The position numbers were made by a program, and so were the translations under genes. The notes beneath the pieces were generated by a model. The model saw only the letters and a list, made by a program, of their open reading frames with translations. It did no database searches and was not told the DNA's origin. A stretch of DNA of 64,000 nucleotides from positions 186,001 through 250,000 of the forward strand of contig JAJYDX010000001.1 of the NCBI GenBank assembly GCA_021777135.1. Reading direction: 5' to 3'. The stretch comes from a bacterium (GTDB lineage: Bacteria; SZUA-79; Acidulodesulfobacterales; Acidulodesulfobacteraceae). Below, piece after piece: positions 1 through 64,000 of the stretch. How positions within the stretch are numbered: position 1 is the stretch's first letter; each line of letters begins with the position of its first letter.

Positions 1-305
1 ACTCTTAAAAACGTATGGTGTATGTTAACTATATAATCTATCAAAAAATTAACATCCCATTCTTTAGCGTTTTTGGTTAATGAATAATTTTCGTCTTTTT
101 CGGTCGTCGCAGTCGAAGGTTTGTTTAATTCATCCGCTATGAGAAATTTGTCTATGCCGATTTCTTCGCATACGTCTTTTAAGGTTTTTGAGCCGCCACA
201 GCAAAAATCAACCCCGTATTTTTTAAATACCCCAATTTTTTCAGGATTTTCCGATGCAATTTCGCCGACGCTTTTTAAAAGTAAAACATCCGCATTATTT
301 TCCAT
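1..305 (-). CDS. ric: Iron-sulfur cluster repair di-iron protein (Ric/YtfE/ScdA family), 5' part only
   Basis: The gene runs off the left edge; about 100 N-terminal codons are present. It is absent from the ORF track, so I translated it from the minus strand. The start ATG at 305 is preceded by AAAGGAG. The product begins MENNADVLLLKSVG and contains the DUF542-type motif VDFCCGGSKTL, then enters the hemerythrin-like domain at VNIHHTFLR, whose histidines are di-iron ligands. Family knowledge: Ric proteins repair Fe-S clusters damaged by NO or oxidants in the cytoplasm. It is divergent from the norC-like/NO reductase genes, which supports a nitrosative-stress role. The partial protein matches the family closely. 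Confidence 0.93.
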   Translation of the reverse strand, partial: MENNADVLLLKSVGEIASENPEKIGVFKKYGVDFCCGGSKTLKDVCEEIGIDKFLIADELNKPSTATTEKDENYSLTKNAKEWDVNFLIDYIVNIHHTFLR

Positions 306-399
306 AGCAGTTTCTCCTTTAATATTATTAATTTAATTTTAAATTAGCAGTTAAATTTTTAACTTTAATTGTATTATCCTAAATTTTTAACTTTTAATA

Positions 400-417
400 T
401 ATGATTTTTGTCACATT
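400..417 (-). promoter_or_regulatory. Operator-like palindrome, copy 1 (ric side)
   Basis: On the minus strand this reads AATGTGACAAAAATCATA. It differs by one base from the site at 458-475, which is in opposite orientation. The core TGAC-N4-(A/G)TCA resembles sites of Crp/Fnr-family NO-responsive regulators (DNR/NnrR/HcpR type). It lies about 95 bp upstream of ric. The assignment to that family is inference. Confidence 0.5.
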
Positions 418-457
418 AATAAAATAATTTTTTAAAAACAAAATTATAAAAAATAAA

Positions 458-475
458 AATGTGACAAAAGTCATA
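458..475 (+). promoter_or_regulatory. Operator-like palindrome, copy 2 (nor side)
   Basis: AATGTGACAAAAGTCATA contains the perfect inverted repeat TGAC-AAAA-GTCA. It is 17/18 identical to the inverted copy at 400-417. It sits about 95 bp before the norC-like gene, so the two copies are placed symmetrically for the two divergent units. The binding protein is probably Crp/Fnr-like; a candidate gene is at 28360. Confidence 0.55.
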
Positions 476-570
476 ACGTTTATTTTTTTATTTTTTTATA
501 ATTTAATAAACTCAAATTAATTTGGATTTATAACGGAGTTTTATTAAATTTATTAAATAATATTATTATT

Positions 571-1014
571 ATGCCGAAAATTACCAAAAGATTCATGACC
601 TTATGGGCGCCCGCCATTGCAGGATTGATTATTATAATTACGCTGTCTTTTGTAGAATTATATTATTCCTTGAAAATATCTGACGGAATCGGGTTGAATT
701 CTAAAAAAGCAGGCACTCCGGAAGGAAAAAAAATATTTTATAAATTAGGATGCGTCAGATGCCATAACATAAGAGCCTTAGGCATTAAGGGCGGGCATGT
801 AGGCCCCGACCTTTCAGGCGCTTATTCCGATGTAAAAAAAGTTTATAAAGAAGACGTAAATAGTTTTCTTAAAAATCCTACCGGAACAATGTATTTTGTA
901 TTGCTGCTCAATCGTTTAAGCAAAGAAGACAGAAAAATCATAACGGCGGAATTAAAAAAGGCGCAGAATATTCAAGATAAAATGAAAAATAAAAAAGCAT
1001 ATAAAAGGGGGTGA
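571..1014 (+). CDS. Membrane-anchored c-type cytochrome, NorC-like
   Basis: 147 aa. One N-terminal membrane segment (about residues 11-33) is followed by a periplasmic cytochrome c domain with a CVRCH haem-binding motif (C61, C64, H65) and a TGTM segment that could give the axial Met. This layout is that of NorC-type subunits. It lies 121 bp upstream of a quinol-type NO reductase and probably shares its promoter. Quinol-type enzymes do not normally need a separate cytochrome, so it may be an alternative electron donor or a relic of a cytochrome-c-type complex. No Shine-Dalgarno precedes the ATG; an ACGGAG at about 532 is too far away. Haem c attachment is certain from the motif; the NorC role is inferred. 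Confidence 0.75.
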   Translation: MPKITKRFMTLWAPAIAGLIIIITLSFVELYYSLKISDGIGLNSKKAGTPEGKKIFYKLGCVRCHNIRALGIKGGHVGPDLSGAYSDVKKVYKEDVNSFLKNPTGTMYFVLLLNRLSKEDRKIITAELKKAQNIQDKMKNKKAYKRG

Positions 1015-1135
1015 AAATATTTAATAGCCGACAGCGGCGTTGAATAATTTTAATATTTATAAGCGTTAAGTGTTTAAGTAAAAGGAAGTTTTAGTTTATT
1101 TTAATTAACTGTAATAAATGAAAATAGGAGAGTTT

Positions 1136-3415
1136 ATGGAAAAAAGCATTTATTATGACGAAAAAGCGGTAAACAAATTTTTAAAAATTACGTTATCGCT
1201 TACTGTTATCGTTCTCGTAGCAATACTGGTTTACGGAACGTTCAAGGTATATTACGGAGCGCCGCCTATTCCGGCGCAGGTCGTAACTCAAAAAGGCAAA
1301 ACCGTTTTTACCGGAAAAGATATTATTGCCGGCAAAGCAAGGTTTCAGGAGTTCGACCTTATGGATTACGGTTCTATTTACGGCAACGGCGCATATTTCG
1401 GCCCCGATTTTACAGACCAGTATATTCACAGGGAGGTTAAATACTACAGGGATTTCGAGGCGCAGAAGCTTTATAAAAAGCCTTACGCGCAAATCTCACC
1501 GAGGGATGAGGATTATATAAAGTCCATCGTAATATCCAAGATAAAGAAAAACAGGTTTTCTTCAGACGGCAGGCTCTTGACTTATACTCCAGGAGAAATA
1601 TATGCCTTCGATAAGATTCAAAAAAGAATCGAAAATCTTTACACGAAAGGCGACCGCAATCTTGGAATAGGAAGAAATTTGGTGGCTTCTAAACAGGATA
1701 TAAAAAGAATAGCGGAATTTTATTCGTGGGCGGCTTGGAGCGCTTCTACGTTAAGGCCCGGCGTTAACCATACATATACGAATAACTGGCCTTACAGCAG
1801 GGGCGCCGGTAATACTCCGCCGACGTATCTATATACATGGACCTTTGCATCTCTTGCTACTTTTATCGCTCTTGCGGGTCTTGTCATCTGGTTTTTCCTC
1901 AATTATATATCCCCAGGATGGCAGGAAGCTCCGGCATTGCTCGAAAACTGGAAACCCATGGTTGATTTGGATAATTTTAAAATTACCCATTCGATGAAAA
2001 AATCCGCTAAATTCTTTTTCTTAGGCGTTTTCCTGCTGGGCTTGCAGATAATAGCAGGTATGCTCCTGGCGCATTATTATGCGGAAAGAGCATCATTTTT
2101 CGGGATACACACCCTTACCGCTTTGCCGTTTAATATCGTTAAATCATGGCACATTCAGCTTGCGATTTTATTTATCGCATCGACTTGGCTCGGCGCCGGC
2201 ATATTCGTTTCTAAATATATAGGCGGCGGCAAGGAAGCAAAATGGCAGTCGTTTTTTATCGATTTTCTGTGGTGGGCTTTATTAATCGACGGAGTTGCGG
2301 CATTAGTCGGAATGTATCTTGGAGCCAAAGGCTATTTCCATAACGGCTTATGGTTTTTCCTCGGGAATCAGGGCCTTGAATATCTGCAGTTGGGAAGGCT
2401 CAACCAGATTATCGTATTCGTGGGTTTATTGCTATGGGTAATAATACTTTACAGAGCTCTAAAACCTCATTTTATAAAAAACACAGATAAATGGAGCATT
2501 GAAAGGCTGTTTTTAATAAGCGCCTTTACCATAGGTTTGATGTACGTATTCGGAATGTTTCCGCTTGCGTGGGTTCTCAAAAATTGGACCATAACGGATT
2601 TCTGGAGATGGTGGGTCGTTCATCTATGGGTCGAAGGAACTTTCGAATTCTTTGCCGTTGCGGTTATAGGCTATTTCTTCCTTTCGCAAGGTCTAGTAAA
2701 AAGGACGACCATCGAAAATACCCTGCTCTTGGAGATAATCCTAATATTCTTAGGCGGAATTATAGGAACGGGGCATCATTTTTACTTCATAGGCGACGCC
2801 TCCATTTGGATTGCGCTCGGCTCTATGTTCTCGTTCCTCGAGGTTATTCCATTGCTGCTTTTAACTATGCAGGCTGTTTACGAGAAAAACATCCTTGTAA
2901 AAGCCGGCAAAGAATTTCCGCAGGATTTATCGTTTAAATATTTAGAGGCTTCGACGTTCTGGAACTTCATTGGAGCCGGCGTTTTCGGCGCATTAATCAA
3001 TACTCCGTTAATGAACTATTACGAACACGGCCAGTATTTAACCATAAACCATGGGCACACGGCTTTATTCGGAGTTTTCGGCCTTCTGGGCATCGCATTG
3101 TCCTATTATGTCTTAAGGATGATAGTTGAACCTTCCAAATGGACGGAAGGCGCAGGAAGGGTAGCGCTGTGGTGCTTTAACGTAGGCATGATTCTGTGGG
3201 TTATATTAAATTTCCTGCCGGAAGGCTTTATGCAGTTTGCGGCTTCGATTAAGCACGGCTACTGGTATTCGAGAAGCATCTATTTTTATGACAAAACCGA
3301 CATGTGGCTCTGGTTAAGAGTTCCCGGGGATATAGTTTTCAGCATAGGCGTTTTGGTTCTTTTCATAGATATAACTAAAAAACTTTTGCAGGTTAAAAAA
3401 TCGGCAGAAGAATAA
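1136..3415 (+). CDS. norZ: Quinol-dependent nitric oxide reductase (NorZ/qNOR)
   Basis: Reduces 2 NO to N2O in the cytoplasmic membrane using quinol. I chose M7 of the ORF (1136) because AGGAG lies 5 nt upstream; the ORF-track ATG at 1118 has no ribosome site. Visible features: an N-terminal TM and NorC-like periplasmic domain without a CxxCH, the NHTYTNNWPY segment typical of qNOR, then about 12 membrane helices. The low-spin haem ligand is in KSWHIQLA. FeB ligands are in VVHLWVEGTFEF and GTGHHFYF, with both His present. The haem b3 ligand region is NHGHTALFG. The quinol-site pattern H-x3-E-x3-F is intact (AHYYAERASFF), as is the C-terminal RVPGD Asp. These intact residues argue for a reductase and against an NO dismutase. 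Confidence 0.93.
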   Translation: MEKSIYYDEKAVNKFLKITLSLTVIVLVAILVYGTFKVYYGAPPIPAQVVTQKGKTVFTGKDIIAGKARFQEFDLMDYGSIYGNGAYFGPDFTDQYIHREVKYYRDFEAQKLYKKPYAQISPRDEDYIKSIVISKIKKNRFSSDGRLLTYTPGEIYAFDKIQKRIENLYTKGDRNLGIGRNLVASKQDIKRIAEFYSWAAWSASTLRPGVNHTYTNNWPYSRGAGNTPPTYLYTWTFASLATFIALAGLVIWFFLNYISPGWQEAPALLENWKPMVDLDNFKITHSMKKSAKFFFLGVFLLGLQIIAGMLLAHYYAERASFFGIHTLTALPFNIVKSWHIQLAILFIASTWLGAGIFVSKYIGGGKEAKWQSFFIDFLWWALLIDGVAALVGMYLGAKGYFHNGLWFFLGNQGLEYLQLGRLNQIIVFVGLLLWVIILYRALKPHFIKNTDKWSIERLFLISAFTIGLMYVFGMFPLAWVLKNWTITDFWRWWVVHLWVEGTFEFFAVAVIGYFFLSQGLVKRTTIENTLLLEIILIFLGGIIGTGHHFYFIGDASIWIALGSMFSFLEVIPLLLLTMQAVYEKNILVKAGKEFPQDLSFKYLEASTFWNFIGAGVFGALINTPLMNYYEHGQYLTINHGHTALFGVFGLLGIALSYYVLRMIVEPSKWTEGAGRVALWCFNVGMILWVILNFLPEGFMQFAASIKHGYWYSRSIYFYDKTDMWLWLRVPGDIVFSIGVLVLFIDITKKLLQVKKSAEE

Positions 3416-3439
3416 AAGGTAAGATATTTAAACCTTTTT

Positions 3440-3520
3440 CGCCGCTTTTATTTAATTTTATCGTTCGTCTTAATAACACCCCCCTCCAGAACGGTAAAAT
3501 GAATAAAGCGGCGTTTTTTA
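3440..3520 (+). terminator. Possible terminator after norZ (long-loop inverted repeat)
   Basis: CGCCGCTTTTATT (3440-3452) can pair with AATAAAGCGGCG (3502-3513), which is followed directly by TTTTTTA. The arms are complementary apart from one bulge. The loop is about 50 nt, so this is weaker than a typical intrinsic terminator. The rest of the 3416-3929 gap shows no credible gene; the 61-aa minus-strand ORF there looks like chance. Confidence 0.35.
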
Positions 3521-3929
3521 TAAATAAAGCGGACGGATTGTATATTATATAACTTATTGCAGGTTGTGCGTATATTGAAATATGGCAGTTTTGTAAATTT
3601 TAACATAAAAATAGCCATAATCGCATTAATCATAAAATTGCCGTTAGAAAATAAAATTCGGTGTTTATTTAACTTTCAAGCTGTTTTAAAGATTATATCG
3701 GCAATTTTGCGTGAATTCGCAGCTTTATAGCCTGCGAGCAAAGGGATTATAATAATATTGTTACAAAAATTTAACATAATTGTAATAATTATGTAACATT
3801 TATTTGTTAAAATGGGGTTGTAAGAAAAAATGTAAGATAAAAAAGGTTAGATCCTTATAAAGGGGATTTGGAATTAAAAAATTAAGAAAACGAGTAAAAT
3901 CAAATCAAACTAAAAGAGAGGAGGAAGTT

Positions 3930-5621
3930 ATGGAAAAAATTAGCAGGACAAAGAGTCAGATGCGGCTTGGTTCGCTGACGGCTTTTGTTTTTGCCTTAGC
4001 CGCAGCACTGGCTTTAATTTTTGCGTTCGGCGGGACAAAGACGGCTAGCGCATCAGGTGCAGTGCTTTATGAAAACCCAAATACGGGCGAGATATTCTTA
4101 AAACCCGGACAGGGAAGAGTTAAAGTAGGACAGGGCGTCATCAATCAACTTTTAAAACCAAACACAAAAAAAACGACCGAGCAAATTAACAATTTGAAAA
4201 CTACGGAGAAAAAGCTAGAAGCTTCGTTAAAAACAGTCAAGGGCGAAACCCTTCCGGCATGGACGAAGCATATAACGCTTGGAACGCTGGTTTATATGGG
4301 TTACGGGTATTATAATAATACCGGTTTTACTCCGGCACTTCAATTACAGGAGAACCCGGCAGGACCAGGTCATAACGGCTATAATGCCTTTAACGTTAAC
4401 AGGGCATATTTAATATTCCTATACCATCAAGACAACTGGTTTTTAAAGATTACCCCGAACATTAATAAGTCAAACAATTATACGGGAGTTCCCCCATCGC
4501 CAGCAGCAGCCGGAGAATGGTGGGCATCGGGAACAACGCCCGGCAGCTGGGCTTCATCTTCCGGCACTACTTTCGGCAACGAATATTTCAGACTTAAATA
4601 TGCATTTTTGCAGTTTAACCATGTTTACGCTGCAAACGGCTTAACCATGAATCTTAAATTAGGACAGTTTCCAACCCCTATGATTGCTTGGGAAGATGGT
4701 TTATTGGGTTATCACGTCGCGGAAAGGACACCTTGGGGTTTTCTAGGGGTGACTTCCACGCAAACCGGTATAGGCGTGTCTGGAAAGTTCAGGGCAAACG
4801 GAAAAATATATATGGCGTATAATGCAGGTTTTTTTGATAACGCGACCTTTCATCAGGGCGAAAACGTGGACCAGAAATCTCCTCAGGCAAGGGTATCGTT
4901 TTATCCTTTTGGTGCTGATGCCGGTCTAGACGGTCTTGGAATTAGCGGGTATTATGCATGGTCCGAGCAAACAAATAATTTTGACGGTTACAGCAATGTC
5001 GAAAATAATTTTCCGACGGCAAGAGCCTCCGCAATTCTTGATTATAAAACCCCGCAGGGATTAATTGCCTTTCAGTACGATTACGGCTTAAACGTTACTA
5101 GCGGCGGCTTTGCAAGCGGCGCCGGTTCTATAAGCCAGGATGCTGGAAGCTGGTGCGGGTATAAATCCACAACCGGTCCTGCGGCTTACGGATGCAACTA
5201 TGCCGGTGCGACCTATCCGTTTAACTTAAATCCTGCTCTTTTAGGTATTACAGGTGCGAACGGTGTTATCGGGCACAATACCGAACATGGATTAGATGCA
5301 TTCGGATATTACAATATTCCGAACAGTAAATTCGGTGTATTTGGGCTTATTCAAAGGTTTTATTATGAAACGCCGGTTTTATCGGGCGCAAACGCAATGC
5401 CTTACGGCAATCCTTTCGACTTTCAAAGAGGAGTTATTGGCGTAGCCTATCATCTTAACAGTCATATAACTTTAACGATAGATGACCAGAACTACCAATT
5501 CCTGCATGAAAAAAATTATATGGATGCGCAGTACGGTTCCGACCCGGCCGCTTATTATACGTATGGCCAGTGGATGGGAGACACTAACGCTTACTTTATA
5601 CAGGCAAGGATAGCGTTTTAA
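3930..5621 (+). CDS. Outer-membrane beta-barrel protein, porin-like
   Basis: 563 aa. A long N-region ends in a hydrophobic stretch and an alanine-rich cleavage-like region (TASASGA), consistent with a Sec signal peptide. A lysine-rich, possibly coiled-coil segment (about residues 60-105) precedes many aromatic, Gly/Asn-rich alternating strands. The chain ends in Phe (QARIAF), the usual barrel end. A strong GAGGAGG lies just before the ATG, suggesting high expression, and a clear terminator follows, so it is probably monocistronic. I see no motif that fixes a substrate. The large TA-rich leader is unexplained. It is a secreted barrel with good confidence; substrate and family are unknown. Confidence 0.75.
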   Translation: MEKISRTKSQMRLGSLTAFVFALAAALALIFAFGGTKTASASGAVLYENPNTGEIFLKPGQGRVKVGQGVINQLLKPNTKKTTEQINNLKTTEKKLEASLKTVKGETLPAWTKHITLGTLVYMGYGYYNNTGFTPALQLQENPAGPGHNGYNAFNVNRAYLIFLYHQDNWFLKITPNINKSNNYTGVPPSPAAAGEWWASGTTPGSWASSSGTTFGNEYFRLKYAFLQFNHVYAANGLTMNLKLGQFPTPMIAWEDGLLGYHVAERTPWGFLGVTSTQTGIGVSGKFRANGKIYMAYNAGFFDNATFHQGENVDQKSPQARVSFYPFGADAGLDGLGISGYYAWSEQTNNFDGYSNVENNFPTARASAILDYKTPQGLIAFQYDYGLNVTSGGFASGAGSISQDAGSWCGYKSTTGPAAYGCNYAGATYPFNLNPALLGITGANGVIGHNTEHGLDAFGYYNIPNSKFGVFGLIQRFYYETPVLSGANAMPYGNPFDFQRGVIGVAYHLNSHITLTIDDQNYQFLHEKNYMDAQYGSDPAAYYTYGQWMGDTNAYFIQARIAF

Positions 5622-5695
5622 AACAGTACCAAACTTTAAGTTAAGACTTTTCTCTCCTAAGTTAATACATAAAGCAGTAACGCACCTCCCTTAAT

Positions 5696-5724
5696 GCCCG
5701 CCCTAAAAAGCGGGCTTTTTATTT
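5696..5724 (+). terminator. Rho-independent terminator after the porin gene
   Basis: GCCCGC-CCTAAAAA-GCGGGC followed by TTTTTATTT: a perfect 6-bp GC stem with a U tract, 75 bp downstream of the barrel gene. Confidence 0.9.
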
Positions 5725-5803
5725 CAAAAATCTGATATAATATAAAAATTCCATAAAAAAACGTTAATATGGCATAAAGAATTGGAAAAAAGTATATTGA
5801 TAA

Positions 5804-6760
5804 ATGAATAAGAAAAACGGCGACGGTATTAAAAGCAGAAGTATCGTAGAATATCTATGTAACGGCGTCAGTTTTACGATGCATCCTATAAGCGTTCGTT
5901 ACGGATACGACTGTAATACGGAACATCCTACTGTAACCTGGAACATAGAATTCAGTGACGAGATATATCTTTTAAATAACGAATCTTTCGGAGGACAGAC
6001 CGGCGACGAAAGGCAGAGAATTTATACAAAAAACGTAAGAGGCTCCCTTTGTTCTGAAGGTTCAGATGAATATACTTTTTATAATAAAGCGTCTATTCCC
6101 ATAGAATTCGAAAAAGACGGCGTTTCGTTTATGCTGAAAGTAAACAGAAAAGATTACGAAAAGGCCGAAATTATAGAAAAAGCAATTTATAAAGAATTCG
6201 AAAATTTAAGTATAACCGCCGCGCATTATATTGCCGAAGGTAAAATAAAAATCATTTTAAACAGGCTCTCAAACAGGAAATTCACCGTTTTAAATATAAA
6301 TGTAAAAGAAGAAGATATGCTGTTCGAAAAAGACGGCGTAGATTATTTTTTTACGGAAAGCGAGCCTATTTTAGACATGGCAATAAAAGAAAGCTTTACC
6401 GGTCATCTTGATTTTATAAAGACGTCTGACAAGTTTTATAAATACATATCAGATGGGTTCAATAGAATGGCAGGCTCCGGGCTTAACTGTTTGAATATTT
6501 TTCTTGCGACCGTTAATTACGAGCTCCAATATGATATTTTCAACGATGAAAATTATCTTGCGGATTATTTAATTTCAAGAGTTAAAAATAACGGTAAAAA
6601 TAATAAGGAAGCATGCTGTATAAATATTCACGATAAAGAAGAAGATTTTTATGAAAAAGGGGTAAAACTTATAGACATCGCAATGCCTTTAAATAATTTA
6701 ATCGAAGCTTTCGATCTTTTAGGCAAAATCAAATGTCTTGCCCTAATCAATTATGCCTGA
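5804..6760 (+). CDS. Unrecognised protein, 318 aa
   Basis: I do not recognise a family. The protein is soluble-looking, with no signal peptide or membrane segment, and is rich in Asp, Glu, Asn and Lys. The first 110 residues look beta-rich (NGVSFTMHPISVRYGYD, TVTWNIEFSDEIYLL); the C-terminal half looks mixed alpha/beta. The only paired cysteines are in KEACCINIH. The start lacks a clear Shine-Dalgarno (GGAAAAA about 12 nt upstream). It is followed by a TIM-barrel epimerase-like gene 49 bp later and then an MFS transporter, so the three may form an operon for a small organic compound. Codon use matches the neighbours, so there is no sign of recent transfer. Confidence 0.7.
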   Translation: MNKKNGDGIKSRSIVEYLCNGVSFTMHPISVRYGYDCNTEHPTVTWNIEFSDEIYLLNNESFGGQTGDERQRIYTKNVRGSLCSEGSDEYTFYNKASIPIEFEKDGVSFMLKVNRKDYEKAEIIEKAIYKEFENLSITAAHYIAEGKIKIILNRLSNRKFTVLNINVKEEDMLFEKDGVDYFFTESEPILDMAIKESFTGHLDFIKTSDKFYKYISDGFNRMAGSGLNCLNIFLATVNYELQYDIFNDENYLADYLISRVKNNGKNNKEACCINIHDKEEDFYEKGVKLIDIAMPLNNLIEAFDLLGKIKCLALINYA

Positions 6761-6809
6761 TAATAAAAGATAATAGTATAATCTTAACTTTTTAAATAAT
6801 AGAATATTT

Positions 6810-7730
6810 ATGCATATCGATAATTCTAGTAAAAAAAACAGGCTTAATTTCGGGGTAAATACCGATTCGTTTTTCGGCATAGGCTTCGGGCTTTTAGGCG
6901 GCAACAATTTAGACGGTTTAATGGCCGAATTTAACGGTTTTTTTTCCCTTTTAGATTCATACGAAATTGGAAATATCGAGATAAATACAGAAATAGAACA
7001 ACTAAACCAAGGCTCATTAAAAGAATTTATTATCCCCTTAATAACATCTTTTTCTCAAAAATCTGTTATCCCGCTTTCGGTTTCCGTTCATCTTCCTTAT
7101 CTTCAGCTTAATCCGGCAAGCCCTATAGAAGAATACAGGCGTATTTCGGTCGATGCGATTATAAGAGTAATAAACGCCTGCCACGGATTGGACGTTAAAA
7201 AATTCGTTATTCATCTGACCTCCGAGTTTGAAGATTCCATCCTATTTTTTCCAATCGAAGAAAAGGCAAAAAAGTCGTTAATAAATATTGCGGCAAACCA
7301 GGCAAAGAAAAGTATGTCGGATATATTAAATGAGACTAAACTGCCGCCCGCTGTTTTTGCTCTAGAAAACCTCGAGGTTTTTCCGTTCGATTATTTATAT
7401 CCTATAGTCGGTGAATTAGGCGTTTCCATATGTTTCGATATGGGACACTGGGGACTTAACGGTTTTATGCCGGAGGATTTCCTGAAAAAATTTAATATTA
7501 ACCGCATAGGCGAGATGCATATTCAGGATATGACGGAAAAAAGAACCGATTTAAGGACTATGGTAAGAAACGAACACCGTCCTTTAGGAACGGGCGTTTT
7601 AAATCCGGGCGGATTTTTTAATTCCCTTATCGAAAATAGGCAATTTTCAGGGCCATTAGTGATAGAGAACAGGTCTAGAGAAGATTTAATTTCTTCTTTA
7701 GATTATTTAAAACTAGGTAATTTTATTTAA
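6810..7730 (+). CDS. Xylose-isomerase-like TIM-barrel protein (sugar phosphate isomerase/epimerase, AP endonuclease 2 superfamily)
   Basis: 306 aa. Barrel-strand motifs are in order: SVHLPYLQL, KKFVIHLTSE, FALENLE, SICFDMGHWGL, GEMHIQDM, PLVIENRSRED. The metal-ligand-type residues Glu (ALENLE), Asp/His (DMGH), His (MHIQD) and Glu (VIENR) match the AP_endonuc_2 pattern, so a divalent-metal-dependent isomerase, epimerase or endonuclease fold is likely. It sits between an unknown gene and an MFS transporter, which favours a metabolic isomerase over DNA repair. There is no Shine-Dalgarno before the ATG. The substrate cannot be told from sequence alone. Confidence 0.75.
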   Translation: MHIDNSSKKNRLNFGVNTDSFFGIGFGLLGGNNLDGLMAEFNGFFSLLDSYEIGNIEINTEIEQLNQGSLKEFIIPLITSFSQKSVIPLSVSVHLPYLQLNPASPIEEYRRISVDAIIRVINACHGLDVKKFVIHLTSEFEDSILFFPIEEKAKKSLINIAANQAKKSMSDILNETKLPPAVFALENLEVFPFDYLYPIVGELGVSICFDMGHWGLNGFMPEDFLKKFNINRIGEMHIQDMTEKRTDLRTMVRNEHRPLGTGVLNPGGFFNSLIENRQFSGPLVIENRSREDLISSLDYLKLGNFI

Positions 7731-7778
7731 AATAATTTAAACGCTTAAGCGTTCTAGAAGCATTTAAAAACTTTAAGA

Positions 7779-9017
7779 ATGCCTTCCTCCTATAAATATA
7801 AATATAAAAATGGTTTTTTTACCGGGCCTCTTCTGCTTTCTTCCGCAGGAATGTTTTTAGACGGCTATTCCTTGACCGTAATTGCATTTGCTATAATACT
7901 TATAAATCCATATTTTCATCTTAATGTTGCGGAATCTGGCTTAATAATCGCCTCCGTAGTATTCGGCAGTATCATAGGGGCGTTATTAATAGGATATTTC
8001 AGCGACATTTTCGGAAGAAAATCGGTTTATATTTTAAATATGGCGGTTTTTGTCGTTTTCGGCACCGTATCGGCTCTTTCGGTTAATTTTTTAATGCTGT
8101 TTGTATCAAGGTTTATTCTGGGAATAGCGGTAGGGGCCGATTATCCGGTATCTAATTCATATATTGCGGAAACCGCGCCGGAGGCGCTAAGGGGCAAACA
8201 TCTTTCTTTCGCAGGCCTGTCGTTCGGTATAGGTTCCATATTTTCTTCTTTGACTGCGGCGGTTCTTTTTCCTTTCGGACCGGAGATGTGGCGGCTTATG
8301 CTCGGTATCGGCGTAATTCCAGCATTTATAGTAATGCTATTAAGAATTTCAATGCCGGAATCTAAAAGATGGATAGACGCAAAAAGCCTTAAAAACGAAT
8401 ATAAAAAAAATAAGCTATACGCCGAAGGAATGTTTTCCAAAGCGCATATAAAAAATACCGCCCTGTATTCTTTTATATGGTTTTTATATGATGTCGGAGC
8501 ATACGGAATCGGCCTGTTAATTCCGTTAATCTTTAAAAAAAGCGGACTGATTTCAGATGAAGATAATGCGCTTATAACGTCCTTAATTCTTTTAACCGGC
8601 ATAGCAAGTTCTTCAATCGGGCTTTTAGAAATAGATAAAATCGGAAGAAAAAAGATACAGCTTGCCGGTTTTGCAGGGATGGGCGCCGCCCTTTTTTTTA
8701 TTCCTTTCGCGTACGGGACGTTAACCGGCCTTGCCGCCTTAATTTTTATAGCCGAAATTTTTAATTCTTTGGCGTCTTTAACGGTAGGAATTTTTCCAGC
8801 CGAACTTTCCCATACTTCTTTCAGGTCGTCCGCTTACGGATTTTCAGCTATGGCAGGAAAAATAGGTGCGGTATGCGGAGTTTTAATAATGACGTATTTC
8901 GTTAAGGAAAATAAAGATTTAGGCTATTATTCCGTTGCGGCTTTAATGTTTACGGCATTTTTCCTTTCTTTTTTTCTGCCGGAAACTAAAAATAAAGAAC
9001 TCGACGGGAAGATTTGA
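7779..9017 (+). CDS. Major facilitator superfamily transporter, sugar/metabolite porter type
   Basis: 412 aa with about 12 membrane helices. MFS signatures: DIFGRKSVYIL between helices 2 and 3, DKIGRKKIQL between helices 8 and 9, and MPESKRWI after helix 6, the PESPRW-like motif of sugar porters and relatives (metabolite:H+ symporters). It is probably an inner-membrane proton-coupled importer. It lies 48 bp after the TIM-barrel gene and converges with rarA, with 17 bp between the stops. There is no Shine-Dalgarno before the chosen ATG. The substrate is unknown; the pairing with an isomerase suggests a sugar, polyol or aromatic acid. Confidence 0.85.
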   Translation: MPSSYKYKYKNGFFTGPLLLSSAGMFLDGYSLTVIAFAIILINPYFHLNVAESGLIIASVVFGSIIGALLIGYFSDIFGRKSVYILNMAVFVVFGTVSALSVNFLMLFVSRFILGIAVGADYPVSNSYIAETAPEALRGKHLSFAGLSFGIGSIFSSLTAAVLFPFGPEMWRLMLGIGVIPAFIVMLLRISMPESKRWIDAKSLKNEYKKNKLYAEGMFSKAHIKNTALYSFIWFLYDVGAYGIGLLIPLIFKKSGLISDEDNALITSLILLTGIASSSIGLLEIDKIGRKKIQLAGFAGMGAALFFIPFAYGTLTGLAALIFIAEIFNSLASLTVGIFPAELSHTSFRSSAYGFSAMAGKIGAVCGVLIMTYFVKENKDLGYYSVAALMFTAFFLSFFLPETKNKELDGKI

Positions 9018-9034
9018 ATAAAATTTTCTATGCG

Positions 9035-10384
9035 TCATTCGTTCTCACCGTAATCTTTGTTCTCTCCCCATAATGTTTTAAGCCGGATTTTAATCTCTTT
9101 CTCTTTGCCGATATTTTCCGGCCGGTAGTAAATTCGCGACGAAAGTTCATTAGGAAGATATGTCTGCTTGGCAAAATGGTCTTTATAATTATGGGAATAT
9201 TTATAACCCTTATGGTAATCTAAATCTTTCATTAATTTTGTAGGCGCGTTTCTTAAGTGGAGCGGAACAACCGCCGCAGGAAATTTATTAACGTCGCTTA
9301 GAGCTTCTTCGATTGCGAGATAGCTTGCGTTAGACTTGGGACATCCTGCAAGATATGTTGCCGCCTGGGATAAAATAATCCTGGCTTCGGGCATGCCCAC
9401 GGTATTTACGGCGTTAAAACAGCTTACCGCTAAATTAAGGGCGTCCGGTTCGGCGTTTCCTACATCTTCCGAAGCTAAAATTATCATTCTTCTTGCGATA
9501 AATTTAACGTCCTCTCCAGAGTCCAACATCTTGGCAAGCCAGAAAACCGCTCCGTCGGGATCGCTCCCCCTTAGACTTTTTATAAAAGCTGAAATAGTAT
9601 TGTAATGTTCTTCACCGGTTTTATCGTATCTTGATTTTCTTAAATAAGCATCCTCGATAGTTTTTGCGCCTAATATTATATTTCCATTATCATTAGGTTT
9701 TGTAAGATTTACGGCTAATTCGAGGGCGTTCAGCATTATGCGGGCGTCGCTTCCGGAATACCTGACGAGCGCATCCCTGCCTTCTTTTTCCAGTATGATT
9801 TTCTTTTTTATTAAAACGTCGTCCGTATTAAGCGCCCTGTCGATAATTAAGTTTAAATCTTCATTAAATAAAGGGTTTAAAGTAAATACCGTTACCCTCG
9901 ACAGAATCGGAGAGTTTATTTCAAAAGAGGGATTTTCGGTGGTAGCGCCGATTAATATGAGACTTCCTTCCTCTACCGAATGCAACAGGAGGTCTTGCTG
10001 GGATTTGTTAAACCGGTGAATTTCATCAATAAAAATCATCAGCGGTTTTCCGTAATGTTTAAAACTGATATTTGCCTTGTCTATAATTTCCCTAAGCTCT
10101 TTTACACCGGAAGAAACAGCCGAAATTTTATAAAATTCGTAACCCACGGCGTTTGCAATAATACCGGCAAGCGTAGTTTTTCCGCTTCCTGGTGGACCCC
10201 ATAGTATCATGGAACGGATAAAGCCTGAATCTAGCATATTCTTTAAAGGTTTGCTTTGACCGAGAATATGCGTTTGGCCGATAAATTCGGACAGGATTTT
10301 AGGTCGCAGTCTTTCCGCAAGCGGCGGTAAAAAAACGCCCGTATTTTTTTCGTATGTATTTTCAGTATTGTTAAATAAATTCAT
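9035..10384 (-). CDS. rarA: Replication-associated recombination protein A (RarA/MgsA), AAA+ ATPase
   Basis: 449 aa, normal for the family. Family role: a clamp-loader-like AAA+ ATPase acting at stalled replication forks. The sequence shows PLAERLRPKILSEFIGQ at the N-terminus, Walker A GPPGSGKTT, Walker B IFIDEIHRF, sensor 1 GATTENPSF and the C-terminal tetramerisation region with SDVNKFPAAVVPLHLRNAPT and KYSHNYKDHF, all conserved in RarA. It is alone on the minus strand, facing the MFS gene, and divergent from the DsrE-like gene. Confidence 0.96.
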   Translation of the reverse strand: MNLFNNTENTYEKNTGVFLPPLAERLRPKILSEFIGQTHILGQSKPLKNMLDSGFIRSMILWGPPGSGKTTLAGIIANAVGYEFYKISAVSSGVKELREIIDKANISFKHYGKPLMIFIDEIHRFNKSQQDLLLHSVEEGSLILIGATTENPSFEINSPILSRVTVFTLNPLFNEDLNLIIDRALNTDDVLIKKKIILEKEGRDALVRYSGSDARIMLNALELAVNLTKPNDNGNIILGAKTIEDAYLRKSRYDKTGEEHYNTISAFIKSLRGSDPDGAVFWLAKMLDSGEDVKFIARRMIILASEDVGNAEPDALNLAVSCFNAVNTVGMPEARIILSQAATYLAGCPKSNASYLAIEEALSDVNKFPAAVVPLHLRNAPTKLMKDLDYHKGYKYSHNYKDHFAKQTYLPNELSSRIYYRPENIGKEKEIKIRLKTLWGENKDYGENE

Positions 10385-10477
10385 ATTTATATATTACCAT
10401 AAGATATGGTAATATATAACAAATTGCATTATGTAAATTAAAAGCAGTTTAAATAAATCTTTATCATGGAGAATAAA

Positions 10478-10987
10478 ATGAATAACAAGAAGAAAATTAC
10501 TTCTATTATCGTTGCCGCATCGATTTTAATTTTAAATTTAATTTTTTTTGCAAACCCCAGCTTTGCCAAAAATGAAAAAAATTTTAAGAAGAATTCCAGA
10601 TATATCTACCCGTTAGTTTTTTTTAAACACAGGCCGGTCAAATTTATCGAACAGCTTACCCAGAACGAAAAGAGATGGCCTATTGCCTTAAAGAGCCTGG
10701 CAAAAGCGGGATATTTCCTTACACAAAGACACATAAAATACAGTATAATTATTGCCGCTTACGGTCCCGGATTAAAAGCATTTGTCATGAAAGATAATAA
10801 AAAATATGCCGGAGTCGTTGAAACGCTTCATAAGGAAGGAATTAAAATTGTTGTATGCGGCGAGTCAATGAAAGAAGCCGGAATAACGCCTAAAATGCTG
10901 TTTCCTTTCGTAAAAATAACATATCCCGGAATACTATCATATATAGTCGAAAAAGAAGACCAGGGGTATGCTTTTATAAAACCTTAA
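10478..10987 (+). CDS. Secreted DsrE/DsrF-like protein
   Basis: 169 aa from the ATG at 10478, chosen because GGAG lies 6 nt upstream (10468-10471); the ORF-track ATG at 10466 overlaps that site. A signal peptide (hydrophobic ISIIVAASILILNLIFFA-like core ending NPSFAK) implies export. The mature part has the DsrE-like fold signature: IIAAYGPGLKAF, IKIVVCGESMKEAGI and the terminal LSYIVEKEDQGYAFIKP, with one conserved Cys in VVCGES. Family knowledge: DsrE-like proteins handle sulfane sulfur or act as small periplasmic proteins of unknown role. It lies upstream of a Fur-family regulator; a functional link is unproven. Confidence 0.8.
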   Translation: MNNKKKITSIIVAASILILNLIFFANPSFAKNEKNFKKNSRYIYPLVFFKHRPVKFIEQLTQNEKRWPIALKSLAKAGYFLTQRHIKYSIIIAAYGPGLKAFVMKDNKKYAGVVETLHKEGIKIVVCGESMKEAGITPKMLFPFVKITYPGILSYIVEKEDQGYAFIKP

Positions 10988-11019
10988 TTTTATTAAACCA
11001 CCGCAACGTATTAATCATT

Positions 11020-11457
11020 ATGAAAAAAGAAAAATCTGAATTCAAAGAAATTTTTATTAAATATATAGAAGACAAAGGAATGCGACACACTAAACAAAGG
11101 GAATTAATCGTAGATTCTTTTTTTTCTGCAGGGCGCCATATTACTTCGGAAGAGCTTTTTAATATAGTAAAAAAGAAAAATCCCGAAATAGGTTATGCAA
11201 CGGTGCAGAGAAATTTAAATTTATTATGCGAAAGCGGCTTAGCCGAAGAAATAAAAATAGGAAAACAAAAAACTAGATATGAACAGAAATACGGAAGCAA
11301 GCATCATGACCATCTGATTTGCGTAAAATGCGGACGGCTTATAGAAGTCAACGACGAAAAAATCGAGAAACTGCAGGATAAACTTGCCAGAGCAAATAAT
11401 TTTATTCCCATAAAGCACAAATTAGAAATATATGGAATTTGCGGAAACTGCAAGTAA
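11020..11457 (+). CDS. fur: Fur-family metal-dependent transcriptional regulator
   Basis: 145 aa. N-terminal winged helix (RHTKQRELIVDSFF, ISSEELF-like ITSEELFNIV, IGYATVQRNLNLL recognition region) and a C-terminal dimerisation/metal domain with KHHDHLICVKCG, a second His/Glu set and the closing CGNCK. The two CxxC pairs suggest a structural zinc site. Fur versus PerR or Mur cannot be settled by eye. A Fur-box-like sequence lies 110 bp downstream, in front of an Nramp transporter, so this protein is the obvious candidate repressor of mntH. No Shine-Dalgarno is evident before the ATG. Confidence 0.9.
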   Translation: MKKEKSEFKEIFIKYIEDKGMRHTKQRELIVDSFFSAGRHITSEELFNIVKKKNPEIGYATVQRNLNLLCESGLAEEIKIGKQKTRYEQKYGSKHHDHLICVKCGRLIEVNDEKIEKLQDKLARANNFIPIKHKLEIYGICGNCK

Positions 11458-11535
11458 ATGGAAAAAAATTATAATGACAATAATCCCCCCTTTAATTTAA
11501 TAATTAAAAACATATAAATAGCTTTTTATAAAAAC

Positions 11536-11586
11536 TTGACGGTAAATGATTTTTTTGTTATATTATTGATAATAAAAATCAATATC
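11536..11586 (+). promoter_or_regulatory. Sigma70 promoter with overlapping Fur box, upstream of the Nramp gene
   Basis: TTGACG (11536-11541), a 17-bp spacer and TATATT (11559-11564) form a near-consensus promoter. Directly downstream, GATAATAAAAATCAATATC (11568-11586) matches 16 of 19 positions of the classic Fur consensus GATAATGATAATCATTATC. A repressor bound there would cover the transcription start, giving metal-repressed transport. Confidence 0.8.
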
Positions 11587-11634
11587 ATTATAATATTTAA
11601 TCATACAATTTTAACTTAAACAGGTATAAACTTT

Positions 11635-12984
11635 ATGAAAAACATCAATGTCCAAACTTCTGGTTTTAGGGAGAAAGACTTAACTGATACCAAAAGGAAA
11701 CACAGGAGGAGCGGAAGAGGCAGGTCTGGCCTGTTTAGCAAACGTTCGCTATATAGGGGACTTCATTTTTTCAAGGTATTAGGTCCCGGTTTTGTAGTTA
11801 TGATTGCAGACATGGATGCAGGTTCCGTTACTACGGCGGGAGTATCTGGGGCGCAATGGGGCTATAAGCTTATACCTTTACAAATACTTCTAATACCTGT
11901 TTTATATCTAATACAGTCTATGACTTCTAGGCTAGGGTGCGTTACCAGAAAAGGGCACGGAGAACTTATAAAAGAATATTACGGCAATAAATGGGCGGCA
12001 TTTGCAACTATCACTTTATTTTTTGTAGTATTTTCGGCTCTTATTACCGAATTTTCCGGAATTGCGGCTAGCGGGGAGATATTCGGCATTCATAAAGTTT
12101 ATAGCGTAGGCATAAGTTTTTTAATCCTGCTTTTTGTTGTTTTTACGGGAAGTTACCGCAGAGCTGAAAACATTGCCCTTATTTTTTCCCTTACCGGATT
12201 TGTGTTTATACCGGCAGCTTTTTTTGCGCATCCGGATTATCATCAGCTTGTTTTTAACGGATTATTCGGTTCACAGCCTCTCGGCAACAAAGATTATATC
12301 TGGCTTGTAGCGGCTAACGCCGGAGCAGTTATAATGCCGTGGATGATTTACTATCAGCAAAGCGCTACCGTAGATAAAAATTTATGCAAAAAAGACGTCA
12401 AACTGGCGGAAACAGATACTCTCATCGGCAGCATCGCAACGCAGGTCCTGATGATAGCGGTTATAGTTATGACTGCTGCGACCCTATATGAAGCTCATGT
12501 AGTTCCGTCAACCGCGAAAGCTATAGGCAGGTCTTTAATACCTTTAGCCGGAAAATATGCGGGAGCTTTGTTTGCCGTAGGTCTTTATAGTTCAAGTCTT
12601 TTGGCGGCTTTTGTCGTTTCTATGGCGTTTACGTGGGCGGCGGGAGAAACATGGGGATATAAGCACAGCTTAAACCACCGTTTCAAGGAGGCAAAACTTT
12701 TTTATTTTATATACATAGCGTTAATTTTTGTATCCGCCATGCTGGTTCTTATACCCGGAATACCACTTGTAACTATTATGGTTGACGTCGAAGCATTTAA
12801 CGGGTTTATTCTTCCGATAGTACTAGGGTTTTTGATAGCCCTTGCCGGCAGTAAAAAAATACTCGGAGAATATGCGTATTCTAAAAAATCCATAGCGGCG
12901 GTAGGCTTACTCGGATTGGCAATGGTGATTCTGGGAATAATAACGGTGCTCCCGCAGAGCTGGTTAAATTTTATGCATATTTAA
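11635..12984 (+). CDS. Nramp-family divalent metal transporter (MntH-like, divergent subgroup)
   Basis: 449 aa, about 11 membrane helices after a basic N-terminal tail (residues 1-45). It is Nramp by overall pattern, but the helix-1 metal motif DPGN is replaced by ADMDAGSVTTA, and the helix-6 MPHN-type motif reads IMPWMIYYQQSA. This is the form seen in a known bacterial Nramp subgroup, so metal preference (Mn, Fe or other) should not be assumed. A Fur box overlaps its promoter, which supports uptake of Fe or Mn under limitation. A porin gene follows 38 bp later, probably co-transcribed, which may supply outer-membrane passage. Confidence 0.88.
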   Translation: MKNINVQTSGFREKDLTDTKRKHRRSGRGRSGLFSKRSLYRGLHFFKVLGPGFVVMIADMDAGSVTTAGVSGAQWGYKLIPLQILLIPVLYLIQSMTSRLGCVTRKGHGELIKEYYGNKWAAFATITLFFVVFSALITEFSGIAASGEIFGIHKVYSVGISFLILLFVVFTGSYRRAENIALIFSLTGFVFIPAAFFAHPDYHQLVFNGLFGSQPLGNKDYIWLVAANAGAVIMPWMIYYQQSATVDKNLCKKDVKLAETDTLIGSIATQVLMIAVIVMTAATLYEAHVVPSTAKAIGRSLIPLAGKYAGALFAVGLYSSSLLAAFVVSMAFTWAAGETWGYKHSLNHRFKEAKLFYFIYIALIFVSAMLVLIPGIPLVTIMVDVEAFNGFILPIVLGFLIALAGSKKILGEYAYSKKSIAAVGLLGLAMVILGIITVLPQSWLNFMHI

Positions 12985-13028
12985 TTATTTTTAAGCCGCT
13001 TGTTAATTTTATTAAGAATAAGGTGAAA

Positions 13029-14315
13029 ATGAAAAACATAATTTTAATTTTATCCTGCGCTTTATTTTTTTTTGCTTCCGCAGTTAATTCATATGCAAAG
13101 GAAAATTATTTTTTATCCCAAATAAAACTATTCGGTACTTTTGCTTCGTCTTATACGTATAATCTTGAAAATCCCGTCGCGAATAATGAGTTTCCGGACG
13201 GCAATTATAACGGAAACTATATAAATAATTATAAAGTTAACGGTTTCACGGTAAACGAACTTGACTTAACCGTTTCAAAAAATGCTTTTTCTAATGGTAT
13301 AAATAATTTCGGCGTAGGTTTTAAAATAACGTTAGACACGGGCGAAAATATTCAGGCTGTAGGACCTTATACCGGAAACTATAATTATTATACGGAATCA
13401 GTTTATCGCCGCCAGTTATACGGATTCAGGCAGTTTTACGTTTCTTTGGGCATTCCGGTAGGAAACGGATTAAAAGTTGACCTAGGCGAAAAAAACTATT
13501 TAATAGGTTTTGAATCTTATAACCTATCGAGAGTATGGACTAATACCTATTCTCCGATAACGGCGATAGAGCCGGGCGAACTTACCGGAATTTTTTTTAA
13601 ATATTCGTTTATCCCGAAACGGTTGAATATGGTTTTTGGCGTTGCTATGACCGATAACGCCTTATCGCCGATAAACAGATATCCGACCTTAGAGTATATA
13701 GCTTCTTATAAACCTGTAGCATTTTTAAAATTTCACGAAGGAATAGTCTACGGCGCAGAAAATTTCATTATATACAATAATAACCTTTATCAGGATAATT
13801 TAAACAAATTTTTTTATAATTTCATAGACGCAAAATATGGATTCTTAAAATATTGGACTGCGGCGTTAGATTACGAGGTCGGTTTAAACGGAGGAATAAA
13901 CAAGTCTATAGCATATGGCAACGGAATAAACCCCGAACAGTTTAATGATTCCCAAAATATTTATCCGTCGGTTTTGACTTCTACGTCAAACTCTACTTTT
14001 AATAAATCTCGTTTTTCGGGGATTGCCTTTTATCTCCATCATTACGGTAATTTTAACTTCGGAAGATTTTCCCAAACTATAAGGGAAACTTCGGTTTCAG
14101 ATCCGCAAGGCATGTGGGAAGAGGAAAGCGTTCCGGGAACAGCATATCATTATTTTGATTCTACTTTTACCCTGGGATACAGGCCGCCTTCAAAAATTTT
14201 AAAAAATGTACAGTTTAGGGTGGAATTCGAGAACCAGATTGCAAACCACAAAATCTACGGCGACGGAAAGAGCTTTCAAAATACTATAAATACGATGATA
14301 GTTTATACCTTTTGA
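13029..14315 (+). CDS. Outer-membrane beta-barrel protein, porin-like, linked to the metal transporter
   Basis: 429 aa from the ATG at 13029, taken because AAGG lies 5 nt upstream; the ORF track begins at an in-frame GTG two codons earlier. A classic signal peptide (ILILSCALFFFASAVNSYAK) precedes a Tyr/Asn-rich alternating-strand domain ending MIVYTF, with a terminal Phe as in barrel proteins. It resembles the BBP2-like putative porins. It sits directly downstream of the Fur-controlled Nramp gene, so an outer-membrane metal channel is a reasonable inference. I see no plug domain or TonB box, so it is not a TonB-dependent receptor. Confidence 0.75.
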   Translation: MKNIILILSCALFFFASAVNSYAKENYFLSQIKLFGTFASSYTYNLENPVANNEFPDGNYNGNYINNYKVNGFTVNELDLTVSKNAFSNGINNFGVGFKITLDTGENIQAVGPYTGNYNYYTESVYRRQLYGFRQFYVSLGIPVGNGLKVDLGEKNYLIGFESYNLSRVWTNTYSPITAIEPGELTGIFFKYSFIPKRLNMVFGVAMTDNALSPINRYPTLEYIASYKPVAFLKFHEGIVYGAENFIIYNNNLYQDNLNKFFYNFIDAKYGFLKYWTAALDYEVGLNGGINKSIAYGNGINPEQFNDSQNIYPSVLTSTSNSTFNKSRFSGIAFYLHHYGNFNFGRFSQTIRETSVSDPQGMWEEESVPGTAYHYFDSTFTLGYRPPSKILKNVQFRVEFENQIANHKIYGDGKSFQNTINTMIVYTF

Positions 14316-14377
14316 TTTGAAATGATAGCAAAAGAAATTTTATATGTAGTCTTGTTGTCTTGAGATATTAGCCGAAA

Positions 14378-15520
14378 TTAAGCTAAATTTCGCAGGTTGT
14401 GATATAAAGACAGCAGTTCTTTATCGCTTAAACACCTTTTTAATTCGGCAGATTTTGCTTTTGCAGCGGCAAGGATATAACCGGCGTCTTCGGTTGTTAT
14501 TTGAATACCCATTTTGTTAAGTTTATATTTAATTGCGGAAGACCCCCCGTGTTTTCCAACTAAAAGTTTTCTTTTAATCCCGACATAGTCGGGCGGATAA
14601 GCTTCATAGTTAAGGGGATTTTTCAATATCCCGTCGGTGTGAATACCCGCTTCGTGGTAAAAAATATTTTTGCCGAATATAGGTTTGGATATCGGAATCC
14701 GTCTTTTGGTTATCCTTGCTATAAATTTTGCCAGATTTTTTGCTCTTATGAAATCGAATTTGATTTCTTGATTTTCAATGAAGTTAAAATAAGCGATTAC
14801 CTCCTCCAACGCACAGTTTCCTGCTCTTTCGCCGATTCCAGAAATACTGCCGGATAAAGAATCCGCGCCTGCCTTTATGGCGGCAACCGAATTAGCAGAG
14901 GCCATTCCGAAGTCGTTGTGCGTGTGAATTTCGAACATTATATTTTTCAATTTTCGATCATTTTTTATTTTTTTTATATTTTCATATATTTTTAATGGAT
15001 TTAATATGCCTACCGTATCCGAATAACGGAATTTATAAGCCCCCTCGCCTTCCGCAATCTTAATAAACTCGATAACCGATTCTAAATCAGCCCTTGAAGA
15101 GTCCTCACCTCCTACTGAATATTTCACCCCTTCTTTGTTTAATATTTTTAAAATGTTTATAAGATTAGTCTTAACATATTTAAAATCTTTTTTAAGCTTA
15201 TATTCGATGTGGATTTTAGATACAGGGACAGATACATGGATAAATTTAAGACCGATGTCTAAAGATGCATAAATATCTTCCGGTTTTGCCCTGTTCCAGC
15301 CGACGATTTTTGCTTTAAGCCCTGATTCGTTTATCATTTTAACGGCAAGCTTTTCATCTCCTCCCATTACTGGTATGCCTGCTTCTATTTCATCCACGCC
15401 GATTTTATCTAGTATTTCGGCAATAAGCAATTTTTCTCTTGCCGAGAATACTATCCCTGCAGTCTGTTCGCCGTCCCTTAACGTCGTATCGTTTATAATT
15501 GGGTTCTTTAAGTTTGTCAT
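14378..15520 (-). CDS. nifV: Homocitrate synthase NifV
   Basis: 380 aa, normal for NifV. It condenses acetyl-CoA with 2-oxoglutarate to homocitrate, the organic ligand of FeMo-co. The sequence shows NDTTLRDGEQTAG at the N-terminus (catalytic Asp/Arg), the metal-binding HTHNDFGMA, the GIGERAGNCALEE segment and HEAGIHTDGILKNP with GKHGGSSAI near the end. The last features separate homocitrate synthases from LeuA-type enzymes, and the nif context supports NifV. A sigma54-type element lies just upstream on the minus strand, placing the start of transcription about 3 nt before the ATG; there is no Shine-Dalgarno. Confidence 0.93.
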   Translation of the reverse strand: MTNLKNPIINDTTLRDGEQTAGIVFSAREKLLIAEILDKIGVDEIEAGIPVMGGDEKLAVKMINESGLKAKIVGWNRAKPEDIYASLDIGLKFIHVSVPVSKIHIEYKLKKDFKYVKTNLINILKILNKEGVKYSVGGEDSSRADLESVIEFIKIAEGEGAYKFRYSDTVGILNPLKIYENIKKIKNDRKLKNIMFEIHTHNDFGMASANSVAAIKAGADSLSGSISGIGERAGNCALEEVIAYFNFIENQEIKFDFIRAKNLAKFIARITKRRIPISKPIFGKNIFYHEAGIHTDGILKNPLNYEAYPPDYVGIKRKLLVGKHGGSSAIKYKLNKMGIQITTEDAGYILAAAKAKSAELKRCLSDKELLSLYHNLRNLA

Positions 15521-15533
15521 AAATATTTAGTAA

Positions 15534-15549
15534 AGCATAATTTATGCCA
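15534..15549 (-). promoter_or_regulatory. Sigma54-type promoter for nifV
   Basis: On the minus strand: TGGCATAAATTATGCT, GG-N10-GC spacing, one mismatch from the TGGCAYRNNNNTTGCW consensus. The predicted start is near 15523, only about 3 nt before the nifV ATG (15520). Confidence 0.65.
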
Positions 15550-15576
15550 TATCTTTACGTTATAAAAGATATACGG

Positions 15577-15592
15577 GGCATAATATAAGCCA
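15577..15592 (-). promoter_or_regulatory. Second, weaker sigma54-like element upstream of nifV
   Basis: On the minus strand: TGGCTTATATTATGCC, again GG-N10-GC, 43 bp upstream of the better element. It matches the invariant GG/GC but is poorer elsewhere. It would give a leader of about 46 nt. It may be a chance match. Confidence 0.3.
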
Positions 15593-15642
15593 TATTAAAA
15601 TTTATAGGGTTTGCCGTTTTTTTAAACAAATATGGTTATACG

Positions 15643-15810
15643 TTAATCATATTCTTCTATTTTGCGGTAAAATCGGGTATCATAAAAGGTTTCTTGGTTA
15701 TCGGCGGTATATTCGGCGGCGATATCGTCATAGGGTATTATAGATACCTTTTTGGAAGGGAATCCGTTTATATTTATTGATGAGGAAAGAAAAATAGGGA
15801 ACCGTTTTTG
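15643..15810 (-). other. In-frame coding-like extension after the DUF190 amber stop (55 codons)
   Basis: Reading through the TAG of the DUF190 gene, the same frame stays open for 55 codons to a TAA at 15643-15645. The conceptual peptide is polar and protein-like (for example KKVSIIPYDDIAAEYTADNQ). It has no ATG, GTG or TTG start of its own and no Shine-Dalgarno. It could be a relic of a longer protein truncated by a nonsense change, a decayed gene, or chance. With the nifV promoter elements it fills the 15521-15810 gap. Confidence 0.35.
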
Positions 15811-16143
15811 CTAACCGTGACGATATCGGATTACGCGGACTTTTTCTGCGGTTATCATTCCCTCTTCGACGATTTCGTCCAGAAAAGGCATCAAGAGATT
15901 AAGTTTTTCTTCAGTATCAACAATTTCTATTATAACAGGGAGATCTTCGGACAGGCGCAATACTTTAGCCGTATGCATCCTGCTATGCGCTCCAAAGCCC
16001 ATAATGCCCCTGATAACGGTAGCCCCAGCAAGATTGAGTTCTCTAGCCTTTATAACAATTTGTTCATAAAGAGCTTTTCCTTTGTGGCTGTCGGATTCTC
16101 CTATAAATATTCTCAAAAGCATACCCTCTTCCGGAAGATTCAT
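15811..16143 (-). CDS. DUF190-domain protein
   Basis: 110 aa, a typical length for the family, with GEGMLLRIFIGESDSH-like start, GATVIRGIMGFGAHS and a beta strand DLPVIIEIVDTEEKLN: the PII-like ferredoxin fold of DUF190. The start overlaps the crcB stop by 4 nt, so the two are translationally coupled. DUF190 genes are commonly found beside crcB; the protein may be a regulatory or accessory partner of the fluoride channel. The stop is TAG, and the frame stays open beyond it. Confidence 0.85.
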   Translation of the reverse strand: MNLPEEGMLLRIFIGESDSHKGKALYEQIVIKARELNLAGATVIRGIMGFGAHSRMHTAKVLRLSEDLPVIIEIVDTEEKLNLLMPFLDEIVEEGMITAEKVRVIRYRHG

Positions 16144-16535
16144 CTAAGCGCCCCCTTAAAGTTTAGTATAAGAAATTTGGCTAATATAAAGCCTATAAAT
16201 ACTAATGCTATTCCAAGAATGTTAGAGGCAAGAATATTTATTAAGGCGGCTATATATTCCCCGTCCCGCATAAGGTTAAAACTCTCTAGCGCAAATGTCG
16301 AAAATGTCGTATATCCGCCTAAAACTCCTATAAAAATTGGCATCCTGATTGCGGGCGGTATGTTGGATTCCTCGAATAAACCCCATAGCAAGCCTATTAC
16401 AAATGCGCCTGACAGATTCACCACTAGTGTGCCTACAGGGAAAAAACTCTTCGAAAACCCGTAGTCAATACCCGCGACTAAATAGCGAAGAATTGTTCCA
16501 GCCGCTCCGCCTAAAGCAATTAATAATAGCTTCAA
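16140..16535 (-). CDS. crcB: Fluoride-specific ion channel CrcB/Fluc
   Basis: 131 aa, four membrane helices, the size of a Fluc monomer. Family motifs: GGAAGTILRYL at the N-terminus, GTLVVNLSGAFVIGLL (the N in the pore) and GVLGGYTTFSTFALE (the Phe box and Na+-site region). It exports fluoride across the inner membrane as a dual-topology dimer. The start is TTG, with only a weak GGGG upstream. It is coupled to the DUF190 gene. I found no fluoride riboswitch in the short leader. Confidence 0.93.
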   Translation of the reverse strand: MKLLLIALGGAAGTILRYLVAGIDYGFSKSFFPVGTLVVNLSGAFVIGLLWGLFEESNIPPAIRMPIFIGVLGGYTTFSTFALESFNLMRDGEYIAALINILASNILGIALVFIGFILAKFLILNFKGALR

Positions 16536-16565
16536 TAATAAACCCCGTCTTACTATATTTTTAAA

Positions 16566-16594
16566 ATTATAAACTAATTTTTAAATCAAGGCAA
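16566..16594 (-). promoter_or_regulatory. Sigma70-type promoter for crcB-DUF190
   Basis: On the minus strand: TTGCCT (16594-16589), 17-bp spacer, TATAAT (16571-16566), about 30 bp upstream of crcB. Confidence 0.6.
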
Positions 16595-16772
16595 ACAACT
16601 TTCTTTAATTATTAAAATAACATCGCTATAATACAATGCCTCTTATTTAATCAGGATTAATTAAAAAGTAGGCAATATCGGCTTAATCTAAATGTTGACG
16701 TTTGTTTTAAATATTTTATACCATTCGCTTATTTTTAGCCGTTTTACCGTTTATTCAATATAAAAATTGTTT

Positions 16773-16789
16773 TTGGCACAACAATTGCT
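16773..16789 (+). promoter_or_regulatory. Sigma54 promoter of the nifH operon
   Basis: TTGGCACAACAATTGCT fits the -24/-12 consensus TGGCAYRNNNNTTGCW exactly, with GG-N10-GC spacing (GG 16775-16776, GC 16787-16788). The predicted start is near 16800, giving a leader of about 160 nt before nifH. I found no TGT-N10-ACA NifA activator site in the 200 bp upstream. Confidence 0.92.
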
Positions 16790-16850
16790 ATTAATATCAA
16801 TATGGAATGGGAAAATTGAATGCTTTAAATAAAACAAATATATTCTAATA

Positions 16851-16870
16851 AAGCACGATTGGGTGTTTTT
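16851..16870 (+). promoter_or_regulatory. nifH leader stem-loop P1 with hexaloop AUUGGG (ANTAR-type)
   Basis: AAGCACG (16851-16857) pairs with UGUUUUU (16864-16870), with one C-U mismatch and two G-U pairs. The enclosed six-base loop, AUUGGG, has A at position 1 and G at position 4, the conserved bases of ANTAR-bound hexaloops. The stem alone is weak; support comes from its position just before P2. Confidence 0.5.
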
Positions 16871-16883
16871 GGCAACGGCGCCA
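16870..16883 (+). promoter_or_regulatory. nifH leader stem-loop P2 with hexaloop AACGGC (ANTAR-type), overlapping the terminator
   Basis: UGGC (16870-16873) pairs with GCCA (16880-16883) around the six-base loop AACGGC: A1 and G4 again. The outer bases U67-U68 can pair with A85-A86 across a U-U mismatch. The loop end and 3' arm are also the 5' arm of the terminator (16878 onward), so the two structures exclude each other, as in known ANTAR antitermination leaders. Confidence 0.6.
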
Positions 16884-16933
16884 TAATTTAGAGGGATAAA
16901 TCTACCCCCTTAAATTATGGCGCTTTTTATTTT
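16878..16933 (+). terminator. Intrinsic-terminator hairpin in the nifH leader (attenuator)
   Basis: GCGCCATAATTTAGAGGG (16878-16895) pairs with CCCCCTTAAATTATGGCGC (16905-16923), about 17 bp with one small irregularity, followed by TTTTTATTTT. It lies between the sigma54 promoter and nifH, about 30 nt before the start codon. No gene on the plus strand lies upstream for it to terminate (crcB is on the other strand), so it must act on the nif transcript itself. Confidence 0.85.
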
Positions 16934-16941
16934 AAAAATAA

Positions 16942-17823
<882 letters not shown>

Positions 17824-17858
17824 TTTTAAAGCAACTAAATATTAGTAACATAAATAAT

Positions 17859-18779
17859 ATGAATACAAAACTTTCTTCGATAGATTTTACGGCGGATTTA
17901 AGTGCGGGCATAGAAAAACATCCCTGTTTTAACAAAGAAGCCTCGAAACATTATGGTAGGGTTCATTTGCCGGTTGCCAAGTCCTGCAATATTTCCTGTA
18001 ACTACTGTCATAGGGATTACGACTGCCCGAATGAATCGAGACCGGGCGTAACATCGGGTCTGCTCTTGCCGGAAGACGCGGTAAACAGGATATACGAGGT
18101 AAAGAAGCTTTTTAAAGATATAAGCGTAGCTGCCGTTGCGGGTCCGGGAGACAGTTTAGCTGAACCGCTGAATACGATGAAGACATTCGAACTCGTTAAA
18201 AAAGAGTTTCCGGAGATTATACTTTGTATGAGTACTAACGGTCTTAATTTAAGGGAAAATCTTGAAGAACTCAGGGAAAAAGGGGTAAACTTCATAACCG
18301 TAACGCTTAATGCGACAGATGCGTCCATTGCCCGCAAAATATACAGATATGTTAATTATAACGGCATTGTTTATACGGAAAAGGATGCGGCGGAAATATT
18401 ATTGGATAAACAGATAAACGGCATAGAAAATGCAGTGAAAATGGGATTCACGATAAAAATTAATTCCGTTCTTATACCGGGTGTTAACGATTTTCATATA
18501 AAAGATATTTCGGATAAGGCAAAAAAACTTGGAGTATATCTATTTAACGTTATGCCTATGATTCCGGCCGAAGAGTCATACTTTTATAAAATGGGCGTAA
18601 GTGGAGCAAACAGAAAAGATGTTGCTAATATAATGAAGGGCATAAAAGGAATAAACATAATGGAGCATTGCAGACAGTGCCGCTCCGATGCCGCGGGACT
18701 TCTGGAAAATGATTTAAGTAAAGAGGTTAGCGAACGGGAGGAGAATTTAATATGCGAATTCAAAAAGATGCCGTATTAG
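17859..18779 (+). CDS. nifB: FeMo-co biosynthesis radical SAM protein NifB (short form)
   Basis: 306 aa. Builds the 8Fe-9S-C NifB-co precursor. It shows the NifB start EKHPCFNKEASKHYGR, the radical SAM cluster motif C43-x3-C47-x2-C50 in KSCNISCNYCHRDYDC followed by NESRPGVTS, VAGPGDSLAEP, and MEHCRQCRSDAAG near the end (additional cluster ligands). It lacks the C-terminal NifX-like domain of longer NifBs; a separate NifX is encoded at 25516. It overlaps the next gene by 28 nt. No clear Shine-Dalgarno precedes the ATG. Confidence 0.96.
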   Translation: MNTKLSSIDFTADLSAGIEKHPCFNKEASKHYGRVHLPVAKSCNISCNYCHRDYDCPNESRPGVTSGLLLPEDAVNRIYEVKKLFKDISVAAVAGPGDSLAEPLNTMKTFELVKKEFPEIILCMSTNGLNLRENLEELREKGVNFITVTLNATDASIARKIYRYVNYNGIVYTEKDAAEILLDKQINGIENAVKMGFTIKINSVLIPGVNDFHIKDISDKAKKLGVYLFNVMPMIPAEESYFYKMGVSGANRKDVANIMKGIKGINIMEHCRQCRSDAAGLLENDLSKEVSEREENLICEFKKMPY

Positions 18780-19525
18780 GATGTAAACTGTCTAAAAGCC
18801 TCAGTTTTTCGGAGGATGAAGAGCTTTATATCGCGACTAGCGATACTAAAATCAAAATGAAGGAAGACTATGCGCCCTTTGTGGATAAAATTTTAAACGA
18901 TATTTCTTATATTCCTAAAAGTATTTTAGATCTAGGGTGCGGTCCGGGTTATATCGCCAGAAGAATAACCGGAGTTCTGCCGAACGCTATGGTTTTCGGA
19001 GTTGATAAATCTGAAACGATGATAAATCACGCAAATAAAGTAATGGATAAAGCATTAAAAAGTAATTATGTTTTTCATTCGGAATTTGAAATTAACGGCA
19101 TGGCAATAGAAATGTTAGGAAAAGAACCCGATTATTTGAATTATTATGAACCTAGGCTTAAATATATTATTGCCGACAGCGCAAAACTTCCTTTCTGCAA
19201 TAATAAATTTGATTTAATTATACTGAAAGGAACGTTTAAATGTTTAGAAAATAAGCTGGATTCATTAAAAGAAATGTACAGGGTTTTGAGTCACGGCGGG
19301 GAAATTTTTATATACGAGTTCAGGAAAGATATTTCCGAGGATGAATTTGTCTGGCTTACAAAAAAAATGAACCCCCAAAAGGTAAAATCGCTAAGGCGCA
19401 AATTGAACTGTTCTTTAGATATGGAAGAATATAAAAAATATTTATTGGAAACAGGATTGACCGGATTTTCTAATATAGAAGCCGATGGACTCGATTTGAA
19501 AATAAGAATATATAAAAATTGTTAA
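18752..19525 (+). CDS. Class I SAM-dependent methyltransferase within the nif operon
   Basis: 257 aa. The SAM-binding motif I is SILDLGCGPGYIARRI; further Rossmann features are VFGVDKSETMINHA, KLPFCNNKFDLIIL and MYRVLSHGGEIFIYEFRK, like UbiE/BioC-type enzymes. It starts inside the end of nifB, with a strong GGGAGGAG 7 nt before its ATG, and precedes fdxB, so it is clearly part of the nif operon. I know of no required methyl transfer in nitrogenase assembly apart from the radical SAM step of NifB itself. The substrate is unknown; protein, cofactor or metabolite methylation are all possible. Confidence 0.88.
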   Translation: MRIQKDAVLGCKLSKSLSFSEDEELYIATSDTKIKMKEDYAPFVDKILNDISYIPKSILDLGCGPGYIARRITGVLPNAMVFGVDKSETMINHANKVMDKALKSNYVFHSEFEINGMAIEMLGKEPDYLNYYEPRLKYIIADSAKLPFCNNKFDLIILKGTFKCLENKLDSLKEMYRVLSHGGEIFIYEFRKDISEDEFVWLTKKMNPQKVKSLRRKLNCSLDMEEYKKYLLETGLTGFSNIEADGLDLKIRIYKNC

Positions 19526-19551
19526 TAATTTTTAATAAGGGGAAGATAATA

Positions 19552-19851
19552 ATGAGTATCATGGAAGGGTTTTCGGGCGAGATAGATAATTACGTCAATG
19601 CTCCGCGGCGTTCCGGAAAAAAATGGGTCCCACATTTTTTAATAGAATTCGACCATTTAAACTGCATATCTTGCGGCAGATGCATAAAGGTCTGTCCGGG
19701 CGGAGTATATATCTTCGAAGACGAAGGGGATAAGATGATAGTTAAAGTAGGCAGTTTGGATAACTGCATAGGCGATACCTGTTGCGAAAAGGTATGCCCT
19801 AAAAACAAGACGATGCATCTTCATAAATTTTCGCCGCTTACAAAAAATTAA
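19552..19851 (+). CDS. fdxB: Nif-specific 2[4Fe-4S] ferredoxin (FdxB/ferredoxin III-like)
   Basis: 99 aa from the ATG at 19552, chosen because AAGGGGAAG lies just upstream; the ORF track starts 11 codons earlier without a ribosome site. The first cluster motif is [14 protein letters not shown]; the second is [20 protein letters not shown], the irregular pattern of nif-associated ferredoxin III. It probably supplies electrons to NifB or another step of cofactor assembly. It sits between the methyltransferase and nifD. Confidence 0.9.
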
Positions 19852-19891
19852 TAAAATAATAATCCTAATTTTAAATAAAAGGAGTCTAAAA

Positions 19892-21328
19892 ATGGCCGTT
19901 AATTTTAAAGAACAAGAAGGAATAGTCGAAGACATTATAAGCATTTATTCCGAAAGGGCAAAGAAAAACAGAAAAGAACATATAGGCATTAACGATAAAG
20001 AAACGTGTGGTACTTGTGTTGCAAAGTCTAACGTAAAATCCCTGCCCGGCGTCATGACCCCGAGAGGATGCGCATATGCGGGTTCTAAGGGCGTTGTTTG
20101 GGGCCCGGTCAAGGATGTTATTAATATAAGCCACGGTCCTATAGGCTGCGGTCATTACAGCTGGGGAACAAGAAGAAATTTGGCCGCAGGAGAGCCCGCG
20201 GTTGAAAATTTCGTGTCTTTCCAGTTTACGACGGATTTCAAAGAAAGGGATATAGTTTTCGGCGGAGATAAAAAATTAGAACAGGCTATAAAAGAGTTGC
20301 ACGAGCTTTTTCCGACGGCAAAAGGGATTATTATAGAATCCGAATGTCCAATAGGATTGATAGGCGACGATATAGAAGCCGTAGCAAAGACAATGACGGA
20401 CGAGATAGGCATACCGGTTATTCCGGTAAGGTGTGAAGGTTTCAGAGGTGTGAGCCAGTCTTTGGGGCATCATATAGCGAACGATTCTATAAGGGATTTT
20501 GTAGTCGGTAAAGGAGAAATAGACAACAGCAAAAAGACGCCGTACGATGTAGCGATTTTGGGAGATTACAATATAGGCGGGGACGTCTGGTCATCTATGA
20601 AAATATTTAAAGAAATGGGCTTGAATGTCGTCGCCCACTGGTCGGGGGACGGCTCTATTGAAGAAATGAAAATAACCCACGGCGTAAATTATATGCTTCT
20701 TCATTGTTACAGGTCGATGAACTATATCGCGACCCATTTTGAAGAAAAATACGGTATTCCTTGGATAGAATATAATTTTTTCGGTCCTACTAAAATAAAG
20801 GAGAGTATAAGGAAAATAGCTAAATTATTCGACGAAAGTATACAGGAAAAATCCGAAGAGGTCATTAAAGCTTACGAGCCTAAAATGCAGGAGGTCATAG
20901 ACAAATATCGTCCAAGATTGGAGGGTAAAAAGGTAATGATGCTTGTAGGAGGGTTAAGGCCGCGCCATATAGTCGGCGCATACGAGGATTTAGGAATGAA
21001 AGTCGTTTCGACCGCTTACGAGTTTGCGCATAACGACGATTACGAAAGGACGACTAAGGAGTTGGAAAATGGAACTATTGTTGCAGACGATATGAACGAA
21101 TACGAATTCGTCGAACTTGCAAACAGGTTAAAGCCCGATTTGGTAGCTTCTGGCATAAAAGAAAAATACGTTTTCCAGAAAATGGGAATACCGTTTAGGC
21201 AGATGCACTCATGGGATTATTCGGGACCTTACCACGGTTACGACGGATTTGAAATATTCGCGAGAGATATGGATCTGGCCGTAAACAGCCCGTCATGGAA
21301 GTTTGTTAAGCCGTCGTGGAAGGAATAA
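19892..21328 (+). CDS. nifD: Nitrogenase MoFe protein alpha chain NifD
   Basis: 478 aa. P-cluster ligands are in [24 protein letters not shown] and [12 protein letters not shown]. The FeMo-co Cys is in [11 protein letters not shown] and the cofactor His is in [16 protein letters not shown]. These are full Mo-type features; no AnfG/VnfG gene is present, and nifE, nifN, nifB and nifV are in the window. A clear AAAGGAG precedes the ATG. It is followed by nifK, whose ORF overlaps; the real nifK start leaves a 32-bp gap. Confidence 0.97.
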
Positions 21329-21360
21329 CGAAAATAACAGATAAAAAAGGAGATTTTATT

Positions 21361-22782
21361 ATGGAAAGAGAAGAGGTTAAAAAGATAAAAGATTGGATGA
21401 ATACGGAGGAATATAAAGAGAAAAACTTCAACAGGAAGTCCATAGTGATAAATCCTGAAAGGGCATGCCAGCCGCTTGGAGCGGTACTGTGCGCTGCAGG
21501 TTTTGAAGACACTATGCCTTTTGTACACGGTTCCCACGGGTGCGTCGCTTATTATAGAAATAGTTTATCCCGTCATTTCAGGGAACCTATTGCGGCTGTT
21601 TGCACGTCGTTAACGGAGGACGGAGCGGTTTTCGGAGGACAGGCAAACGGATTCGAGGGTTTTAAAAATGCAACTGCTTTATATAAACCAAAAATGTTTG
21701 CAGTATCGACGACGTGCATGTCGGAAATTATAGGTGACGATTTAGGCTCTATAGTAGGTAATGCGAGAGAAAAAGGTCATTTATCCGAAGATATATTGGC
21801 TCCGTATGCAAATACGCCCAGTTTTGTCGGCTCGCATCTCGAAGGTTACGATAATATGCTTAACGCGATAATCGAAACTCTCGGCAAAAAAACGGATGCC
21901 GTTAGAACCGACATTATAAATATAATTCCGGGTTTCGATACTACCGTAGGAAATATTAACGAGGCTAAAAGAATTTTGAAAATATTTGGAATAAATTATC
22001 TTGTTTTAGCCGATTATTCAAATACCCTGGACAGTCCTTTAAACGGGGAGTATAAACTTTATCCCGACGGCGCTACGAAACTCGAAGACGTTAAAAATTG
22101 CGTAAACAATAAAGCTACTATCGCTATGCAAAAATATTCTACAAAAAAGACTTCGGCAATGCTTGCCGAGAAATTCGGTCAGGACGTGAGGGTCGTTAAA
22201 AGTCCCGTAGGAATAAACTATACCGATGAATTTTTAATGACGCTTTCAGAAATTTCCGGCAAGGAAGTTCCTAAAGAGATAGAAGACGAAAGAGGAAAAG
22301 CAATAGATTCTATGACCGATGCCCAGCAGTATATTCACGGGAAGAAATTTGCGATATTTGGCGACCCTGATATGCTTACGGGACTTACGGGCTATCTTCT
22401 CGAAATGGGTGGAATTCCGAAATACGTATTATGTTCGAACGGCACCGAAGAATTTAAAAAAGAAATAGAAGCTTTGTTTGCCGCTTATTCGGAAAACGAG
22501 GGCGAAGTTTATATAGATAAAGATTTATGGCATTTGAGGTCTTTGGTTATGACCTCGCCCGTAGATATGCTTTTAGGGCCGTCGCACGGCAAGTTTGTAG
22601 CAAGAGAAGCAAAGGTCCCTCACATCAGGATAGGCTATCCGATATTCGACAGGGTTAATATTCACAGGTATCCTATTTACGGTTATACGGGCGTTATCAA
22701 TCTTACTACGTGGATTGTCAATAAGTTTCTAGACGTTCTCGACGATATTTCAGACGATGCTCATTTTGAGCTTATGAGATAA
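21361..22782 (+). CDS. nifK: Nitrogenase MoFe protein beta chain NifK
   Basis: 473 aa from the ATG at 21361, taken because AAAAGGAG lies 9 nt upstream; the ORF track begins 15 codons earlier inside nifD. P-cluster ligands are in ACQPLGAVLCAAGF, VHGSHGCVAYYRNSLSRHFREP and TTCMSEIIGDDL. The Ser of the P-cluster region and the C-terminal GPSHGKF, RIGYPIFDR and INLTTWIVN segments are conserved. It forms the alpha2beta2 enzyme with NifD. Confidence 0.97.
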   Translation: MEREEVKKIKDWMNTEEYKEKNFNRKSIVINPERACQPLGAVLCAAGFEDTMPFVHGSHGCVAYYRNSLSRHFREPIAAVCTSLTEDGAVFGGQANGFEGFKNATALYKPKMFAVSTTCMSEIIGDDLGSIVGNAREKGHLSEDILAPYANTPSFVGSHLEGYDNMLNAIIETLGKKTDAVRTDIINIIPGFDTTVGNINEAKRILKIFGINYLVLADYSNTLDSPLNGEYKLYPDGATKLEDVKNCVNNKATIAMQKYSTKKTSAMLAEKFGQDVRVVKSPVGINYTDEFLMTLSEISGKEVPKEIEDERGKAIDSMTDAQQYIHGKKFAIFGDPDMLTGLTGYLLEMGGIPKYVLCSNGTEEFKKEIEALFAAYSENEGEVYIDKDLWHLRSLVMTSPVDMLLGPSHGKFVAREAKVPHIRIGYPIFDRVNIHRYPIYGYTGVINLTTWIVNKFLDVLDDISDDAHFELMR

Positions 22783-22814
22783 TATCAGAAGGGATAATAA
22801 GGAGGAAACTTAAA

Positions 22815-24161
22815 ATGCGCTTAGCGGTAAAAGAAGAATACTTTGACGAACCGACATGCGAACATAATAAGGAAAAAAAGGTTTGTAAAACCGCAACCCC
22901 GGGGTCTTCGACCGGCGGATGCGCGCTTGACGGGGCATATATTGTCTTAAGCCCTATAAAAGACGCGCTAAACATAATCCATGCCCCGATAAACTGTCTT
23001 GGAAACAGCTATAACCAGAGGACGTCCAAAGCCGTTAGCGGTAAAGAATATTATATGTATGGTCTCACGACCGCAATGAATGAAAACGACCTTATTTTCG
23101 GCTCTGAAGACAAGTTAAGGCAAGGCATAATTTATACTAATAACAGATTTAAACCTAAAGGAATATTTGTTTACAACACATGCGTACCTGCGCTGACCGG
23201 CGAAGATGTTGAAGGTGTTTCAAAAGAGCTTTCGGATAAAATAAAAATTCCGGTCGTTCCGGTTTTTTCTCAGGGATTTTCCGGCAACAAGAATCTTGGG
23301 AATAAGATTGCTGGCGACGCCCTCTTTACCCATCTTATAGGAAGGAAAGAGCCTTCGATAGATTTGCTGGGGGATTTCAATATTAATTTAATCGGTGAAT
23401 ATAATATAAAAGGAGAGCTTTTTTTAATAAAAAAAGCCTTAAAATCTATAGGGATAAATGTTCTTTCGACTATTACCGGCGATTCAACTATTGAGGAAAT
23501 AATGTATTCTCATAAAGCCGAGCTTAACGTCGTAATATGTTCTAAAGCTTTGGTTTATCTGGCAAGAAAAATGAAGGAGAAATTTGGCATCCCTTACATA
23601 GAAGAATCTTTTTTCGGCATGACCTCTACAAATAAGGCAGTTATGGATATAGTAAATTCCATAGGAAATATGGAACTCGTAAAAAAGGCGAAAGATTATA
23701 TTAAAATTATGACGAAAAAAACAGAAGAAAAGACTAACGAATACAAGAAATTTTTAACGGGCAAAAAAGTTCTTTTATATACGGGCGGGGTTAAGAGCTG
23801 GTCTCTGATTTCTGCCTTAAACGACTTAGGTTTGAGGGTTATCGCCACCGGCATTAAAAAAAGTACCGATGAAGATAAGTTAAGGATAATGAAAGAATTC
23901 GATAAAAACGGAAATATAATAATGCTTGATAACGGCAATCCGGTAAATCTTATTAAAATAGCAAAAGAAAACAATGCCGATATCATACTTGCGGGAGGGA
24001 GGAATCAATATACGGCAATAAAATCCCTTATTCCGTTTTTGGACGTAAACCAGGAAAGATTAGAACCTTACGTATCTTATGAAGGCATGGAATTTATGGC
24101 AAGGTTGATTTATTCGGAAATTAAAAATCCGCTGTTCAGATTATTGAAAGAATCAATATAA
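22815..24161 (+). CDS. nifE: Nitrogenase cofactor scaffold protein NifE
   Basis: 448 aa. A NifD paralogue that, with NifN, holds the maturing FeMo-co. Cofactor-cluster-type Cys residues are in STGGCALDGAYI, HAPINCLGNSY and YNTCVPALTGEDVE. The middle part (TGDSTIEEIMYSHKAELNVVICSKA) and the C-terminal EGMEFMARLIYSEI are NifE-like. A strong AAGGAGG precedes the ATG. It lies 32 bp after nifK. Confidence 0.93.
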   Translation: MRLAVKEEYFDEPTCEHNKEKKVCKTATPGSSTGGCALDGAYIVLSPIKDALNIIHAPINCLGNSYNQRTSKAVSGKEYYMYGLTTAMNENDLIFGSEDKLRQGIIYTNNRFKPKGIFVYNTCVPALTGEDVEGVSKELSDKIKIPVVPVFSQGFSGNKNLGNKIAGDALFTHLIGRKEPSIDLLGDFNINLIGEYNIKGELFLIKKALKSIGINVLSTITGDSTIEEIMYSHKAELNVVICSKALVYLARKMKEKFGIPYIEESFFGMTSTNKAVMDIVNSIGNMELVKKAKDYIKIMTKKTEEKTNEYKKFLTGKKVLLYTGGVKSWSLISALNDLGLRVIATGIKKSTDEDKLRIMKEFDKNGNIIMLDNGNPVNLIKIAKENNADIILAGGRNQYTAIKSLIPFLDVNQERLEPYVSYEGMEFMARLIYSEIKNPLFRLLKESI

Positions 24162-24177
24162 AAATAAAAATAAAATT

Positions 24178-25482
24178 ATGACGAATCTAATTAAAAATAT
24201 CGAAATAAATCCGCTAAAAACAAGTTCGTCGCTGGGCGCGGCGGTCTTTTTTCTAGGACTTAAAAATACAGTCGTTCTTATGCACGGAGCAGTCGGCTGC
24301 GCAAGTTTCGACAAGGTAACGCTGACGAAGCATTTTCGCGAAAATATTCCGATAGTTACCACTGCCTTAAACGAATCGGGTGCGATTTTGGGCGGAAAAG
24401 ATTTTTTAATATCCGGAATTAAAAACGTTTACGAAAAAATGAAGCCTGATTTCATAGGGGTTGCATCGTCGGGTCTTACGGAAACGAACGGCGAAGATAT
24501 CGCAGGCATTATTAAAGATTTTAAAGGCGGGCAGGATATCCCATTTGCGAACGTTATCTACGCAGGCACTCCGGATTACAAAGGCGGTTTTGAAGACGGT
24601 TATATTAATGCAATGTTATCGCTTTTAACCGAAGCGAAAATATTGAAGAATAAAATTGATAAAAAAGGTAAATCGTATAAAAAATTAAATAAAACGGCAA
24701 AGAGCGTAAATGTTTTTTGTCCGTTTTCATTTACCCCTCAGGATTTTTTGGAACTTAGGGAAGCTTTAGATTATTTTAACTTAAAACCCCTTATGATACC
24801 GGATTTAGGTTTGTCTTTAGGAGGCAATCTGGATGGAAGGGGATATCTGCAAACCACGTCTGGCGGGTTAGACGCAAAAAATTTGCCGGATATTTATAAA
24901 AGCGATTTTAATTTAATAATAGGTTTAAGCCTTAAAGATGCCGTAGGAAATATCGAAAGGCTAACCGGCTTAAAGACGTATTATCTTCCTAATATATGCG
25001 GTCTAAAAAATACTGATAAATTTTTCAATCTTCTTTCTAAAACTACGGGTAAAGAAATTCCGGAAAAATATAAAAGGCAGAGAAGCCGCCTTATGGATGC
25101 ATATCTAGACGCGCATTTTTATTTTTCAGGAAAAGAAATTGCGCTGGCTTTAGGTGTAGATCTTTTAGACTCTTTCTCCTCTGTTTATTCTGAAATAGGA
25201 GCAAATATTAAGATAGGAATATCGACAAAGGTTATAGGCGATATTAAATACAGGTTTTTAAATTTGCGCGAAGGCGATTTGGATATGCTTTATAACTGCG
25301 GTAGCATAGATATGATAGTTTCAAACTCCAACGCTAAATTTTATGCCGAAAATTTAGGCATACCATTGTTTAGAGCAGGGTTCCCGATAATAGACGAAAT
25401 AGCGCATAATTATAAACACTATATACTTTACGGGGGAGCTATAAACCTTGCAGTTGAAAGCGCAGATTTGCTGAACGAATAA
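24178..25482 (+). CDS. nifN: Nitrogenase cofactor scaffold protein NifN
   Basis: 434 aa. A NifK paralogue and partner of NifE. It begins INPLKTSSSLGAAVFFLGLKNTVVLMHGAVGC and has the beta-chain-like TKHFRENIPIVTTALNE, SSGLTETNGEDIAG and terminal AGFPIIDEIAHNYKHYILYGG. Only one of the usual cluster Cys residues (VGCASF) is obvious, as expected for NifN. It is 16 bp after nifE with no clear Shine-Dalgarno, so translational coupling is likely. Confidence 0.92.
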   Translation: MTNLIKNIEINPLKTSSSLGAAVFFLGLKNTVVLMHGAVGCASFDKVTLTKHFRENIPIVTTALNESGAILGGKDFLISGIKNVYEKMKPDFIGVASSGLTETNGEDIAGIIKDFKGGQDIPFANVIYAGTPDYKGGFEDGYINAMLSLLTEAKILKNKIDKKGKSYKKLNKTAKSVNVFCPFSFTPQDFLELREALDYFNLKPLMIPDLGLSLGGNLDGRGYLQTTSGGLDAKNLPDIYKSDFNLIIGLSLKDAVGNIERLTGLKTYYLPNICGLKNTDKFFNLLSKTTGKEIPEKYKRQRSRLMDAYLDAHFYFSGKEIALALGVDLLDSFSSVYSEIGANIKIGISTKVIGDIKYRFLNLREGDLDMLYNCGSIDMIVSNSNAKFYAENLGIPLFRAGFPIIDEIAHNYKHYILYGGAINLAVESADLLNE

Positions 25483-25515
25483 TAATTATTACAAAAATTT
25501 GATAAGGAGGTCGAA

Positions 25516-25920
25516 ATGAAAGTAGGTTTTGCGACAAATGATAATATTTTAATCAATGACCACTTTGGATGGGCTAAAAATTTTGCAATATATGAAATCA
25601 ACATGGATGGATTTAAATTTTTGGAAAACAGGTATTTTGAAGAAGAACTCGAAGAGCTCAATAAGGTAGATAGAAAAATAGAAGGGTTGCGTGATTTAAA
25701 GATTGTTTTTGTAGAGAGCATAGGGGGCACGGCGGCCGCCCGCGTCGTAAAATCCGGCATCCATCCTGTCGTAAAAAAAGGGGACAGACTTAAGCCTGCT
25801 CCCGTGAAGATAGAAGAGGTTATGGAAGAACTTCAGGCGGTTTTATCGAAAAACCCTCCTCCGTGGCTGAAAAAGATTATTCTTAAAGAAGTCGGAGACA
25901 CTGCAGAAATAAATATTTAA
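25516..25920 (+). CDS. nifX: NifX-type dinitrogenase cofactor-binding protein
   Basis: 134 aa, the NifX/NifB-C-terminal fold: MKVGFATNDNILINDHFGWAKNFAIYEI, then LKIVFVESIGGTAAARVVKSGIHPVV. The tail is a NifX-like helical segment ending NPPPWLKKI, also typical. It binds and passes NifB-co or the VK-cluster during FeMo-co synthesis. AAGGAGG lies before the ATG. It is the last gene of the block before the second sigma54 promoter. Confidence 0.9.
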   Translation: MKVGFATNDNILINDHFGWAKNFAIYEINMDGFKFLENRYFEEELEELNKVDRKIEGLRDLKIVFVESIGGTAAARVVKSGIHPVVKKGDRLKPAPVKIEEVMEELQAVLSKNPPPWLKKIILKEVGDTAEINI

Positions 25921-25941
25921 TTTAAACTTAACAAATAGTTG

Positions 25942-25958
25942 TTGGCACAAACCTTGCA
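25942..25958 (+). promoter_or_regulatory. Sigma54 promoter for the ANTAR regulator-nifI1-nifI2 unit
   Basis: TTGGCACAAACCTTGCA is a full match to the sigma54 consensus, with GG-N10-GC spacing (25944-25945 and 25956-25957). The predicted start, near 25969, is 2 nt before the ATG at 25971, so the mRNA would be nearly leaderless. Confidence 0.9.
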
Positions 25959-25970
25959 TATTTATAAACT

Positions 25971-26576
25971 ATGGAAGAAGAGAAAGGTCTAAATTTAAAT
26001 ATAAAAGTTTTAGTCGTCGACGATTTAAAAGAAAGAAGGGATGAGCTTAAACTAATTTTAAATTCCGTTACTGCAAATATATATGAAGCAGACAATGGAG
26101 CGGCGGCAGTAGTAGCAGCTGAAGAATTTAAACCGGATATTATATTTATGGATATAAAGATGCCGTCGATGGACGGAATTACGGCCTGCAAAAAGATTAT
26201 GGAAAAAAATCCGGTTCCGGTTATTTTTTTAACCGCAGGGGCTGGCGATATAAAAGATTATGATGATTATATGGATGAATTGAAAGCTTCCGGGGCATTT
26301 TCTTATATAATGAAGCCTGCAAGAAAGAGCGAAGTTTTAGCACAAGCTATAATTGCTATAGAAAATTTCAAGAAATTTCAGGATATCAGAAAAGAGAATG
26401 AGAACTTAAAACATTATATAGAGGATAGGAAATTAATAGGCAAAGCAAAAAATATACTAATAAAAAATGAGGGTATTTCTGAAAAAGATGCACATAACAG
26501 ATTGCAAAAATTAAGCATGAACAGCGGACGACCTATAGGAGAAATAGCGAAAGCGATTATTTTAACTGATTCATAA
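25971..26576 (+). CDS. Receiver-ANTAR response regulator (putative RNA-binding antiterminator of the nif operon)
   Basis: 201 aa. Receiver domain (about 11-125): acidic pair D17-D18 in VVDDLKE, phospho-acceptor D61 in IIFMDIKMPSMDG, T88 and K115, so all the phosphorylation residues are there. A helical linker leads to a C-terminal ANTAR domain (about 146-200): DRKLIGKAKNILIKNEGISE, then AHNRLQKLSMNSGRPIGEIA. Proteins of this layout (EutV, Rv1626 type) bind paired RNA hexaloops and prevent termination. It has its own sigma54 promoter and lies between nifX and nifI1; the nifH leader carries a matching RNA motif. No sensor kinase gene is nearby. The domain calls are firm; the nifH target is inferred. 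Confidence 0.93.
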   Translation: MEEEKGLNLNIKVLVVDDLKERRDELKLILNSVTANIYEADNGAAAVVAAEEFKPDIIFMDIKMPSMDGITACKKIMEKNPVPVIFLTAGAGDIKDYDDYMDELKASGAFSYIMKPARKSEVLAQAIIAIENFKKFQDIRKENENLKHYIEDRKLIGKAKNILIKNEGISEKDAHNRLQKLSMNSGRPIGEIAKAIILTDS

Positions 26577-26603
26577 AAAATTAATATAAAAAGGAGACAG
26601 TTT

Positions 26604-26921
26604 ATGGAAATGATAAGAGCTATTATAAGGCCGGAAAAAGAAAAGGACGTTCTTAACGCGCTTGAGGGAAATGGATTTGTTTCGGTTACAAAGATGCATG
26701 TTTTCGGGAGAGGCAAACAAAAAGGCATTAAAGTAGGCGAAGTAGTTTACGATGAACTGCCGAAACTGGAGTTAATGATTGTCGTGGATAAAAAAGACGC
26801 GAACAAGGTTTGCGATATTATTCAGGAAAATGCTGTAACGGGACATATCGGTGACGGCAAGATATTCGTGATACCGGTATCAAATACCTACACCGTAAGA
26901 ACAGGCGCTGAAGGACTATAA
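26604..26921 (+). CDS. nifI1: PII-family nitrogenase regulator NifI1
   Basis: 105 aa, a PII fold: MIRAIIRPEKEKDVLNALE, the T-loop region KMHVFGRGKQKGIKVGEV, and IGDGKIFVIPVSNTYTVRTGAEGL. The TVRTGAEGL ending is characteristic of NifI1. With NifI2 it forms a complex that binds nitrogenase and blocks activity when ammonium is available, relieved by 2-oxoglutarate. AAAGGAG precedes the ATG. Its position after nifX and the ANTAR gene differs from the common nifH-nifI1-nifI2-nifD order. Confidence 0.93.
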   Translation: MEMIRAIIRPEKEKDVLNALEGNGFVSVTKMHVFGRGKQKGIKVGEVVYDELPKLELMIVVDKKDANKVCDIIQENAVTGHIGDGKIFVIPVSNTYTVRTGAEGL

Positions 26922-26953
26922 TAAATTATTATATAATTTTAACGGGGATTTTT

Positions 26954-27361
26954 ATGGAATCAAAATTTGAAGAAAATGTCGTAGAGATTATTGCTGTGAT
27001 AAGAAGGCATAAGATTCAAGAAACAAAAGAAGCCTTAAGCAAAGAAGGTTTTGATCAGATGACTTTTTATTCGGTTCACGGAAGAGGAAGGCAAAAAGGC
27101 AGAGGGGGGCTTGCTAACGAACTAGACCCGGGATTAAATTTAATTAATAATAAAGCAGATATAGCGGATAACGACTATAGTTTTCTGCCTAAAAGAATGT
27201 TATCGCTGGCGGTAAAAGAAGACGATTTAAGTAAAGCAGTAAAAATTATAATAAAGGTGAACAAAACAGGTCATTACGGCGACGGAAAAATATTTGTTCT
27301 ACCCGTCAGACTTGTCGAGAGGATAAGGACGGCTGAAGAAGGTCTTTATGCGATAAGCTAA
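26954..27361 (+). CDS. nifI2: PII-family nitrogenase regulator NifI2
   Basis: 135 aa. It shows the PII core (VEIIAVIRRHKIQETKEAL, HGRGRQKGRGG, TGHYGDGKIFVLPV) with an enlarged T-loop and the RTAEEGLYAI ending typical of NifI2. It partners NifI1 in ammonium switch-off. It lies 32 bp after nifI1. Its stop overlaps the converging ogt gene by 4 bp, so the nif region ends here without a visible terminator. Confidence 0.93.
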   Translation: MESKFEENVVEIIAVIRRHKIQETKEALSKEGFDQMTFYSVHGRGRQKGRGGLANELDPGLNLINNKADIADNDYSFLPKRMLSLAVKEDDLSKAVKIIIKVNKTGHYGDGKIFVLPVRLVERIRTAEEGLYAIS

Positions 27362-27882
27362 AACTTACCATTGTTTTTTTCGAGGGACAGCATTGCTTCT
27401 TTAAGCTTTATTCCGCCTCCGCCTGACCAGCCGCCTAGTTTGCCGCCGGAGGCTGTTATTCTGTGGCATGGAAGAATAATAAGAGTTTTATTTATAGATA
27501 AAGCGGTTGCGCATGCCCTTGCATATTTAGCGCTGTATCCGGCTTTCAACGCAAGTTCTTTATAAGTTAATGTTCCGCCGTATTTTACGTTTTGCAGGGT
27601 TTTTAGTATCTTGGAAGAAAAATTGGAATATAAAGAAAAATTAACTGGAATTTTGTTGAAATTAACCGGTTTATAGGAAAAATAGTCGTCTAATAGATTT
27701 ATTAATTTATGCAAGTGCGGTAAGCGGATTAAATCGTTTTTGGATAAAAGAGTTATACCTTGATTATTCTTTATCCGTTTACCGCTAATAATTTCTATTT
27801 TTTCGATATGATTTTCGGAAGCATTTATTTCTAAACTTATATCTAAACCAGATATTTTTGCATTAAAAATATAAGCATACAT
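27358..27882 (-). CDS. ogt: Methylated-DNA-protein cysteine methyltransferase (Ogt/MGMT)
   Basis: 174 aa. Repairs O6-alkylguanine by irreversible transfer to its own Cys. The active-site motif is LPCHRI, preceded by the helix-turn-helix YKELALKAGYSAKYARACATALSIN and followed by GKLGGWSGGGGIKLKEAMLSLEK. The N-terminal domain is poorly conserved, as usual. It converges on nifI2 with a 4-bp overlap. Confidence 0.93.
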   Translation of the reverse strand: MYAYIFNAKISGLDISLEINASENHIEKIEIISGKRIKNNQGITLLSKNDLIRLPHLHKLINLLDDYFSYKPVNFNKIPVNFSLYSNFSSKILKTLQNVKYGGTLTYKELALKAGYSAKYARACATALSINKTLIILPCHRITASGGKLGGWSGGGGIKLKEAMLSLEKNNGKF

Positions 27883-27909
27883 GCTTTAAGTCAAAATCCT
27901 AATATTATT

Positions 27910-28194
27910 TTAATGCCCGCAACCGTTGCCTGCGCAGGAGCATGAAGTAGCAGCAGCCGGAGCAGCAGCCGTTTTGTTTTCTTCTTTAGACTTTTTGGCT
28001 TTTTTCCCGTCGCCGGAACTTGCGTAATCGGTCTTATACCAGCCGGAACCTTTTAGCACGAAACTTGAGTTGGAAATAAGCTTTTCTAATTTTCCGCCGC
28101 ATTTCTCGCATTTTTCTAACGGTTTTTCGTTAATACCCTGAATTACCTCGATATAATTTCCGCAGTCTTTACATTTGTATTCCCTGATAGGCAT
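27910..28194 (-). CDS. FmdB-family zinc-ribbon protein
   Basis: 94 aa. N-terminal zinc ribbon MPIREYKCKDCGNYIEVIQ with CEKCGGKLEK (two CxxC pairs), then SSFVLKGSGWYKTDY, a conserved FmdB-type tail. An alanine/lysine-rich region ends in CSCAGNGCGH. The function of the family is not well defined (putative regulator or small metal protein). AAAGGAGG lies about 10 nt before the ATG. Confidence 0.9.
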   Translation of the reverse strand: MPIREYKCKDCGNYIEVIQGINEKPLEKCEKCGGKLEKLISNSSFVLKGSGWYKTDYASSGDGKKAKKSKEENKTAAAPAAATSCSCAGNGCGH

Positions 28195-28271
28195 TTTAAT
28201 TTTTTTACCTCCTTTAAAATATATATCATTATTTTAATTATAACATAAATATCGAAATCTTTGAATATGAT

Positions 28272-28295
28272 TTTACATAGTTTACATATTTACAT
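28272..28295 (+). repeat. Three closely spaced TTTACAT repeats
   Basis: TTTACAT occurs at 28272, 28281 and 28289 (steps of 9 and 8 bp), upstream of the Crp/Fnr-type gene. A TATAAT follows at 28301. It could be a binding array or just AT-rich promoter sequence. Confidence 0.35.
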
Positions 28296-28359
28296 AATTT
28301 TATAATATAATAAAATATATATTTATTTTTATATAAACTTATCCGAAAATTATTGCGTT

Positions 28360-28992
28360 ATGGAAAACATTCAAATTCCGGATTATTTCAAATCCTTAAG
28401 CGGCGATATTTTAAACGAAGTTAAGACACTGCTTAAAGAAGAAGACCACGAGGCGGGAAAGAATATTTTCATAGAAGGCGATAAATCAAAGGGCATATAT
28501 TTCGTAGCCGACGGAACTGTTAAGGTTTACAAGTCTTCAAAAGACGGCAGAGAGCAGATTCTTAAACTTATCTACCCAGGGGATTCGTTTAACGACGTTA
28601 CGGTGTTCGTAAAAGACGTTAATCCCGCTTCCGCCGATGCCGTAACGGACGTTAAATTATATTTATTATCCCGCGAAAGTATGGTGGGTTTAATTTACAA
28701 GCATCCCGAAGTATCTTTGAATATAATAAGAAGTATGGCCGAAAAATTAAGGTATTTGACAAATGCCATAGAAGACCTTTCGCTAAAACATACGCAGGAA
28801 AGAATTGCGAAAATACTGCTTTTATTCGAGGGCAAGAAGCTTAGTCAGAAAATAATTGCAGATATTGCCGGAACGGCGAGAGAAGTCGTTTCACGGGCGC
28901 TGAAGGATTTTGCATCCCAAAATATCATAAAATTGGACAAAAGAGATATTATTATACTCGATAAGAAAAAATTACAGGACTTAGGCGAATAA
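28360..28992 (+). CDS. Crp/Fnr-family transcriptional regulator
   Basis: 210 aa. Cyclic-nucleotide-binding-type beta roll (GKNIFIEGDKSKGIYFVADGTVKVYKSSKDGREQILKLIYPGDSF), a long dimerisation helix, and a C-terminal Crp-type winged helix with IIADIAGTAREVVSRALKDF. There are no N-terminal cysteines, so it is not an Fe-S Fnr. The family includes NO sensors (DNR, HcpR), and the palindromes at 400-475 are of a suitable type, so it may control ric/norZ; this is inference. No Shine-Dalgarno is seen before the ATG. Confidence 0.9.
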   Translation: MENIQIPDYFKSLSGDILNEVKTLLKEEDHEAGKNIFIEGDKSKGIYFVADGTVKVYKSSKDGREQILKLIYPGDSFNDVTVFVKDVNPASADAVTDVKLYLLSRESMVGLIYKHPEVSLNIIRSMAEKLRYLTNAIEDLSLKHTQERIAKILLLFEGKKLSQKIIADIAGTAREVVSRALKDFASQNIIKLDKRDIIILDKKKLQDLGE

Positions 28993-29002
28993 ACTTCATT
29001 TC

Positions 29003-29551
29003 ATGCGGATTATAAGCGGTTTACTGAAGGGAAGAAAAATCCCCAACGTATTTAACGTAAAAAATGTTTCCCCGTCGTCGGATTTCTTAAAAGGGGTATT
29101 GTTTAACGTAATAGGAAACGGGATAGAAGGCAAAATTTTTTCCGATTTATATGCCGGAACCGGCAATGTAGGTTTCGAGGCACTTTCGAGAGGGGCGGCT
29201 TTATGTATTTTCGTTGAAACTTCTCCGGAGTTAATATCCGTCATTATTAAACTGTCGAAACAATTCGGCGTAGAAGAAAGAGTCAAAATCATTAAAAAAG
29301 ACGTTTTAAGAGCCATAGAAAGCGGGGTTTTGAATGAATATAAGCCCGATTATATTTTTATAGACCCGCCCTACGATTCGGGGCTTTGCGAAAAAACGAT
29401 TAATAGAATTAAGGAATGTTCCGCTGCCGCAAGCAATATAATCGTACAACACGATAAACGCGAAGCGTTATTGACCGAATATCCGCCGTATAAATTAATA
29501 AACCAAAAACCGCATGGCAAATCGGTTTTATCGTTTTACAGCGCGAATTAA
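29003..29551 (+). CDS. rsmD: 16S rRNA (guanine966-N2)-methyltransferase RsmD
   Basis: 182 aa, the normal length. Starts MRIISGLLKGRKIPNV, SAM motif FSDLYAGTGNVGFEALSRGA, and the catalytic motif IFIDPPYDSGL (DPPY, as in N2-guanine methyltransferases). It modifies 30S rRNA during assembly. It follows the Crp/Fnr gene by 10 bp and converges on copA. Confidence 0.95.
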   Translation: MRIISGLLKGRKIPNVFNVKNVSPSSDFLKGVLFNVIGNGIEGKIFSDLYAGTGNVGFEALSRGAALCIFVETSPELISVIIKLSKQFGVEERVKIIKKDVLRAIESGVLNEYKPDYIFIDPPYDSGLCEKTINRIKECSAAASNIIVQHDKREALLTEYPPYKLINQKPHGKSVLSFYSAN

Positions 29552-29618
29552 TTACGACGTCAAGTTATATTTCCAGTTTTTGATTTTCGGCATAACGTTT
29601 CGCATTTTAAAATATATT

Positions 29619-32246
29619 TTACAGTCTGTCTATTTTTAAGGAAAAACCTCTTAGCAATATCGAATTTAAAGAAACGGTTATGCTGGAAACGGCCATAGCG
29701 GCTCCGGCAAAAGCAGGCGGTATTAAAAAACCAGTTAGGCCGTAGAAAACTCCGGCTGCTAAAGGTATGCCTAAACCGTTAAAGAAAAAAGCCCAGAAAA
29801 GGTTCTGTTTTACTTTAAACAGTGTTTTTCTGCCGAGAGATATAGTTTTATAAACGTCCTTAATATCGTTTTTTACTAAAATAACGTCGCCCGTTTCTCT
29901 TGCGACGTCGGTTCCGCTCCCTATAGCAATTCCAACGTCTGCGGCGGCAAGCGCGGGAGCATCGTTTATACCGTCGCCCACCATGGCGACTTTTAATCCG
30001 GCGTTTTTTAGTTCTTTTATTTCGTTAAACTTGTCTTGAGGTAGAACGTTTGCTATGACGTTTTTTTCGTCTATTCCGGCTTGGACTGCGGCGTTTATGG
30101 CGGAATTTCGGTTATCCCCTGTTAAAAGATATATTGAAACATCCATAGATTTTAATTTTGATATAGCTGGTTGTACTGTTTCTTTAACTCTGTCCGATAA
30201 AGAAATAATTCCTGCAATATTGGAACCTACCGATATTCCGATAACAGTTTTTCCTTCCTTTGAAAATTTTTCTTCGAATTCGTTAAATTTAAACATATCA
30301 AAGTTTGCATCTCCAGCGTTTTTGAATATTTCTTTTTTACCGATTATTATTTTTTTACCTTCGTAATTTAATTTTATGCCGAAGCCTCCGATTTCATCAA
30401 AATTTTCCGGCGCAGCAATGTTTTCTGCCGGTAGAATGATATTATTCGACGCGGTTTTTTGTTCATTAAATTTGTCTACGATTGCGGCAGCTATGGGGTG
30501 CGATGAAAAACTTTCGGCATATGCCGCAATTTTCAAGATTTCGCTTTCGGGTAAACCGTTAATAGATATAATATCTATAACTTCGGGTTTACCGTAGGTA
30601 ATGGTTCCGGTCTTATCAAAAACTACGGCATTTATTCTTGCGATTTCTTCGAGGCTCGACGATTTTTTAATCAGTATCCCTTTTTCTAAACCTATGGAGC
30701 TTCCGACCATAAGAGCCATCGGCGTGGCAAGTCCCATTGCGCAGGGGCATGCTATAACTAAAACGGCTATGGAGGCTGACAGGGCAAATAAAAAATTTGA
30801 ATGGAATATAAATTTCCAGACGGAAAAAGTTATTAAGGATATTATAACTACGGCAGGAACGAAATAATTAGTAACTTCATCTGCTATGCGTTGAATGGGA
30901 GCCTTATCCGCCTGAGCATCTTCGACTAATCTGACTATTTGTGAAAGCACGGTATCCTTCCCTACCCTTAACGCCTTAATTTTAATAACCTGCCCTCTGT
31001 TTATAGTGGCTCCGCTTACCTCTTTGCCTATGCCTTTTTCTGCCGGAACGGGTTCGCCAGTCAGCATGGATTCGTCTATTTGGGTTTGTCCGGACGTAAT
31101 TACGCCGTCAACCGGAATTTTATCCCCTTTTTTTACAAGCAGGATATCGCCGATTTTCACAGCGGAAGTTTCTATTTCTTTAATTGTTCCGTCAGCAAGG
31201 ACGAGATTAGCCTTGTTTGCCTGAAGTTTAAACAAGGCTTTCAGAGATGAAGCCGCCCTTTGTTTCGATAATTTTTCCAGCAGTTTCCCGGTTCTTATAA
31301 AAAGAATAAGCAAAACCGAAGTGTCGAAGTAAAGTTCGCCCCTAAATAAAAACACGGAAGCGACGGAATAAAAATATGCGGCTGAAATGCCTAGGGCAAC
31401 CAGCACGTCCATATTGGACGAAAAACTTTTTAAAGAGTAATACGCCCCCTTATAAAACGTCAGTCCTGCGGTGAACTGGACTATAGTCGCCAGTACAAAT
31501 AAAGCAAATATCCTGTATATGCCGAATATATCGATATACGTAAGTATGACGACGGGAACAGCAATTATTAGCGTAAAAATCAACCAGTAAAGGTCTTTTT
31601 TCCAGTCGGGTATTTTGCGGCGTCTTCCGAATATACCGAATAAATTAGATAAAGGTGCTATAAAAGTAGTTTCCCCGACGGACTTTAAAATTTCTTCTCT
31701 TCCCTCCGTTTCTTTTGTTAATTTTCCTTCGCGGTCTTCGGCTTCATCTACCGGCGTGTATCCGCTTTCTATTACCGCTTTGAATATTTCTTCTTTTGAA
31801 GTTTTTGAAGGGTCGAAGGATACCGAGCCGCTTTCTCCTACGAAGTTTACGATTATCGAGCTTACCCCTATTACCTTTCCCACGTCTTTTTCTATGGCTT
31901 TTGCGCAGTTAGTGCAGTGCATCCCTTCGATTTTGAATTTAATATTTTTGATGCCTTCAGCATTGTCCGCGTTTGTCGATGTAGCGGAATTAACCGGATT
32001 TGTTTCGCCCGTTTCTATTAAATCAGCCCCAAAGCCTGCAAACTCGATCATTTTTAATATATCCTGAGGAGCGGGCGTATCTTGTTCCGTATCGACGTAA
32101 AGGGTTTCGTTTATGAAGTTAAGTTTAGCGTCCCTTACGCCGTCCATTCTTTTAACTGTATCGGTTATAGTTGCGGCGCAGGCGGCGCAGTCCATTTTGC
32201 TTATCTTAAACCTGTAGCTTTTATAAGGAGGGTTTGCCGTTTCCAT
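29619..32246 (-). CDS. copA: Copper-translocating P1B-type ATPase CopA
   Basis: 875 aa. Two N-terminal heavy-metal domains ([12 protein letters not shown] and [12 protein letters not shown]), then eight membrane helices with the transport-site motif [16 protein letters not shown] (CPC), the actuator loop [11 protein letters not shown], phosphorylation site [13 protein letters not shown], the nucleotide-domain SSHPIAAAI (HP motif) and [23 protein letters not shown] with this layout fits Cu(I) export to the periplasm. It heads no obvious operon; upstream genes are divergent in function. Confidence 0.96.
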
Positions 32247-32297
32247 ATATTTATAATATCACATTGTGAACAAATTGGCAGGCTTGAAAATTAAAAT

Positions 32298-32861
32298 TTA
32301 TAATAAGCTTTTTATTATAATCTCATATGCTTCCTTCAAATCTTTTACGTAAAAATCAGGAGCAATGTTTTCGTCGTGTTCGTACATGAAATTTCTTATA
32401 TAAAAAGATTTTAAACCGGAGTTTTTTGCAAGCATAATATCGCTGTCTTTGTCGCCGACCATATAGGATTTATCAGTGTCGATATTAAATTTTTCGACGC
32501 CTTTAAGAACCATCCCTGTTTCCGGTTTCCGGCAGGAGCATTTTATATTATAAGGTTCGACCGTTCCATTTTCGTGATGGGGACAAAAATATAAATCGTC
32601 GATTATAACCCCCTTATCTTCGTATATCTTAAGAAGTTTATTATTTACAGCTATCAAATCTTCAGTATTAAAAAAACCTTTTGCTATACCCGCCTGATTA
32701 GTGACTATTATGAGCAAAAATCCGCAGGCTTTTAAAGACTTTAAGGCATCGATAGAATCGGGCATTATTATTATATCTTCAGGTTTTTTTAAATAACCTA
32801 CGTCTTTAATCAATACACCGTCCCTGTCTAAAAAAACGCATTTATTTTTATTTATTTTCAT
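32298..32861 (-). CDS. gmhB: D-glycero-beta-D-manno-heptose-1,7-bisphosphate 7-phosphatase (GmhB), HAD superfamily
   Basis: 187 aa. HAD motif I FLDRDGVLI (DxDG), motif II VTNQAG, zinc-binding loop CPHHENG...CSCRKPETGM, and the motif IV region YMVGDKDSDIMLA. It removes the 7-phosphate in ADP-heptose synthesis for the LPS core. It overlaps the acyltransferase gene by 14 nt in an LPS-gene run, which supports the role over a generic histidinol-phosphatase-like activity. Confidence 0.92.
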   Translation of the reverse strand: MKINKNKCVFLDRDGVLIKDVGYLKKPEDIIIMPDSIDALKSLKACGFLLIIVTNQAGIAKGFFNTEDLIAVNNKLLKIYEDKGVIIDDLYFCPHHENGTVEPYNIKCSCRKPETGMVLKGVEKFNIDTDKSYMVGDKDSDIMLAKNSGLKSFYIRNFMYEHDENIAPDFYVKDLKEAYEIIIKSLL

Positions 32862-33777
32862 CCGGTCTCGTTTTCCATCTGTTGTGTATCCAGAACCACT
32901 GTTCGGGATATTGTTTAATTATATCTTCTATTTTTTCATTGAACATCCGTAGAATATTAATCGTGTCAATTTTTCTATTTCCGGTATATTTTATATCGAG
33001 CGGAGGTTCTATTATAAGCCTGTGTTTAGCGTAATTTCCTCCGCCATTATTTATGCTTTCTTCATTAAGCCTGACCATAAAAGCCGGCACTACCGGTAGT
33101 TTTGTTTTTGCGGCAATATTTGCCATACCCGGCATAGTGCAGGCTTTGACTCCAAAAAAATCTACGAAAACACCTATGCGTTTGGAGGCATTTTCGTCAG
33201 GCAGGAATCCGACTATTTCATTGCCGTTTAACGCAGAAATTATACTTTTTACGGCGTTTTCCCTGTTATAAATCACCTTGTTCCCCGCCCCGCTCCTTAA
33301 TTTATATAGGATTTTTTCTATATAAGGATTATCTAACGGTCTTGCCAGTACGTTGCCCCTAAAGCTTTTAAGCGCGAAAGTTTTTGCCAATAGCTCCCAG
33401 TTTCCGAAGTGCGCCGTAAGCAGGAGTATGCCCTGTTTGCCGTAAATATTTTTTACATAGTCGAAATTAGACTCTACAAAATCGTCGATATTATCCTTAT
33501 TATATTTATCTAGCCTGAAAATTTCTATGAAAACCATCCCGAGGTTTTTATAGAAATTTACCGAAATATCGGTTAATTCCTTTTCGGTTTTATCAGGAAA
33601 GGCGATTTTAAGATTGTTTAAGGTATGATTTCTGTGTTTTTTGTCTAACTTATAAAATAATATTCCAAGAAACCTGCCTATTTTTAAGGACACACCTAAA
33701 GGCAGGATATTTAAAAAGAGATAAAAAGAATATACCAAAATAAATTCAAAATATGCTAACAACTTGTTTTTTTTCAT
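32848..33777 (-). CDS. Lipid A biosynthesis lauroyl/myristoyl acyltransferase (LpxL/LpxM-like)
   Basis: 309 aa. One N-terminal membrane anchor, the catalytic HX4D/E-type motif in LTAHFGNWELL, and ISALNGNEIVGFLPDENASKRIGVFVDFFG, a conserved acceptor-site region, with HNRWKTRP at the C-terminus (RWKTRP is common in this family). It acylates Kdo-lipid A at the inner membrane. It begins at the lpxK stop and overlaps gmhB, so these genes are coupled. Confidence 0.92.
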   Translation of the reverse strand: MKKNKLLAYFEFILVYSFYLFLNILPLGVSLKIGRFLGILFYKLDKKHRNHTLNNLKIAFPDKTEKELTDISVNFYKNLGMVFIEIFRLDKYNKDNIDDFVESNFDYVKNIYGKQGILLLTAHFGNWELLAKTFALKSFRGNVLARPLDNPYIEKILYKLRSGAGNKVIYNRENAVKSIISALNGNEIVGFLPDENASKRIGVFVDFFGVKACTMPGMANIAAKTKLPVVPAFMVRLNEESINNGGGNYAKHRLIIEPPLDIKYTGNRKIDTINILRMFNEKIEDIIKQYPEQWFWIHNRWKTRPDENK

Positions 33778-35035
33778 TAGGCTTTGTTGTAAATATATTC
33801 AAAAAAAGATTTATCGATAATTATTTCAAAATCTAAATAATAAATTTTACTGATTATATCGGAGTTATTGAATTCATTTAATTTTTTTAATTTTACATAA
33901 TCCTTAAAAGTTGTAACTGCCATTAAGTCTTTGTTTTTACTTAACATTTTTTTTATATAAAGTATATCTTTATTGCTATAGTCGTGATGGTCTTTAAATT
34001 CTATTTTATAATCAATTTCAGCGCCGCAGTTTATTAAATTTTCGTAAAAATAATCGGGGTTCCCTATAGCGCAGACGGTTATTATTCTTTTACTTTTTAA
34101 ATTCGCCGCCGAAATATTGTTGTGCATGGATATAAGTTCATTCGGATTGTAATAAGAATAAAATATCTGACAGTTCTTATTATATTTTTTTATTTTGGTT
34201 TCAATGCTGTTTTTAAATCCTGAATTATTTTCCAATAATTCAGCACTGCATTTGTTGACAATTATAATGTCGGCATATTTTAAAGCGCTAAGGGGCTCCC
34301 TTAAAATTCCAGCCGGAAGGACGTTTTGAATAAAAATGTCAATATTGGCGTCTATAATTAATATATTTACATTTTTTTTTATATTTAATGCCGTAAAACC
34401 GTCGTCTAAAATTACCGCTTTTTTGAAACCTTCCGATTTTTTATGGGCGTCTTTATATGCACATTTTCCCGATATATATATATCCTCAGTATCTGTTTGT
34501 AATAATCCGGATACGCCTGTCGCTGCACTTTCGGCAAGATTATAATATATCTCGTCGTTGTTTAAACAAATTTTTGCCGCAGACAGTCTGTTTTTAGATA
34601 TTATTACCGGAATATTTAATTTTTTAGAGCGGAATTTTTCAATTAATAGGATTGCTTCATCCGGCAACTTTTTTCTGGAAACAGGAATTTCATATTCCCA
34701 GCCAGCTATATAGACTTTTTTTTTAAACCGCCTTTATATCCACGGCTTATAATACATGGTCTTAAGCCTTTTTCGTATAAATATTCGGCTAAACTTAACG
34801 CAAAGGGGGTTTTCCCGGCCCCTCCCATATTAATATTGCCGAAACTCACTACGAACAAACCGGAATCTTTTGTATTTACGCTACTGAAAGCGACTCTTTT
34901 TATTTTTGAAAACAAAATTACGACAAAAGACGATAAAATGAGCGGCAATTTCAAAGCTAGTTTTAAGAAGCTTATTTTTTGCCCGTATTCTTTCTTATTA
35001 GTCAAAAAATTAAGTATATGTTTATAAAATTTCAT
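33777..35035 (-). CDS. lpxK: Tetraacyldisaccharide 4'-kinase LpxK, split by an apparent -1 frameshift
   Basis: Two ORFs (34706-35035 and 33777-34667) together make LpxK. The first carries the N-terminal membrane anchor, SFGNINMGGAGKTP (Walker A) and CIISRGYKGG, then stops after KKKSI. The second begins in a different frame with PDEAILLIEKFRSK and PVIISKNRLSAA, the next conserved LpxK block, and runs on to about 419 aa in total, longer than the usual 330. The break is a run of nine A with the slippery heptamer A-AAA-AAG; a -1 shift joins the parts with no stop between. Sequencing error, phase variation, transcriptional slippage or programmed frameshifting could explain it. LpxK is normally essential where lipid A is made. 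Confidence 0.8.
34715..34724 (-). other. Slippery A9G tract in lpxK
   Basis: On the minus strand: TTT-AAAAAAAAA-GTC. Zero-frame codons are TTA AAA AAA AAG TCT ATA TAG, so the heptamer A AAA AAG is in the phase used by dnaX for -1 frameshifting. The -1 frame continues GTC TAT ATA GCT into the second ORF. Confidence 0.75.
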
Positions 35036-36225
35036 AATAATGAATTTGCAGCTTCCTTAATTCTGTCTAATCCTTCTTTTATGACGTCCAATCCTGTTGC
35101 GTAAGATAATCTTATAAAATTATCGTTGCCGAATTCAATACCCGGAACTGCCGCGACAAGATATTTATCTAAAAGATAATCGCAAAAACCGGTCGAGGAA
35201 TTAATTTTAATCTCTTTTTTTGCGTTACTAAAAATTTTAGATATATCTACGAATAAATAAAAAGCGCCGTCAGGTTTTATAGGAATCATGCTTTTAATAT
35301 TTGTATCGAAAAAATCTAGCATATAATTCCTTCTTTTCTGAAATTCGTCCCGCATCATAACCGTAAATTCGTATCCGCCTTTAAGAGCTGCCAATGCTCC
35401 GTATTGCGCAAAAGTAGTAGGATTTGAAGTACTTTGTGATTGAATGTTGTTCATAGCAGATATCAAGTCTTTGGGTCCCGTCGTATAGCCTATCCTAAAG
35501 CCGGTCATAGAATAAGTCTTAGAAACTGCGTTAACGGCAATGGTATTTTCTTTCATAGATTTATCTACCATTAAAGCGTTAAAAAATTTTTTACCGTCGA
35601 ATATAATTTTTTCGTATATGTCATCGGTTATAATATATAAACCGTTTTTCTTTGCAAAATTCGCAATATCTGTTGTATCTTTTTCATCCATTAAAACGCC
35701 TGTAGGATTTGAAGGACTGTTTAATATTACACCCTTTGTTTTAGCGGTTAAAGCGCCTTCCATGAGTTTTAAATTAAATTTAAAATTGTTCTTAGAAGTA
35801 TCCGCTATTACCGGAACTCCACCGGAAAGCTTTATGATTTCAGTATATGAAACCCAATAAGGGGATGGTATTATGATTTCGTCCCCATCGTTTAACATTG
35901 CGGAAAAAAGATTGTATAAAGAATGTTTGCCGCCGCAGGATACGATTATTTCCGAGTTTTCGTATCTGACGCCGTAATCTCCCAAAAATTTTTCCGCTAT
36001 AGCCGCTTTTAGTTCGTCTATTCCCGAAACCGGCGTATATTTTGTCTGCCCTTTATCTAATGCATTCTTAACTGCATTTTTTATGTAATCCGGCGTATCG
36101 AAATCAGGTTCGCCTGCTCCGAAACTAACGACGTTTTTTCCTTCCACCTTAAGTTTTTTGGCTTTTGCCGTTATGGCTAGGGTTGCCGACGGTTTAATTA
36201 AAGAAGCTCTACATGAGAGTTTCAT
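35032..36225 (-). CDS. Aspartate/aromatic aminotransferase, class I fold (AspB-like)
   Basis: 397 aa. PLP-enzyme motifs in order: VVSFGAGEPDFDTP, YTPVSGIDELK, SPYWVSYTEI, LNSPSNPTGVL (Asn), ITDDIYEKI, and the Schiff-base Lys in NAVSKTYSMTGFRIGY; the C-terminal Arg is in NFIRLSYAT. This is the AspB/AspC-I subgroup that uses aspartate and sometimes prephenate. It overlaps lpxK by 4 bp and coaD by 17 bp. Confidence 0.93.
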   Translation of the reverse strand: MKLSCRASLIKPSATLAITAKAKKLKVEGKNVVSFGAGEPDFDTPDYIKNAVKNALDKGQTKYTPVSGIDELKAAIAEKFLGDYGVRYENSEIIVSCGGKHSLYNLFSAMLNDGDEIIIPSPYWVSYTEIIKLSGGVPVIADTSKNNFKFNLKLMEGALTAKTKGVILNSPSNPTGVLMDEKDTTDIANFAKKNGLYIITDDIYEKIIFDGKKFFNALMVDKSMKENTIAVNAVSKTYSMTGFRIGYTTGPKDLISAMNNIQSQSTSNPTTFAQYGALAALKGGYEFTVMMRDEFQKRRNYMLDFFDTNIKSMIPIKPDGAFYLFVDISKIFSNAKKEIKINSSTGFCDYLLDKYLVAAVPGIEFGNDNFIRLSYATGLDVIKEGLDRIKEAANSLL

Positions 36226-36769
36226 CTTTTTCTCCTTTGGAATAAATTTTCAAAAGTTCTTCAGAAATAATAGCCGGAACCATACTTGAAACGTCCCCTC
36301 CAAGTCTTGAAATTTCCTTAACTATGGTGGAACTTAAAAACGAATATTTTTCGGCAGTCATCATAAATATAGTTTCTATGTCAGAGTTAAGAGTCCTGTT
36401 GGTAGTTGCGAGCTGCAGCTCGTATTCAAAGTCTGAAACAGCCCTTAATCCTCTTATTATTACTTTTGCTTTAATGCTTTCAACATATTTTACGAGAAGC
36501 CCCTTTAAGCCTATTACCGAAACCCTGTCAGCTTCTATTTCTTGATCTTCACTTAAAATTCTGTTTATAAGGTCTATGCGGGTAATTTGGGGAAATAGAT
36601 ATGGCTTTTTTTTATTGCATGCTACCGCTACGATAACCTTATCAAATACATTAAGGCTTCTTTTTAAAATATCTAGATGCCCGTATGTAACCGGGTCGAA
36701 CGAACCAGGATACACAGCGATTTTGTATTTTATCGAATCTGCCATTGCCATAAAGTTTATTTTTACCAT
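36209..36769 (-). CDS. coaD: Phosphopantetheine adenylyltransferase CoaD
   Basis: 186 aa as an ORF; the family is about 160 aa. The catalytic N-terminus AVYPGSFDPVTYGHLDIL (with the T/HxGH motif as TYGH) is followed by VACNKKKPYLF, IIRGLRAVSDFEYELQLATTNR and SSTIVKEISRLGGDVSSMVP. It makes dephospho-CoA. The start is uncertain: M1, M7 and M9 are all possible and none has a Shine-Dalgarno. The C-terminus overlaps the aminotransferase gene. Confidence 0.94.
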   Translation of the reverse strand: MVKINFMAMADSIKYKIAVYPGSFDPVTYGHLDILKRSLNVFDKVIVAVACNKKKPYLFPQITRIDLINRILSEDQEIEADRVSVIGLKGLLVKYVESIKAKVIIRGLRAVSDFEYELQLATTNRTLNSDIETIFMMTAEKYSFLSSTIVKEISRLGGDVSSMVPAIISEELLKIYSKGEKDETLM

Positions 36770-36955
36770 AAAAACGATAAAATTGCAATTAACTAAAATT
36801 TATGCATAAAAATAACATAAAAAAATACTTGACAGATAGTTTATTAGATATAATAATAGTTACTTTTTAATTAAAATTACAATCACAAAATAAACCGGTA
36901 AAAAATATTTTTGACAGTGCATAATAATTAAAAACTTGGGATATATAATATATAT

Positions 36956-38668
36956 ATGAACCACGAACTTAAAAAAGATTATACGGCTTTTAATAAGCTA
37001 TTGTTTCCGATATTAGCGATAAACTATAAATATGACGTAATATTTTTAAATAATACCGCAAAAAAAGTTTATAACGCCGATATTAAAGATATTTACGGTC
37101 CCGCCGCTTTAGAGCATTCGGGTGGTATTAACTGTAAGTGCTATAAAATATCCCATGGATACGACAGGCCGTGTTTTGAGTTAGACGAAGACTGTCCGGT
37201 AAGGGATCTTATAAATGATAGGGATAAAAACATTGTATTAGTAAAGCATAACCACAAAGGAAATATATATAAAGTAGAAGCATACAGGGACGATGAAGAC
37301 GATTTTTTATTTTTAGAATCCCATGTAAATATTACCGAGTTTATCTCAGAAATGGATGTTATTAAAAAAGCAAAAGAAGAAATAGAGTCGTCTCAGAGAA
37401 AATTAAAAGAGTCGGAAGAACTCTTTAGGACTCTAATTGACAATCTTCCTATTAGCATTGGCATGCATAAAGACAAATATATTTACGCAAATCCTGAGTT
37501 TTTTAAAATGTTCGGCTATACGAAAAATGATTTGAAATATCTTAATGCATGGGAGGTAGATGCCGACGAATACAGGGATGCCGCTAAAATAAGAATTGAG
37601 CGAGGACTTCAAGATATAAACGACAAATACGACATAGTACTTCAAGGGATTAAGAAATCAGGCGAAAAATTATGGATGCATATTTACACTAACTCAGTTA
37701 AATACAAGGGCGAAGTGGTAAGAGTTGCTAGCTTTATCGACGTTACCGAAATGGTAAATTTAAGGGATTCTATAGAACAGGAAAAGAACCTTTTTAAAAC
37801 ATTAATCGAAAATATTCACTCTGGAATAGCTTTATACGGAAAAGAAAAGTTTATATATGTTAATTCTGGATTGCTCAATTTATTCGGTTTTACTAAGGAC
37901 GATTTTTTAAATAAGAAGGTGCAGGATTTTTTTGACATGGACGAAAATCAGATTTATTCCTCAAAAGTTTCTTTATTTGAAGTGCATCATACTAAAGAAT
38001 TTTCATCGCGGTTTATTTATAAATATAATGATAAAAAGCTCGGTATTCGCTATATAGATTTATTCAGAACAGTAGTCTTTTACAGGGGCGAGGAAACAGG
38101 CCTTGCCATTTTTACCGATGTAACCGACCAGATATTCAGGGAACAGAATATAATAGTAGAGAAGGATATATATAAGGAACTTTCGGAGATAGACTCCTTA
38201 ACGCAAATATATAACAGGAGGGCATTGGATGCTAAACTTGGAGAACTTTTTAACTTAGCTAAAAGATATAACAGGCCGTTATCTCTTATAATGTTCGATA
38301 TAGACAGGTTTAAAAACGTTAACGATGCCCTGGGGCATGGAATTGGAGATATAGTACTTAAAGAAATTGCGGCGGTTGCCAAAAAGGACCTAAGGATTAC
38401 GGATTTTTTTGCAAGATACGGCGGCGAGGAGTTCATGATAATAGCTCCTGAAACGCCTTTAGAAACAGCATTGGGTCTTGCCGAAAGATTGAGGTTAAAT
38501 GTTCAGAACCACGATTTTAAAATAGGAAGGAAAATAACTATAAGCCTAGGCGTGGTTTCTCTGGCATTAAAAGAATCTCAAGATAGTTTTATCAGTAGAG
38601 TTGATTCTGCTCTATATAAAGCAAAAGAGGGCGGAAGGAATTTGGTTTGGAGTGAAAATTTTAATTGA
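36956..38668 (+). CDS. PAS-PAS-GGDEF diguanylate cyclase
   Basis: 570 aa, cytosolic. The N-terminal sensor region (1-125) contains a Cys/His-rich motif NCKCYKISHGYDRPCFELDEDCP, as seen in PAS-like redox or metal sensors. Two PAS domains follow (about 140-260 and 270-390), then a GGDEF domain (about 400-570) with FDIDRFKNVND and the active site RYGGEEF. The inhibitory I-site RITD lies five residues before GGEEF, so product inhibition is likely. It makes c-di-GMP in response to an unknown signal. The upstream region has TTGACA at 36829 and 36911 without well-spaced -10 boxes. Confidence 0.92.
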   Translation: MNHELKKDYTAFNKLLFPILAINYKYDVIFLNNTAKKVYNADIKDIYGPAALEHSGGINCKCYKISHGYDRPCFELDEDCPVRDLINDRDKNIVLVKHNHKGNIYKVEAYRDDEDDFLFLESHVNITEFISEMDVIKKAKEEIESSQRKLKESEELFRTLIDNLPISIGMHKDKYIYANPEFFKMFGYTKNDLKYLNAWEVDADEYRDAAKIRIERGLQDINDKYDIVLQGIKKSGEKLWMHIYTNSVKYKGEVVRVASFIDVTEMVNLRDSIEQEKNLFKTLIENIHSGIALYGKEKFIYVNSGLLNLFGFTKDDFLNKKVQDFFDMDENQIYSSKVSLFEVHHTKEFSSRFIYKYNDKKLGIRYIDLFRTVVFYRGEETGLAIFTDVTDQIFREQNIIVEKDIYKELSEIDSLTQIYNRRALDAKLGELFNLAKRYNRPLSLIMFDIDRFKNVNDALGHGIGDIVLKEIAAVAKKDLRITDFFARYGGEEFMIIAPETPLETALGLAERLRLNVQNHDFKIGRKITISLGVVSLALKESQDSFISRVDSALYKAKEGGRNLVWSENFN

Positions 38669-38744
38669 TTTATATTTAAAAATCTGATATATTTAAAAAT
38701 CTATTTTATTTTAATATTTTAAAATTAAGGGGAGTTAATTATTT

Positions 38745-39005
38745 ATGGCAAATCATAAATCTGCGGAAAAAAGGTCAAGGCAGACAAAAAAAAGAACAGA
38801 GCGTAATACTGGAAGTATTTCAAAAATGAAAACGGGAATAAAAAAGCTCAAAGCAGCCGTTGTCGAAAACGACAAAGAAAAAGCCGCTTCGCTTTTTAAT
38901 TCAAACGTATCTTATATTATGCAGTTAGCCGCAAAGAAAATAATACATAAAAATAATGCTTCTAGAAAAGTAGCGGCGCTCGCAAAACTTAAAAATACCA
39001 TTTAA
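38745..39005 (+). CDS. rpsT: 30S ribosomal protein S20
   Basis: 86 aa. Starts MANHKSAEKRSRQTKKRTERN, a textbook S20 N-terminus, with the helical KLKAAVVENDKEKA and the KKIIHKNNASRKVAAL C-terminal block. It binds 16S rRNA in the 30S body. AAGGGGAG lies about 11 nt upstream. It converges on holA. Confidence 0.98.
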   Translation: MANHKSAEKRSRQTKKRTERNTGSISKMKTGIKKLKAAVVENDKEKAASLFNSNVSYIMQLAAKKIIHKNNASRKVAALAKLKNTI

Positions 39006-39030
39006 CATAATTATAGTAAGTTCGTTTACC

Positions 39031-40014
39031 TTATAAAATAGCGAACTTAAATATAAATTCCTCGAAAATTAAATCAGGCGGATATGACGTAGTCTTAAGC
39101 TTTAAATCTGCGTCTTGCAAAAGTTTTACAGTATTTTCTAATTCTTGTATCTTAAAGGAAGAAAGGTTTTTCATAAATTTCTTTTTGAGGAAAGGCAGGA
39201 CGGAGTTTAGGCTCAAGATAGTTTCAGAATCCATGCCCGACTGCTCTTGTATTTTTGCTCTATGGAGTTTTCTTATTTCGTTATACAATACGGAAATAAT
39301 TTTCACAGGTTCTTCCCCGTCGCTATAAACGATATTAAATATAGAGAATGCGGCTTTTAAATCGCGGTCTAAAATCTTGTCAGTCAAGTCGAATATATTA
39401 AATTTTTTAGAAAGAGAAATAATCGGTTTAATTTTACTTAATGGTATTTCCATTCTGATGCCAACCGCATCCTTCCCTAAATTAAGCCCCGAGGTTAATT
39501 TATCCAGTTCCGAATCGATATTTTGAATATTGTTTCCGGTATATCGCATTATGTAGTATGCGGCTTCATCGGAAAGCAGTATGCCTTTTTCTTCCGACAA
39601 TTTTTTTATATAAGGCGGCAGTTCGTTATCGTATAATAGTCTTATTTTATTTAGCCTGAAGTAATCTTTATTTTTAGATTCCTTGAAAAATTTTGTATTT
39701 TCATTGACTTTAGAGCTTTTATAATAGAGTATGACTATTGTATCTGGAGAAGGGGATTTTATATATTCCAGCATATTTTCGTTGTTAAGGAACGAATCAT
39801 CGAAATCTTCCACCTGCACTATTCTTTTTTCGGAAAACGCGGGATAACTCTCCGCAATATTTAAAAATTCGGATAAAGATGGGGAAATAAGCCTGTCAAA
39901 ATTAAAATCGAACTGTTCTTTTTTTAAAATTGAGGATTTTATTTTTTCTATTTCTTTTTTTATCCTGAATATGTCTTCGCCGTAAAAAAAATAAATTAAA
40001 ACTTCGTTTTTCAT
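39031..40014 (-). CDS. holA: DNA polymerase III subunit delta (HolA)
   Basis: 327 aa. Clamp-loader delta subunit: YFFYGEDIFRIKKEIEKIK at the N-terminus, then YYIMRYTGNNIQNIDSELDKL, NIFDLTDKILDRDLKAAF, and a C-terminal helical collar region. The ATP site is degenerate, as in all delta subunits. Placement next to rpsT is common in proteobacteria. Confidence 0.92.
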   Translation of the reverse strand: MKNEVLIYFFYGEDIFRIKKEIEKIKSSILKKEQFDFNFDRLISPSLSEFLNIAESYPAFSEKRIVQVEDFDDSFLNNENMLEYIKSPSPDTIVILYYKSSKVNENTKFFKESKNKDYFRLNKIRLLYDNELPPYIKKLSEEKGILLSDEAAYYIMRYTGNNIQNIDSELDKLTSGLNLGKDAVGIRMEIPLSKIKPIISLSKKFNIFDLTDKILDRDLKAAFSIFNIVYSDGEEPVKIISVLYNEIRKLHRAKIQEQSGMDSETILSLNSVLPFLKKKFMKNLSSFKIQELENTVKLLQDADLKLKTTSYPPDLIFEEFIFKFAIL

Positions 40015-40069
40015 ATATAATAAATTTTATAATAAAAAAGATTTTTTTAAAAGTTTTTGATTTATCTGG

Positions 40070-40098
40070 TTGACATTTTAATTATATTTTATTAATAT
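40070..40098 (+). promoter_or_regulatory. Sigma70 promoter for secG
   Basis: TTGACA (40070-40075), a 17-bp spacer and TAATAT (40093-40098). The expected start is within a few bases of the secG ATG (40107), and there is no Shine-Dalgarno, so the mRNA may be leaderless. Confidence 0.65.
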
Positions 40099-40106
40099 AA
40101 TTTATT

Positions 40107-40454
40107 ATGATGACGTTTTTAACGATTTTATTGATAGTGTCCGCCGTGTTTTTGGTAATAGTAATTCTTATGCAACAGGGCAAAGGACAGGAGATGGGCG
40201 CCGTTTTCGGCGGAAGTTCGCAGACGATTTTCGGAGCGTCCGGAGCCGGTAATTTTTTAACTAAAGCTACGGCTGTTATCGCTATAATTTTTATGGGTTC
40301 GGCTTTTTTTATATCTTATATTTCGGCAAAAAAACAAAACCCTATCTCGATTAAAAGCTATATTTCTAAGAATGTTAATGCGGCAGCAAAGCCTGCTTTG
40401 CCTATAACAGCTTCAAAGCAGACAAAAGCAGTTACTGGGCCGTCCGCCAAATAA
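40107..40454 (+). CDS. secG: Preprotein translocase subunit SecG
   Basis: 115 aa. Two membrane helices flank the conserved cytosolic loop VILMQQGKGQEMGAVFGGSSQTIFGASGAGNFL, which identifies SecG. It assists SecYE in protein export. The tail is Ala/Lys-rich and variable. A -10 box ends about 8 nt before the ATG. It is followed by tRNA-Leu. Confidence 0.95.
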   Translation: MMTFLTILLIVSAVFLVIVILMQQGKGQEMGAVFGGSSQTIFGASGAGNFLTKATAVIAIIFMGSAFFISYISAKKQNPISIKSYISKNVNAAAKPALPITASKQTKAVTGPSAK

Positions 40455-40497
40455 AATCAAAACAGTTTTAACTTTAGATTTATTATATTCATATGAT

Positions 40498-40583
40498 GCC
40501 GAAGTGGTGGAACTGGTAGACACACCATCTTAAGGGGGTGGCGGATAATATCCGTGCCGGTTCGATTCCGGCCTTCGGCACCA
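40498..40583 (+). tRNA. tRNA-Leu (anticodon UAA), CCA encoded
   Basis: Acceptor arms GCCGAAG and CTTCGGC pair perfectly. The anticodon loop CTTAAGG gives UAA. There is a long variable arm (TGGCGGATAATATCCGTGCC), the class II form expected for Leu, and the T arm is CCGGTTCGATTCCGG. The A discriminator is followed by genomic CCA. Confidence 0.97.
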
Positions 40584-40593
40584 CCGTTTTATT

Positions 40594-41541
40594 CTATAAA
40601 GCTTTTTTAGACATAAGCAGTATAAATTCCTTTAAAAAAGCCTTATTATATAGATTTGAGTTTTGTTCCATAAGGTTTAACGCATCCGGAACGCTTAATT
40701 TAAGTCTGTAAAGCCTGTTTCTTGTAAGCGAATCAAAACTGTTTGTAATAATTAATATCTTGCCGTATGTCGAAATATCTTCTTCCATTTTGCCGAAAGG
40801 ATAGCCAGTGCCGTCAGAAGCCTCATGGTGTTCTAATACTCCGTTAATTATATTGTCGTTATCTATACCGTTAGCCGTTAAAATTTCTTTTGAATATATG
40901 GGATGCTTTTGAATTTCATGAGCTTCTCTTTCCGATAAGTCGTTTTTAGATAAAAGTTCCTTAGGGATTTTTAACTTTCCTATATCGTGCGTCAAACCTG
41001 ATAGACCTATTTCATAAAGCGATATCTTATTTGAAAAGCCAAGCCTGTTCGCCAAAGCCATAGAATAAATACTTACGTTCATTCCGTGCCCTACTTCATT
41101 ATAATCGTAACTTGAAAGGTTTAGAAGATTCATAAAGGCAAATTCGCTCATCAGCAGATATTCGATAGTTGTTTCTATGGATTTTTTAACATTTTCTTGA
41201 TTTTCTCTAAGATTTCCAGTGGTAACGACGTATTCTGCGTAAACTTTGGAATATATATATATTTTTACCGCTTTTTCTTCAAAATTAGTGTCATTTGATT
41301 TTATTATGGTTTCAATGTGTTCCAGGATATCGTTATCGTATTTTTCTTTATCTTTTAGCTCTATATAAAGATTATCAACCCCGTTGTTTTTAAGTCTTAA
41401 AGCATCGTTTTGGGAAAAAACTAGAGCCTTAGACCTGTATAGTATGAAATTTTCGCCTGATTTTATATATAGGGGATAGTCGGAATTTTTTCCAAAAATC
41501 AAACTTTCAATTATAATAGGTGTATATTGAATTTTTTCCAT
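40594..41541 (-). CDS. HD-GYP domain protein, probable c-di-GMP phosphodiesterase
   Basis: 315 aa. An N-terminal region of unknown fold (1-120) precedes the HD-GYP domain: GLTHDIGKLKIP (HD), KHPIYSKEIL, VLEHHEASDGTGYPFG (HHE and GYP) and ITNSFDSLTRNR. All metal-ligand positions look present. It probably degrades c-di-GMP, opposing the two GGDEF proteins in this window. It converges on the tRNA. Confidence 0.9.
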   Translation of the reverse strand: MEKIQYTPIIIESLIFGKNSDYPLYIKSGENFILYRSKALVFSQNDALRLKNNGVDNLYIELKDKEKYDNDILEHIETIIKSNDTNFEEKAVKIYIYSKVYAEYVVTTGNLRENQENVKKSIETTIEYLLMSEFAFMNLLNLSSYDYNEVGHGMNVSIYSMALANRLGFSNKISLYEIGLSGLTHDIGKLKIPKELLSKNDLSEREAHEIQKHPIYSKEILTANGIDNDNIINGVLEHHEASDGTGYPFGKMEEDISTYGKILIITNSFDSLTRNRLYRLKLSVPDALNLMEQNSNLYNKAFLKEFILLMSKKAL

Positions 41542-41550
41542 TATGAATTT

Positions 41551-42216
41551 TTAAATAATCTCCGATTTCATGCCTTTTTTTTTGATACCCGACATAAATT
41601 CTTCAGCCTGTTTTTTTTCCCCGACTATTGTTCCGTAATGCATCGGGATGGAGATATCGGCTTTAATTTGTAATGCGGCGTCTATTGCTTCGGAAGGGGT
41701 CATAACATATGTCCCGCTAACTGGAATAAATAAAAGGTCAATTTTTTCGGATGCAAGGGAGTCCATTTCTGGTATATGGTCGGTATCGCCGGTGTGATAT
41801 ATTTTTACGCCTTTTAAAGTTACTATGAAGCCAAGTTTTTTGTCTTCTTTGGGATGGTATACTTTGCCCGGTTCCCTAAATTTGTTTATGTTGTAGGCAG
41901 GAACACCTTTTATATGTAAATCCTTATAATCTATTGAATCTCCCGGATTAACAATTACGATTTTATTATCATATAATCCGTCTATTTCTTCGCTAGTCAT
42001 TTCGTTCATAAATAAGACCGTGGAATCTTTAATAATCTTATGAATATCGTCTGGAGAAAAATGGTCGAAGTGTTCATGTGAAACGAATATATAATCCGCT
42101 TTAGGTTCGTCGCCGTGTAATTTAAAAGGGTCAAAATATATATTTATTTTACCGTCGCTTACTAAGAAGCTGTCGTGGCAGAATCTTTTTATCTCAAGTC
42201 CTTTATAATTATACAT
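41551..42216 (-). CDS. Metallo-beta-lactamase-fold hydrolase, UPF0173/UlaG-like
   Basis: 221 aa. Metal-binding motif SHEHFDHFS (HxHxDH), the second His in HTGDTDHIPEM, and the terminal His in IPMHYGTIVG. Starts YNYKGLEIKRFCHDSFLV, like the UlaG-related family. The substrate is unknown. An AGGAGGC-type ribosome site precedes the start (plus strand GCCTCCT). It is 9 bp from the HD-GYP gene. Confidence 0.88.
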   Translation of the reverse strand: MYNYKGLEIKRFCHDSFLVSDGKINIYFDPFKLHGDEPKADYIFVSHEHFDHFSPDDIHKIIKDSTVLFMNEMTSEEIDGLYDNKIVIVNPGDSIDYKDLHIKGVPAYNINKFREPGKVYHPKEDKKLGFIVTLKGVKIYHTGDTDHIPEMDSLASEKIDLLFIPVSGTYVMTPSEAIDAALQIKADISIPMHYGTIVGEKKQAEEFMSGIKKKGMKSEII

Positions 42217-42337
42217 ATTAGCCTCCTTATATAAATTTTTAGTTATTTTAATAATTTTATCATAAATTTTGTCGATTTGTTAAAAAACTAAAAATATTTT
42301 GGCATATTAATGTATAATGATTTATTATAAATATATA

Positions 42338-42367
42338 TTGTAATCATATGCGGTTGTCATATATAAT
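42338..42367 (+). promoter_or_regulatory. Candidate promoter for gap-pgk
   Basis: TTGTAA (42338-42343), an 18-bp spacer and TATAAT (42362-42367), about 77 bp before gap. Confidence 0.45.
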
Positions 42368-42443
42368 ATGATTAACTGGGCAATATATTAAGGGTAAAAA
42401 TATTGATTTTATAATTTTTTATTATTTTATATAGGAGAGATTT

Positions 42444-43457
42444 ATGGCAAACTTAAGAATTGCGATAAACGGGTTCGGAAGGATAGGCAGAAACGTTTTT
42501 AGGATATTCCAAAGCATGATTGCTAAAGGAGAACAGGTTGAAATAGTTGCTGTTAACGACATTACGAATCCGCAGGTGCTTGCGCATCTTCTTAAATACG
42601 ATTCCGTGCACGGTAAAGCTTGTTTTTACGTTGGATATGATGTAGACCATATAATTGCAGATAACAGGGAAACGTTAATTACGGCAATAAAAGACCCGTC
42701 GGAACTTCTATGGAAACATTTAGGTGTTGACTTGGTTATTGAATCCACGGGACTTTTTACAAAGCGCGGCGATGCCGAAAAACATCTTCAGGCAGGAGCT
42801 AAAAAAGTTTTAATCTCGGCTCCCGCTCAAGATCCAGATGTTACGATAGTACTTGGAGTTAACGATAAAATTTACGATAAAAACAAGCATTTTATTGTTT
42901 CTATGGCTTCTTGTACTACAAACTGTCTTGCTCCAGTTGCCAAAGTATTGCATGAAAACTTTGTTATAGAAAAGGGCAATATGACTACGGCACATTCTTA
43001 TACTAACGACCAAAGAATACTGGATTTACCTCATAAAGATTTAAGAAGGGCGAGAGCCGCCTCTCTATCTATTATTCCGACAACGACCGGCGCCGCAAAA
43101 GCGCTTTGTGAGGTATTGCCGGAACTTAAGAATAAACTTGACGGGATGTCATTGAGAGTGCCTACGCCGGATGTTTCAATTAACGACCTTGTATGCAAGG
43201 TATCAAAAAAAACATCCGTTTTAGAAGTTAATTCAAAATTAGAGGAAGCTTCTGAATCTTATCTTAAAGGGATTATGGCATTTAGCAAGGAACCATTAGT
43301 TTCTATAGATTATCTTGGGGACCCACATTCTTCAATAGTAGATTCTTTAAGCACTAAAGTTATCGGAGACGATCTTGTAAAGGTTCTTGCTTGGTATGAT
43401 AACGAATGGGGATATTCTACGAGACTTGCGGAAGCAGCGGTTTTCATGATGAAATAA
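42444..43457 (+). CDS. gap: Glyceraldehyde-3-phosphate dehydrogenase, type I
   Basis: 337 aa. NAD-binding start INGFGRIGRNVFRIF, the active-site Cys in SMASCTTNCLAPVAK, THTSYT-like TTAHSYTNDQRILDLPHKD, and the C-terminal WYDNEWGYSTRL. It interconverts glyceraldehyde-3-phosphate and 1,3-bisphosphoglycerate. GGAGAG precedes the ATG. It is one base from pgk, so co-translation is likely. Confidence 0.98.
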   Translation: MANLRIAINGFGRIGRNVFRIFQSMIAKGEQVEIVAVNDITNPQVLAHLLKYDSVHGKACFYVGYDVDHIIADNRETLITAIKDPSELLWKHLGVDLVIESTGLFTKRGDAEKHLQAGAKKVLISAPAQDPDVTIVLGVNDKIYDKNKHFIVSMASCTTNCLAPVAKVLHENFVIEKGNMTTAHSYTNDQRILDLPHKDLRRARAASLSIIPTTTGAAKALCEVLPELKNKLDGMSLRVPTPDVSINDLVCKVSKKTSVLEVNSKLEEASESYLKGIMAFSKEPLVSIDYLGDPHSSIVDSLSTKVIGDDLVKVLAWYDNEWGYSTRLAEAAVFMMK

Positions 43458-43458
43458 A

Positions 43459-44685
43459 ATGAATAATATTGTATATATAGACGAAATAGACATAAGAAAT
43501 AAAACCCTGCTCATAAGAGTCGATTTTAACGTTCCTCTCGACCAGAACGGCAATATTACGGATGATACGCGTATCAGGGCAGTTCTGCCTACAATTAATT
43601 ATTGTTTGGACGAAAATACCAAAGTGGTATTAATGTCCCATATGGGAAGGCCTAAAGGCAAAAAAGTCCCTGAACTTTCATTGCTTGTTGTAGCAAAAAG
43701 ACTGAGCAGGCTTTTAGACAAAGATGTTAAATTTGTGGGGGAGTGTGTAGGCGAGTTGGCGGAAAATACCGTCAAGTCTTCAGGATTAGGCGATATAATT
43801 CTTCTCGAAAATTTAAGGTTTTATCCGGAAGAAACTAATAACGACGACTTATTCGGTAAAAAATTGGCATCCCTGTGCGATATTTACGTCAACGACGCAT
43901 TTGCCACAGCTCACAGATCTCATGCTTCAAATGTTGCGGTTACAAAATTCGTGAATACGTGCGCGGCAGGTTTTCTTATCAGGAAAGAATTAAACTATTT
44001 TACCAGAGCAATAGAAAATCCCATGAAACCTTTTGTGGCAATCATCGGAGGTGCAAAAGTTTCAGGTAAAATAGAGGTTTTGTCTAACTTAGCCGATAAA
44101 GTAGATAAACTAATTATAGGCGGCGCTATGTCAAATACGTTTCTTAAGGCATTGGGTCATGACGTTGGTAGTTCCTTGGTAGAAGATGAAATGCTTGAAT
44201 ATGCTAAAAAAACCCTTGATAAAATAAACGAAAAAAGAATAAAGCTTTACCTGCCTGTTGATGCTGTCGTTGCTGATAAGTTGGCTCCGGATGCTGAAAC
44301 TAAAGTTACTACTATTCAAGAAATACCAAAAGGCTGGATGGCTTTAGATATTGGCCCTGCAACAGTTACCCTTTTTACCGAAGCTATTCAGAATGCTAAA
44401 ACTATTGTTTGGAACGGACCTATGGGAGTTTTTGAAATGGACGCCTTCAGCAGGGGAACCTTTGCTCTGGTTTCAAGCGTTGCGAACGCCTATGCTTTAA
44501 CAATAGTGGGAGGCGGCGATACTGATGTTGCTTTGCACAGGGCTGGTGAATTTGCAAAAATGTCATATGTTTCTACTGGCGGAGGGGCATTTTTAGAACT
44601 TCTGGAAGGGAGGAAGCTGCCAGGTATAGAAGCCCTTATAGACTGTTCCAAAAAAAATAATTTAAAACAGCAGATTATAAAATAA
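43459..44685 (+). CDS. pgk: Phosphoglycerate kinase
   Basis: 408 aa. Starts with the LLIRVDFNVPLDQNGNITDDTRI substrate-binding block, then SHMGRPKGK, FATAHRSHAS, AIIGGAKVSGKI and the nucleotide-site GGGDTDVAL with STGGGAFLELLEG. A glycolytic or gluconeogenic kinase. It is in an operon with gap, followed 10 bp later by lspA. Confidence 0.98.
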   Translation: MNNIVYIDEIDIRNKTLLIRVDFNVPLDQNGNITDDTRIRAVLPTINYCLDENTKVVLMSHMGRPKGKKVPELSLLVVAKRLSRLLDKDVKFVGECVGELAENTVKSSGLGDIILLENLRFYPEETNNDDLFGKKLASLCDIYVNDAFATAHRSHASNVAVTKFVNTCAAGFLIRKELNYFTRAIENPMKPFVAIIGGAKVSGKIEVLSNLADKVDKLIIGGAMSNTFLKALGHDVGSSLVEDEMLEYAKKTLDKINEKRIKLYLPVDAVVADKLAPDAETKVTTIQEIPKGWMALDIGPATVTLFTEAIQNAKTIVWNGPMGVFEMDAFSRGTFALVSSVANAYALTIVGGGDTDVALHRAGEFAKMSYVSTGGGAFLELLEGRKLPGIEALIDCSKKNNLKQQIIK

Positions 44686-44695
44686 TTACGACTTG

Positions 44696-45157
44696 ATGAA
44701 GAAAAAATTAATAATATTTAACGTTATTTTTATACCAATTGTATTATTGGACCAGTTATTGAAAGATTTTATAAATTACCGTATACCGTTGACGGGCAAA
44801 ATAACTGTCATAAACCATTATTTTAATATAGTCCATATTGACAATACCGGTGTTGCGTTTGGATTTATGAGCGGTTATTCCGATGTATTTTTAATTTTTC
44901 TTACGGCTTTAATAATTGGAGCTATAACTTATTTTTTATTTAAGGCTAAAATTAATTCCAATTTATTTGCAATATCATGCTCTTTAATTATTTCAGGCGC
45001 GTTTTCAAATCTTTTAAGTAGAATTTTCCAAAAATATGTCATAGATTTTCTTGATTTTCATATATTTGATTATCATTGGCCTAGTTTCAATCTGGCGGAC
45101 AGCTCTGTCGTAGTCGGAACAATCCTGCTTTTTATATCCGTTATAAAATATATTTAA
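44696..45157 (+). CDS. lspA: Lipoprotein signal peptidase LspA
   Basis: 153 aa from the ATG at 44696 (the ORF track begins at the preceding TTG). Four membrane helices; DQLLKDFI near the start and the two catalytic Asp motifs VHIDNTGVAFGFM and FNLADSSVVVG. It cleaves prolipoproteins at the lipobox Cys; a client, LptE, is encoded downstream. No clear Shine-Dalgarno; coupling to pgk is possible. Confidence 0.93.
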   Translation: MKKKLIIFNVIFIPIVLLDQLLKDFINYRIPLTGKITVINHYFNIVHIDNTGVAFGFMSGYSDVFLIFLTALIIGAITYFLFKAKINSNLFAISCSLIISGAFSNLLSRIFQKYVIDFLDFHIFDYHWPSFNLADSSVVVGTILLFISVIKYI

Positions 45158-45175
45158 AATTGACGTAAATATTAT

Positions 45176-47689
45176 ATGAAAATTTCGTTGGATAAAAATT
45201 ATTATTTTAATAGCATAGAAAGCAAATGGCAGTCATTCTGGGAAAAAGAAAATACATTTGCCGCAAATAATACCGTAGAAAATAAGCCTAAATTTTACTG
45301 CTTAGAGATGTTTCCGTATCCTTCGGGCAGAATTCATATGGGTCATGTCAGGAACTATGCCATAGGAGATGCCGTTGCCCGTTTTAAAAGACTAAAAGGT
45401 TTTAATGTGCTTCATCCGATTGGATTCGACAGTTTCGGGCTTCCGGCCGAGAATGCCGCAATAAAAAATAAAACAAATCCGGCACTTTGGACAAAAAATA
45501 ACATAGATTATATGGTGTCGCAGCTTAAAGAACTTGGTTTTTCCTACGATTGGAAAAGGCTCGTCGTAACGTCCGATTCCGCCTACTATAAATGGGAGCA
45601 GTTATTTTTTCTCGAAATGTTTAAAAAAGGACTGGCTTATAGAAAGATTTCCAACGTCAACTGGTGCGACTCCTGTCATACTACTCTTGCTAACGAGCAG
45701 GTAGAAGACGGCAAGTGTTGGAGATGCGGGAGCAACGCGACTATAAAAAATATGGAGCAGTGGTTTTTTAAGATAACAGATTACGCTGAAGAATTGCTCA
45801 ATGATTTGAACGGTTTAAAAGGCTGGCCGGATAAAGTTAAAACTATGCAAAAAAACTGGATAGGTAAAAGTTCAGGTTTAAGCTTGTTTTTTAAGATAGA
45901 AGGAACCGATAACTGCGACGAAATTGAAATATTTACAACACGACCAGACACTATTTTTGGAGCAACTTTTATTGCAATGTCTCCGTTTCATCCGCTTGCA
46001 AAAAAATTAATTATAAATCAAGAAAAAATATCCGAACTTGAGATCATGATACATAATTCCTTAATTTCCAAGGATATTACCGAAAAAGAAGGTTTTTTTA
46101 CAGGTTCGTACGCAATAAATCCTTTTACTGGAAACAAGATACCGGTATATATAGCAAACTTTGTATTAATAGATTACGGAACAGGCGCAATAATGTCCGT
46201 TCCTGCCCACGATTTGCGTGATTACGAATTCGCTCAAAAATATGGTATCGAAATAAAAAAGGTAATTAAACAATCGGTTGAAGGAAAAGATGATGAAATA
46301 CCTTTTTTATTATCTGGAATTCTGATTAATTCAAAAGAGTTTAACGGACTATTTTCTGAAGAGGCTAAAGAGAAAATATCATTATATGCGGAAAAAATGG
46401 GGATAGGCAAAAAAGTTATTAATTACAGGCTTAAAGACTGGGGAATTTCTAGACAGAGATATTGGGGATGTCCTATTCCAGTGGTATATTGCGAGAAATG
46501 CGGAATAGTTCCTTTAAATGAAGAAGACTTGCCTTTGTTGCTCCCGGACGATGTAGCGTTTACTGGCGAGGGGGTTTCGCCTTTAAAAAAGCTAGAGTCA
46601 TTTGTTAGCGTAAAATGTCCTAAATGCGGCGGCAATGCTAAACGGGAAACTGATACTATGGATACTTTTGTGGAATCTTCATGGTATTTTTTGAGATACA
46701 CTCTTTTAGATAGAGGAAAAAATATTCCATTTGAAGGAGAAGATGCTTCTTATTGGATGCCTGTGGATCAGTATATAGGCGGAGTAGAACATGCAGTTAT
46801 GCATCTTTTATATGCCAGATTTTTCGTTAAAGCTTTAAGGGATTTAGGTTATTTCAAGCTAAACGAGCCTTTTAAAAATCTTTTAACGCAGGGAATGGTC
46901 GTAAAAAACGGTGCAAAAATGTCAAAATCGAAAGGTAATATAGTAGATCCTGACGGGCTTATTAAAAAATTTGGAGCAGACACTGTAAGGCTGTTCGTCC
47001 TTTTTGCAGCACCGCCGGAAAAAGACCTTGAATGGAACGATTCAGGAGTTGAAGGCGCATCTAGATTCATTAATAAATTTTACAAAACCGTTATTGCGGG
47101 CTATGAACTCTTAGAAGACGAAGGCGATATTTTAATTACTGAAGATAAAATATTAAAATCCGATATAAATCATAATATCAAAGAAATTATTTATAAGCTT
47201 GGCATTATAATATCTAAAACTGAAACCGAAATGGAAGGCCGTTATCATTTTAACACGATAATCAGTTCATCCATGGAATTAATTAACGAATTTAACGATT
47301 TTATAACATTAAAGTCATTTAAAGAAGGAGTTTTGAGTAAAGCCGATCAATATTTGATTAAATATTTCTTAAATTCCGTTGTTTTAATGTTATCACCTTT
47401 TATTCCCCATGTTTGTTCGGAATTGTTTGAGATATTAAACGGATCATTTTTAGAAAACGAGTCGTGGCCTAAAATAATAGATACCGGATATGTTCCGAAA
47501 AATTGCAATATTGCAGTACAGATAAATGGTAAAATGCGGGACCTTATAGTTGCCGATATAAATTCTGATGAATTTGCCGTAATTGAGATTGCACTGAACA
47601 GCGCTAAAATAAAAAAATATATCGAGGACAAAAGTTTAATTAAAAAAACGATATATGTTAAAAATAAACTGTTGAGTATAATAATATGA
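45176..47689 (+). CDS. leuS: Leucyl-tRNA synthetase
   Basis: 837 aa. HIGH-type motif PYPSGRIHMGHVRNY, an editing domain with TTRPDTIFGATF and GTGAIMSVPAHD, the zinc-like CPKCGG, and KMSKSKGNIVDP (KMSKS). This is the bacterial LeuRS layout at normal length. It overlaps lptE by 4 bp, the common leuS-lptE arrangement. Confidence 0.98.
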   Translation: MKISLDKNYYFNSIESKWQSFWEKENTFAANNTVENKPKFYCLEMFPYPSGRIHMGHVRNYAIGDAVARFKRLKGFNVLHPIGFDSFGLPAENAAIKNKTNPALWTKNNIDYMVSQLKELGFSYDWKRLVVTSDSAYYKWEQLFFLEMFKKGLAYRKISNVNWCDSCHTTLANEQVEDGKCWRCGSNATIKNMEQWFFKITDYAEELLNDLNGLKGWPDKVKTMQKNWIGKSSGLSLFFKIEGTDNCDEIEIFTTRPDTIFGATFIAMSPFHPLAKKLIINQEKISELEIMIHNSLISKDITEKEGFFTGSYAINPFTGNKIPVYIANFVLIDYGTGAIMSVPAHDLRDYEFAQKYGIEIKKVIKQSVEGKDDEIPFLLSGILINSKEFNGLFSEEAKEKISLYAEKMGIGKKVINYRLKDWGISRQRYWGCPIPVVYCEKCGIVPLNEEDLPLLLPDDVAFTGEGVSPLKKLESFVSVKCPKCGGNAKRETDTMDTFVESSWYFLRYTLLDRGKNIPFEGEDASYWMPVDQYIGGVEHAVMHLLYARFFVKALRDLGYFKLNEPFKNLLTQGMVVKNGAKMSKSKGNIVDPDGLIKKFGADTVRLFVLFAAPPEKDLEWNDSGVEGASRFINKFYKTVIAGYELLEDEGDILITEDKILKSDINHNIKEIIYKLGIIISKTETEMEGRYHFNTIISSSMELINEFNDFITLKSFKEGVLSKADQYLIKYFLNSVVLMLSPFIPHVCSELFEILNGSFLENESWPKIIDTGYVPKNCNIAVQINGKMRDLIVADINSDEFAVIEIALNSAKIKKYIEDKSLIKKTIYVKNKLLSIII

Positions 47690-48240
47690 AGAATAAATTC
47701 ATACTTTTTATTTTTATCTTATTTACGGCAGGTTTGCTTTCATCATGCGGTTTTAGGATTTTAAACGGGAAAGAAAATTCGGCTAGCAGCAGATATAACA
47801 ATATTTCGTATAGCAATATTTCCCATGTATATATATTGCCTTTTAAAAATTTAACATATAAAAGTGGAGTAGGGTCTTATTTTTCAAATAATATCTCAAA
47901 TTACCTCAATACTCAGACCGATATGTTTACCTCAAATAAAAACAATGCGCTTTATTTTTTAACCGGAAAAATTATCTCAATCCAGAATAGCGTAATGTCT
48001 TACACGGGGGTTGCAGCTGCGGTGGATTATATGATAACGGCGAGCGTTAAAGTAAGCATGTACAAAACTGATGGAAAGATAATTTTTAGTGATGTGATTT
48101 TTTCTTCGGACGCTACTTATTATAATTATATTAACCCGCTCGTTGCCCATAAACAGGAGAAAATTGCCATTGAAACCGTATCTAAAAGAATTGCGCGAAA
48201 AATAATAATATATATAGAGTCTAAAAAATTAACTTCATAA
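47686..48240 (+). CDS. lptE: LPS-assembly lipoprotein LptE-like
   Basis: 184 aa. Lipoprotein signal peptide with lipobox LLSSC (Cys21) followed by GFRI, the usual LptE start. The middle has VYILPFKNLTYKSGVGSYFSNNI and the LptE-like strand-helix-strand order. It plugs the LptD barrel for LPS export. The call rests on the lipobox, size and leuS neighbourhood more than on strong motifs. Confidence 0.82.
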   Translation: MKNKFILFIFILFTAGLLSSCGFRILNGKENSASSRYNNISYSNISHVYILPFKNLTYKSGVGSYFSNNISNYLNTQTDMFTSNKNNALYFLTGKIISIQNSVMSYTGVAAAVDYMITASVKVSMYKTDGKIIFSDVIFSSDATYYNYINPLVAHKQEKIAIETVSKRIARKIIIYIESKKLTS

Positions 48241-48252
48241 TACTTGCCAGCC

Positions 48253-48837
48253 TTAAGCTTTTTCAAAGTTGAAATCTGTAAATTTTCTTATTTTTTTATA
48301 TACGATAAGAGTTATTTTTGCTATAAAATAACCTAAGATACTTCCTGTAATTACGTCTAAAGGATAGTGTTCGCCATCGTAAACGCGCGAAAAAGCTACT
48401 ATAAAGGCCAGTATATAAAATAATTTTTTATGTTTTGGAAATATATATGAAAGTCCTACTGCCAAAGAAAAAGCGGTCACGGAATGACCCGAAGGAAATG
48501 ATCGTTCGGTAAGATGCCTTCCAAGCAGATTTATATGCACTGCTCCGGTTTTTATAAGGGCATGAAGAGCAACTACGGGCCGAGGTCTGTTGACGGCTTT
48601 TTTTATTATAATATCAAATATGCCGGGTATTATTTGGGTTAAAAAAAGCAAAAAAAATGATTCTTTAAATTTCAAACGATTATAGAAATAGACATAGACA
48701 AGAACCAGCCAGTAAGCAACCCATCCGTTGCCAAGATAAGTAACCGCCCTCATATTATCGTTCAATAAAGAAAAATGAAAGTTGTCGTTTATTAAAAGAA
48801 AAAAAGATGTGTCAAGATGTAGGATGTATGAGAGCAT
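48253..48837 (-). CDS. PAP2-family membrane phosphatase
   Basis: 194 aa with several membrane helices. The three phosphatase signatures are KKAVNRPRP (KX6RP), RSFPSGHSVTAFS (PSGH) and SRVYDGEHYPLDVITG (SRx5Hx3D). It probably dephosphorylates undecaprenyl pyrophosphate or lipid A-type substrates on the periplasmic face. It converges on lptE; the specific substrate is unknown. Confidence 0.9.
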   Translation of the reverse strand: MLSYILHLDTSFFLLINDNFHFSLLNDNMRAVTYLGNGWVAYWLVLVYVYFYNRLKFKESFFLLFLTQIIPGIFDIIIKKAVNRPRPVVALHALIKTGAVHINLLGRHLTERSFPSGHSVTAFSLAVGLSYIFPKHKKLFYILAFIVAFSRVYDGEHYPLDVITGSILGYFIAKITLIVYKKIRKFTDFNFEKA

Positions 48838-48961
48838 AAATTTTAGTTTTGATTTTATTGTTTATTAAGATATAATTTTAATAGAATAATCCTCCGAGCG
48901 CAACAATAATTATTAACTATGATTATCAGAAAACGGCAACAATAAGAAGGGGTAAATATTT

Positions 48962-51481
48962 ATGCAGGCTGTCATAATGGCTGGCGGTTTCGGAACAAGG
49001 CTTAAGCCTTTGACTAATAATGCTCCAAAACCTATGATACACATTGCAAACAAGCCTATGATGGAGCATGTGGTTAACCTTCTTAAAAATTATGGCATTA
49101 CAGACTTAATTGTACTTTTATATGTCCAGCCCGAACTGATTAAAAATTATTTCAAAGACGGAACAGATTTCGGGGTAAAAATAGAATATGTTCTTGCTGA
49201 GGAAGATTACGGAACCGCCGGAGCTGTCAAAAATGTCGAAAATATACTTAAAGACGAAGATTTCATTGTAATAAGCGCGGATATTATAACCGATATAAAT
49301 TTAAAAAAACCTATAGATTTTCATATAGACCGTAAAAGTGAGGCAACAATAGTTTTAACGAGAGTTGAAAATCCACTGTCTTTCGGCATAGTTATTACTG
49401 ATGCCGAGGGCAGGATAACAAAGTTTCTCGAAAAACCTACATGGTCCGAAGTATTCAGCGATACTATAAATACTGGAATTTATATTTTAAATAAATCAGT
49501 ATTAAAAATTATTCCCGAAAAAAGCGAGTTTGATTTTTCTAAGGACCTTTTCCCCATACTTTTAAAAAAAAATAAAAATCTTTTCGGGCATACATCATCG
49601 GGATACTGGAAAGACGTAGGCACTCTTTCCGAATACAGACGGAGCCATCTAGATATTATATCTGGGAAAATAGACCTTAATATAGACGGAGAAATTCTCG
49701 AAGGCAAAAACTTAAGAGTAGGTTGTAAAAGCATAGTAGATATAAGCTGCGATATAGAAAACTCTATTCTTGGAAAAGACGTACATATATTGCAACATTG
49801 TAAAATAAAAAACTGTGTTATAGGGGATAACTGCACTATAGGAGAATCTACCCAGATGAACGGTTCCGTTTTGGGAAAAGGTTCGAAGATAGGTCAAAAC
49901 TGCGATATACAGGAAGCCGTATTAGGATATAAATCAAGCGTGGGAAATAATGTTTTTATAGGTTCCGGCGCAGTCATATCGGATGTATGTCATATAGGTG
50001 CAGAAGCGATTATTAATCCAAACGTCAAGATATGGCCGTTTAAAAATGTAGAAGACGGAGCCATATTATCCGAAAGTCTTATTTGGTCAGACAAATGGAG
50101 TGCAAAAATATTTGGACAATACGGTGTAACGGCTCTTGCGAATTTGGAAATTACACCGGAATTTGCGTCGAAACTCGGGGCGGCATTTGGAGCGACTATA
50201 GGCAGAAACAGGACTATTTCTGTATCTAGGGACAGCCATAAAACTTCGCGCCTTTTTTCAAGGGCAATGATGTCCGGCGTGCTTTCGGTAGGAGTAAATG
50301 TAAACGATTTTAGCGATACCCCTATATCTATAGTCAGGTATCAGGCTAAACAGTTTAAAAGTTCCGGAGGCATACATGTCAGAAAACATCCTTTCGATAA
50401 AAAACTTTTAAATATTAAATTTTTCGATTCAAACGGATTAGACTTATCCACGCTCGGAGAGCAAAAAATAGAAAGATTGTTTTTTAGGGAAGATTATGCC
50501 AGGGTAGGTTCTGAAGATACCGGGGAAATATTTTATCCTACTCATGGAACTGAATATTATACGGACGGTTTTCTAGCCACGATAGATGCCGAAAAAATAA
50601 TAAAAAGAAAATTTAAAATAGTTATAGATTATTCTTACGGAAGTTCGTCTAAGATTTTTCCAGCAATAATTGGAAAGCTCGGAATAGACTCTGTCCATCT
50701 TAACGCAAATTTAGACCAGACTAAGATAACCAAGACCGAAAGGGAATTTAAAAAATCGCTAAAAGAACTGTCTAGCATAGTGAGGTCTATTAATGCCGAT
50801 TTAGGCATTTTTATTGATAACGGCGGAGAGAAGATTTATATTTGCGACGAGAACGGCGATAACATAGATGGGAATACCGCTTTGACTTTAATGGCTCTTT
50901 TAGTGATGAAGACCGAAAAGAATTTCCAGTCTATAACTGTTCCGGTCAACTCATCTTTCAATATAGCAAAAACAGCAAGCGATTATAACTTCGAAATATT
51001 TTTTGCAAAAAATTCATCTAGCTGTCTTATGGAGAAAGCCGCAAATTCAGGTGTCTATTTTGCCGGAGATAACGAAGGCGGATATATTTACCCGAGGTTT
51101 ATGCCGGCATTCGACGGAATGTATTCGGCGATAAAGCTTTTAGAAATGCTCGCAAAACTTAATACATCGATTAAAAACGAAATGAGGTTTATTGAGCCTA
51201 CTTATTTTGAATATAAAAAGGTTCCTTGCCCTACTGAATTAAAAGGTTTTATAATGAGAAAATTTTTTGAGAAATACGGTGGAGAAAATGTTTTACTTAT
51301 CGACGGAATAAAGCTTATAAAGCCCGACGGTTGGGTTCTTGCCTACCCTACGTCTGAGGGGGCGCATTTCGAGATATTCGCGGAAAGCAGGGAAAAAGAT
51401 GAATCTTTAGCTCTTATAAATCAATTCAACCGTGATATGGAAACATGGAAAAACGAAAGAGACTTAAGCGCCTTATCTTAA
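48962..51481 (+). CDS. Nucleotidyltransferase-hexapeptide-phosphomannomutase fusion protein (mannose-1-phosphate guanylyltransferase-like)
   Basis: 839 aa in three parts. First, an NTP-transferase (1-235) with MAGGFGTRLKPLT and the sugar-site KDVGTLSEYRRSH. Second, a left-handed beta-helix of hexapeptide repeats (about 245-365: IGDNCTIGEST, IGQNCDIQEAV, VGNNVFIGSGA). Third, a phosphomannomutase-fold region (about 375-830). In the third part the catalytic TASHNP is replaced by SSGGIHVRKHP, and the DGDADR metal loop by FIDNGGEKIY, so mutase activity is doubtful. This fusion occurs in other anaerobes annotated as GDP-mannose enzymes. It lies upstream of a normal phosphomannomutase. AAGGGG precedes the ATG. 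Confidence 0.88.
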   Translation: MQAVIMAGGFGTRLKPLTNNAPKPMIHIANKPMMEHVVNLLKNYGITDLIVLLYVQPELIKNYFKDGTDFGVKIEYVLAEEDYGTAGAVKNVENILKDEDFIVISADIITDINLKKPIDFHIDRKSEATIVLTRVENPLSFGIVITDAEGRITKFLEKPTWSEVFSDTINTGIYILNKSVLKIIPEKSEFDFSKDLFPILLKKNKNLFGHTSSGYWKDVGTLSEYRRSHLDIISGKIDLNIDGEILEGKNLRVGCKSIVDISCDIENSILGKDVHILQHCKIKNCVIGDNCTIGESTQMNGSVLGKGSKIGQNCDIQEAVLGYKSSVGNNVFIGSGAVISDVCHIGAEAIINPNVKIWPFKNVEDGAILSESLIWSDKWSAKIFGQYGVTALANLEITPEFASKLGAAFGATIGRNRTISVSRDSHKTSRLFSRAMMSGVLSVGVNVNDFSDTPISIVRYQAKQFKSSGGIHVRKHPFDKKLLNIKFFDSNGLDLSTLGEQKIERLFFREDYARVGSEDTGEIFYPTHGTEYYTDGFLATIDAEKIIKRKFKIVIDYSYGSSSKIFPAIIGKLGIDSVHLNANLDQTKITKTEREFKKSLKELSSIVRSINADLGIFIDNGGEKIYICDENGDNIDGNTALTLMALLVMKTEKNFQSITVPVNSSFNIAKTASDYNFEIFFAKNSSSCLMEKAANSGVYFAGDNEGGYIYPRFMPAFDGMYSAIKLLEMLAKLNTSIKNEMRFIEPTYFEYKKVPCPTELKGFIMRKFFEKYGGENVLLIDGIKLIKPDGWVLAYPTSEGAHFEIFAESREKDESLALINQFNRDMETWKNERDLSALS

Positions 51482-51512
51482 AATAAAATAAAATGATAAA
51501 TTCTTTAATAAT

Positions 51513-53015
51513 ATGACCACAAAAAAAAATAACTCAAAAACTTTTGAAATAGAATTCGGGACGTCAGGTTACAGAGGTAAAATCGCCGACGATTTTACAT
51601 ATGAATCCGTTAAATTAGTTTCTCAAGCAGTATGTGATTTTTTGACTGAAAAATACGTAGGAGGGTTTCCATCTAAAACGATAATTATAGGATACGATAC
51701 GCGTTTTTTATCCGAAGAGTTCGCAAAGGTTAGCGCGTCGGTATTTTGTGCAAACGGTTTTAGAGTTATTTTTGCGAATACATTTACTCCCACGCCGGTT
51801 ATTTCTATTAAAATATTAAAAGAAAAAGCGCTTGGAGCGATAAATATAACCGCAAGCCATAATCCATATAATTATAACGGGATAAAGTTCTCGCCTGACT
51901 GGGGAGGCCCGGCACTACCTGAAGATACGGAAATTTTAACAAAAAAATCCAATGAGCTTCTTAAATCTACTAAATATAATTTTATGGATTTTGAAGAGGC
52001 AAAAAGCCAGAATTTATTGATAGAGGAAGATTTCATAAATGATTATGTAGACCTCGTAAAATCTAGACTGGATTTAAAGCTTATCGAAGATAACAGCCGC
52101 CGTATTTATCCCTTTATTACATCCATGCACGGAACTTCAAAAGGTATAATTGGAAAAATTTTAGGAGAAGCCGGTTACGAGTTTAAGGAATTATACGCAG
52201 AAAGAGATGCCTTCTTTACGCCGGGTTTTGCGCCGGACCCCTCCGCAAAAAATTTAAAAGAGATGGGTGAATTAATTAAAAAATATAATATGCAAAATAA
52301 AAAAGCATATGATTTTGAAAAATCCGCCATTGGACTTGCGGCGGACGGAGATGCCGATAGATACGGAATTTTGGACGAAGACGGCGAATTCGTAGAGCCT
52401 AATATAATTTTTCCGCTTCTTTATAATTATTATATAGAAGGTAAAGGAATAAAAGGTGATGTCGCAAGAAGCGTAGCTACGACGGCCTTAGTAGATAGGA
52501 TAGCAAAATATCAAGGATTTAAGGCAATAGAAACCCCCGTTGGGTTTAAATATTTGGGAAAATTGATATCCGAAGGCAAGGTCGTAATGGCGGGAGAAGA
52601 ATCTTCGGGCTTGACCGTAAGCGGACATACTCCAGACAAGGACGGCATTTATACCTGCCTTCTGGTTTTAGAAATGATTTCGTATTATAAAAAACCATTA
52701 AAAGACCTGGTTAAAAATATTTTAGAAAAATATGGTCCAATTTATACCAAAAGAATTAATGTTCCTATAGATAAAGAAAAATTTAAGGCTGAAATAGATG
52801 AAAAAATGGAAAAATTTCCGAAAATTTTTGAAGGAAAAAGAGTTATGGCTAAAAATATAACAGACGGCTATAAGATATTTTTTGACGACGATTCGTGGCT
52901 TTTGGCCAGGCTTTCTGGAACTGAAGACTTAATGAGAATATACTGCGAAGCCGACACCGAGAGCAATCTTGATGTTCTAATTAGCGCATTTAAAAAATAT
53001 TTGATTAATAAATAA
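51513..53015 (+). CDS. Phosphoglucomutase/phosphomannomutase family enzyme
   Basis: 500 aa. Intact active site: INITASHNPYNYNGIKFS (phospho-Ser), metal loop AADGDADRYGILDEDG, sugar-binding GEESSGLTVSGHTPDKDGIY, and the C-terminal RLSGTEDLMRIY phosphate site. It interconverts hexose 1- and 6-phosphates, supplying substrate for the preceding nucleotidyltransferase. Glc, Man or GlcN preference cannot be told. It is 31 bp after the fusion gene. Confidence 0.9.
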   Translation: MTTKKNNSKTFEIEFGTSGYRGKIADDFTYESVKLVSQAVCDFLTEKYVGGFPSKTIIIGYDTRFLSEEFAKVSASVFCANGFRVIFANTFTPTPVISIKILKEKALGAINITASHNPYNYNGIKFSPDWGGPALPEDTEILTKKSNELLKSTKYNFMDFEEAKSQNLLIEEDFINDYVDLVKSRLDLKLIEDNSRRIYPFITSMHGTSKGIIGKILGEAGYEFKELYAERDAFFTPGFAPDPSAKNLKEMGELIKKYNMQNKKAYDFEKSAIGLAADGDADRYGILDEDGEFVEPNIIFPLLYNYYIEGKGIKGDVARSVATTALVDRIAKYQGFKAIETPVGFKYLGKLISEGKVVMAGEESSGLTVSGHTPDKDGIYTCLLVLEMISYYKKPLKDLVKNILEKYGPIYTKRINVPIDKEKFKAEIDEKMEKFPKIFEGKRVMAKNITDGYKIFFDDDSWLLARLSGTEDLMRIYCEADTESNLDVLISAFKKYLINK

Positions 53016-53038
53016 AGAAAAAAGGACGATCGCGACAA

Positions 53039-53680
53039 ATGAAATTTTACACTATCCCAGCAGGACCTTTCGAGGTAAATACATATATCGTGTTTAACGA
53101 TGAAACAAAAGAATCTTTAAGGGAAAAAGAAGGTTTTATAATCGACCCTGGAGGACAGGAAAATAAGATAGATCAAATAATACGGGATGAGAATATAGAA
53201 TTAAAATTTATATTAAATACCCACTGTCACATAGACCACGTAGCTATGGACAACTATTTTAAGGAAAAATACGGCATAGGCATAATTGCGGCTAAAGAGG
53301 AAGAATATATAATTAAAAATTTAAAAGAACAGGCAGAGTATCTCGGTTTTAAATATACGGGGGATATTGCAATAGATAGGTATTTGAAAGAAGGAGAAAT
53401 TATAAATATAAAAGGAATTAAAGTGATGCCGATTTTTACGCCGGGACACTCCCCCGGAAGTACCTCATTTTTAGTTGACGATAAACACCTTTTCAGTGGC
53501 GATACACTTTTTAAGAGTACTATTGGCAGGACCGATTTATTCGGAGGTTCGTCTGAGCAAATCATAAGTTCTATAAAGAATAAACTTATGATTTTGAAAG
53601 ATGAAGTGAAAGTTTACCCGGGACACGGGGAATCCACGACTATAGGATACGAAAGAAAGTATAATCCCTATTTAACTTAA
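53039..53680 (+). CDS. Metallo-beta-lactamase-fold hydrolase, glyoxalase II-like
   Basis: 213 aa. LNTHCHIDHVAMDNYF (HxHxDH), FTPGHSPGSTSF, FSGDTLFKSTIGRTDL and VYPGHGESTTIGYE: the classic glyoxalase II-like small MBL pattern. It may hydrolyse a thioester such as a lactoylglutathione analogue. No Shine-Dalgarno is evident. It is part of a plus-strand run leading to coaBC. Confidence 0.9.
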   Translation: MKFYTIPAGPFEVNTYIVFNDETKESLREKEGFIIDPGGQENKIDQIIRDENIELKFILNTHCHIDHVAMDNYFKEKYGIGIIAAKEEEYIIKNLKEQAEYLGFKYTGDIAIDRYLKEGEIINIKGIKVMPIFTPGHSPGSTSFLVDDKHLFSGDTLFKSTIGRTDLFGGSSEQIISSIKNKLMILKDEVKVYPGHGESTTIGYERKYNPYLT

Positions 53681-53720
53681 CGCCTGAGTTTTATATCTTA
53701 ATTAGGATTGAAATAATTTT

Positions 53721-54935
53721 ATGGATTTAAAAAATAAGAAGGTTTTATTATGCGTTACCGGTTCGATTGCATGCTATAAAAGCGTCGATTTATACAGAAA
53801 ACTTAAAAAAGAAGGCGCAGATGTCAAGGTAATATTGAGCCGTGCAGCCGGAGAATTTATTTCGCCTTATATATTCGAATCTTTCGGCGAAGAAGCTTTT
53901 TACGACGACGCTTTTAAAAATCCGCTGTCCCATATATCTTTGTCTAAATTTGCAGACGTTATTTTGATTGCTCCGGCAACATATAATACTATTAACAAAT
54001 TTGCCGCAGGTATTGCAGATACCTTAATAACTCTTGTGGTTGCAGCTTCTCCGGAAAAGCCCAAAATTCTAGTTCCCGCTATGAACCCAAATATGTTTGC
54101 TAATAAAATATTAAAGAATAACCTGAATAAATTAAGCGAGTATAATTTTTATGCAGTTTCTCCTGAAACTGGAAACGCAGCCTGCGGCGATTTTGGAGAA
54201 GGCAGATTTCCGGAAATTGAAGACGTTATATTTGAGGTTGAGTCCGTTTTTAGCGAAAAAAAACTTAAAGGTAAAAAAGTTTTAATAACTGCCGGAGCTA
54301 CTAGAGAATATATGGACCCAGTCAGGTTTATATCGAACGGTTCCAGCGGTAAAATGGGAATAAGCCTTGCAAACGAAGCTGTGAAGCAAGGAGCGGACGT
54401 TGTATTGATTGCCCTTAATATCGATAGAGCTTCCTTTTATATAAACAAAAAAGTTAAAATAATAAACCGTATCAGCTTTATGGATTTTAAAGAGGCACTG
54501 AAGGACGAATTTAAAAAAAGCGATATTTTATTTATGTCGGCGGCGGTTTCGGATTATGGATTTAAAGAAAAAAGCTCCGAAAAAATTAAAAAAAGCAGAA
54601 CAACAGTTGCTGCGGACGCCGGTGACAAAAAATCTACCGTATTTAAAGCAGAACTTGTTCAAAATGAAGATTTGCTAAAATCCTTATCTACTTTAAGAAA
54701 AAAAGGACAGGTAATATTCGGTTTTGCCGCAGAAACTAACTATTTAATAGAAAACGGACGGAAAAAAATTGCTGAAAAGTCTTTAGACTTTATATTCGTA
54801 AACGACGTGTCTAAAGACGTTATAGGCTCGGACGAGAACGAAGGATTCTTGATGGATAATAACGGAGGCATAATAAAATTTGAAAGGCAGCCTAAAAAAA
54901 AATTGGCACGCTTGCTTATTTTAAATTTGCATTAA
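53721..54935 (+). CDS. coaBC: Bifunctional phosphopantothenoylcysteine decarboxylase/phosphopantothenate-cysteine ligase CoaBC
   Basis: 404 aa. The CoaC flavoprotein half has CVTGSIACYKSVDLYRKLKKEG, ISLSKFADVILIAPATYNTINKFAAGIADTL, PAMNPNMF and the active-site Cys in GNAACGDFGEGRFPE. The CoaB half has LITAGATREYMDPVRFISNGSSGKMG and the later FGFAAET. It makes 4'-phosphopantetheine for CoA. The lysine-rich insert near residue 290 is lineage-specific. Confidence 0.96.
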   Translation: MDLKNKKVLLCVTGSIACYKSVDLYRKLKKEGADVKVILSRAAGEFISPYIFESFGEEAFYDDAFKNPLSHISLSKFADVILIAPATYNTINKFAAGIADTLITLVVAASPEKPKILVPAMNPNMFANKILKNNLNKLSEYNFYAVSPETGNAACGDFGEGRFPEIEDVIFEVESVFSEKKLKGKKVLITAGATREYMDPVRFISNGSSGKMGISLANEAVKQGADVVLIALNIDRASFYINKKVKIINRISFMDFKEALKDEFKKSDILFMSAAVSDYGFKEKSSEKIKKSRTTVAADAGDKKSTVFKAELVQNEDLLKSLSTLRKKGQVIFGFAAETNYLIENGRKKIAEKSLDFIFVNDVSKDVIGSDENEGFLMDNNGGIIKFERQPKKKLARLLILNLH

Positions 54936-55012
54936 ATTTTAATTTTTTATTATAATTTAAAGTATTGCGTGCGTCTTATCTATAATCTCAAAAAAAAAAT
55001 TTTAAAAACACA

Positions 55013-55726
55013 ATGTCTAGAATCGTAGAAGAAATTTTTTCGGATATAGCTGATAAATACGACATAATGGGGCATATATTTAGTTTCGGGGTGGACGGAA
55101 TCTGGAGAAAAATTGCAGCAAACGAGGCAATAATAGAAAGCTCGGAATATGCCGTTCTTGATGTAGCTACAGGAACAGGTTCTTTAGTACTGGATATTGC
55201 TGAAAAAGCTTGTAAATACAACAAAAGCGTTTGTATTACCGGTGTTGATTTCAATAAAGATATGCTTAAAATAGCAAAAAAGAAAATCGATGCCAAGATA
55301 GACCACAAGGCAAAATATTCCGATATTAAAATAAATCTTAAGCTGGATGACGCTATGAAATTAGAAAAATCAGGTTCTTCATATGACGTTGTTACGGCTG
55401 GATTCTTGCTTAGAAATGTTGACGATGCAATAGTTTTCGTTCAGGGATTAAAGAAGGTCCTCAAAAGCGGCGGGAAATTTATTTTACTTGAAATGGGAAA
55501 AACCGACGATAAATTTCTTGATTTTTTATATGGAGCTTATTTTGCCGTCATAAGGCTTACAGGCTCTTTAATCAACAAAAAAGCTTATTGGTGGCTAACC
55601 AGAAGCATAATGAAATTTAGCAGGGAAAAGATGATTGATATTTTAAAAGATAACGGTTTTGAAGATATAAAGATAAAGAATCTTCCTTTTAAAATAGGTT
55701 TTATGATTACAGGGAAAAATGCTTAA
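55013..55726 (+). CDS. ubiE: Demethylmenaquinone/ubiquinone C-methyltransferase (UbiE/MenG)
   Basis: 237 aa. Starts IFSDIADKYDIMGHIFSFGVDGIWRK, the UbiE signature; SAM motif LDVATGTGSLVLDIA; then VTAGFLLRNVDD and LKSGGKFILLEMGK. It finishes quinone synthesis; with an anaerobe-like genome, menaquinone is the likely product and could supply quinol to norZ. It overlaps the next gene by 8 bp. Confidence 0.92.
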   Translation: MSRIVEEIFSDIADKYDIMGHIFSFGVDGIWRKIAANEAIIESSEYAVLDVATGTGSLVLDIAEKACKYNKSVCITGVDFNKDMLKIAKKKIDAKIDHKAKYSDIKINLKLDDAMKLEKSGSSYDVVTAGFLLRNVDDAIVFVQGLKKVLKSGGKFILLEMGKTDDKFLDFLYGAYFAVIRLTGSLINKKAYWWLTRSIMKFSREKMIDILKDNGFEDIKIKNLPFKIGFMITGKNA

Positions 55727-58700
55727 GAATGAAAGCAAAAATATAAATTCCGTAAGATTCAAGATATACATCCTTTTTATAATTTCCAACCTCGTCATTT
55801 TTTTAATCGGCACTTTCTTTATAATAAAAGGCATAAACTCATATGAGCAGAAATATTTGCGCGAAAAACTCAGATCTCAACTTATGGACGTTACTATGAG
55901 ATTCATTGCCGGCAGAAGGCGTATGCTTGAAAATGCCAATAATATAATAGCGCATGCTTTTAAAAAGAATTTTATACAAAGCATGTTTCCATCAAAAAAA
56001 ATAACCAGTGTATATTTGATTAAAGTTAAAAACGGGAAAATTTTAGATTTAGAAAGGTTTAACCAAAACGGGTACAAAACAGAACAAAATACAAAATATT
56101 CAAGGTTTTTATACATTATATCAATGAAACACAGGCACATATTATACGGGTTTGGTAGGGACGAACACGAAAAGCTTATTGATTTGAGAATTGTTTATAG
56201 ATTGCTAAGAAAAGGAAATGGTTATCTTTTGATTCTAAATAAGAATATTACTAGCAGCTATTTGTTACGAATTCGCAAAAAAAAGAATATGATTGCAAAT
56301 ATAGGCGTTTATTATGGTAACAGGAGGTCGGCAGTTACCGTATTTAGAAATAATAAGCTCATAGGAGTAGGGCAGCGCACAAATTTAAAGCAGTACAAAG
56401 TATTAAAAAAAGGGGAACATGTATATGAATCTCTTTGGCTAGGAGGCATTCCTTTTTATATTTATAATAGCCCCATTTATAATGTCGAAGGTAAAATAAT
56501 AGGAATAACAGGCGTAGGCATAAAAGAATTTGGCTGGTTTAAGTATATTTTTAAGTTTTATATGCTAATACTGGTATTTTTAATAATTTTGGCGACATCA
56601 TCTTTAATTTTCTTATATTTCAATAAAAGATTTATTAACAGATTTTACGAACTCCTGAGATTAATTAACGGAATAAATCCTAATAATCCTGAAAAATTGG
56701 AACATCCTTCCTCCTTTAAAAATAAACGTGGCATAGAAGTAGAATTGCTGGAACTATATGAAGCTATTAATGGACTTAATAATGCAATAATAGAAAAACG
56801 TAAAGAAAATCAAATAATAGTATCAATTATAAACGATTTTGGTATGGAGATAACAGTTGAAGACGATATAAACACAATCGCCGACAAACTTATTTCGGCA
56901 ATAGTCGAAAAAATGGGATTTGATTACGGCTGGTTCGGCATACCGGATGAATTAGATAAGGAAATAAAAATTAAAACCTCTTATAACTCTGATTTTAACT
57001 ATGCGAAGGACCTTATTATAAAATATGACGATTCGAACTATATGAAAAGTTTGACCGGAAAAGCTTTAAAGTCAATGAATTATATGGTAATTAACGATGT
57101 TTCGACAGATGAAAACATACCACTATATAAGCAAAGGCTTATGAATTATAACTTCAATTCTTTAGGAGCGTTTCCTTTGATTGCAAACGGCGAAATTTAC
57201 GGTATTATAGGGGTTTATTCCAAGGAAAAAAACGCTTTTTCCGGAATAGAGCCTGAAATAATCTTTAACCTTGCCGGATATGCCGCATATATAATTCAAT
57301 ATCTTAAAAATCTAAAGAGGTCTAAAGTTTTGTCAGATATGGCTGAGGACATGCTCCGTTATATCGCTTCGCAGGGGGAAACCGGAAGCCTAGAAGATAA
57401 ACATGAGAACTTTTTTGAAAGAGACAAGTTTTTTAACGGTGTAGAAGAAAACTTGAGTGCAGATTTTGTAGAATTTATTATTTACGATACTGTAAGGGAT
57501 GAAATATCGGATGCATTGTTTTCTAAAGGCTGGAATAATAATATAGGCGTCAGTTCTATAGCTCCTGAACCTACAAAATTTATAAGAGAAAGAGTTAAAG
57601 AAAACAGGCTGGATTGCTACGATTACCTTGAAGATGAATTAACGACGCCGAAATTTAAGAATATGAATGTCCGAGATATAATATTATTTGCCTTTAAGGG
57701 TTCTAAAAATCACAGATATTTAGCTGTTTCCGGTGCTAAAGATAGGAGAATATTGTTTAAGGAGCAGGACATATATTTTTTCAGGGACGCAATGACCTTA
57801 TTTGCAGGTTATTATGAGATAAACAAATTATACCAAGAGTTGGAATCATCTTTGGAAATTCTCGAAAACAGGGAAATACTTATAAATAAAATGACTGCAT
57901 TTGGACTTGTCTCGGTAAATATTACTAAAGAAACTGTGGATATTTACAACGATTACCTCGCTTCTATTTTTGAACTTGATAAATTCAATGCTACGTTGTC
58001 AATAAACCAATTTTATGAAAACATTAAAAAATCATTCGAAGACGAATATCTTGCAGAAAAAATATTTCAAACTTATGTAAAAAACAGATATGTTTCGACA
58101 ATAGACAGTGTTGAAATAAGCCTTAAATCTGGCATTATATTGAGCATGAAGTCTAACCTTTTTTCAACTAAAGAAGGAGAGATTATAAGGCTTTTAGTTT
58201 TTGAAAACGTAACGGACATAAAAAATTATTTAAAAGATATGGAAAGGTCTAAAGATAGATTAAATATATTATATAATCTATCTTATAAGCTTTCCAATGT
58301 TTTTACTATTGAATATGCCATAAAAACTTTTGCCGAAGGTATTTATTCCATAAAAAAGGAGGGTAACGGAATAGTAGATTCTATACATATAAACATTTTT
58401 GATTCGGTTAATAAAAAAACAGTTACTTCGTTGATTTATTACAGGAATGAAAATGAATCATGGGATGACCCGGCACTAAAACATTCTGATAATTCCTCTA
58501 AAATAATTGTTACGGTCAATAACATTAATTATAAAGATTACATTTCAAACTGCAAGCTTTTAAAAAGAAGGAAAAAATCTGATTTGATAGATATGACGGA
58601 TAATTGCGAATTTAGGGGAACGGACGGAAGCTATAGATGCTTTGTTCTTAAAATCAGCGACGAGGTGGCAAGCACTGTTTCAGTAGAATCAAAGGATAAA

Positions 58701-59330
58701 AATTTCTTTTCCTTGGAAATAACTGATTTAATAAGAGAAATAATTAATATAGCCTCTCCGGTATTTGCAAAACTTATATTAATAGAAACCAATAAGGAAC
58801 TCGCGATTACTGATTCTCTAACCGGAATATACAATAGAAGATTTATGTATGAATTCACGAAAAGGGAAATATCAAGGGCTATAAGGAATTCTACAGATCT
58901 TTCAATAGTTATATTAGATATAGATAAATTTAAAGACATAAACGATAATTATGGCCATCATATTGGCGATCTTATGTTGATGGAATTTGTTGGTGACTTA
59001 AAAAATGTTTTAATGCGAAAACAGGATATTATTACTAGATACGGCGGCGACGAATTTGTTATGATTTTACCGGATACAGATAAAGAGAATGCCTTTAATT
59101 TAATGGAAAAATTAAGAATTAACATTCAAGACAAAGTATATAAATTTCAAAATAACTTAAGTTTAAGTATTACCATATCCATTGGTTTAGCAAATTTAAT
59201 ATCTAAAGAGGTAAATAAAAAAATAAAAGACAACAAAAATACAGAAGAAATTTTAAACATTCTATTAAAAATGGCAGACGATAATTTGTATAAAGCTAAG
59301 GACTTAGGTAGAAATAAAGTTATAGGATAA
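55719..59330 (+). CDS. Large membrane sensor diguanylate cyclase (Cache-like, GAF, GGDEF)
   Basis: 1203 aa. TM1 (about 13-35) and TM2 (about 285-310) enclose a periplasmic sensor of about 250 aa that looks Cache-like (YIYNSPIYNVEGKIIGITGVGI before TM2). Then come a GAF-type domain (about 385-540: GFDYGWFGIPDE, IYGIIGVYSKEKNAFSG), further sensor regions (540-1000), and a C-terminal GGDEF domain (about 1035-1203) with LDIDKFKDINDNYGHHIGD and active site RYGGDEF. RKQD, five residues before GGDEF, is an I-site. The signal is unknown. It starts inside the ubiE end. Confidence 0.9.
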   Translation: MLKNESKNINSVRFKIYILFIISNLVIFLIGTFFIIKGINSYEQKYLREKLRSQLMDVTMRFIAGRRRMLENANNIIAHAFKKNFIQSMFPSKKITSVYLIKVKNGKILDLERFNQNGYKTEQNTKYSRFLYIISMKHRHILYGFGRDEHEKLIDLRIVYRLLRKGNGYLLILNKNITSSYLLRIRKKKNMIANIGVYYGNRRSAVTVFRNNKLIGVGQRTNLKQYKVLKKGEHVYESLWLGGIPFYIYNSPIYNVEGKIIGITGVGIKEFGWFKYIFKFYMLILVFLIILATSSLIFLYFNKRFINRFYELLRLINGINPNNPEKLEHPSSFKNKRGIEVELLELYEAINGLNNAIIEKRKENQIIVSIINDFGMEITVEDDINTIADKLISAIVEKMGFDYGWFGIPDELDKEIKIKTSYNSDFNYAKDLIIKYDDSNYMKSLTGKALKSMNYMVINDVSTDENIPLYKQRLMNYNFNSLGAFPLIANGEIYGIIGVYSKEKNAFSGIEPEIIFNLAGYAAYIIQYLKNLKRSKVLSDMAEDMLRYIASQGETGSLEDKHENFFERDKFFNGVEENLSADFVEFIIYDTVRDEISDALFSKGWNNNIGVSSIAPEPTKFIRERVKENRLDCYDYLEDELTTPKFKNMNVRDIILFAFKGSKNHRYLAVSGAKDRRILFKEQDIYFFRDAMTLFAGYYEINKLYQELESSLEILENREILINKMTAFGLVSVNITKETVDIYNDYLASIFELDKFNATLSINQFYENIKKSFEDEYLAEKIFQTYVKNRYVSTIDSVEISLKSGIILSMKSNLFSTKEGEIIRLLVFENVTDIKNYLKDMERSKDRLNILYNLSYKLSNVFTIEYAIKTFAEGIYSIKKEGNGIVDSIHINIFDSVNKKTVTSLIYYRNENESWDDPALKHSDNSSKIIVTVNNINYKDYISNCKLLKRRKKSDLIDMTDNCEFRGTDGSYRCFVLKISDEVASTVSVESKDKNFFSLEITDLIREIINIASPVFAKLILIETNKELAITDSLTGIYNRRFMYEFTKREISRAIRNSTDLSIVILDIDKFKDINDNYGHHIGDLMLMEFVGDLKNVLMRKQDIITRYGGDEFVMILPDTDKENAFNLMEKLRINIQDKVYKFQNNLSLSITISIGLANLISKEVNKKIKDNKNTEEILNILLKMADDNLYKAKDLGRNKVIG

Positions 59331-59349
59331 AACTGGCGCAAATTTTTAT

Positions 59350-59378
59350 TTGACATTAGTAAATATCTTCTATATACT
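59350..59378 (+). promoter_or_regulatory. Sigma70 promoter for the SAM-riboswitch operon
   Basis: TTGACA (59350-59355), a 17-bp spacer and TATACT (59373-59378). It starts transcription about 50 nt before the riboswitch. Confidence 0.85.
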
Positions 59379-59433
59379 ATTATTAAGTAAGTTTTATTAC
59401 AGTTATCTCATAATATACACAATAAATATAGTT

Positions 59434-59534
59434 CTTATCGAGAGCGGTAGAGGGACGGGCCCTATGAAACCGCAGCAACCGATTAAATTTTAAAGTCGGT
59501 GCTAATTCCCGCAGGTTTATTCCTGAAAGATAAG
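59434..59534 (+). ncRNA. SAM-I (S-box) riboswitch
   Basis: CTTATCGAGAGCGGTAGAGG, then GACGGGCCCTATGAAACCG-CAGCAACC, a variable P3/P4 region and the closing GATAAG, which pairs with CTTATC (P1). All the core S-box elements (kink-turn GAGAG, GGGCCC-TGA, GCAACC) are present. It binds S-adenosylmethionine and turns expression off when SAM is high. Confidence 0.96.
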
Positions 59535-59552
59535 AAGGATGAGTTTTCTTAG

Positions 59553-59592
59553 ACCTCTTCTTCCTTATTTTACGGGAAGAAGAGGTTTTTTA
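59553..59592 (+). terminator. SAM-riboswitch terminator
   Basis: ACCTCTTCTTCC pairs with GGAAGAAGAGGT over 12 bp, followed by TTTTTTATTTTTT. It is the expression platform; the AAGAAGGA strand upstream can compete for the CTTCTT arm as antiterminator. Confidence 0.92.
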
Positions 59593-59625
59593 TTTTTTAA
59601 ATTGATTTTAAATAAAGGAGAGAAA

Positions 59626-60870
59626 ATGTTTGTTAAAGGGTTAAAATGCAGGGAATGTGGCAAGGAATATCCGGATAGTCCGCTTTATGTTTGCGATTAT
59701 TGCTTCGGTCCGCTGGAAGTAGACTATGATTACGATAAAATAAAAAAAGAAATAACCAGGGAAAAGATAAAATCGCGTGATGCGAATATGTGGCGATATC
59801 AGGAACTCCTTCCTATAAAAGGAGAAATAAAAATCGGCAAAAACGTTGGATATACTCCTCTAGTAAAAGCCGATAATCTTGCAAAAGCTTTAGGCGTTAA
59901 AGAAATATACGTTAAAAACGATGCAGTAAATTTTCCTACTTTATCTTTTAAAGACAGGGTTGTTTCAGTAGCAATAGCAAAGGCAAAGGAATTTGGATTT
60001 AAGACCGTAGCATGCGCTTCTACCGGAAACCTTGCCAATTCCGTCGCAGCTTTAGCTGCTTCTTCAGGATATGAGAGTTTCGTATTTATACCGTCCAATC
60101 TTGAAGTAGGGAAAGTTCTAGGAACTTTAATATATGATACCAATTTAGTTAAAATTAACGGCAGCTATGATAAGGTCAACAGGCTTTGCACTGAAATAGC
60201 CGGAAAACACAGCTGGGCATTCGTAAATATCAATTTAAGACCGTATTATGCCGAAGGGTCGAAATCGCTTACTTTCGAAATGCTGGAGCAGTTAGGATTC
60301 AGGGCTCCCGACAATGTCGTAGTTCCTATGGCCGGAGGCTCTTTAATAACAAAAGTCGGAAAAGCGATAGACGAATTCAATTACTGCGGCCTACTCGAAG
60401 AAAAACCCCATACAAAAATTTTCGGAGCTCAGGCAACAGGATGTAATCCTATAACATCTACGGTAAAAGAAAAAAGAGAATTTATAAAACCGGTAAGGAA
60501 TCCAGATACTATTGCAAAATCTCTTGCAATCGGTAATCCCGCCGACGGGTATTACGCATCAGACCTTATGAATAAAACAGGCGGTTACGGCGAAGACGCC
60601 ACAGATGAAGAGATAGTGGAAGGAATGAAACTTTTAGCCGCTACGGAAGGTATATTTACAGAAACTGCCGGCGGCGTAACAGTAGCAGTAGCAAAAAAAC
60701 TTATAGAAAAGGGACATATAAGCAAAAAGGAAACTACTGTTTTAGCTATTACGGGAAACGGCTTAAAAACGCTTGAAGCCGTAACCGGAAAGTTGAAAGA
60801 AGCGCCGGTAATCGAAGCAAACCTAGAAGAGTTTGAATCGGTACTTGCTAAAATTAAAACCAAAAAATAA
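59626..60870 (+). CDS. thrC: Threonine synthase (ThrC), SAM-riboswitch controlled
   Basis: 414 aa from the ATG at 59626, with AAAGGAG just upstream; the ORF-track start at 59539 is inside the terminator hairpin region and is wrong. N-terminal zinc-ribbon-like CRECGKEYP...CDYC, then PLP-enzyme blocks: VGYTPLVKADNLAKALG, the Lys in PTLSFKDRVVSVA, CASTGNLANSVAALAA and the C-terminal ITGNGLKTLEAVTGK. The family converts O-phosphohomoserine to threonine. A SAM riboswitch on thrC, and sulfur-carrier genes downstream, raise the possibility that this paralogue works in homocysteine formation. Confidence 0.9.
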   Translation: MFVKGLKCRECGKEYPDSPLYVCDYCFGPLEVDYDYDKIKKEITREKIKSRDANMWRYQELLPIKGEIKIGKNVGYTPLVKADNLAKALGVKEIYVKNDAVNFPTLSFKDRVVSVAIAKAKEFGFKTVACASTGNLANSVAALAASSGYESFVFIPSNLEVGKVLGTLIYDTNLVKINGSYDKVNRLCTEIAGKHSWAFVNINLRPYYAEGSKSLTFEMLEQLGFRAPDNVVVPMAGGSLITKVGKAIDEFNYCGLLEEKPHTKIFGAQATGCNPITSTVKEKREFIKPVRNPDTIAKSLAIGNPADGYYASDLMNKTGGYGEDATDEEIVEGMKLLAATEGIFTETAGGVTVAVAKKLIEKGHISKKETTVLAITGNGLKTLEAVTGKLKEAPVIEANLEEFESVLAKIKTKK

Positions 60871-60907
60871 TTAATTTTAATAATTTAAATATAATCAGGA
60901 GGTTACT

Positions 60908-61423
60908 ATGTCTATAAAAGTCAGAATACCAACGCCTTTAAGAACATTAACCGGAGGCAAAGCCGAAGTAGAATCTAATGGTTCTAACATAATTGAAATT
61001 ATAAACGATTTGGAAAGAAATTTTTCTGGAATTAAAGAACGTATTTGCGAACAAAACGACCAAGTCAGGAGATTTGTAAACGTGTACCTTAACGATGAGG
61101 ATATCAGATTTATCGACAATATAAACTCTAAAGTCAAAGACGGCGATACTATATCCATAATACCGGCTATAGCGGGCGGCGCACCCGAAAAAAAAAAATT
61201 TTATCTCAATTATCCGCAGGAAGTAATTAAGGAACCTTTAATTTACCTTGTTGGAAAAAATTACAACGTAATTACTAACATTAGAAGCGCAAGCATATCA
61301 AACGATATAGGTATAATCGCGATAGAGTTGGAAGGCGAATCTAAGGACATAGAAAACGCAGTCAAATTTTTAGAATCCAAAAACGTAATAGTTGAGCCTA
61401 TCGTGTTAGACGTGGTGGAATGA
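60908..61423 (+). CDS. MoaD/ThiS-like sulfur carrier fused to a C-terminal NIL domain
   Basis: 171 aa. Residues 1-91 are a ubiquitin-like sulfur carrier (VRIPTPLRTLTGGKAEVES, FVNVYLNDEDIRFI, VKDGDTISIIPAIAGG) with the Gly-Gly at 90-91. In ordinary carriers this is the C-terminus; here it continues APEKKKFYLNYPQ into a ferredoxin-like NIL domain (about 97-171, FYLNYPQEVIKEPLIYLVGK). NIL domains occur in MetN and in archaeal homocysteine-forming proteins. To accept sulfur the chain would need cutting after GG91, a job for the JAMM protease at 63554. AGGAGG precedes the ATG. Confidence 0.87.
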   Translation: MSIKVRIPTPLRTLTGGKAEVESNGSNIIEIINDLERNFSGIKERICEQNDQVRRFVNVYLNDEDIRFIDNINSKVKDGDTISIIPAIAGGAPEKKKFYLNYPQEVIKEPLIYLVGKNYNVITNIRSASISNDIGIIAIELEGESKDIENAVKFLESKNVIVEPIVLDVVE

Positions 61424-61460
61424 GCACTTAAATAACTTTTTTAAAGAAAGGAGTTTTAAA

Positions 61461-62264
61461 TTGGATTTTAGCGAAGAACAAATAAAAAGATATGCAAGGC
61501 ATATTATTTTGCCTGAAGTTGGCGGAGAAGGGCAAGAAAAACTGCTTGCGTCCAAGGTTCTTCTTATAGGCGCTGGAGGACTCGGTGCTCCATGCGGATA
61601 TTATCTTGGCGCTGCAGGAATAGGAACGCTTGGCATAGTGGATTACGATACCGTAGATTTATCTAACCTTCAACGGCAAATTTGGCACGGAACATCTGAC
61701 GTAGGAAGATATAAGGTTGATTCTGCAAAAGATTCAATAGAGCGTATTAATCCAGACGTAAAAGTAGTAACTTATAAAGAAGGAATAAATGCCGCTAATA
61801 TTAAAGAAATTATCAAAGATTATGACGTTGTCATAGATGCTACAGACAATTTCCCCACCAGATTTCTTATTAATGATGCCTGTCATTTTATGAAAAAACC
61901 CCTTGTTTACGGTTCTATCTTTAGATTTGACGGACAGGCTACGGTATTTTTGCCAGAAGAAGGTCCATGCTATAGATGCCTGTTTCCGACTCCACCGCCC
62001 GCAGGTTTGGTTCCGAGCTGCCAGGAAGCTGGAGTCTTAGGGGTTCTCCCCGGTATAATAGGGGCAATTCAGGCAAACGAAGCTATAAAAATAATTTTAG
62101 GCATAGGACAGACTTTAAACGGCAGGCTTCTTATATACGATGCGCTAGATATGAAATTTACGGAAATGAAACTTAGGAAGGATAAAACTTGCCCATTATG
62201 CGGAGAAACCCCAACTATTTTTGAATTAATAGAATACGGCGACTTGTGTGAGTTTAAAAGCTAA
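61461..62264 (+). CDS. E1-like adenylyltransferase (ThiF/MoeB/HesA family)
   Basis: 267 aa with a TTG start; AAAGGAG lies 8 nt upstream. Nucleotide site VLLIGAGGLGAPCGYYLGAAG, VDYDTVDLSNLQRQI (Arg finger region), DATDNFPTRFLIND, and zinc cysteine pairs CYRC and CPLC. There is no rhodanese domain. It adenylates the carrier's C-terminal glycine so sulfur can be loaded as a thiocarboxylate. Its position directly after the carrier gene supports that pairing. Confidence 0.93.
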   Translation: MDFSEEQIKRYARHIILPEVGGEGQEKLLASKVLLIGAGGLGAPCGYYLGAAGIGTLGIVDYDTVDLSNLQRQIWHGTSDVGRYKVDSAKDSIERINPDVKVVTYKEGINAANIKEIIKDYDVVIDATDNFPTRFLINDACHFMKKPLVYGSIFRFDGQATVFLPEEGPCYRCLFPTPPPAGLVPSCQEAGVLGVLPGIIGAIQANEAIKIILGIGQTLNGRLLIYDALDMKFTEMKLRKDKTCPLCGETPTIFELIEYGDLCEFKS

Positions 62265-62292
62265 GATAATAAAATTGGAGGGCACGAACTAA

Positions 62293-62541
62293 ATGTCCGA
62301 ATATAAAGAAAAAAGCGAATTAAATATAAAAGGGGAGATATGTCCCTTTACTTTCGTAAAGTCAAAACTTGCATTAGAAAAAATGAAAAAAGGAGAAATT
62401 TTACGGGTAGTTGTCGATTATGAACCGGCTATAAGAAATGTCCCGCGCTCTATGGAGGAACAAGGACATAAAGTTTTATCTATTAACAAAATTAACGAAA
62501 CAGATTATGAAATAATTGTTGAAAAAGATGGTAAAAAGTAA
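62293..62541 (+). CDS. TusA/SirA-family sulfur-relay protein
   Basis: 82 aa. LNIKGEICPFTFVKSKLALEKMKKGE carries the conserved Cys (C17) and the TusA helix, followed by VVDYEPAIRNVPRSMEEQGHKV. TusA-like proteins carry persulfide sulfur; here it probably delivers sulfur to the activated carrier. GGAGG lies 12 nt before the ATG. The end overlaps the next gene. Confidence 0.92.
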   Translation: MSEYKEKSELNIKGEICPFTFVKSKLALEKMKKGEILRVVVDYEPAIRNVPRSMEEQGHKVLSINKINETDYEIIVEKDGKK

Positions 62542-63472
62542 CTCAGGTTCTTTTAATTTTTTAAACTCGTTCTCCGCATTATCTAATATAGGTAAAACGG
62601 GCGCAGTTTTATTAAATAAAATTATCAATCCATATTTATGCGGTTCCAAATTATACGCAAAACTTGAAGGGCTTAATCCTGGAGGTTCCGTAAAAGACAG
62701 GCCTGCGCTTTATATGATAAAAAACGCCATCATTAACGGTAATTTAAAAGAAGGAATGGTCATAATAGATTCCTCTTCCGGCAATACAGGTATTTCTTAT
62801 GCTATGATAGGAGCCTTACTAGGAGTTAAAGTTAAAATATATGCTCCTTCCAATATGAGCGAGGAAAGAAAAAAAGTTATGCGTCTATACGGCGCAGAAT
62901 TAATTCTTACTCCGGCGGAAGAAAGTCATGATGGGGCAATCAAAAGAGCAGAGGAAGAATACAAAAGAGGTGGAAAAGACCTGTATTACATGCCTGATCA
63001 ATACAACAACGTTTTTAACCCGTTTGCTCATTACGAAACCACCGCAGTTGAACTTTTAGAGCAAACGGGAGGCAATATTGATTATTTTGCGACCGGAATA
63101 GGTACTGGAGGAACAATTCTTGGGGTTGGCAAAAAACTTAAAGAATACAACAATAATATAAAAATTATTGCCGTAGTGCCGGATAACGAAATGCATGGGA
63201 TAGAAGGTTGGAAATATAATTATGCTTTAAATTTTAAAGATTTTGACCAAAATAAAATAATAGACGATTTTGTAAAAGTGGATACAGAAGGTAGCTATTC
63301 AATGCTTAAAAAAATTATAAAAGAAGAGGGAATTCTGTGCGGTTTCTCGTCTGGAGCAAACGTTTACGGGATTAAGAAACTCACCGAAAAATACAGGGGA
63401 AATTTTGCTACAGTGCTTCCTGACACTGGTTTAAGATATCTTTCTACTAGGGTATTCAACGAGATAATGTAG
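62528..63472 (+). CDS. cysM: Cysteine synthase-like PLP enzyme (CysM/CysK family)
   Basis: 314 aa from the ATG at 62528 (tentative; the ORF track starts at a TTG at 62516 and neither has a strong ribosome site). It shows YAKLEGLNPGGSVKDRPALYMI with the PLP Lys, SSSGNTGISYAMIGALLG, GTGIGTGGTILGVGKKLKE-like IGTGGTILGVGKKL, and a terminal CGFSSGAN. In mycobacteria a CysM partner takes sulfur from a carrier thiocarboxylate (CysO); the operon suggests the same here. Whether the product is cysteine or homocysteine is open. Confidence 0.9.
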   Translation: MVKSNSGSFNFLNSFSALSNIGKTGAVLLNKIINPYLCGSKLYAKLEGLNPGGSVKDRPALYMIKNAIINGNLKEGMVIIDSSSGNTGISYAMIGALLGVKVKIYAPSNMSEERKKVMRLYGAELILTPAEESHDGAIKRAEEEYKRGGKDLYYMPDQYNNVFNPFAHYETTAVELLEQTGGNIDYFATGIGTGGTILGVGKKLKEYNNNIKIIAVVPDNEMHGIEGWKYNYALNFKDFDQNKIIDDFVKVDTEGSYSMLKKIIKEEGILCGFSSGANVYGIKKLTEKYRGNFATVLPDTGLRYLSTRVFNEIM

Positions 63473-63553
63473 CATAGAAATTAATTATATAATATAATAT
63501 CAAACACGATGTTATAATATATGTTGTTTATGCTACTTTAATTTTATATTAAA

Positions 63554-63985
63554 ATGTCCATAATAATTACAAAATCTGAATTTGAAATAATAAAAAAGCA
63601 TGCGGCGGATACATTTCCTTACGAAGCATGCGGCGGGCTTCTAGGAAGAATAGAGGGAGATTCTAGAATTGTCGTTAAGGCTTATCCAGCTGAAAACCGT
63701 TACGGTAAAATTACATGGGATAGTTTCGAAATTGAACCCAATGATATTTTAAATATGGATAAATTATGCGTTAAAGAAAATCTAGATATATTAGGTTTTT
63801 ATCATACGCATCCAAACCATCCTGCTATTCCTTCTAATTTCGATATAAATGCATCATGGCCTTTTTATTCTTACGTCATTATTTCTTTAAAAGGCAATAG
63901 TCCCGATAACGTCATAGATATAAGAAGTTATCTTATGGCTGATAGAATTTCGGAGCCAGTTGAAGAAAAAGTTATTATTAAATAA
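63554..63985 (+). CDS. mec: JAMM/MPN+ metalloprotease (Mec/HcyD-like)
   Basis: 143 aa. The JAMM zinc motif is complete: E24 in PYEACGGLL, H84 and H86 in GFYHTHPNHP, then S94 and D97 in IPSNFD. Relatives (Mec, HcyD) trim residues after the Gly-Gly of sulfur-carrier proteins or release cysteine from them. The preceding carrier has exactly such an internal GG. It is 81 bp after cysM with no Shine-Dalgarno, so it may have its own promoter. Confidence 0.9.
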   Translation: MSIIITKSEFEIIKKHAADTFPYEACGGLLGRIEGDSRIVVKAYPAENRYGKITWDSFEIEPNDILNMDKLCVKENLDILGFYHTHPNHPAIPSNFDINASWPFYSYVIISLKGNSPDNVIDIRSYLMADRISEPVEEKVIIK

Positions 63986-64000
63986 ATACTTTAAAAGAGA

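Follow-up and report, generated by a model that had tools for sequence, protein, structure and literature searches.

GnfR of Geobacter sulfurreducens is an ANTAR regulator which is reportedly induced by the master nif system and antiterminates nif transcripts. This protein (GSU2822) is said to work with the kinase GnfL, on target leaders which contain terminators. ANTAR-domain antitermination also operates on the nitrate-assimilation (nas) operons, through NasT/NasS and through NasR, the latter having a nitrate-sensing domain. The P-II family proteins NifI1 and NifI2 are known to regulate the activity of nitrogenase rather than the transcription of its genes. The gene name and locus of GnfR are given in PMC7962754, and ANTAR and nitrogen use in Geobacter are cited in PMC8164766. 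In Enterococcus faecalis, the receiver-ANTAR protein EutV (of the EutV/EutW pair) acts on a dual hexaloop RNA which overlaps a terminator, and it requires A1 and G4 in both loops (PMC3369931).

The locus described here lies in a 64-kb stretch of DNA, analysed as a whole and called the window below. Like Geobacter GnfR, it has a receiver-ANTAR protein in a nif system, under sigma54 or master nif control, which would antiterminate terminator-bearing nif leaders. It shares with EutV/EutW the type of protein and the dual hexaloop RNA overlapping a terminator, but the operon and the signal are different and the HisKA_2 type of kinase is absent. With NasT/NasS and NasR it shares the probable antitermination of nitrogen genes, whereas these systems respond to nitrate and have nas targets.

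The receiver-ANTAR gene and its promoter

The initial annotation placed the gene between nifX and nifI1. Indeed, nifX (25516-25920, TIGR02663 match above cut-off) precedes it, and the two P-II family genes downstream are consistent with nifI1 and nifI2. The features of this unit are the following:

25942-25958, + strand: sigma54 promoter (-24/-12) of the gnfR-nifI1-nifI2 unit, exact consensus; predicted start at about 25969, some 2 nt upstream of the ATG
25971-26576, + strand: gnfR-like gene, encoding a receiver (D17/D18, D61, T88, K115), a linker helix and an ANTAR RNA-binding domain, 201 amino acids
26604-26921, + strand: nifI1 (P-II family), Pfam P-II; gnfR-nifI1-nifI2 order conserved
26954-27361, + strand: nifI2 (P-II family), Pfam P-II; order conserved

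Pfam recognizes Response_reg in residues 13-124 of the protein (E 2.7e-22) and ANTAR (PF03861) in residues 144-197 (E 1.7e-16, 60.2 bits for a cut-off of 27.3). The residues D17, D18, D61, T88 and K115 are invariant in the alignment of 11 orthologs; the orthologs are 71-92% identical among themselves. The receiver, with its Response_reg match and these invariant residues, has an intact phosphorylation site, and the complete receiver (D61, T88, K115) followed by ANTAR that had been read from the sequence is thus confirmed. The closest solved chains are 6wsh (PDB), a receiver-ANTAR response regulator which is the nearest in sequence, and 1s8n, an antiterminator. Besides the gnfR-like gene, the genome contains no gene with an ANTAR domain. 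A later translation start is ruled out: the N-terminus MEDEKGLNLN is conserved, and the annotated ATG is therefore the likely start.

The perfect sigma54 sequence reported directly upstream is exact: it reads TTGGCACAAACCTTGCA, at 25942-25958. The span first annotated begins at 25941, 30 nt upstream of the ATG, because it includes this promoter. The exact motif TGGCAC-N5-TTGCW occurs at two sites in the 64-kb window, before nifH and before the gnfR-like gene, versus 0.01 expected from shuffling. A sigma54-type site precedes gnfR in all 15 orthologs examined. In 13 of them it stands at a nearly constant distance from the gene, which predicts a 5'UTR of 1-7 nt and no Shine-Dalgarno sequence; in the two others the site is farther upstream (predicted 5'UTR of about 52-61 nt). 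Since translation probably begins at the annotated ATG, the gnfR mRNA made from the sigma54 promoter is predicted to be nearly leaderless, a feature conserved in 13/15 orthologs. The position of the gene, in the nif region and behind a sigma54 promoter, is that of a GnfR-type regulator. The genome contains rpoN and 12 strong matches to sigma54 activators. The NifA-type upstream motif TGT-N10-ACA is no more frequent than expected by chance, and its sole occurrence near nifH runs into the core promoter; no NifA-type site separate from a core promoter was found.

The gap between the gnfR-like gene and nifI1 is 27 nt, and nifI1 is probably co-transcribed with it. The gene lies directly 5' of nifI1-nifI2 in every cluster compared. 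NifI1 and NifI2 are thus neighbours of the regulator, probably on the same transcript, although their known role, the control of activity, is different. No kinase gene adjoins the gnfR-like gene, in agreement with the initial annotation, and neither the window nor the related clusters showed a gene for the nitrate sensor NasS beside it.

Elsewhere in the window, the interval from nifV to nifH (15811-16535) contains a DUF190-like and a CrcB-like gene (labels given by eye), for which the related clusters compared showed no match at this place. Between nifB and nifD (18752-19851) there are genes for a methyltransferase and a 4Fe-4S ferredoxin, as in most related clusters, and a SAM riboswitch occupies 59432-59536 (96.5 bits).

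The nifH leader and its co-occurrence with the gene

The other exact sigma54 site of the window precedes a nifH leader of about 163 nt, which has two hexaloop hairpins, P1 and P2:

16774-16789, + strand: sigma54 promoter of nifH, exact consensus; predicted start at about 16800
16850-16869, + strand: P1, 7-bp hairpin with hexaloop GATTGG, from folding and from covariation in 15 genomes
16870-16883, + strand: P2 (antiterminator), hairpin UGGC[AACGGC]GCCA
16877-16933, + strand: intrinsic terminator upstream of nifH, with its stem at 16877-16924 and a U-rich tract behind it, from the minimum free energy structure
16963-17823, + strand: nifH (Pfam Fer4_NifH, E 1e-125), at the head of the nif operon that is predicted to be attenuated

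Part of the P2 loop and the 3' arm of P2 double as the 5' arm of the terminator, and the two structures are mutually exclusive in the predicted folds. The full-length leader folds as the terminator with P1 at -31.5 kcal/mol, versus -18.9 when P2 is forced, which makes the terminator better by 12.6. Transcripts ending just past P2 fold as P1 plus P2.

This layout is common to 15 nifH leaders, and the terminators could be aligned in 14. In the 15 genomes, 96.5% of the alignment cells are paired, four of 11 pairs show double-sided changes, and compensatory changes occur in the stems of both P1 and P2. The covariation score of P1/P2 was reached by none of 500 shuffles, and slid controls were at most 47% paired. 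In each of the 15 leaders, 5 nt separate the 3-bp core of P1 from that of P2.

The leader has the architecture of ANTAR dual-hexaloop targets: two short hairpins with 6-nt loops, a short linker, and an overlap between P2 and an intrinsic terminator. A terminator and an antiterminator before a nif structural gene, here nifH, also characterize GnfR-type control. The identity of the loops fits in part, as A1 and G4 are not present in both. The P2 loop has G4 in 15/15 leaders and A1 in 10, the five others having G at position 1. The P1 loop has A1 in 13/15, U4 in all and G4 in none. The A-x-x-G spacing is kept one position later in the P1 loop of 13/15 leaders. An Rfam scan of the nifH leader found no ANTAR family, and only sub-threshold matches to unrelated families.

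The comparison set consists of 30 genomes of the phylum, all from one family. A covariance model of P1-P2 matches the window at 16847-16888 (56.6 bits, E 1.4e-18) and finds exactly one strong site (48-69 bits) in each of 15 of the 30 genomes, always before nifH. Four secondary matches (20-23 bits) were checked as extra targets and rejected, all being inside coding frames. The nifH leader is thus the sole credible target found by this search for the ANTAR protein.

The co-occurrence of the gene with the nifH-leader terminator, which had been proposed as a check, is observed: 13 genomes have both gnfR and the leader element, six have neither, and none has only one. In two further genomes the element is present and the contig ends before the gnfR position. 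The six genomes with neither belong to one sister genus (g2) and all have nifH; in the four of them whose clusters were compared, nifI1 comes immediately after nifX. The association (Fisher p = 3.7e-5) has to be read with the fact that the six negatives are one genus: the evolutionary events are therefore fewer than the genomes, and these negatives may reflect a single event. Since both are present in 13 genomes and both absent from six, the gene and the element appear, from this comparison, to be one module. Genome G005, which seemed to have the gene but not the element, was rejected as an exception: gnfR is missing from its own nif cluster, and the copy assigned to it is on a stray contig resembling genus g1. 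This 3.1-kb contig (L260, G005:C145) carries nifX-gnfR-nifI1-nifI2 and is probably mis-binned.

Proposed circuit and alternatives

The gnfR-like gene is highly likely to encode a GnfR-type antiterminator dedicated to nifH and co-induced with it via sigma54. The feed-forward circuit of the initial annotation, with the nifH leader as the target of the ANTAR protein, is very probably right: gene and element co-occur, a covarying antiterminator overlaps the terminator, no other credible target was found, and the genome has no second ANTAR gene. The gene, both promoters, the structures of the leader and their mutual exclusion, the co-occurrence and the single target are established by sequence and comparison.

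With respect to binding, phosphorylation, the identity of the activator and the signal, we infer the following scheme. When nitrogen is short, a sigma54 activator would turn on the promoters before nifH and before gnfR-nifI1-nifI2. By default, the nifH transcript would stop at the strong leader terminator. Activated GnfR, probably a phosphorylated dimer, would bind P1 and P2 while they emerge from RNA polymerase. With P2 held closed, the 5' arm of the terminator could not pair, so that the polymerase would continue into nifH and the downstream nif genes. As sigma54 would drive the two promoters and active GnfR the read-through, both sigma54 activation and the GnfR signal would be needed for full nif expression, in a coherent feed-forward loop of the AND type. 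Some points weigh against a GnfR-type reading: the P1 loop has U4 in place of G4 throughout, position 1 of P2 is G in a third of the leaders, the negatives are all one genus, the EutW/PdtaS type of kinase is absent, and no NifA-type site stands apart from the core promoter.

The initial annotation suggested a search for an orphan kinase of the EutW/PdtaS type. It was negative: no HisKA_2 (PF07568) kinase is present in the genome, which is estimated to be 100% complete. This donor is thus ruled out, provided that the assembly is complete. The genome has 18 HATPase_c matches; among the 16 examined, 14 have HisKA, one has HisKA_3 and one has no recognised phospho-acceptor domain. Several of these kinases are not beside a response regulator, and a kinase of the HisKA type, unlinked to gnfR, is the most likely phospho-donor. 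L137 and L139, two PAS-HisKA kinases that are similar to each other and look NtrB-like by eye, are candidates by that likeness only.

GnfR might also antiterminate nifH without being phosphorylated, gated by NifI1/NifI2 or by another partner, the receiver being a docking domain. NasS, which holds NasT, is a precedent for partner gating. The lack of an adjacent kinase and of any HisKA_2 kinase, and the position of gnfR immediately before nifI1-nifI2, speak for this explanation. However, a pure docking domain would not need the phosphorylation residues, which are all invariant, and the 14 HisKA kinases and the HisKA_3 kinase remain candidates. Gating of this kind is unlikely, though not negligible. 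A more specific proposal, which we consider distinctly improbable, is that of a self-contained module, one gene and one RNA site held or lacked as a unit, which would read the U4 loop of P1 and be gated by the co-transcribed NifI1/NifI2 and not by a kinase. If gating by NifI1/NifI2 were true, one sigma54 operon would couple the transcription and the activity of nitrogenase to the same 2-oxoglutarate signal.

Hairpins that resemble terminators can fulfil other functions when they precede nif genes, and the nifH-leader terminator could be a plain attenuator or an element of mRNA processing or stability, with the ANTAR protein acting elsewhere. This is very unlikely: the two hairpins covary separately and keep a fixed spacing, the element is missing wherever the ANTAR gene is missing, and the search gave the protein no other credible target. 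The idea of a degenerate gene, or of one present in the nif cluster by accident, for which the sole argument is the absence of a kinase next door, is already contradicted by the conservation of the sequence, with its invariant receiver residues, of the promoter and of the gene position, and can practically be dismissed.

Relation to Geobacter GnfR and significance

The circuit logic is already known from Geobacter GnfR and is not new. Four genomes, called Geobacter-like on account of their gene order and relation, have nifV-gnfR-nifH or gnfR-nifH adjacent, and in all four GGC[AAAGGC]GCC and a terminator lie upstream of nifH. The likely P1 loops of their leaders are ACTGAA and GCCGAA (two sequence types), with the usual G4. 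The window protein is 35-39% identical to their nif-linked ANTAR proteins. In one of these genomes (locus L247, G433), two P2-like hairpin/terminator units stand in tandem upstream of nifH. The nearest named ANTAR matches (L061 and L062) were rejected as nif-linked: they are kinase-ANTAR pairs with no nif genes nearby. Of 20 further ANTAR regions in the phylum to which G031 belongs, just one is near nifH.

The system described here is a variant in its gene position, single target, U4 loop, leaderless start and missing HisKA_2 kinase. The gene follows nifX and precedes nifI1-nifI2, whereas Geobacter gnfR lies between nifV and nifH. In contrast to Geobacter GnfR, there is one RNA target per genome, the gnfR mRNA is predicted to have almost no leader, and no kinase is assigned. 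The P1 loop has U4 where Geobacter-like leaders have G4, and the P1 and P2 stems, 5 nt apart between their 3-bp cores, are much closer than in those leaders.

Ca. Acidulodesulfobacterales have been published as nif-bearing (PMC6776010), and this, together with the gene content, tentatively suggests that the window comes from that group. The present comparison carries GnfR-style regulation of nitrogen fixation from Geobacter into a lineage that is separate at the phylum level; its 30 genomes, all of one family, seem to be those of diazotrophs from acid mine drainage. Some sister genera have the module of gene and leader and others lack it, which makes the pairing of protein and RNA directly testable. 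The finding also bears on the tolerance of ANTAR proteins to changes at loop positions thought to be essential.
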